Positions 1 to 23,051 of a DNA stretch of 23,051 nucleotides are shown here, piece after piece; the first letter of the stretch is position 1, and the number at the start of each line of letters is the position of its first letter. The translations under genes were made by a program, and so were the position numbers. This stretch comes from a virus. Location of the stretch: the IMG/VR virus record IMGVR_UViG_3300040808_000441, positions 1-23,051 of that record; one strand, given 5' to 3'. The notes beneath the pieces were generated by a model. That model saw nothing but the letters and a program-made list of their open reading frames with translations. It ran no database searches and was not told the origin of the DNA.

Positions 1-2935
1 ATACTTGCATTGAGTTTGGTATAATATAAGATTCAAACTCACTTGTACCTGGCTGCTCTTTTATTCCGCCAGCCTCAAGAATAGTTTCTTCAACCCAAGC
101 AGTGTTAAAGAATCTTAGTTCTCCACCCGGAGTATTACAAATTCCAGCGTTTAATATATTATTCCAAGTTTCACCTCCATACGCACCAGAGAAAACTCCC
201 GGATCTCCACTCCAGTAAAGTCTTTCAAACCGGCCAGCCGCCCTTGCAAAAACTGTATAAGTAGAACCATTTGGTGTTGCAATTGGTGTTCCTCCTGGGG
301 TTTCTGAAATCCAAGCTACACCTATAAAATCATTCTCAGACCCAGTGCTACCGACAAATGCTCTATTTGAACCTATTTGAAATGTTCCATATTTTTCTAG
401 ATTGTCCCTATTAGTCGGATCACTAGGCACAACATAAGGTAAAGTAAATGGTATAGATAATCTTTGGTCAAACTCGACGTCAGTAGCATAAATGCTATTG
501 CCATTAAAAGGATTTGTGCCTACAATCCAGCTAGGATCACTAAATCCCACTTTATCTGCTATTGTGTAATTAAACGGATTAGGAGCACTTTGGAAGGGCA
601 GCTGATCATATGCTCCATTGTAGCTACTAGGTCCAAGACCAGTGCCGTCTGCGCCTTCCATACTAACATTATCAATTTGTTGATAAGATGGTGTTGATCC
701 ATCTTTTGGCGTTGTGAATGTATATATAAAGAACAGCCGATACGGAGTACCTGTAGCAGAAAGATATCTCTCGCCTTGAAATTGCTCTTCTTTCCATGCG
801 CTAGGAGTTTCACCATTACTAACATACTTCAACTTATATTTGTGTCTTCTTCCGTCTATAAAGTTTTTTGCAAAATACGATCTTTCTTCGCCGAAAGCTG
901 TAAACTTGCTGTCAATAATACTCATGTCGATCATACGCCAGAGCTGAGAATCGTCAAAAGAATCTAGACCAAAGAAATCTATTAGTTCACTTTCATTAAT
1001 TCTAATTGCTGTAAACGCTCTGTCTGGGAAATTTTCATCAGCTAATCCTATAATTTCTTCATTAAAAGCAACGTTTGTGAATTGGCCAAGCGCCGGCGAA
1101 CCTACTAATGTTTTTAAATCTGTAAATGGAGATTGTCCACTTGCGTTTGTAGGTAGCGCCGATGTAGGAACAGCAGATGATGTATCAATTTCAAATATAT
1201 CAACATACTCTTGAAACGTCTTTAGATCATACGATCCAAAAGCATCTGGCTGACCGTCAGAACCAATTCCGTCTCTAGGTCTGTTTGACTTTGGTCCCAT
1301 CGGCATTGTAACATAGTTAGGTCCTGATTCTGGCTGGGGAGGATTATTACTAGGATGGCTTTCCGAGCCGCCAACAATAGGTATGAGCTGTCCACTGTCA
1401 TTATAAATTTCAGTTGGATCAAAATTAACTAATTCTTCTAGTCTAGGAGCTCTTGGTGCTGCTGATGGAACGTCTACTCTATCGTTACAAATAAGTGCTA
1501 CCGTCTTGTTTCTAACAAGAGCTGTGTTAAAATAATAGGTTTTTGTTATAATTGGAAAGACTGTAGCCTTTGAATTAAAATCTCTGTCTGTCAAACTAAA
1601 TGCTTGGTAGTATCTTAATAAAAATCCTGTTTTACCTATTAACATAACTAATGGTACGCCATCTGCCGTAGGGTGTGGAGATCCGCCTGGTGTGGCACTA
1701 AACCAACCAATATAACTTGCACCAAGTTTAGAGTCAATTAAACTCATAGTAGTCACAGGATTACTATCCTGTGGAGACATGTTTTGGACAAATATATTAT
1801 TTACAAATTGACCATCAAGTGGTATCGGGTAACTATATACTTTGCCATTGTATGGTAAGGGAACTCCGCCGGCAAAGGCTGTAGGACCTCTGTGAGCTTG
1901 TCCCATAAAATTTGGAAACTCATCAACTGCATATGGACCTGCGCCCGAACCTGAATATTGATACTGTGGAAATTCTACCCAACTAGGTACTCCGCCTTCA
2001 TCAGCAATAGTAGAGCCAATAAATGGAATCATGTCAGGTGCGCCTGTAAAAGATTCAGGAACAGATATCTCTGCTTCAGATCCGCTATCAATTCCAAATT
2101 CTCTATCAGTAGTCATTGCAGCAAAATCTGGCAACTGTTTGACAAGTTCTTTAGCAGCCGTTGCTCCTAAAGATTGTAAAGGATTCGCAGATGCAGGAGA
2201 TGCTGCTGCATTAACTGCTTCTTGCTTTTGCTGTAGAATACTTTTTGCTACAATAGCTCCAGTAATTGGATTAATTAGATCAGCTAAAAGATTTGGAATA
2301 TCTAATGATGATTTGTATTCTGGTCTAGGTGCTGCCCATCTTTTGTTAGGTAGTGTTTTGTCTGCAATATCTACAACTCTACCTGGTCCAGCTTTAGCAT
2401 TTGAAGGTTGTGCTGTAGAATAAGCTATCGATGCGTCCATACTTTTATAACCAAGATACTCTCCTAGAGCATAAGGAGTATTTTGCTTAATAGGTCCTAC
2501 TTCTCCTTCGTCTTCAGATACGCCGCCATCAGCTTCCCAATAGAATTTGCCGTCTACTCGTAATAAAGCTCTTGTTTCTTCAGGATCTATTTCAAGTCCA
2601 AGTGCTTCAAGATAATATTCTCTTTGTTTTTCAACATCGCCAAGAATACCATCTTCACCTGTCATTTCCGCAGGATCGCCTATGCCTCCGTTCAAAGGCT
2701 CAGGTGTTTCTATTAGTTTCCTTACTTCTTCAGCTTTGTTTCCACTTGCGCCGCTTAATGAAACTGCTAACTGTGCTTTTTCTAAATCATTCATTACCCA
2801 ACTGGAAACTAATCCTGTATCTGGATTTTCTGCACGTTTACGCACTAATCTAATTTCATCTCTAATATTAGTAGTAGCAGTGATGATACGATTATATTCT
2901 GGTGTTAAATCTAAATGCTTATACGGATCTGACAT
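1..2935 (-). CDS. Large virion structural protein (tail/baseplate-like), partial at C-terminus
   Basis: An open frame starts at 2935 (MSDPYKHLDL) and is still open at base 1, so at least 978 residues are present and the C-terminus lies outside the window. I spot-checked the frame near 2900, 1700, 1480, 320 and 1-60 and saw no stop. I do not recognise a named family. The protein is rich in Gly, Pro, Asn, Ser and aromatic residues, with no signal peptide or membrane segment, as in phage tail or baseplate proteins. It contains a duplicated segment: YIGWFSATPGGSP (about residue 408) and FIGVAWISETPGGTP (about residue 871), each followed some 50-60 residues later by a related FNTA(L/W)V stretch. 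The start codon overlaps the stop of the upstream peptidase gene (TAATG), so the two are translationally coupled. Role in the virion is inferred from neighbours and composition. Confidence 0.72.
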   Translation of the reverse strand, partial: MSDPYKHLDLTPEYNRIITATTNIRDEIRLVRKRAENPDTGLVSSWVMNDLEKAQLAVSLSGASGNKAEEVRKLIETPEPLNGGIGDPAEMTGEDGILGDVEKQREYYLEALGLEIDPEETRALLRVDGKFYWEADGGVSEDEGEVGPIKQNTPYALGEYLGYKSMDASIAYSTAQPSNAKAGPGRVVDIADKTLPNKRWAAPRPEYKSSLDIPNLLADLINPITGAIVAKSILQQKQEAVNAAASPASANPLQSLGATAAKELVKQLPDFAAMTTDREFGIDSGSEAEISVPESFTGAPDMIPFIGSTIADEGGVPSWVEFPQYQYSGSGAGPYAVDEFPNFMGQAHRGPTAFAGGVPLPYNGKVYSYPIPLDGQFVNNIFVQNMSPQDSNPVTTMSLIDSKLGASYIGWFSATPGGSPHPTADGVPLVMLIGKTGFLLRYYQAFSLTDRDFNSKATVFPIITKTYYFNTALVRNKTVALICNDRVDVPSAAPRAPRLEELVNFDPTEIYNDSGQLIPIVGGSESHPSNNPPQPESGPNYVTMPMGPKSNRPRDGIGSDGQPDAFGSYDLKTFQEYVDIFEIDTSSAVPTSALPTNASGQSPFTDLKTLVGSPALGQFTNVAFNEEIIGLADENFPDRAFTAIRINESELIDFFGLDSFDDSQLWRMIDMSIIDSKFTAFGEERSYFAKNFIDGRRHKYKLKYVSNGETPSAWKEEQFQGERYLSATGTPYRLFFIYTFTTPKDGSTPSYQQIDNVSMEGADGTGLGPSSYNGAYDQLPFQSAPNPFNYTIADKVGFSDPSWIVGTNPFNGNSIYATDVEFDQRLSIPFTLPYVVPSDPTNRDNLEKYGTFQIGSNRAFVGSTGSENDFIGVAWISETPGGTPIATPNGSTYTVFARAAGRFERLYWSGDPGVFSGAYGGETWNNILNAGICNTPGGELRFFNTAWVEETILEAGGIKEQPGTSEFESYIIPNSMQV

Positions 2936-4023
2936 TAGCCTATGTTATCCCTTGTTTTCATTATGTCTGCTAGGTATAGCGGAGCATACTCTGTTTTAGT
3001 TGGTAGGCCTTCTGAGTCGCCGCCGCCCCAATATCTATTTGAAAGAATTCCTGTAATTTTTCCAGCTTGTTGCCCCTTCCAAGCAATATCAACATGTATA
3101 TCTCTATTGTTCATATATCCTCGACCTATTCCAATTCCAGTACAACCTGCATTTGCACAAGCCTGAACAAAATTCAACATTATTTCAAGGTCGTCTTTAT
3201 TAGTTGCATATAATTCTTTACCGCCCATCTTGTCTAAGTAAAGTACTACATCAGCGCCATAGCCTTTGTCGTGTCTGTTTGATCCTGTTCTATTTTTACG
3301 GTTAATTCCACCTTGATTTTTTGGAACTTGGCCGCCACTAGTAATTAAAACATCAACCTTTGCTGTTGCTGCTGCACCTTCTATAATACTGTATAGTTCT
3401 TGTTGTATAGGCAAAGACCTAAAAGAACCAGCATTGCCATATTTAACTTTGCCAGTAGCACTTCCTGTTTTAACTGAAAAAGTACTAAACGGTGCATCAG
3501 GAAGGGAAACAATAGTTCCTTCTGGAGTTGTAACAACTTCTTTTCCTGCGTAACCTGTAGGTTTGTTCTGTGTTGTTCCCACTCCGCCTAGGTACCCGCC
3601 AATGGCCGCGCCTGCTGATTGCACAGATGCATAGGTAGTAGGATTTACATTTACCCAATTTGTAGGATTTGCAAGTTCTCCGTTAATTTGATCTAATTGC
3701 CCTGAGCTCTTAAGAGCTTCCATTTTCATTGCATGTTGTGCAATGTTTGCAGGGTTGTTAGCTACAGTATCTGCTTGTCTTATATACACTCCTTTAGTGT
3801 CAGTATCTAATCTATCTGCAATGATACGCATATCATATTGGATATCTTCAAATATAGATGCTATTTCTCTAAGACATGCCTGGTGTGCTAAATCATGGTC
3901 AATATGAACGTGATCCGGAGGACTACTACCCGGATCAGTATCAATGTCTGTATGATTAACCGTGGTTTGGCCAGTACCTTCAACGGTCGCTTCTTCAAAA
4001 ATATTGCCGGGTCTTGCAGCCAT
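2935..4023 (-). CDS. M15-like peptidoglycan peptidase, probably virion-associated
   Basis: A 362-residue protein. The C-terminal half carries a hedgehog/D-Ala-D-Ala peptidase (M15-type) zinc signature: SNRHDKGYGAD (H251, D258) and, after a helix, DIHVDIAW (H310, D312). In the family these residues bind zinc and cleave peptide cross-links of murein. The N-terminal ~200 residues are Gly/Ala/Thr-rich without a signal peptide, and include a helical stretch around 48-75, fitting a tail or baseplate component that carries the lytic domain. It lies directly upstream of the large structural gene with a TAATG overlap, and a late promoter (CTAAATA, 4050-4056) precedes it, so it is expressed with virion genes rather than being a simple early enzyme. 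RBS GAGGA sits a few bases before the ATG. It could be an endolysin instead, but the structural context argues for a virion lysin. Confidence 0.7.
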   Translation of the reverse strand: MAARPGNIFEEATVEGTGQTTVNHTDIDTDPGSSPPDHVHIDHDLAHQACLREIASIFEDIQYDMRIIADRLDTDTKGVYIRQADTVANNPANIAQHAMKMEALKSSGQLDQINGELANPTNWVNVNPTTYASVQSAGAAIGGYLGGVGTTQNKPTGYAGKEVVTTPEGTIVSLPDAPFSTFSVKTGSATGKVKYGNAGSFRSLPIQQELYSIIEGAAATAKVDVLITSGGQVPKNQGGINRKNRTGSNRHDKGYGADVVLYLDKMGGKELYATNKDDLEIMLNFVQACANAGCTGIGIGRGYMNNRDIHVDIAWKGQQAGKITGILSNRYWGGGDSEGLPTKTEYAPLYLADIMKTRDNIG

Positions 4024-4049
4024 GGTTGTCCTCGCTCTATATTACTATA

Positions 4050-4056
4050 TATTTAG
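4050..4056 (-). promoter_or_regulatory. T4-type late promoter (CTAAATA) for the M15-like peptidase and structural gene
   Basis: Minus-strand CTAAATA matches the late-promoter -10 core of T4-like phages. Using T4 spacing, transcription would begin near 4045 at a G, giving a ~22 nt leader with a GAGGA ribosome-binding site before the ATG at 4023. Confidence 0.6.
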
Positions 4057-4064
4057 CCGAGGTT

Positions 4065-4355
4065 TTAGACCATTTGAATATTGCTGGTACTCGTAGTGTA
4101 TTGTTTTGCGATATCTGATTCTGTTTTAGCAATACAACTTACTGTGGATGCTAAAACGTTAAATTTAGCATCTGGTGATACACTATACATATATGGCGCC
4201 AATCCTAGGCCTTGCTGTTGCATAACCAATACCATAGGTTTATGTAGTGTAAATTTTGTATCTGATTCATCTTCGAGACGAGCAACAATCTCTTCGCCTG
4301 AGCTTAGTTTTAGAGACACGGTGTCTCCGTTTTTGTATGGGGTTTCAATTAACAT
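4065..4355 (-). CDS. Small Sm/SH3-barrel-like phage protein of unknown function
   Basis: A 96-residue protein. I start it at the ATG at 4355 (MLIETPYKNG), one base after the glutaredoxin stop. An upstream in-frame ATG at 4397 would overlap glutaredoxin by 41 bases and has no better ribosome site. The N-terminal half reads as alternating beta strands with GDTVSLKLSSGEEIVARLED, resembling the small beta-barrel (Sm/SH3) pattern in which the GEE turn links two strands. The middle is hydrophobic with MQQQGLGLAPYMY, and the C-terminus is polar. Being last of the nrdA-nrdB-glutaredoxin cluster does not by itself imply a role in nucleotide metabolism. Function unknown. Confidence 0.72.
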   Translation of the reverse strand: MLIETPYKNGDTVSLKLSSGEEIVARLEDESDTKFTLHKPMVLVMQQQGLGLAPYMYSVSPDAKFNVLASTVSCIAKTESDIAKQYTTSTSNIQMV

Positions 4356-4356
4356 A

Positions 4357-4608
4357 TTATAAAGTGTATCCTGTTCCGTTATATCCGGTGTTATCAATGT
4401 ATTCTATCATTTGTTCGTAGCCGCCTACACTTGTTCCGCTTATCTTAATTTGCGGGAATGTTCTTGCTGTAGGAAACTGTTCAAACAATTCTTCACGAGT
4501 AAAATCTGTGTCTAATGTATAGTACTCAAATTTTAGATTATACTTTTCACAAAATGCTTTTGCCTTTGTACAACTTGGACATGCTGGCTTGCCATAAATT
4601 TCAATCAT
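4357..4608 (-). CDS. nrdC: Glutaredoxin (electron donor for ribonucleotide reductase)
   Basis: An 83-residue thioredoxin-fold protein with the active site CPSC at residues 10-13, the cis-proline TFPQI near residue 52, and the GGYEQM glutathione/substrate-binding turn. Length is typical for phage and bacterial glutaredoxins. In the cell it would reduce the oxidised tail of NrdA after each catalytic round. Its ATG overlaps the nrdB stop (ATGA), so it is translationally coupled to the enzyme it serves. The symbol nrdC is that used for the T4 homologue; an alternative label is grx. Confidence 0.92.
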   Translation of the reverse strand: MIEIYGKPACPSCTKAKAFCEKYNLKFEYYTLDTDFTREELFEQFPTARTFPQIKISGTSVGGYEQMIEYIDNTGYNGTGYTL

Positions 4609-5708
4609 AATGAAAAGCCTTTTAATGAGTCCTTGTCTACGTCTTGTTTGATGCCGCCAATGATATATGACTCTACTTCAGTCTCTTGTGGTGCAACTTG
4701 TAGCCCAGAGCTACTTAACCAATGTGTAGTCCATGGAAGCGGGTTAGTGTTTACTGGTTGGTCAAATATTGCATTGAAGCCTAGAGCCTTTAGTCTACGG
4801 TTAGCAATGTACTCTACATATTGATGTAACAATGTACTGTTGAGTCCAATCATGCTTCCGTCTTTGAACAGGTAGTCTGCCCAATCTTTTTCTTCTGCAA
4901 CACACTCGCGCCACAGATCGTATACTTCTTCTTGGCATTCTTTTGCAATCTTGGCCATTTCTGGATCGTCTTTGCCTTGCGACCACAACTTCAATACGTG
5001 TGTGCTTAGTGCCAAGTGTTGTGCTTCGTCTCTAGCAATAAGACTAATAATCTTAGCTGAACCTTCCATTAGCTTTAGTTCTCCAAAGCCAAATGTACAT
5101 GCAAAACTTACATAGAAACGCAAGCCTTCTAGAATGTTTACAGTCTGCATAGCAAGATACATTTTCTTTTTTACATCTCGCATACTGCCTTCGCCACGGT
5201 GTGTGTAAGCATCAGCTGCTTCTGTAAATGCATCATAGTGTTTAGTAACACTTGTTGCACGAGCAATAATCTTCTCGTCATCTAGAATAGTGTCAAACAC
5301 TTCTGCAGGGTCAGCATACACGTTCTTCATAATATGTGTGTAGCTACGTGAGTGAATTGTTTCAAAGAAGTCCCAAGTAACAATACAACCTTCTAGTTCA
5401 GGAAGTGAAACATGCGGCAAAAATGCCAGGCATGGACCACGTCCTTGGACACTGTCGAGCAGTGTTTGATACTTTAAGTTAGCTGTAAAGATATGCTTCT
5501 GCTCTGGACGGAAGTTAGCAAAGTCAGCACGATCTTTTTGTAGACTTACTTCTTCTGGACGCCAAAAGTATCCAAGCATAGTTTGATTTAGTTTATCAAA
5601 CACTGGAAACTTAAACACATCATAACGCTGTGTATTTTGATCTGCACCGAAGAACATATTCTGTTTGGTGAAGTCTACTTTTTCTTTATTAAAAACGGTC
5701 TTTGCCAT
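4605..5708 (-). CDS. nrdB: Class Ia ribonucleoside-diphosphate reductase beta (radical) subunit
   Basis: A 367-residue protein, near the 376 residues of E. coli NrdB. The iron site and tyrosyl radical are intact: D85 region (LLDSVQG), E116 and H119 in FFETIHSRSY, radical tyrosine Y123, then the second pair of ligands in the LEGLRFYVSF and RDEAQHL helices. It makes the stable radical that NrdA uses to reduce ribonucleoside diphosphates for phage DNA synthesis. The radical tyrosine marks it as a true class Ia enzyme rather than the Mn/Fe class Ic type. Start ATG 5708 is preceded by GAGGA. A consensus sigma70-type promoter lies just upstream, so it can be transcribed independently of nrdA. Confidence 0.96.
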   Translation of the reverse strand: MAKTVFNKEKVDFTKQNMFFGADQNTQRYDVFKFPVFDKLNQTMLGYFWRPEEVSLQKDRADFANFRPEQKHIFTANLKYQTLLDSVQGRGPCLAFLPHVSLPELEGCIVTWDFFETIHSRSYTHIMKNVYADPAEVFDTILDDEKIIARATSVTKHYDAFTEAADAYTHRGEGSMRDVKKKMYLAMQTVNILEGLRFYVSFACTFGFGELKLMEGSAKIISLIARDEAQHLALSTHVLKLWSQGKDDPEMAKIAKECQEEVYDLWRECVAEEKDWADYLFKDGSMIGLNSTLLHQYVEYIANRRLKALGFNAIFDQPVNTNPLPWTTHWLSSSGLQVAPQETEVESYIIGGIKQDVDKDSLKGFSL

Positions 5709-5741
5709 TTGTCTTCCTCTGTATGTCTGTCTTACTATATC

Positions 5742-5770
5742 AGTATAGTAGTTCTATGCGGTTTTGTCAA
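5742..5770 (-). promoter_or_regulatory. Host sigma70-type promoter for nrdB-glutaredoxin
   Basis: On the minus strand TTGACA (5765-5770), exactly 17 bases, then TATACT (5742-5747). The match is six of six at -35 and five of six at -10 in the nrdA-nrdB gap, ahead of the nrdB ATG at 5708. Expected start is near 5735. This is an early-type promoter read by host polymerase. Confidence 0.75.
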
Positions 5771-5773
5771 CCA

Positions 5774-8077
5774 TTAAATTGCACATGCTTCACATTCTTC
5801 ATCATCTTCTGTTATAGATTCTGGCTGTAATTCAACTTGCGGCTTTTCATCTTCCAATTCACTTGGATCAGTTTTGTAATCGTAGGTGTTTTGATAGTAA
5901 GATGTTTTCCAACCATACTTGTATGTGTTTAACAAATCTTTTATCATTACACTCATTGGTACCTCATTGTTTTCAAACTGCGTAGGATTATAACTCCAAT
6001 TTCCTGATATAGCTTGATCAAAAAACTTCTGCATTACTGCAACAACATTAATGTAACCTTCGTTGTTTGGCATATCCCAAAGCAAAGAATAATAATTCTT
6101 TAGCGTTTGATACTGTGGAACAATCTGCTTAAGAGGCCCTTTCTTGGACTTCTTAACGGACAAGTAGCCTCTAGGAGGTTCGATTCCATTTGTTGCGTTC
6201 GACACAACGGAACTGCTTTCCGAAGGCATTTGTGCGGACAAAGTGCTGTGCCTAAGTCCGAATTCCAATATGTCTTTCCTAAGAGATGCCCAATCATAAT
6301 TAAGTTTATTTTCTACAATAGTATCAACATCTGTCTTATATGTATCAATAGGAAGGATGCCGTCGCTGTATTTAGTGCGGTCAAAGTAGTCACAAGCGCC
6401 TCTTTCCTGCGCTAAATTGTTGCTGGCTTTAAGCAAATAGTATTGGAACGCTTCAGTTAAGTCATGTACTAACTTCCATGCTTCTTTATCACTGTATTGT
6501 ACTTTATTCTTAGCAAGGAAGTGCGCTAGTCCAATGTAGCCTATACCTAATGAACGTCTTGCTTTTGTGCTAATTTCAGCTGCCTTGATTGGATACTTTT
6601 GGTAGTCAATAATTTCTTCTAATGCTCTAACTGCTAGATCGCATAATTCTTCTAAGTCGTCTAACTGTCTAATAATACCAACGTTGATTGCTGACAAAAT
6701 ACATAGAGCAATTTCACCTTCTGGATCATCAATGTGTGTCAAAGGTTTTGTTGGAAGTGTAATCTCTTGACACAAGTTGCTCATGTAAACTGTGTCCTTG
6801 AATGAACTGTGTGTGTTACAGTGATCAACATTCATAATATAAATGCGTCCTGTTTCTGCACGTTCTTTAATTAGAGCAGAAAACAATTCCATTGCCGGAA
6901 TAGATCTTTTCTTAATACTTGTAGCACGTTCATACTTTTCATAAAGTTCTTGAAACTTGTCTGCATCACCAAAGTATGCTTCGTACAGTCCAGGCACATC
7001 ATGTGGTGAGAAAAGAGTTATGTCTCCACCGGACAACAACCTTTCATACATTGTTTTGTTAAGTTGAATCGAATAGTCTAGCTTACGTACTCTGTTGTCC
7101 TCTGTACCTTTGTTGTTCTTAAGTACAAGGATGTCTTCAATCTCTTGATGCCAAAACGGGAAGTGTGTAGTAGCACTACCACCGCGTACACCATTTTGCG
7201 TACAACAACGTACAGTTGATTCAAACTTTTTTAAGAATGGGACTATTCCTGTGTGGGCAACTTCTCCACCCCTAATTTTTGAATTAACGCCTCTGATTCT
7301 TCCCGCGTTAATGCCAATTCCTGCTCGTTGGGCTGTATAGCGTCCAATAGCCATGTCACTGGCAAAAATACTATCGAGAGTATCGTCACTGTCAACAAGA
7401 ACACAACTAGCAAACTGGCGAACAGGGGTACGCACACCAGCCATAACGGGTGTAGGTATGTTGATCTTAAATAATGAGGTCGCATCATAATATCTCCTTA
7501 CGTAATGCATACGTGTTTCTTTTGGGTAGTTAGCAAACAATGTTGCTGCGATCATCATGTACATCATTTGAGGAGTTTCAAAAATTTCTCCAGTAGAACG
7601 ATCCTGACATAGATACTTGTCAACCACTTGACGTAGTCCAGCATAAGTAAAGTTCTCATCTCGCTTGTGACGAATGTAACTATCTAATGTTGTAATCTCG
7701 TCTGCTGTGTATGACTTTAATATAGCCGGGTCGTATACACTACGCTCAATATTACTATTAATATTTTGCTGTAATGTAATAGCATTGTACTCGCCAAAGA
7801 CCATTTTGTTTACACCATAAGATAGTAAACGTGCTGCCGCATATTGATAGTTTGGATTGTCTAAACTAATAAGATCGTTTGCGCTACGTACTAACACTTC
7901 TTGAATCTCAGCAGTACTCATGCCATCGTAAAATTGTAAATTGGCGTTCATTTCAATTTGACTTGAACTTACTCCAGCTAAGTTCTCACATGCATGTTCC
8001 ACAACTTTGTGGATCTTGTCAATGTTGAGTGATTCTTTAGTGCCGTCACGCTTGACGATCATTGTTCCATTAGACAT
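5774..8077 (-). CDS. nrdA: Class Ia ribonucleoside-diphosphate reductase alpha (catalytic) subunit
   Basis: A 767-residue protein (E. coli NrdA: 761). Residues 5-90 form an ATP-cone (VKRDGTKESLNIDKI...), the allosteric activity domain. Catalytic cysteines are C225 (QFASCVLV), C436 (SNLCQEI) and C459 (GEIALC), and the radical-transfer tyrosine pair is Y727-Y728 (KTSYYQNT). The enzyme reduces ribonucleoside diphosphates to dNTP precursors, with the radical supplied by NrdB and reducing power by glutaredoxin. The flexible tail ends CEACAI, so the redox pair is C762-x2-C765, tighter than the CESGAC of E. coli. RBS GAGGAAAAG precedes ATG 8077. A CTAAATA late-type element sits 24 bases upstream. 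No intron or inserted homing endonuclease is seen. Confidence 0.97.
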   Translation of the reverse strand: MSNGTMIVKRDGTKESLNIDKIHKVVEHACENLAGVSSSQIEMNANLQFYDGMSTAEIQEVLVRSANDLISLDNPNYQYAAARLLSYGVNKMVFGEYNAITLQQNINSNIERSVYDPAILKSYTADEITTLDSYIRHKRDENFTYAGLRQVVDKYLCQDRSTGEIFETPQMMYMMIAATLFANYPKETRMHYVRRYYDATSLFKINIPTPVMAGVRTPVRQFASCVLVDSDDTLDSIFASDMAIGRYTAQRAGIGINAGRIRGVNSKIRGGEVAHTGIVPFLKKFESTVRCCTQNGVRGGSATTHFPFWHQEIEDILVLKNNKGTEDNRVRKLDYSIQLNKTMYERLLSGGDITLFSPHDVPGLYEAYFGDADKFQELYEKYERATSIKKRSIPAMELFSALIKERAETGRIYIMNVDHCNTHSSFKDTVYMSNLCQEITLPTKPLTHIDDPEGEIALCILSAINVGIIRQLDDLEELCDLAVRALEEIIDYQKYPIKAAEISTKARRSLGIGYIGLAHFLAKNKVQYSDKEAWKLVHDLTEAFQYYLLKASNNLAQERGACDYFDRTKYSDGILPIDTYKTDVDTIVENKLNYDWASLRKDILEFGLRHSTLSAQMPSESSSVVSNATNGIEPPRGYLSVKKSKKGPLKQIVPQYQTLKNYYSLLWDMPNNEGYINVVAVMQKFFDQAISGNWSYNPTQFENNEVPMSVMIKDLLNTYKYGWKTSYYQNTYDYKTDPSELEDEKPQVELQPESITEDDEECEACAI

Positions 8078-8100
8078 TTCTTTTCCTCTTTGTTATTTGA

Positions 8101-8107
8101 TATTTAG
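8101..8107 (-). promoter_or_regulatory. Late-type promoter element (CTAAATA) before nrdA
   Basis: Minus-strand CTAAATA overlapping the stop of the upstream gene. T4 spacing would start RNA near 8096 with a short leader carrying GAGGA. The position is good, but late transcription of a nucleotide-metabolism gene would be unusual, so this may be a chance match. Confidence 0.4.
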
Positions 8108-8529
8108 TGAAGTGGCGGCATCTTATATTCAAGTTCAGAGTAGACAGTTTGTGGTAAGTCTTTTCTATGAACATAAGAGTCTCCGTTGAAACCAACAACA
8201 AAATTATCTATCATTAGTAGGTAATGAGTATCTGAGTTTTTGTTGTCTCGTGTTATGTTTATCTCAAAATTCGAGGTAGATAAACGATCTGTTAACTGTA
8301 AAGAATAACATATTGCAAGGATTTTTACAAATTTACAATAGACATTTTCCTCTAATAATTGCCAAGGATCAGGCCATGTGCTTTGTGTATATGGATCAAT
8401 TGCAAGTGTAGTTAATGGTGCTTGGTTATAGAAGTCGATAGCGGTTTGTATAGGGTCATCACACACTTCTAACATGTCTCTAAACTCGCGCCAGAGAGAC
8501 ATTCTATCTTCAAATTTTTTGTCAAACAT
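8104..8529 (-). CDS. Hypothetical protein, 141 aa
   Basis: I do not recognise a family. The protein is soluble, mixed alpha/beta and slightly acidic. It starts with a helical segment (MFDKKFEDRMSLWREFRDML), has a Pro/Trp-rich middle (STWPDPWQLLEENVYCKFVKIL) and ends with beta-like strands (HYLLMIDNFVVGFNG). No signal peptide or membrane segment. The stop is 27 bases before nrdA; its start follows the tail-fibre gene stop by 13 bases without a clear Shine-Dalgarno site, suggesting reinitiation. Position between a tail gene and nrdA gives no secure role. Confidence 0.7.
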   Translation of the reverse strand: MFDKKFEDRMSLWREFRDMLEVCDDPIQTAIDFYNQAPLTTLAIDPYTQSTWPDPWQLLEENVYCKFVKILAICYSLQLTDRLSTSNFEINITRDNKNSDTHYLLMIDNFVVGFNGDSYVHRKDLPQTVYSELEYKMPPLH

Positions 8530-8542
8530 TAATTTTTACACA

Positions 8543-10174
8543 TCATGCTTTTGTTTTTAATTTATAATGAAACTCTCCAATATCACTAGGCGTAGTGTTT
8601 CTTGCCTTAATTGATATAGTAGCTGTTCCATCGTCTACAGTATATTCAGCATCGAATGATAAATTATTAGCTTCGCTTTCTGTTCCTGTAAAATCAAAAT
8701 CATCGGACAAATTGTACGTGTCATTTACAGGATCAACAATAATAGTCATCTTTCCCGAACGGTATGCTTGTATTATAGCAGATTTATACAAATAGTCAAC
8801 CTCTAATGCACGAATTCCTTCAGCGGGTAGCTTAAATAATTTTGTAAACTCGTTAAACTGCCCAATTGACAGTTGATGTGTGTAGTCTAGGTCAGTAATA
8901 ACTGGGCCTTTTACTTCTGGTACATATTGCATCGTTGTCCACTCTACATATGTATCATCTTGTGCCCAAGCCGGTGTACGATTGTTAGCTAAGATGTCTG
9001 TTCGTTCGAACCAATCTCCTTTTGAGGAGTTATACGAATTGGTAAAATCAATAACAGGATGAGTTATGTTAATATCTGTGCCTGCTTCATTACCAACTCT
9101 ATAAAATTTATTGTTAAGGCTTTGATTTTCTTTACCAGCAACAATTTTAATTGCGGATTGGTAGATGCTATCAAATTTACATTTTGTAATTAAGTTGTTG
9201 ATCGGTCCTGTTAATTGTCCGTCAACACCTAATATAGTATCAAGTCCAAATGCAAAACCTTGCCACAATGTTTTAAACTCACAGTTTTGCCAAACGTTAT
9301 CGATAATATCATTATTAGATTTAACTGCTGTTACAAATCCTTCAACATTAACATTAGTAAATGTATTCCTTTTTGTATTAACTGTTGTGCTAAGAGCTGT
9401 TAATTCGATTCCGTTTATTGTGCCGTCTACTGTATCGCCCAAACTATATGAGCCAGTAATTTTTATGTTACTAAAGACACTGTCAACACAACTTTGTAGC
9501 GCAAGTCCTGCGCCTGCGGTTGATTGAATACTTAAACCGTCTAATGTAATATTTCTTGCTTGATTTAGTGTTGTGCTAGTTGAATCAGGTGCAGGAGTGC
9601 CCGGAATACTTGTATCGTTTACTGTTTTAAATGCTGGAAATGCACCTGATATAAAGATTGTTTTGTCAGCGCCTGCGCCTTGTATAGTACAGTACGGAGG
9701 TAAATGCAATGAATCAGATAGTGTATACGTGCCTGCTTCGATATGTAAAACTACTCTAGACTGCGAAGTGCCTTTGCTTGTTGGGTTTAAAAATAACTGA
9801 TCAATTGCTCGTTGAAGAGATGCTGTTTGATCTAACCCATCTCCTGATGCTCCAAAAGAACGTATGCTTACCCTATCATCTAATCTAGCTTGCAGGGTTC
9901 TTAATACAGGTGCATTAGTAGATAAACCTGTAGTAATATTTAAATCTTTTCTATATGTATACGTGTTTGCAAATTCAAATAAGTTATCATGTTCACTTAA
10001 TAATTTTGTATTGCCTACATACGGAGAGCCTTCTGATACTGCACCGTTTCCAATAAACAGTTCTTGTGTATCAACAGCCCAACCAAGTTCGCCGCTTGCT
10101 AATTGCGGTAAACCCGTGCCTTGATTCTTTTGTCCTCTACGAACTTGTATTCTTGATATTTGAACAACAGCCAC
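8543..10174 (-). CDS. Tail fibre/tailspike with Mtd-type N-terminus and pectate-lyase-like beta-helix
   Basis: A 543-residue protein starting at GTG 10174 (RBS AGGAG). The first ~60 residues (ISRIQVRRGQ ... LASGELGWAVDTQELFIGNG) match the short N-terminal module common in phage fibres and the major tropism determinant (RRG, GELG, D/T-x-L-x-IGNG). Around residues 100-135 the FGASGDGLDQTASLQRAID stretch is the usual start of a pectate-lyase-3 right-handed beta-helix, followed by repeated Asn/Gly/Ile-rich coils (NITLDGLSI, NTFTNVNVEG). The last ~130 residues look like a separate beta-rich domain. It likely binds, and may cut, host surface polysaccharide; no catalytic residues can be assigned by eye. 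A late promoter (AATAAATA) precedes it. Confidence 0.82.
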   Translation of the reverse strand: MAVVQISRIQVRRGQKNQGTGLPQLASGELGWAVDTQELFIGNGAVSEGSPYVGNTKLLSEHDNLFEFANTYTYRKDLNITTGLSTNAPVLRTLQARLDDRVSIRSFGASGDGLDQTASLQRAIDQLFLNPTSKGTSQSRVVLHIEAGTYTLSDSLHLPPYCTIQGAGADKTIFISGAFPAFKTVNDTSIPGTPAPDSTSTTLNQARNITLDGLSIQSTAGAGLALQSCVDSVFSNIKITGSYSLGDTVDGTINGIELTALSTTVNTKRNTFTNVNVEGFVTAVKSNNDIIDNVWQNCEFKTLWQGFAFGLDTILGVDGQLTGPINNLITKCKFDSIYQSAIKIVAGKENQSLNNKFYRVGNEAGTDINITHPVIDFTNSYNSSKGDWFERTDILANNRTPAWAQDDTYVEWTTMQYVPEVKGPVITDLDYTHQLSIGQFNEFTKLFKLPAEGIRALEVDYLYKSAIIQAYRSGKMTIIVDPVNDTYNLSDDFDFTGTESEANNLSFDAEYTVDDGTATISIKARNTTPSDIGEFHYKLKTKA

Positions 10175-10202
10175 TGAGTGTCTCCTACATTGTAATTACA
10201 TG

Positions 10203-10210
10203 TATTTATT
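10203..10210 (-). promoter_or_regulatory. T4-type late promoter (AATAAATA) for the tail fibre
   Basis: Minus-strand AATAAATA; T4 spacing puts the RNA start near 10198 and yields a ~24 nt leader containing AGGAG before the GTG at 10174. Confidence 0.6.
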
Positions 10211-10213
10211 CAA

Positions 10214-11647
10214 TTAGTCAACAACAATAATATCATCGTCGTCAGAAAATTGCCGTAGCGATCTATTACTCTGTTGTGTGTCTTGTAAGGTATTGTGTTC
10301 GTTGTGTATCAAACTAACAGTAAATCTAATCCTATTTAGAGCATATGCAGTATCACTCCACGATCTATCACCAGCTGGCATATCAGCAATGGATCTTTCC
10401 ATAATGTCACTACAATACTTTAAAGAGTTACTATGGAACACCCGTTCGTTACCATATGACATTAAGTCGTCATATTGTGCGCATATGTCATTGTAGCCGT
10501 GCCCAAAATCAGGAAAAATGTATCCGCGGCCTTCATTAAATTGATTCTCAGGGCCATGAGCAAGTCCTACGCTGTGTCCTATCTCATGTAAGTCTGTGTA
10601 CACATCACATCTAGAAATAGAACCTGGTGGATACCCTTGTCTAAAATATCTCTTAACTCTAGCTACACCACATGTGCCTTGCGGTGACCAACCATGACCA
10701 AGTGCTATGTCAACATCTTTATTAGCTAACATACTTCCAATATTACCTGGGTCATGCCAATGTGCTTGTTGCAGGCGTTTGAGTTTAAACCGTATATGAA
10801 CCCCTGACTTTTCATAGATTTCATTGTATTGGTCAACTCGTTTTTGCCATTTTATCCACTCATTACTGTCTTGAGCATACTCGTCATAGAGACCTACAGT
10901 GATGTCGTCACCGTTACGCCAATGTGAGTGATACAATAGTATTGCAAGTTCCCACACTACAATCTGCTCGTCTTCCTCGCCATAGTAAATGAGAGACTGT
11001 CCCCCGTATTGCCGGTAGCCTGCACAATCAATATTACCGTCAACTAGGCACACTGGTTCTTCCTCAATGAAAAACTGAATCTCTTGATTTCCTAATGTGA
11101 AGATTCCGTTGCCTAGCTGTCCGTCTCCATAAATTTCAACAGTGTCTCTATCAACACGTACGGCATTACCTATAGTTGAAGAACTATGCTTCATGCCCCA
11201 AGGCTCTGGCTCACCTTTGAAGTTGGTATAGTTAACCTTAACAACAACAGGTTTGAATGCATCTCCAAATTCTTCAGTCAAGGATAGTGTTAGTGTAGGC
11301 GGGCTCCATCCACATGCTGTAGATTGCGCATCCTTTTCAACATAGGTTCCACCTTCGCCGTCATTGTATACAAACCATTCAACTCCAGGATAATCAGTAG
11401 AGCATCCTGAATTAACAAGTGTACCAGCTACTGGCGGGAGTTGGATTGTGCAATTAGGAGAGTTGCGTATCTTTTCAACTTCTCCGTTACTATACAAAAT
11501 CCATTCTACGCCATAAAAGGCACTAGAACATCCCGATTTTGTTATTGTTGGTTTACTTTTTGTATTAAGTAACTGATTGTATACTGTGCTTGGATCAGCA
11601 AAACTTGAAAATGAAACAAATAATAATAAGGTGGCGATATATCGCAT
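10214..11647 (-). CDS. Secreted metzincin-type zinc metalloprotease
   Basis: A 477-residue protein. Residues 1-17 (MRYIATLLLFVSFSSFA) are a clear signal peptide with likely cleavage before DPS. Two imperfect repeats follow (about 37-66 and 79-112), each with GC-S-x-x-Y/F-x-GVEW-x-(L/V)Y and two cysteines (C40/C66, C82/C112). The catalytic site is HEIGHSVGLAH, residues 354-364, the metzincin HExxHxxGxxH zinc motif with its glutamate, and a Met-turn LMSYG at M396. Extra cysteines between and after the motifs suggest a disulphide-bonded periplasmic or extracellular enzyme. The C-terminus is acidic (DDDDIIVVD). The substrate is unknown. It has its own late promoter and a hairpin leader, and lies between a tail fibre and a nuclease gene. 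It may be a virion protein exported oddly, but the signal peptide argues for secretion from the infected cell. Confidence 0.87.
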   Translation of the reverse strand: MRYIATLLLFVSFSSFADPSTVYNQLLNTKSKPTITKSGCSSAFYGVEWILYSNGEVEKIRNSPNCTIQLPPVAGTLVNSGCSTDYPGVEWFVYNDGEGGTYVEKDAQSTACGWSPPTLTLSLTEEFGDAFKPVVVKVNYTNFKGEPEPWGMKHSSSTIGNAVRVDRDTVEIYGDGQLGNGIFTLGNQEIQFFIEEEPVCLVDGNIDCAGYRQYGGQSLIYYGEEDEQIVVWELAILLYHSHWRNGDDITVGLYDEYAQDSNEWIKWQKRVDQYNEIYEKSGVHIRFKLKRLQQAHWHDPGNIGSMLANKDVDIALGHGWSPQGTCGVARVKRYFRQGYPPGSISRCDVYTDLHEIGHSVGLAHGPENQFNEGRGYIFPDFGHGYNDICAQYDDLMSYGNERVFHSNSLKYCSDIMERSIADMPAGDRSWSDTAYALNRIRFTVSLIHNEHNTLQDTQQSNRSLRQFSDDDDIIVVD

Positions 11648-11698
11648 AGCAGACTCCTTGACTTGCTATACAGCACATGATACCACCATAAGTCTGCT
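11648..11698 (-). promoter_or_regulatory. 5' leader stem of metalloprotease mRNA overlapping the ribosome-binding site
   Basis: A perfect 8-base inverted repeat: AGCAGACT near the expected RNA 5' end (11691-11698) and AGTCTGCT immediately before the ATG (11648-11655). The second arm contains the last bases of the AGGAG Shine-Dalgarno site and the whole spacer to the start codon. The 35-base interior has a smaller TGCT-GTAT-AGCA hairpin. The pairing could hide the ribosome site and so limit translation. Seen in sequence; regulatory effect inferred. Confidence 0.55.
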
Positions 11699-11705
11699 GT
11701 TTTTT

Positions 11706-11712
11706 TATTTAG
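11706..11712 (-). promoter_or_regulatory. T4-type late promoter (CTAAATA) for the metalloprotease
   Basis: Minus-strand CTAAATA followed by an A-rich run. T4 spacing puts the RNA start at about 11700, two bases before the first arm of the leader stem. Confidence 0.58.
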
Positions 11713-11737
11713 TGTCTATGAATCTTTGCGAGATATT

Positions 11738-12421
11738 TTAGCCGTGTTTCTCGTAATATTGTCTGCATCTGTTCCACCATTCTTGTTCCCATTCTGCAAA
11801 CTCGTCTGGCCATAGATCAAACTGTTGGTACTGTAAGTCTCGGCTGCACATAAAGATATGTCCTTCACGTATGTCTGTGCCATGTACTTCGTTGTGACCT
11901 AATGCGTATGCTGTAAGTTGTAGATAGTAGTCTTCTACCCATTCAGGCTTCTTGGGTTTGTTAGTTTGCTTGAAGTCCATAATACAAGGATTGCCTTTGT
12001 ATTGTCCTACCAAGTCAGTTGTGCCTGCAAAGATACCAGGAACATAAAGTGGAACTTCACTGCCCCATATTTCATCTACATCGCCCATAGCTTCGTCACG
12101 TATAACACATGCCATTTGATATGCTTGCTGTGCGTATGGATTGCTGCCTGCGCTTTCTGTCCATACACCATTATCAACATAGTCTTCAAGATACTTGTGC
12201 ATACGTGTACCAACGCCACTTGCTTCAGTAACAATCTCTTGTGCTTTCTTTTCACCTACACGTTTCTTCCAAGCAATGAGATGACTCATGTCTTTGGTTC
12301 CGCTAAGGATAGTTGTTACACTTGCTACTGGAGGGTGACCTGGTGCTGCATAACGGCGCTTGCCATCTACTTCAACACGTTTTAGTCGTTCGTATTTGTA
12401 CTTCTCTATAATTAAGCTCAT
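11738..12421 (-). CDS. PD-(D/E)XK nuclease (RecB/MGME1-like exonuclease)
   Basis: A 227-residue protein with the ordered motifs of RecB-family PD-(D/E)XK nucleases: GTRMHKYLE (H75, helix before the core), SEVPLY (E122), AGTTDLVG (D136), IMDFKQTNK (D149, K151) and the motif-IV glutamine in YLQLTAYA (Q168). Such single-domain phage enzymes are metal-dependent DNA exonucleases in recombination, repair or DNA processing; which one cannot be told here. No helicase domain or iron-sulphur cysteine cluster is present. The start ATG 12421 has no clear Shine-Dalgarno sequence and follows the upstream gene by 15 bases, suggesting coupled translation. Confidence 0.87.
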   Translation of the reverse strand: MSLIIEKYKYERLKRVEVDGKRRYAAPGHPPVASVTTILSGTKDMSHLIAWKKRVGEKKAQEIVTEASGVGTRMHKYLEDYVDNGVWTESAGSNPYAQQAYQMACVIRDEAMGDVDEIWGSEVPLYVPGIFAGTTDLVGQYKGNPCIMDFKQTNKPKKPEWVEDYYLQLTAYALGHNEVHGTDIREGHIFMCSRDLQYQQFDLWPDEFAEWEQEWWNRCRQYYEKHG

Positions 12422-12436
12422 ACAATAATTGTAACA

Positions 12437-12679
12437 TCAAAGATCCGTTAAGTCAACCGCATTTTTAGCCATTTTTCCCACTGTATCGCCTGGACGTCCT
12501 GGATTTCCTTTGATTTTTTTCACATCATCTACTTCGCTTGACTTAAATTCAATCTTGTCTTGATCAAAGTTTGTAACTAACTGTTGTAGTTTAGGATCAG
12601 CATCATACGCTGCTTTGAATGTATCATAGTCAAAGCTGCCGCGGCCTTGATTCTGCATAAATTTGTCTAGCTTATTCAT
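12437..12679 (-). CDS. Hypothetical small charged protein, 80 aa
   Basis: An unrecognised soluble protein: N-terminal helix (MNKLDKFMQNQG), then DYDTFKAAYDADPKLQQLV and a C-terminal Gly/Pro/Lys-rich segment (KGNPGRPGDTVGKMAKNA). Almost no gap before the nuclease gene. A perfect 9-base hairpin lies five bases before its ATG and no Shine-Dalgarno site is visible, so the start is less secure than for its neighbours. Confidence 0.62.
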   Translation of the reverse strand: MNKLDKFMQNQGRGSFDYDTFKAAYDADPKLQQLVTNFDQDKIEFKSSEVDDVKKIKGNPGRPGDTVGKMAKNAVDLTDL

Positions 12680-12683
12680 AGAT

Positions 12684-12706
12684 AAAGCGGCAATGCCTGC
12701 CGCTTT
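12684..12706 (-). terminator. Hairpin between scaffold-like gene and small ORF, possible bidirectional terminator
   Basis: AAAGCGGCA / TGCCGCTTT, nine perfect base pairs around a 5-base loop. Read on the minus strand it is followed by TTTATCT, a weak U-tract; on the plus strand it is followed by TTTTTG. It would end or attenuate transcripts of the scaffold-like gene and sits directly before the next ATG. Confidence 0.6.
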
Positions 12707-12753
12707 TTGTTGACGTAATAAACGATAAATGAATTGTGAGTCTACACCTTCAT

Positions 12754-13497
12754 TTACTTTTTTTTTGAATGGTCTACGCTCTCACGCTTTTCTCTGCCAG
12801 CTTCTTCGTCGCCGCCTGATGCTGGATCTGCTGCACCAAATTCGTCGTCCATATCCATATCATCTGCAGGAGCATCCATGTCATCAGTTGGCTCCATGTC
12901 CATGTCCATATCCATGTCATCTGCACCCATTGTGTCCATTGGTTCAGCTTCGCCTGTTAATTGACCAACACCTGATGTTAATGAACCGCGTGTACTTTCC
13001 ATTGCTGCATACATTGCTTCAAGTGCAGGCTTAACTGTAGAAGTAAATGTTTCACTTGCTTCGCTACCCATTTCATCACGGATAGCATCTGCTAATTCTA
13101 ACATTGATTCAGTTTGCATTTCAGCTGTGTCTTCCATCCAACCAGTAACACGGTCGACCATATCTTTTGCTGCCATAACAAGCTCTGCTTTATCTTCTTC
13201 GCCTTCATTAACTTGCTCAATAGCTTCGTCAATTGCAACTGTAACATCGTCACGTTCAGAAAGTGCAGTATTTAAAACATCTAGGAATAATTTGTTTTTT
13301 GAATACTCACTTGTTTGAACACCGTCATAACTTTCAGTAGTTTCTACTTGACTAAGCGTTGTTCTTATTTTATTACGAGCATCTTGTAGTTGCTCAGTTG
13401 TAAACTGCTCGACATCAATTTTAGTGCCAAAGCGTTGTGCAAGACTCTCGTTAAGTGTCTTTGATGTTACTGGTTTGCTAAATTCTCTAATGTTCAT
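12754..13497 (-). CDS. Prohead core/scaffold-like protein with Asp-Met acidic tail
   Basis: A 247-residue protein from the ATG at 13497 (MNIREFSKPV), chosen because AGGAAAG lies at good spacing and a late promoter precedes it. A longer reading from 13548 would overlap the upstream gene. The N-terminal tag resembles the T4 capsid-targeting sequence. The body is helical and acidic with coiled-coil-like stretches (TTEQLQDARNKIRTTLSQVE; DDVTVAIDEAIEQVNEGEED). The C-terminus is an Asp/Met low-complexity tract (DDMDMDMDMEP...DDMDMDDEFG) ending in a basic EKRESVDHSKKK. This layout (helical, acidic, tagged, late) fits a prohead core protein that fills the capsid during assembly and is later cleaved. 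Function is inferred from composition and context, not from a recognised domain. Confidence 0.68.
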   Translation of the reverse strand: MNIREFSKPVTSKTLNESLAQRFGTKIDVEQFTTEQLQDARNKIRTTLSQVETTESYDGVQTSEYSKNKLFLDVLNTALSERDDVTVAIDEAIEQVNEGEEDKAELVMAAKDMVDRVTGWMEDTAEMQTESMLELADAIRDEMGSEASETFTSTVKPALEAMYAAMESTRGSLTSGVGQLTGEAEPMDTMGADDMDMDMDMEPTDDMDAPADDMDMDDEFGAADPASGGDEEAGREKRESVDHSKKK

Positions 13498-13531
13498 TGA
13501 TTCTTTCCTAGATGAATGTTTTCTATACTTA

Positions 13532-13539
13532 TATTTATC
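13532..13539 (-). promoter_or_regulatory. T4-type late promoter (GATAAATA) for the scaffold-like gene
   Basis: Minus-strand GATAAATA at the end of the upstream gene; expected RNA start near 13527 gives a 30 nt leader with AGGAAAG before ATG 13497. Confidence 0.62.
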
Positions 13540-13960
13540 ATTGTCCAAAAATAAATCTATCTAAACTGTTTCTTAGTTTTGATGATTCTTCAAGTGCAAT
13601 ATCTAATCTGTTTTCTCTTATCTGTATTTTAGACTGATCTTTACTTGTTTTTATAATGTGTTTAAAAAATAATGCATCATTATAATGTTTTGCCATATCA
13701 TTATCAATCTTTATAACTTTATCAAGTACATCTTTATCGCTTGCAAGGTTCTTTGCTATTGCAATTGCTGTAGATTTAAATACTGTGCGTGTAACTTGCA
13801 CGTTGTCCTTTGCATTATATATCAAATACCCATTGCGACTCTTACGAATTACGATGTGTTTAATTCTTATACTATTTCCCTTTGCATAAGGAATAGCAAC
13901 GTCTTCGAGACCTTTGTTTACGATCTCATCTAAATCTTTTATTATTTTGTCAGAGTACAT
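13538..13960 (-). CDS. Hypothetical protein, 140 aa, in head-gene operon
   Basis: An unrecognised basic, Lys/Ile-rich soluble protein. It begins with an acidic helix (SDKIIKDLDEIVNKGLED), continues with beta-like IRIKHIVIRKSRNGYLIYN, then a helical half rich in Lys and Asp that ends LRNSLDRFIFGQ. No membrane segment or cysteine motif. It overlaps the upstream 71-aa gene by 11 bases, so it is part of the same tight operon of small proteins, and a late promoter for the next gene lies over its stop codon. A structural or assembly role is possible from context only. Confidence 0.68.
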   Translation of the reverse strand: MYSDKIIKDLDEIVNKGLEDVAIPYAKGNSIRIKHIVIRKSRNGYLIYNAKDNVQVTRTVFKSTAIAIAKNLASDKDVLDKVIKIDNDMAKHYNDALFFKHIIKTSKDQSKIQIRENRLDIALEESSKLRNSLDRFIFGQ

Positions 13961-14165
13961 TAGGCAACACCATAACAGATCCGTTGTATAGAACTTTACT
14001 TATTACACTTTTACGAATAAGATTGTTAATTATGACTTGCTCGCGTTCTGGAAAAGACGTTAGGGGCCTAGGCCGGCTGTCGTCTAGTGTTTCCAAAAGT
14101 TCACGCTCTTCGTTAGTCATGTAAACTTTAACATCAAAGGTTTTTATAAGTTCATTTAACTTCAT
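13950..14165 (-). CDS. Small tagged protein, 71 aa
   Basis: N-terminus MKLNELIKTFD follows the M-x-hydrophobic-x-E-hydrophobic pattern shared by several proteins in this window. The rest has an acidic helix (TNEERELLETLDD), a Pro/Arg loop and a helix-turn-helix-like segment (EREQVIINNLIRKSVISKVL) before a short beta strand. It overlaps both neighbours (ATGA with the upstream gene, 11 bases with the downstream gene). Function unknown; either a capsid-targeted internal protein or a small regulator are possible. Confidence 0.66.
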   Translation of the reverse strand: MKLNELIKTFDVKVYMTNEERELLETLDDSRPRPLTSFPEREQVIINNLIRKSVISKVLYNGSVMVLPNVL

Positions 14166-14440
14166 AATGTTCGTAACTGTGATTGTAATTGTTTCAACTG
14201 TTGTTGTGTTGCTTTAATTTGTGCTTGAATTTGTTTCTTTTGCTGTTGTGCAGCTTTTCTAGCTTCTGGTGAGTTTGGATCAGGTTGGCCTATAGTATTA
14301 TCCATGCCTGCATTTTGGCCATTCATCTTTTTCATTTGCTGCTGCATATCTGCACCTGATTTAGATAATGGCGGTAGATTGGCTACACCTGCTTTACCTT
14401 GTTGGTCTGCTGGAGTTCCTACTAGTTCATCTACTCTCAT
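14162..14440 (-). CDS. Small Gln-rich coiled-coil protein, 92 aa
   Basis: Starts MRVDELVGTPADQQ, a weak match to the shared N-terminal tag. The middle is Gly/Asn/Met/Gln-rich (KMNGQNAGMDNTIGQPDP) and the C-terminal third is a long Gln/Lys helix (QKKQIQAQIKATQQQLKQLQ) with heptad-like leucine/isoleucine spacing, predicting a coiled coil. No recognised family. ATGA overlaps join it to both neighbours in the operon. Confidence 0.68.
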   Translation of the reverse strand: MRVDELVGTPADQQGKAGVANLPPLSKSGADMQQQMKKMNGQNAGMDNTIGQPDPNSPEARKAAQQQKKQIQAQIKATQQQLKQLQSQLRTL

Positions 14441-14781
14441 CTTGCACCTCTACGCTTCCTAGGTTTAATCCTACGTCTACCTGTATTTAATCTTTTTAAC
14501 TTTTGCGTAGTAGGGCTTGTTCTAGTTGTTCTACTACGTTTAATATCTATTGCAGATGCTTTTGATCTACGTGTTTTCTTTAATTGATTACTTTTCTTAA
14601 CATTCATCGGAGCATTGCATGTTGCTGCCTTAGCAACAACTCGGCCTTTACGTGGACCACTAGTACAACGATACTTGCGTGATGTGTGACCTGTTCCGCT
14701 TTTAGGTGTTTTCTTTGATCCGTGTCCAAAGACTGTAGCGACACCTTCATCCACTTCAATAAAGAGCTCTCGGAGTTGCAT
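14437..14781 (-). CDS. Highly basic capsid-internal-like protein, paralogue 2
   Basis: A 114-residue, very Lys/Arg-rich protein. It begins MQLRELFIEVDEG: a hydrophobic/Glu tag followed by VDE|G, resembling a T4 prohead-protease site. The core KYRCTSGPRKGRVVAKAATC is closely related to the next protein upstream, and the C-terminal half is almost pure Arg/Lys/Thr (SRTTRTSPTTQKLKRL ... IKPRKRRGAR). This looks like a DNA-binding internal head protein that is packaged and trimmed. Two cysteines 15 residues apart are conserved between the paralogues. Start overlaps the upstream stop (TAATG). Function inferred. Confidence 0.72.
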   Translation of the reverse strand: MQLRELFIEVDEGVATVFGHGSKKTPKSGTGHTSRKYRCTSGPRKGRVVAKAATCNAPMNVKKSNQLKKTRRSKASAIDIKRSRTTRTSPTTQKLKRLNTGRRRIKPRKRRGAR

Positions 14782-15077
14782 TAGCGTTTCCTTTTGTTTA
14801 GAGCTTGTACTCTTTTACTTGCTGGATTAATACGTTTTGTTTTACGTGCTTTACGTACCATTCTTCCGCCTAGTCTTGCTTTAGTCTTTTTAAGAGTCAT
14901 TCTTTTCTTTATGTCAGGAGCAGCAAAACATTGTGCCATTTTTGATACAATTCGATTCTTCCGTGGACCGCCAGTACAACGGTACTTGCGAACTACCTTC
15001 TTTCCAGAACGTGCCCAAGTTTGACCTTCATCGAGGTCCTGTTCATTGTGTTCAATAAAAAACTCACGTAATAACAT
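14781..15077 (-). CDS. Highly basic capsid-internal-like protein, paralogue 1
   Basis: A 98-residue basic protein beginning MLLREFFIEHNEQDLDEG, with a possible prohead-protease site at LDE|G (residues 15-18), then KYRCTGGPRKNRIVSKMAQC and a Lys/Arg-rich tail (KTKARLGGRMVRKARKTKR). Clearly related to the adjacent downstream gene, so the pair arose by tandem duplication. The start is unusual: the codons for the first residues lie inside a terminator-like hairpin and its T-run, no Shine-Dalgarno site is visible, and the late promoter just upstream predicts an RNA beginning one base before the AUG (leaderless). An internal ATG is not a better start because it would remove the tag. Likely packaged DNA-binding protein. 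Confidence 0.72.
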   Translation of the reverse strand: MLLREFFIEHNEQDLDEGQTWARSGKKVVRKYRCTGGPRKNRIVSKMAQCFAAPDIKKRMTLKKTKARLGGRMVRKARKTKRINPASKRVQALNKRKR

Positions 15078-15095
15078 ATAGTTATTTATCGTGAG
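15057..15095 (-). terminator. Terminator-like hairpin after the holin-like gene, containing the next gene's promoter and start codon
   Basis: On the minus strand CTCACG-(AT)-AATAAC-loop-GTTATT-A-CGTGAG (15063-15095) forms a near-perfect stem of about 12-13 pairs followed by TTTTTT. It starts five bases after the holin-like stop. The late promoter GATAAATA and the ATG at 15077 both lie within it. Confidence 0.65.
15083..15090 (-). promoter_or_regulatory. T4-type late promoter (GATAAATA) for basic internal-protein operon
   Basis: Minus-strand GATAAATA six bases before the ATG at 15077. T4 spacing places the RNA start at about 15078, so the transcript would be essentially leaderless. Confidence 0.58.
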
Positions 15096-15099
15096 CGGA

Positions 15100-15339
15100 T
15101 TAGAATTTCATTAATATGACAACTACTGTGGATAGTAATCCTGCAACAACTGTTCCTGCTGTACCAATTAGTACTTTAGTAACTGAGTTTTGACCAGTTT
15201 TGATGTCTTGATGTATTTCTTTGAGGGTACCTTCGACTGTAGATAGTCTGTTGTCGAGGTTAGCGTAACGTAAGGCGCACAGATCAACGTGGGCTTCAAG
15301 GCTTGTTTTTTCTAATTCTGTTGTCGGTGCTGTTGACAT
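15100..15339 (-). CDS. Holin-like / XhlA-type small membrane protein
   Basis: A 79-residue protein. Residues ~8-48 form a helical, coiled-coil-like segment (LEAHVDLCALRYANLDNRLS ... LKEIHQDIKTGQ). Residues ~54-77 are a single hydrophobic membrane span (VLIGTAGTVVAGLLSTVVVILM) ending with KF. This one-span, N-terminal coiled-coil layout matches haemolysin XhlA-like phage proteins and some class III holins, which help permeabilise the inner membrane at lysis. There is no lysis endolysin next to it, so holin function is a guess by architecture. RBS GGAG before ATG 15339; late promoter about 110 bases upstream; a terminator-like hairpin follows directly. Confidence 0.66.
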   Translation of the reverse strand: MSTAPTTELEKTSLEAHVDLCALRYANLDNRLSTVEGTLKEIHQDIKTGQNSVTKVLIGTAGTVVAGLLSTVVVILMKF

Positions 15340-15446
15340 TCATAACTCCATGTATGGTTAAAGTAAACTCGTAGTTGGCCTTTATAATGTGTTAGTTTGA
15401 ATGCCTAAAAGTGTTTGTTTGTTTGTTAATTAATTCTCTTACAGTT

Positions 15447-15842
15447 TTATTTATCCAATATAATAAAATTAATATTGTTTTTGTCAGGATTTTTGGTAAT
15501 AAAATGAGGTATTTCTAAAACAACACTTTCTTGTAAACCTCCAATAACCGGTATTAGATTAAAGTCATCTTCAAGTGTTTCTATGTCTAATGCTGCTTCA
15601 TACTCTACATCAAACGTGTATTTCCATACAGTTTGTTTTGTTTTATATGCTTTACCTAGTCCTAATTTAGAAGGTATTTCCTTAATAGTTTCTGGTGGAT
15701 TAACATATGTTGGATTAACCCTCAATCCAATAGTTTGCATAACTGTAAGATAGTTCTGTTGTTGTCTATGCTTTATTAGATCTTCGCCACGCCGACTATT
15801 GGTTTCGGTTATGTCAACTAGAGTATGTATTATAAAGCGCAT
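15447..15842 (-). CDS. Hypothetical protein, 131 aa
   Basis: An unrecognised soluble alpha/beta protein. It begins with a strand (MRFIIHTLVDITETN), then a basic helix with Arg/Gln (RGEDLIKHRQQQNYLTVMQTI), a proline-rich loop (NPTYVNPPETIKEIP), KTKQTVWKYTFDVEYEAAL and a C-terminal strand set ending NINFIILDK. It starts after a strong terminator that ends the upstream gene, and no promoter or ribosome site is obvious before ATG 15842. The sequence layout suggests a conserved phage protein, but nothing indicates its job. Confidence 0.7.
   Translation of the reverse strand: MRFIIHTLVDITETNSRRGEDLIKHRQQQNYLTVMQTIGLRVNPTYVNPPETIKEIPSKLGLGKAYKTKQTVWKYTFDVEYEAALDIETLEDDFNLIPVIGGLQESVVLEIPHFITKNPDKNNINFIILDK
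15448..15455 (-). promoter_or_regulatory. T4-type late promoter (GATAAATA) upstream of the holin-like gene
   Basis: Minus-strand GATAAATA spanning the end of the 131-aa gene. Expected RNA start is near 15443, leaving a ~100 nt leader that includes an (AAAC)-type tetranucleotide run at about 15415-15427. Less certain because of the long leader. Confidence 0.45.
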
Positions 15843-15857
15843 ACTATACTTATGGCC

Positions 15858-15891
15858 ATAAAAAAAGAGCCCACATAAATGTGAGCTCTTT
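15858..15891 (-). terminator. Rho-independent terminator of the 104-aa late gene
   Basis: On the minus strand AAAGAGC-T-CACAT ... ATGTG-G-GCTCTTT pairs over about 12 positions with one mismatch and a two-base loop (15864-15891), directly followed by a run of T residues. It lies 46 bases after the stop of the upstream gene, so that gene forms a single-gene unit. Confidence 0.88.
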
Positions 15892-15936
15892 GTGTGACGC
15901 CTGTCCGCGTTTCACGATACCTAAGGTAGTTAGGAT

Positions 15937-16251
15937 TTAGTCTACAAACGTTGCAACTAATGCTGCTGTTACGCCTGTTACGCCACGGTAGTCTGCACCA
16001 GGTGTTAGTACGCCTGTGCCTTGTACTGCAACGTGTGCAACACCTGTTGATGTGTGAGCAACGCCTGCAATAGTTACTGCATCGTCTGTGCCTGCAACGC
16101 CGCCAGCTGTCATAGCTGCTACTACTGCGTTAAGATCTGCAATTGCTGTTGTTGTGATTGCTGTTTTTGATAGCGATAAAATGCGTGTGTTTGGACCTAG
16201 TCCGTTACCTGCAATTACGTTTACGCCGTTTACTTTTGTTACTGCTGCCAT
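15937..16251 (-). CDS. Strongly expressed Ala/Thr/Val-rich late protein, 104 aa (head decoration-like)
   Basis: Start chosen at ATG 16251 (MAAVTKVNGV) because AGGAGA sits at good spacing; an upstream in-frame ATG at 16281 would add ten residues through the leader and ribosome site. The protein is short, small-residue-rich and probably all beta (VNVIAGNGLGPNTRILSLSK ... VAHVAVQGTGVL). It lacks Cys, Trp and charge clusters. The expression signals are exceptional: GATAAATA promoter, a 9-bp hairpin at the RNA 5' end, a strong Shine-Dalgarno site and a strong terminator. This is what one expects for an abundant virion protein such as a capsid decoration or outer-head protein. Identity is not proven. 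Confidence 0.72.
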   Translation of the reverse strand: MAAVTKVNGVNVIAGNGLGPNTRILSLSKTAITTTAIADLNAVVAAMTAGGVAGTDDAVTIAGVAHTSTGVAHVAVQGTGVLTPGADYRGVTGVTAALVATFVD

Positions 16252-16278
16252 TTTATATTCTCCTATAATCTCTAATGG

Positions 16279-16301
16279 CAAGTTAGACCTCTTCTAACTT
16301 G
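16279..16301 (-). promoter_or_regulatory. 5'-terminal stem-loop in the leader of the 104-aa late gene
   Basis: CAAGTTAGA / TCTAACTTG, nine perfect pairs with a five-base loop, beginning at about the third base of the predicted transcript. Likely an mRNA 5' stabiliser; it does not reach the ribosome site. Confidence 0.68.
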
Positions 16302-16308
16302 TATAAAG

Positions 16309-16316
16309 TATTTATC
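16309..16316 (-). promoter_or_regulatory. T4-type late promoter (GATAAATA) for the 104-aa gene
   Basis: Minus-strand GATAAATA followed by CTTTATA; T4 spacing gives an RNA start near 16303 and a 52 nt leader with stem-loop and AGGAGA. Confidence 0.65.
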
Positions 16317-16341
16317 AATTTAGGATATTTTTATGGTTATA

Positions 16342-17283
16342 TTAGCGTTTTTTAGCTCGTTGTTGAAGGGCTCTTAGCTGTTGTACAAATGCAGGACCAC
16401 CTTGTACAATATCATCTATTGCTTTAATTGCTGGCATATATGCTTGAATCATACTTGCACTTGCTGCTTTATTGTTCTTAGCTTGCTCTAAAAACTTCTT
16501 AGTCAATGCTAAGTTGCCTGTGCCAACTAGATAACGATACAATGCTAATTCGTCACCTGTCGTTGCAATATCGGGTGTAGATATAGTTGGTTCTGGATCT
16601 ACAACACTTGCTTTCTCTAGGTCTTTAACTGCTGCAAACTTTTCAAAGTCTTCAATTATATCTGAGTTTCTTAGTTTAGCTCTAACAGCGAATATTAAAC
16701 GTGTTGATACTAGACGCTTTTCTGCTTTAGTTAAACGAGGAAAGTTGGCTATATTTCTACGTACTGCTTTGTAATCTGTATTAGATATATTAAGTGCGCC
16801 TTCGATTGCCATTAACATCTTTCCAGGAGTTACAGGATTAGATCCTTGTGCTAATGCTCGTAGGTATCTATTAATAGCCGCAATTGGCAATCTAGTATTC
16901 TTCTTAAGAAGTTTAGCCTTGTCTGGATCTTTAAGTTTATCTTGGGCACTATCGTCCCCTACTAGGAAATAGATAAAGTTATATAGGTCAGTGCCCATTA
17001 TACGATAAAATTTATAAAGATCAAAGCCAATAGTTTTCTTTGCATATCGTTGTACGTATCCTTTAAAGTCTGGATACTGGCGCATTGTTTCAAATACCAA
17101 AAGCATAAGATACATACGTTCGCCACAGTCAGTATACGTTAGACGTTGTGAGCTGCCATTATCTTTGGTCATTCGTGACTCGTGCAAGTCTTTTAAGAAA
17201 GAAAATGCAACTTCACTATCAGGAGTCATTTCATGACCGCCCTCAATCTCTGCCCACTGTGCTGCTGTATACTTTTCAGACAT
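16342..17283 (-). CDS. Hypothetical mostly helical protein, 313 aa
   Basis: An unrecognised soluble, basic, largely helical protein. Visible features: an N-terminal SEKYTAAQWAEIEGG segment, a Tyr/Phe-rich helical region at about 60-110 (RMYLMLLVFETM ... DLYNFIYFLVG), Lys/Arg-rich helices (KAEKRLVSTRLIFAVRAKLRN) and a C-terminal helix ending QQLRALQQRAKKR. No catalytic motif is evident. It starts two bases after the stop of the 142-aa gene, so both are co-translated. Its setting between late structural genes and the NTase cluster suggests a phage-conserved virion or assembly protein, but this is only context. Confidence 0.7.
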   Translation of the reverse strand: MSEKYTAAQWAEIEGGHEMTPDSEVAFSFLKDLHESRMTKDNGSSQRLTYTDCGERMYLMLLVFETMRQYPDFKGYVQRYAKKTIGFDLYKFYRIMGTDLYNFIYFLVGDDSAQDKLKDPDKAKLLKKNTRLPIAAINRYLRALAQGSNPVTPGKMLMAIEGALNISNTDYKAVRRNIANFPRLTKAEKRLVSTRLIFAVRAKLRNSDIIEDFEKFAAVKDLEKASVVDPEPTISTPDIATTGDELALYRYLVGTGNLALTKKFLEQAKNNKAASASMIQAYMPAIKAIDDIVQGGPAFVQQLRALQQRAKKR

Positions 17284-17285
17284 TA

Positions 17286-17714
17286 TTAGCCTTTGGCGTA
17301 CATTCTTGCATCGCGATCAATTTCATCATCGCTTGGTTCTGCAAACTCGTCGCTGCCGTCATCGTAGTCGCTTCCGGCTTCTGGATCGCCTTGACGAATA
17401 TCGCCTTTTTCATCAAAAAGTTTTTGTCCAAACGCTATAATTTGTTTAACCATTTTAGTAGAACAACGGGATCTTTTAGCAATCTCATCTAAACTTTTTG
17501 CGCCAGAGTTAGTGTTAAGATTAATTAGCTGTTCTCCAACTGCTCCTATAACATTAGACAATTTAATTTGGTTCTCGTCTTTCATGTTCATAGTTTTAGT
17601 ATGAACTTGCAATAAATTACCAATAGCTGCATACTTTGTTGTTGTAGGATTGTCTTGGGTTGCATATCCCGGACGACGATCTACTGTTGCTTCTGTTACT
17701 TCATTAATTTTCAT
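17286..17714 (-). CDS. Tagged acidic protein with helix-turn-helix-like segment, 142 aa
   Basis: Begins MKINEVTEATVD, matching the shared M-x-hydrophobic-x-E-hydrophobic tag. The centre reads SLDEIAKRSRCSTKMVKQIIAFGQKL, which resembles a helix-turn-helix (helix, short turn at RCST, recognition-like helix). The C-terminus is strongly acidic (DPEAGSDYDDGSDEFAEP). RBS AAGGAAAT precedes ATG 17714. I cannot decide whether it is a DNA-binding regulator or a packaged structural protein; the tag favours a head association and the HTH-like segment favours regulation. Confidence 0.68.
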   Translation of the reverse strand: MKINEVTEATVDRRPGYATQDNPTTTKYAAIGNLLQVHTKTMNMKDENQIKLSNVIGAVGEQLINLNTNSGAKSLDEIAKRSRCSTKMVKQIIAFGQKLFDEKGDIRQGDPEAGSDYDDGSDEFAEPSDDEIDRDARMYAKG

Positions 17715-17726
17715 TGTTCTATTTCC

Positions 17727-18902
17727 TTAATTTGGTTGCCATCTAGTACGTGGTACTAGTTTAGTTTTACTTCCAAGAGCCACGTAACCTTCGCCACCCT
17801 TCTCGCCTTTTGTTGTTGCCTTAACGTCTGCATCAGCATCGTCTAATTGATCTATGATATGATCTTTTGCAGACATAATTTGTTTTACAAGATTAAAAAT
17901 AGCAGGTAGTGCTTTAGGATTACTTTGACTCATTGCCGCTAATCTTTGCTGCTGTCCTTGACTTACTTTTGATGTTTTAAGCCAATCAAAAAAGCCTGAC
18001 TCTATATTTTTTATTTGTTGTGTTCGAGTCATATGATTCATATATGTATATATGATTCCTGCAGGATTGCTTAAACCTTTTTCACCTGCTAAGAATTGAT
18101 CAATTGGTTGTGCATTTTTTTCTGCGTAAGCTCTAATACCGTTTACTTCTTTTGTGTCTACTTTTGGTTGGTGCGTAACATAAGTTTGTCCTAACACTAC
18201 TGCATCTTGCGAGTTAAGTTCTTTCACATCCTTAATAGGAGCACCTTGTTTGCTCCCCCAACTGTCAAATTTTGTGTGAACTACTACACCAACTTTTGAA
18301 TTCGCTATGCGTCCACCGAGTTGGCCCTTTGTATCTACTGTGTATTTGACGTTGTTGGGTTCAAACTCTACTGCGCCTTTATTTACAGTAAAGGGTTTAC
18401 GTGGACTGTATAACAAATCACCGTATACATATCCTCTAAAGTTTGGAGGCGTAGCTGCTTTCATTATGTTAAAAACTTCTGCCATCTCTTCACTAAAGTC
18501 TTCGCGCCAAGGTTCTTCTTCTACACCTTTGCCTGAGTTTCTAATAAAATTCATAAGATTCTCTGCGCTTGTTGATTTATTACGGCCCCAACCGTTCTTG
18601 CCAACAAGTACAAATTCTCCATCTGGTTCACGACCCCAATAGATAGTAGGATTACCGTCCCATTTTATAGCAATGTCGCCCGAGTCACTGCCCATCTTTT
18701 CTAAGATGTCAGCAGCTTCTAATGCTCCAGCTGAACCTTTAACAAATACAAGATCCTCTAGGTGTTGGTATTCTCTACCCACCTTAGCTTCCGTAAGTTG
18801 ATTACCTGTGTCTCTATCTTTGTCCTCGCAGATGCAAGGCTCAGTGTAACACTTTTGACAGAACCAAGTTTCTTTTAATACTTTAAACTCCGACCATCTC
18901 AT
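17727..18902 (-). CDS. KxDG-motif nucleotidyltransferase/ligase-like protein
   Basis: A 391-residue protein. An N-terminal tag-like MRWSEFKVL is followed by CQKCYTEPCIC (C15, C18, C23, C25), a compact possible zinc knuckle. Then comes IKWDGNPTIYWGR with K80-W-D-G83, the lysine motif I of the DNA/RNA ligase and mRNA capping superfamily. Later segments fit other ligase motifs: GKNGWGRNK (about 101-109), FRGYVYGDLLY (about 155-165, motif III-like) and VGVVVHTKF (about 204-212, motif IV-like). In that family the lysine takes an AMP or GMP. The C-terminal ~130 residues are helical and unknown. Its start overlaps the NTase stop (ATGA), so the two enzymes are made together. Whether it is an active ligase is unproven. 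Confidence 0.68.
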   Translation of the reverse strand: MRWSEFKVLKETWFCQKCYTEPCICEDKDRDTGNQLTEAKVGREYQHLEDLVFVKGSAGALEAADILEKMGSDSGDIAIKWDGNPTIYWGREPDGEFVLVGKNGWGRNKSTSAENLMNFIRNSGKGVEEEPWREDFSEEMAEVFNIMKAATPPNFRGYVYGDLLYSPRKPFTVNKGAVEFEPNNVKYTVDTKGQLGGRIANSKVGVVVHTKFDSWGSKQGAPIKDVKELNSQDAVVLGQTYVTHQPKVDTKEVNGIRAYAEKNAQPIDQFLAGEKGLSNPAGIIYTYMNHMTRTQQIKNIESGFFDWLKTSKVSQGQQQRLAAMSQSNPKALPAIFNLVKQIMSAKDHIIDQLDDADADVKATTKGEKGGEGYVALGSKTKLVPRTRWQPN

Positions 18903-19759
18903 TTTACAAAACTTCCTGATACCATTACAGTACTGTTTAACAATGCTCCGCTTAGTTCTTTAATACGATCGAGTTGTTTATCTTCTAGTGTTTTAGATTG
19001 CGACTCAGGAACTTCTTTACCTGCTTTCTCCATTGCTTCTTTCCACGGAGCAATCAGTTGTTCGTAGTTTGGATCTTTCTTTAAATATTTGATCATACTT
19101 TCAACAGTATGTGTATCAGTTTCTTTTGCACCCTTGCCTAACAATACTGGTGCGATTGTTTTCCATGTATCAGCAATAACTTTGTCGCCTTGCTCTGGGT
19201 CAACTAATCCAAACTTAGGACTAAATTTTAAGCCTCTTCCTCTAGCAATTGCTGATAACAAGATAGCTCTATCCTTGCCTGAATATTGTTGTGTTCCGCC
19301 ACGCTTGGCTCCGCGCTGAAAGTCGGGATTAGATGTAAACATAAAGTCAGTCTGTACAAAGCCATTCTTAGAATTACCGTCGATAGGTGTGCGGAAGTGA
19401 ACTTGGTCTCCTGCATTATGTATCCAGCCGTCTGTCTTGCCTCTACCTTGATTCATAATATCTGCTTCGTCAACACCCTGTGTTGCAAGCCATGCACTTA
19501 GTTTAGCAATAAGTTTTTCTTTGCTTATTTTGTTTGAATCTGTGTTTAGATCTAGGTCACCGGAACTATTCTTTTCAAATGCTCCGTCTGGATCATTCTT
19601 CTTGCCTGTTGTGCCTAACCAATCTTCTTCGTCAAAGGTCAAACCTGTAATCTTTTCAATAAACTGAATAGTAGGATGTACATCCTTTGTAGCAATACGT
19701 TGAGTCAAAGGACCTTGTGGTGTTTTAAATACGTTGCCGCCTTCGTTAAGTATTGTCAT
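18899..19759 (-). CDS. Nucleotidyltransferase-fold protein (pol-beta type)
   Basis: A 286-residue protein with a plausible pol-beta nucleotidyltransferase core: SSGDLDLNTD, residues 65-74, where D68 and D70 would be the paired metal-binding aspartates after a Gly/Ser turn, and FVQTDFMF with D138 as the third carboxylate. A His/Arg segment, DQVHFRTP, lies between. The C-terminal half is helical. Family members transfer nucleotides to tRNA ends, proteins or small molecules; the substrate here cannot be read. It overlaps the upstream 87-aa gene by 14 bases and the KxDG gene by four. A tight pair of a nucleotide-adding enzyme and a ligase-like enzyme suggests one pathway, possibly nucleic-acid end repair or modification. 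Confidence 0.68.
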   Translation of the reverse strand: MTILNEGGNVFKTPQGPLTQRIATKDVHPTIQFIEKITGLTFDEEDWLGTTGKKNDPDGAFEKNSSGDLDLNTDSNKISKEKLIAKLSAWLATQGVDEADIMNQGRGKTDGWIHNAGDQVHFRTPIDGNSKNGFVQTDFMFTSNPDFQRGAKRGGTQQYSGKDRAILLSAIARGRGLKFSPKFGLVDPEQGDKVIADTWKTIAPVLLGKGAKETDTHTVESMIKYLKKDPNYEQLIAPWKEAMEKAGKEVPESQSKTLEDKQLDRIKELSGALLNSTVMVSGSFVK

Positions 19760-20009
19760 TGTTTTTGTTCTCTATAATTTTGTTTATGCTGCGACGGAAC
19801 TTGCGAGGATCGCCTGATCTAATGCTGTTAATAAAACGTCTTTCAAGTTCAGAAGCAGTTTCCATATCAAACTGTTCGTGAATTCTGCTTAAAAGATTAA
19901 TAGAGCTTTCTATAATATTATTAGCAGTAGACTCAATCAAACGTTCATTGTCACGAGTACCGTGAACACTGTTAAGTTCTTCTAAAATTGATCTAGTACG
20001 TTTTTTCAT
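19746..20009 (-). CDS. Small helical protein, 87 aa
   Basis: I prefer ATG 20009 (MKKRTRSILEEL) to ATG 20018, since AGGAA lies at proper distance only for the former and the predicted late transcript starts at about 20024. The protein is charged and almost all helix: KKRTRSILEELNSVHG, ERLIESTANNIIESSINLL and ETASELERRFINSIRSGDPRKFRRSINKII. No family recognised. First gene of the NTase-KxDG operon with a 14-base overlap into the NTase, so it may be a partner of those enzymes. Confidence 0.7.
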   Translation of the reverse strand: MKKRTRSILEELNSVHGTRDNERLIESTANNIIESSINLLSRIHEQFDMETASELERRFINSIRSGDPRKFRRSINKIIENKNNDNT

Positions 20010-20028
20010 GTTTTCCATTCCTATGCAG

Positions 20029-20035
20029 TATTTAG
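20029..20035 (-). promoter_or_regulatory. T4-type late promoter (CTAAATA), leftward
   Basis: Minus-strand CTAAATA 20 bases before ATG 20009; predicted RNA start at about 20024 yields a short leader with AGGAA. Confidence 0.6.
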
Positions 20036-20047
20036 TGTCTTAACACA

Positions 20048-20055
20048 TATAAATA
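20048..20055 (+). promoter_or_regulatory. T4-type late promoter (TATAAATA, perfect), rightward
   Basis: Exact T4 late consensus TATAAATA; predicted RNA start at about 20061 gives a 19 nt leader with CGGAG before the lipase ATG. It lies back to back with the leftward late promoter 13 bases away. Confidence 0.75.
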
Positions 20056-20079
20056 TTATAACATCGAACGGAGAAAACA

Positions 20080-20865
20080 ATGACAAGCAGTATTAAGGAC
20101 ATTGACTTCAAAAAACGTTCTCTTTTATTTGCTAAACTATCCAAGATATCTTATAATAACATCAAAGTAGCTAAAAAGCAAGCGGAAAGATTAGGTTTCA
20201 CTGAAGTAGAATTTTATAACAAAGACGGTGCGCAAGCATATCGTTTTATGAATGACACAGATATAGTAATTGCGTGTCGCGGAACACAACCTACACAATT
20301 TAACGATATTGCAGCAGATTTAAAAGCAATGCCTGTCGTTGCTGAAACTGTTAGTAGAGTTCATAGAGGATTTAAAGCAGAAGTAGATGAACTGTGGCCA
20401 AGAATAATGGCAGACCTAATGTCAAAGCAACCTAAGCAAAAACTTTGGTTCTGCGGTCATAGTTTAGGAGCTGCAATGGCAACTATAATGGCAAGTCGCT
20501 GTCACTTTAACACACGTTTGCCAAATCCAGAGGAATTATACACTTATGGTTCACCAAGAGTAGGTTGGAAAGGTTATGTTGTCCATTTAGGTGTCGTACA
20601 CCATCGTTGGAAGAACAATAATGACATTGTCACTACTGTTCCTTATAAATGGATGGGTTATACACATCATGGCGAAGAACACTATATGAATGCATATGGC
20701 AATGTTCGCAATTTGACTAGGTGGCAGCGTGTTAAGGATCGCTGGCGTGGTATGTGGATGGGAATAAAGAGAGGAAAAATTGATAACTTTTCTGATCATT
20801 CTATAGATAATTATATTCTTTATCTTTCATTATTTGCAAAGGGTAAAGAAAATACACAACACTAG
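20080..20865 (+). CDS. Class 3 lipase/phospholipase (alpha/beta hydrolase)
   Basis: A 261-residue protein of the Lipase_3 type. Core motifs are in order: IVIACRGTQ (oxyanion region, about 62-70), FNDIAADL, VHRGF, the nucleophile elbow CGHSLGAAMAT with S128, YTYGSPRVG (155-162), NNNDIV with D182 as catalytic acid, and DHSIDNYI with H240 as catalytic histidine. All three residues of the triad are thus in place. No signal peptide, so it acts in the cytoplasm or reaches the envelope only after membrane damage, or travels in the virion. Expected substrate is membrane glycero(phospho)lipid. Controlled by a perfect late promoter, so it is made with virion and lysis proteins. First gene of the plus-strand arm. 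Confidence 0.88.
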   Translation: MTSSIKDIDFKKRSLLFAKLSKISYNNIKVAKKQAERLGFTEVEFYNKDGAQAYRFMNDTDIVIACRGTQPTQFNDIAADLKAMPVVAETVSRVHRGFKAEVDELWPRIMADLMSKQPKQKLWFCGHSLGAAMATIMASRCHFNTRLPNPEELYTYGSPRVGWKGYVVHLGVVHHRWKNNNDIVTTVPYKWMGYTHHGEEHYMNAYGNVRNLTRWQRVKDRWRGMWMGIKRGKIDNFSDHSIDNYILYLSLFAKGKENTQH

Positions 20866-21004
20866 TCATAAGATAATTTGTGTTACATACAGATTACACT
20901 CATGGTATTAACTACACACATATCGTCTATGCATAAAATACATACCAAAACACTCAGATATGCAGTGTGCGCATGATAAATAAAAGCGTTACGATTAGTA
21001 ATGG
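20866..21004 (+). other. Non-coding gap before the AOX operon with possible late promoter
   Basis: No gene seen. It contains GATAAATA on the plus strand (20975-20982), which could give late read-in to the next operon, and a weak ATGC...GCAT hairpin just before it. No convincing terminator for the lipase gene was found. Confidence 0.5.
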
Positions 21005-21033
21005 TTGACATACACCCTGTAAGATGCTATTAT
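21005..21033 (+). promoter_or_regulatory. Consensus sigma70 promoter of the DUF1127-AOX operon
   Basis: TTGACA (21005-21010), exactly 17 bases, TATTAT (21028-21033). Six of six at -35 and five of six at -10, the strongest host-type promoter in the window. Expected RNA start about 21040. Confidence 0.85.
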
Positions 21034-21039
21034 ATACAA

Positions 21040-21194
21040 ACGTAACAAAGAGCGGCTTCAGCTCAGAAAAAATGAATGGCACTGGGAAAGACTAGGGCGT
21101 GTCTTACGCCACACAACAGACTGCACAGCTGGGGAAGTTCCAGGGTTGGCTGATTCCTAAAATCACACACACATATACAAAGGAGAATGTAGTA
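21040..21194 (+). promoter_or_regulatory. Long structured leader of the DUF1127-AOX operon
   Basis: About 155 nt of untranslated leader. It has three hairpins: GAGC-GGCTTCA-GCTC (21050-21064), GGCGT-GTCTT-ACGCC (21096-21110), and a nested CAGC/GCTG with TGG/CCA stem (21126-21152). A seven-codon upstream ORF (MNGTGKD, 21072-21095) ends just before the second hairpin. AGGAG at 21181 serves the DUF1127 start. No known riboswitch class recognised. Confidence 0.5.
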
Positions 21195-21452
21195 ATGACT
21201 ACGTTGACAATGGCGGCTGGTACCAGCCTTTCAGGAGTAGCGAACTGGATCAAAAAAATAAACGCTAACATGGCACACAGAAGAGCTGTGCGTCAAGCAG
21301 TAAAAGACCTTTCAGCACTAACAGACTATGAACTACATGACATTGGTATTTCCCGTGGAGATATCCGTGCTGTTGCTAATGGTGATACTTCTATGAAAAG
21401 AGGTATCCAAGTCCACACAGATGCTAACACAAACCTCAAGGGGTGGGTGTAA
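21195..21452 (+). CDS. DUF1127 (YjiS-like) protein
   Basis: An 85-residue protein started at ATG 21195 with AGGAG nine bases upstream. An open in-frame extension back to a GTG at 21099 exists but lacks a good ribosome site. The C-terminal half is the DUF1127 domain: basic helix AHRRAVRQAVKDLSALTDYEL followed by the signature HDIGISRGDIRAVANGD. Small DUF1127 proteins are common in alpha- and gammaproteobacteria, and some bind RNA and affect stress or metabolism in alphaproteobacteria. The domain is a host-type gene in a phage, and it heads the operon leading to the alternative oxidase. Role here unknown: possible RNA-level control of host metabolism. Confidence 0.85.
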   Translation: MTTLTMAAGTSLSGVANWIKKINANMAHRRAVRQAVKDLSALTDYELHDIGISRGDIRAVANGDTSMKRGIQVHTDANTNLKGWV

Positions 21453-21637
21453 TGGAAGCTGTAGGTGACACAACTATTAAAATTAATCCTTTCAAAGCAA
21501 TTGGCAAAACTATAATTGCAATTTGGATTGGCTTCATAGCATTTGGCGAGTCAGCAGGCAGAGCAAGAGCTGCTGCTGAATTAAGTCGTCAAGGCTATCA
21601 CGCAGAAGCAAAACGTTTGATGTTAGAGAAACGCTAA
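21452..21637 (+). CDS. Small protein with one hydrophobic segment, 61 aa
   Basis: Start at ATG 21452 overlaps the DUF1127 stop (TAATG), with AAGGGG upstream. A short hydrophobic segment (TIIAIWIGFIAFGESAG, about 22-38) could lie in or on the membrane. It is followed by the amphipathic helix ARAAAELSRQGYHAEAKRLM. The last helix shares the pattern A-x-x-EL-x-x-x-G-x-x-x-EA-x-R with the next tiny protein, suggesting common ancestry. Not recognised as a named family. Confidence 0.72.
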   Translation: MEAVGDTTIKINPFKAIGKTIIAIWIGFIAFGESAGRARAAAELSRQGYHAEAKRLMLEKR

Positions 21638-21771
21638 TGTGGAAACGTTTTATTAAAGCAATGGAATACAGAAGTTACTGTATGGCAATTAGAGAATTGC
21701 GTACAAAAGGTTTGTACAAAGAAGCTCAAAGAATTTCTGAGTTCAAACACAACATGTATAAAACATCATAG
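21637..21771 (+). CDS. Tiny helical protein, 44 aa
   Basis: ATG 21637 overlaps the previous stop in a TAATG. Translation: MWKRFIKAMEYRSYCMAIRE, then LRTKGLYKEAQRISEFKH and a short tail. The pattern A-x-REL-x-x-K-G-L-Y-x-EA-QR repeats that in the preceding protein, here without the hydrophobic segment. Codon use and overlap support it as real despite its length. Function unknown. Confidence 0.65.
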   Translation: MWKRFIKAMEYRSYCMAIRELRTKGLYKEAQRISEFKHNMYKTS

Positions 21772-21780
21772 GAGATAGAA

Positions 21781-21906
21781 ATGAATAGGTTAAGAAATGC
21801 AATTAAGAATTGCGATGGACAATTTTGCGATCAGATTATGGAAGCGGCGCTTGCTATAACTGTATTCAGCATCATGTACATATCTATTGCGCAAATGACT
21901 GCGTAG
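21781..21906 (+). CDS. Tiny membrane peptide, 41 aa
   Basis: ATG 21781 with AGGAGAT seven bases before it. It begins [20 protein letters not shown], basic with two cysteines, then one hydrophobic helix ([16 protein letters not shown]) and a short tail, predicting a single-span inner-membrane peptide with the positive N-terminus in the cytoplasm. It ends four bases before the AOX start, so its translation probably delivers ribosomes to AOX. It could be a partner peptide of the membrane-bound oxidase; this is inference from position. Confidence 0.68.
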
Positions 21907-21910
21907 TAAT

Positions 21911-22531
21911 ATGACGCTGGTCCACTACAAGCCAACCTCTACGTCTGACTATTTTGCATACGGCTTTACTAAAAGTATGCGATGGTTTGCGGATACGTTC
22001 TTCCGTAAACGTTATGGGCATAGAGCAGTTGTATTAGAAACAGTAGCCGCAGTACCAGGAATGGTAGGCGGCATGTGGACGCATCTTAGAAGTTTGCGTA
22101 AACTACGCCCTGGATATGGGCCACTAATCCGTACCCTACTAGCAGAAGCAGAAAATGAACGTATGCATTTGATGACGTTCATTGAAATTGCAAAGCCCAA
22201 TTGGTTTGAAAGACTGCTCATACTGGTTGCACAAGTTATATTCTGGCATGTATACTTTATAGTATTTCTTATATCGCCATCTACTGCACACAGAATAGTA
22301 GGTTACTTTGAAGAAGAAGCTGTGTATTCGTACACAGAATATCTTAATGAGCTTGACGAAGGGCGCATTGAGAATGTTCCTGCACCTAGAATTGCAATTA
22401 CGTATTGGAACTTAGCAGATGATGCTAGGTTGCGTGATGTAATTCTAGCTGTTAGAGATGACGAAGCAGGACATAGAGATGTTAATCATTATATTGCAAC
22501 ATATGGCAATGTAAAGGTTGACAAGTACTAA
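21911..22531 (+). CDS. aox: Alternative oxidase (cyanide-insensitive ubiquinol oxidase)
   Basis: A 206-residue di-iron carboxylate protein with every core AOX motif: [15 protein letters not shown] (E43), [19 protein letters not shown] (E83, H86), [14 protein letters not shown] (E135/E136) and [11 protein letters not shown] (E185, H188). The LETVAAVPG and HLRSLR forms mark AOX rather than the plastid/cyanophage terminal oxidase PTOX. The hydrophobic stretch [19 protein letters not shown] anchors it to one leaflet of the inner membrane. It oxidises ubiquinol and reduces oxygen to water without pumping protons. One usual histidine of DEAHHR is Gly here, but it is not an iron ligand. Shorter than plant AOX as it lacks the N-terminal extension, as in bacteria. 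No own Shine-Dalgarno site; probably coupled to the preceding peptide. Confidence 0.97.
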
Positions 22532-22546
22532 ATAATACGTTATATT
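22518..22546 (+). promoter_or_regulatory. Sigma70-type promoter for the last gene
   Basis: TTGACA (22518-22523), 17 bases, TATATT (22541-22546), spanning the AOX stop codon. A CTAAATA late-type element lies inside the spacer (22528-22534), so early and late control may overlap. Confidence 0.7.
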
Positions 22547-22582
22547 AATAACACTACACACAGACACACAAGGAGAAATATT

Positions 22583-22900
22583 ATGTCAAAAGTAGAAACT
22601 ACCTACGGGGAAACTATCCTCAAGCAAACACAAGAAATTGCTGACATGTTCAAGCAGGCAATGCCAAAAGTCACAACAAACAAAAATGGTTATGAGATTC
22701 GTACCAAAGTGTTAGAAATGGCACAAAACAATATTTGGAACGACTATCATGCTAAACTAGGACAGTTTGAAACTACCGTTGCTAAAGATGGCAATGAAGT
22801 AGTAACAACTGTTTCACTTCCAGAAGTTCCTGGTGCTGATGCAGTACTAGAAGCGGCTGAAAAGTTTTACGAATTTGTAAACGGTAAACCAACTAAATAA
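22583..22900 (+). CDS. Hypothetical protein, 105 aa
   Basis: Starts ATG 22583 after AAGGAGA at ideal spacing. The protein is soluble and helical: GETILKQTQEIADMFKQAMP, then IRTKVLEMAQNNIWNDYHAKLGQFE, a short beta-like VAKDGNEVVTTVSLPEVPG, and a final helix (ADAVLEAAEKFYEFVNGKP). The helical, Gln/Ala-rich, amphipathic look recalls phasin-type proteins but there is no decisive motif. Own sigma70-type promoter, so expressed early with, and beyond, the AOX operon. Role unknown. Confidence 0.75.
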   Translation: MSKVETTYGETILKQTQEIADMFKQAMPKVTTNKNGYEIRTKVLEMAQNNIWNDYHAKLGQFETTVAKDGNEVVTTVSLPEVPGADAVLEAAEKFYEFVNGKPTK

Positions 22901-22966
22901 TTGTACACAAAAAAACTTAAAGAATAATGCAGCATAGCTGTAAATAACTATAAGAGAGTATTTGGC

Positions 22967-22996
22967 AAGCCCGGGTTAGGAAACTAGCTCGGGCTT
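22967..22996 (+). terminator. Long GAAA-capped hairpin at the end of the plus-strand arm
   Basis: AAGCCCG-GGTTAG-GAAA-CTAGCT-CGGGCTT pairs over 13 positions (two G-T wobbles) with a GNRA tetraloop. The following AATCTTGATT is only weakly T-rich, so it is either a terminator or a stable RNA 3' end. Bases 22997-23051 hold nothing I can call. Confidence 0.62.
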
Positions 22997-23051
22997 AATC
23001 TTGATTAAAAGATAAGACTATAAGCAAGAGCATCTTCATCTGACACGCCAC

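Follow-up and report, generated by a model that had tools for sequence, protein, structure and literature searches.

The window analysed here is a 23,051-base virus record from IMG/VR. Its genes from base 2 to 20018 are read from the minus strand, and a gene for an alternative oxidase (AOX) follows in a terminal plus-strand group (Table 1). Matches on the minus strand include both ribonucleotide reductase (RNR) subunits, DUF6267, one exonuclease family and one virion structural family, and among the matches listed the closest to the RNR small subunit came from Pelagibacter phage Mosig and cyanophages (about 64%). The plus-strand group forms an island whose order in the window's lineage is promoter, leader, DUF1127, g64, g44, g41, (AOX), g105. 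No NCBIfam match was found for g64 or g44, and no match to g105 in the annotated phage collection.

Table 1. Features of the AOX-bearing island, in window coordinates.
Feature	Position	Strand	Basis or remark
Sigma70-like promoter TTGACA-N17-TATTAT of the island	21005..21033	+	11/12 match
Conserved structured 5' leader RNA	21050..21165	+	Covariation; covariance model (CM) match 65.1 bits
DUF1127 small protein, 85 aa, ATG start	21195..21452	+	Pfam PF06568, E = 5.8e-10; relatives
g64, conserved 64-aa protein	21443..21637	+	Overlaps DUF1127 end; relatives
g44, conserved 44-aa protein	21637..21771	+	Relatives
g41, 41-aa protein, hydrophobic segment judged by eye	21781..21906	+	Relatives
Alternative oxidase (AOX), phage-type, 206 aa	21911..22531	+	Pfam, alignment, model
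Second sigma70-like promoter TTGACA-N17-TATATT	22518..22546	+	Overlaps last AOX codons, precedes g105
g105, conserved 105-aa protein, island 3' border	22583..22900	+	Relatives

The first-pass annotation had described a complete AOX with all six iron ligands, and this description holds. The 206-aa open reading frame matches the Pfam AOX family (PF01786) in a profile search at E = 1.1e-80 (270.7 bits, cut-off 22.7). The four Glu (E43, E83, E134 and E185) and two His (H86 and H188) that we take, from the motifs of the trypanosome enzyme (TAO), to be the six di-iron ligands are unchanged across 34 aligned viral and bacterial AOX sequences and also across 19 viral sequences. Residues R24, D28, R38, L42, A137, S140 and Y141, which presumably correspond to the quinol pocket of TAO, are likewise unchanged in the 34 aligned sequences. 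Among solved structures, the window AOX matched nothing at E ≤ 1e-3 but alternative oxidases of the trypanosome type (three sequences, E around 1e-48). An AlphaFold model (pLDDT 83.7, pTM 0.80) compares with trypanosome AOX 3vv9 at TMq 0.90, rmsd 1.9 and 45% identity, so that the four-helix di-iron fold of TAO is predicted for the window protein. In many relatives the third Glu of the FEEEA motif, a non-ligand that presumably lines the quinol pocket, is replaced by Gln (FEDQAV/FENQAV), so quinol affinity could differ in those relatives. Viral AOX evolves under purifying selection, with dN/dS (NG86) of 0.031–0.13 in 16 of 18 viral pairs and saturated dS in the other two.

A leader RNA and DUF1127 island with optional AOX

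A near-perfect promoter had been proposed ahead of AOX, and the site is indeed a strong sigma70-like one: with the spacing fixed at 17, the window has four sites that score 11/12 or better, whereas 30 first-order Markov sequences averaged 0.33 and never exceeded 2. Of the remaining three, two stand just before the phage genes nrdB (11/12, minus strand, 5770) and g105, which is consistent with a shared host-type promoter class, and the nrdB and island sites together would fit early co-expression of RNR with the island. The same island site is present in the window and nine close relatives (L002–L010), where it scores 11 against shuffle maxima of 9.5–11, the shuffle reaching 11 in one of these ten cases; the best sites of more distant islands score lower (7–9.5), inside the shuffle range. 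The accompanying claim of an operon is refined, the unit being better described as a leader RNA–DUF1127–small-gene island with optional AOX (17/31).

This description is based on comparison of islands across viral contigs. The first part of the leader is common to 50 viral stretches, and where 500 nt or more follow the leader (44 instances, the window among them; seven others were too short) DUF1127 is present in 42 and g64 in all 44. Among 31 complete islands, with g105 in view, AOX is present in 17 and absent within 3.2 kb in 14. Near-copies enter both counts: 10 of the 17 belong to the window type, and similar pairs occur among the 14. The presence or absence of a single gene is seen most directly between L184, with AOX, and L174, without it, which share 882 nt at 98% identity, then differ by a 606-nt block, and then align over 264 nt at 89%; the block missing from L174 is nearly the whole AOX gene. 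Comparison of L215 with L210 gave identical numbers, and two more distant pairs were less tidy. In L174, TTGACA-17-TATTAT stands where the window has its second promoter. In the window's lineage, AOX is therefore optional cargo of the leader–DUF1127–small-gene island.

The leader, which separates the promoter from DUF1127, spans about 93 positions of the model, or 116 nt of the window, and contains short hairpins. Across 27 distinct leader sequences and 15 predicted pairs, 99.3% of cells were paired, cells with double changes numbered 26 against a mean of 7.8 in shuffles, and the covariation score was 0.217 against 0.123, each with 0/500 shuffles as high, although the alignment tested had also served to predict the structure, a bias in the latter's favour. 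Pairs with a double change numbered 4 against 2.3 (18/500 shuffles as high), further pair types did not exceed the shuffles (7 against 7.5; 490/500 as high), and slid versions of the structure were 20–41% paired. The alignment thus points to a conserved secondary structure with compensatory changes. Rfam gave no match at the gathering score in ten leader sources, the window having a chance-level match only (E 6.7). The covariance model of the leader found 14 of 14 known carriers, once each, among 27 virus records and nothing in the other 13. It found no leader among genomes sampled from two bacterial classes, 289 from the one to which a Pelagibacteraceae genome belongs and 185 from another, low-weight empty results obtained with strict filters, those of the virus-record control being laxer. 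The leader is also absent from three loci that have a DUF1127 relative (L013, L018 and L055). An ATG-initiated upstream ORF (MKGISYAIQR* and variants) occurs in 21 of the 27 sequences and possibly is translated; since it is missing in six, it cannot be the leader's only conserved feature. A pseudoknot between a CUUC loop and GAAG, a candidate found by eye, was dropped, as the window type has GAAU.

The DUF1127 start in Table 1 is preferred to an in-frame GTG at 21099 because relatives begin at the same MTTL. In the annotated phage collection, 26 records have weak DUF1127-like matches (E 3e-5 to 0.1), from phages of Sinorhizobium, Rhodobacteraceae and Methylophilales, which may be a weak hint toward the host. 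DUF1127 was found in none of five bacterial genomes, four with an AOX inside the phage-rich clade described below (L104, L092, L106 and L102) and one with an AOX outside it (L105). In PMC12501420, DUF1127 proteins are described as binding the sensor kinase PhoR and controlling phosphate uptake, and work is cited there in which Rhodobacter CcaF1 (DUF1127) binds RNA and Salmonella YjiS gave no evidence of RNA binding. A Sinorhizobium DUF1127 gene is governed by leader attenuation dependent on uORF translation, according to PMC12218461, and likewise has a long regulatory mRNA leader ahead of DUF1127; the two leaders are alike by description only, and under strict filters that of the phage was not found in the 289 sampled genomes. 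By analogy with these published PhoR, RNA-binding and attenuation roles, the phage DUF1127 behind its structured leader looks like a host-takeover regulator.

Phage-type AOX among viruses and bacteria

A scan of viral contigs (IMG/VR) with the window protein returned 393 stretches encoding an AOX relative, of which the best 80 were examined. In the annotated phage collection, the sole record with an AOX match at E ≤ 1e-3 was Phage C48C1 (57% identity to the window AOX), a T4-like member of Kyanoviridae with a circular 156-kb record called complete. Its AOX, annotated as 'hypothetical protein', sits between clamp and clamp-loader genes. From base 14,249 onward, the C48C1 annotation lists no photosystem gene, and no Photo_RC family was found anywhere in the record. 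C48C1 also has genes annotated as peroxiredoxin and Hsp20. A separate scan with the C48C1 AOX returned 88 stretches (best 80 examined), the overlap with the 393 being uncounted. A scan with a SAR11 AOX, a limited control in that single-protein scans find close relatives only, returned two stretches, L298 and L299; the AOX of L299 is the same protein as that of the C48C1-type locus L272, and L298 alone groups with SAR11.

The settings of these genes differ between groups. Within flanks of up to 3 kb, 61 of the 80 C48C1-type loci have gp45 and/or gp44 (both in 56, one in 5) and 19 have neither, and wherever both are present the order is sliding clamp, AOX, clamp loader (gp45-AOX-gp44; 56/56). 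Either gene is near AOX in just 3 of 80 loci of the first viral set, that found with the window protein. Elsewhere AOX neighbours radical-SAM genes (17 loci of the L032 type), or it has a tail-sheath gene (L028 type) or RNR genes nearby. This occurrence in several unrelated phage contexts without the island leader suggests that AOX has a value of its own. T4 gp23 is present in 7 of 48 AOX records, many of them fragments. Eight other IMG/VR contigs (L002–L009) encode an AOX identical to that of the window in the same island, which argues against a chimera. Together with the same or close islands in many contigs, the hundreds of viral candidate stretches and the 56/56 clamp arrangement, this led us to reject chimerism or contamination. 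The first-pass view that AOX belongs to a genuine phage lineage is thereby supported, and neither of the circumstances it had named as fatal was encountered: no chimera was found, and viral relatives run to hundreds of candidate stretches. AOX is a cellular-type metabolic gene stably carried by phage genomes and, in this respect, a candidate auxiliary metabolic gene.

Phage-type AOX is usually short (183–212 aa among those compared) and is marked by a one-residue insertion before NERMHL, which gives a spacing of 24, rather than 23, between the helix-2 HL and NER. The spacing is 24 in 82/82 sequences of the first viral set (C48C1 and L082, the window's own copy, included) and in 65/65 parsed sequences of the second (15 unparsed), so that the insertion is present in 147/147 parsed sequences of both sets together (15 of 162 unparsed). 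The SAR11-like viral sequence L298 has spacing 23, without the insertion. Bacterial sequences have spacing 24 in 20/20 cases inside the phage-rich clade and 23 in 58/58 parsed cases outside it (two unparsed), a comparison of the nearest 80 of at least 513 bacterial AOX sequences, by which bacterial AOX at large is not represented. Within these nearest 80, there are bacterial AOX of 63–74% identity.

In a quick tree of 140 sequences, all 56 viral and 20 bacterial sequences group together with an SH-aLRT support of 99, at a long distance from cyanophage plastoquinol terminal oxidase (PTOX), four sequences of which form a remote outgroup to viral AOX. In a careful tree of 71 sequences, 34 bacterial sequences and L298 are split from 28 viral and 8 bacterial sequences at 99/94, and C48C1-type AOX is a purely viral group (13 sequences, 100/100). 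A single clean viral clade is not supported, with at least five label changes in the careful tree and one origin in 0% of 200 bootstrap trees. The bacterial sequences among the viral ones include Polynucleobacter, Limnobacter and a Baikal SAR11 MAG. Three bacterial AOX genes of the clade (L092, L104 and L106) have ordinary metabolic genes as neighbours, and L141, one of the eight bacterial sequences, is probably a phage contig in a MAG, because several of its neighbours are viral families. The interleaving of bacterial and viral sequences indicates that genes moved between phages and a few bacteria, in one direction or the other.

Identity with cyanophage PTOX was rejected. The cyanophage PTOX profile phrog_4235 matches the window AOX at 2e-4 only and over part of the profile length, identity to cyanophage PTOX is 25–33% with E-values of 3e-3 or worse, PTOX takes the outgroup position, and psbA/psbD were found in 0/48 AOX records (many of them fragments, and the window's full genome not among them). 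The initial assignment to a proteobacterial type distinct from PTOX accordingly stands in its second part and is refined in its first, as the window AOX falls in a phage-rich group with the one-residue insertion and a few bacteria inside.

Proposed role during infection and competing explanations

Sequence comparison and the structural model make it fairly probable, in our judgement, that the window AOX is an auxiliary gene through which the phage supplies a functional diiron ubiquinol:O2 oxidoreductase of a phage-specialised type, a non-pumping bypass used during replication. What the analysis shows is an intact, optionally present gene in a phage context and under purifying selection, with its ligands, its predicted fold and a promoter-like site; beyond this, we infer an activity, a timing, a host and a benefit as follows. 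The AOX family does not pump protons. The protein would be made by host sigma70 polymerase during infection, would dock on the host inner membrane as the family does, and would take electrons from ubiquinol to reduce O2 to water without proton pumping or any need of the cytochrome chain. With the quinone and NAD pools thereby kept oxidised, carbon flux and the synthesis of amino acids and dNTPs could continue at full rate. Such a bypass would help where respiration would otherwise be throttled because ATP demand is low, protons exert back-pressure, light drives proton pumping or cytochrome oxidases fail. Use during genome replication is suggested by the place of AOX in the C48C1-type replication cluster and in an island with a takeover-like DUF1127. 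Some observations weigh against a replication-time bypass: the window's lineage can do without AOX, which is missing within 3.2 kb in 14 of 31 complete islands; the promoter-like site is strong just in the window's close relatives; and Gln replaces the third FEEEA Glu in many relatives.

The explanation that competes best is that the island, with its leader RNA and DUF1127, is itself the adaptive regulatory or takeover unit and AOX one of several exchangeable payloads. We regard this as quite possible, if short of probable, given that the leader is followed by DUF1127 in 42/44 and by g64 in 44/44 instances and AOX is present in 17/31 complete islands, and that L184 and L174 differ by this single gene, against which stands the occurrence of AOX in several unrelated phage contexts without the leader.

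A mainly protective function, in which AOX would hold down superoxide and hydrogen peroxide by draining an over-reduced quinone pool, or sustain respiration while the haem oxidases are blocked by nitric oxide, sulfide or cyanide, would concern the same enzyme, and all of the structural evidence applies to it equally. The things protected would be phage DNA and the radical-bearing class I RNR. The C48C1 genes annotated as peroxiredoxin and Hsp20 agree with protection, as does an island DUF1127 from the family of Rhodobacter CcaF1, reported to bind RNA (cited in PMC12501420). However, family searches, in which most island proteins match nothing, gave no oxidative-stress gene among the island's own proteins, and placement in a replication module fits metabolic supply at least as well, so that we consider these protective variants, taken jointly, unlikely.

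Lowering of the proton-motive force, which would exclude superinfecting phages needing it for DNA entry or blunt a membrane-based host defence, is compatible with the non-pumping nature of the family and with optional cargo in a variable island, as might be expected of a competition gene. The drop would nevertheless be partial, since AOX diverts electrons without leaking protons, and nothing in the neighbourhood, where the small genes have no assigned function, points to exclusion; we judge this function very improbable. A passive host gene, picked up recently at random or joined in a host-phage chimera with no selected role, might be proposed from the bacterial AOX at 63–74% identity and from L298, whose SAR11-like AOX without the insertion indicates that occasional pick-up happens, but is already contradicted by the identical or close islands in many contigs, purifying selection, the insertion in 147/147 parsed viral sequences, gp45-AOX-gp44 in 56/56 loci and, as a limited control, the SAR11 AOX scan with its two viral stretches, one of them C48C1-type, and is the least credible of these explanations.

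Taking the auxiliary bypass together with the island, we tentatively propose a wider scenario, which as a whole we consider somewhat less likely than not. In this scenario, phages of heterotrophic aquatic bacteria would have evolved their own AOX lineage, locked in a replication cluster in one group and swapped through a riboregulated DUF1127 takeover island in another, which would uncouple host respiration during replication; a new leader-RNA family would control the island, and some freshwater bacteria may have phage-derived AOX.

Relation to known virus-borne quinol oxidases

A literature search found no report of AOX in phages of heterotrophs; its coverage was incomplete, subscription papers being mostly missed, so that priority is not certain. 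The virus-borne quinol oxidases that this search did find are cyanophage PTOX, algal-virus AOX/PTOX and cydAB in one virus. The main text of PMC4053976, which mentions electron-transport genes in marine viromes, does not contain 'oxidase' or 'AOX'. If many viruses of aquatic bacteria carry a compact AOX, as the scans indicate, this suggests re-plumbed host respiration and predicts cyanide-resistant, SHAM-sensitive O2 uptake in infected cells, for which natural pairs of AOX-plus and AOX-minus phages exist. With the AOX island comes a conserved phage leader RNA matching no Rfam family.

Compared with the ubiquinol AOX of bacteria and mitochondria (trypanosome TAO 3vv9; SAR11, Polynucleobacter, Limnobacter), phage AOX has the ligands, fold and ubiquinol type in common, whereas it is usually shorter and has an insertion common to just 20 of the 80 bacterial sequences examined. 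The cydAB genes of one hydrothermal-vent virus (PMC12043954) also specify a virus-encoded quinol oxidase, but this is a haem bd oxidase of an unrelated protein family, described from that single virus. Prasinovirus alternative oxidases fall into a single clade, with Micromonas sequences among its nearest relatives (PMC12584671). They too are virus-borne genes of the AOX/PTOX superfamily, but their carriers are viruses of eukaryotic algae rather than phages of bacteria, and they are set apart from the window AOX by description only. The closest parallel in setting, cyanophage PTOX, is well described (PMC7472177 and PMC3037559). Like phage AOX it is phage-borne, occurs in T4-like phages, belongs to the same diiron oxidase superfamily and has been proposed as an electron valve; in contrast, plastocyanin lies upstream of PTOX in the two cyanophages inspected, and the AOX records had psbA/psbD in 0/48. 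Virus control of respiratory-type electron flow is thus known mainly from the photosynthetic side, through cyanophage PTOX, whereas a large phage-specialised ubiquinol AOX lineage, carried by phages in which psbA/psbD were not found, points to a viral re-routing of aerobic respiration in heterotrophs as well, with a possible direct link between infection and the turnover of oxygen or carbon in water.

Leader RNA and promoter-like site

The leader RNA of the AOX (alternative oxidase) island is conserved and covarying across the 27 distinct rows of its alignment (A5), and matches no Rfam family. In a scan of 27 virus records, the 14 already known to carry the leader gave one match apiece, while the 474 bacterial genomes sampled yielded no matches under strict filters. 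The island can also occur without AOX, as on the very large phage contig L185 (261,806 bases), where it consists of leader, DUF1127, g64, g44 and g105. The promoter-like site at the phage nrdB is of the same class as the promoter of the AOX island.

Coordinates of features in the window and of example radical-SAM loci
Feature	Position	Strand	Details
Promoter-like site	5742-5770	-	TTGACA-17-TATACT; directly upstream of nrdB (4605-5708)
477-aa protein	10214-11647	-	Reprolysin-like metallopeptidase match
Two small, very basic proteins	14437-15077	-	114 and 98 aa; neighbours, mutually related
Class 3 lipase-like gene	20080-20865	+
Leader RNA	21050-21165		5' of DUF1127
L032-type locus	L032:6318-7400
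L032-type locus	L065:1984-3156
L032-type locus	L049:5731-7179

AOX relatives in bacteria and other viral contigs

In Polynucleobacter and a handful of other bacteria (L086-L100, L102, L104, L106, L109), AOX clusters with phage AOX and shares its one-residue insertion before the NERMHL motif, and possibly derives from phage-to-bacterium transfer. In 17 loci (L032 type) AOX is flanked by several radical-SAM genes, a neighbourhood differing from that of other AOX loci. The AOX contig of the Verrucomicrobia TMED56 MAG (L141) is of this radical-SAM type, with viral families as gene neighbours, and is probably a phage contig binned into that MAG. The large viral contig L298 (282,855 bases) carries a SAR11-like AOX without the phage-type insertion, apparently a separate capture, although the record may contain cellular DNA.

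Other genes of the window

Relatives of the class 3 lipase-like gene lie near the AOX island in 21 of 82 loci, the window included. Both basic proteins contain the motif RKYRCTxGPRK. The 477-aa protein has a candidate signal peptide, recognised by eye; a reprolysin-like metallopeptidase is unusual in a phage.
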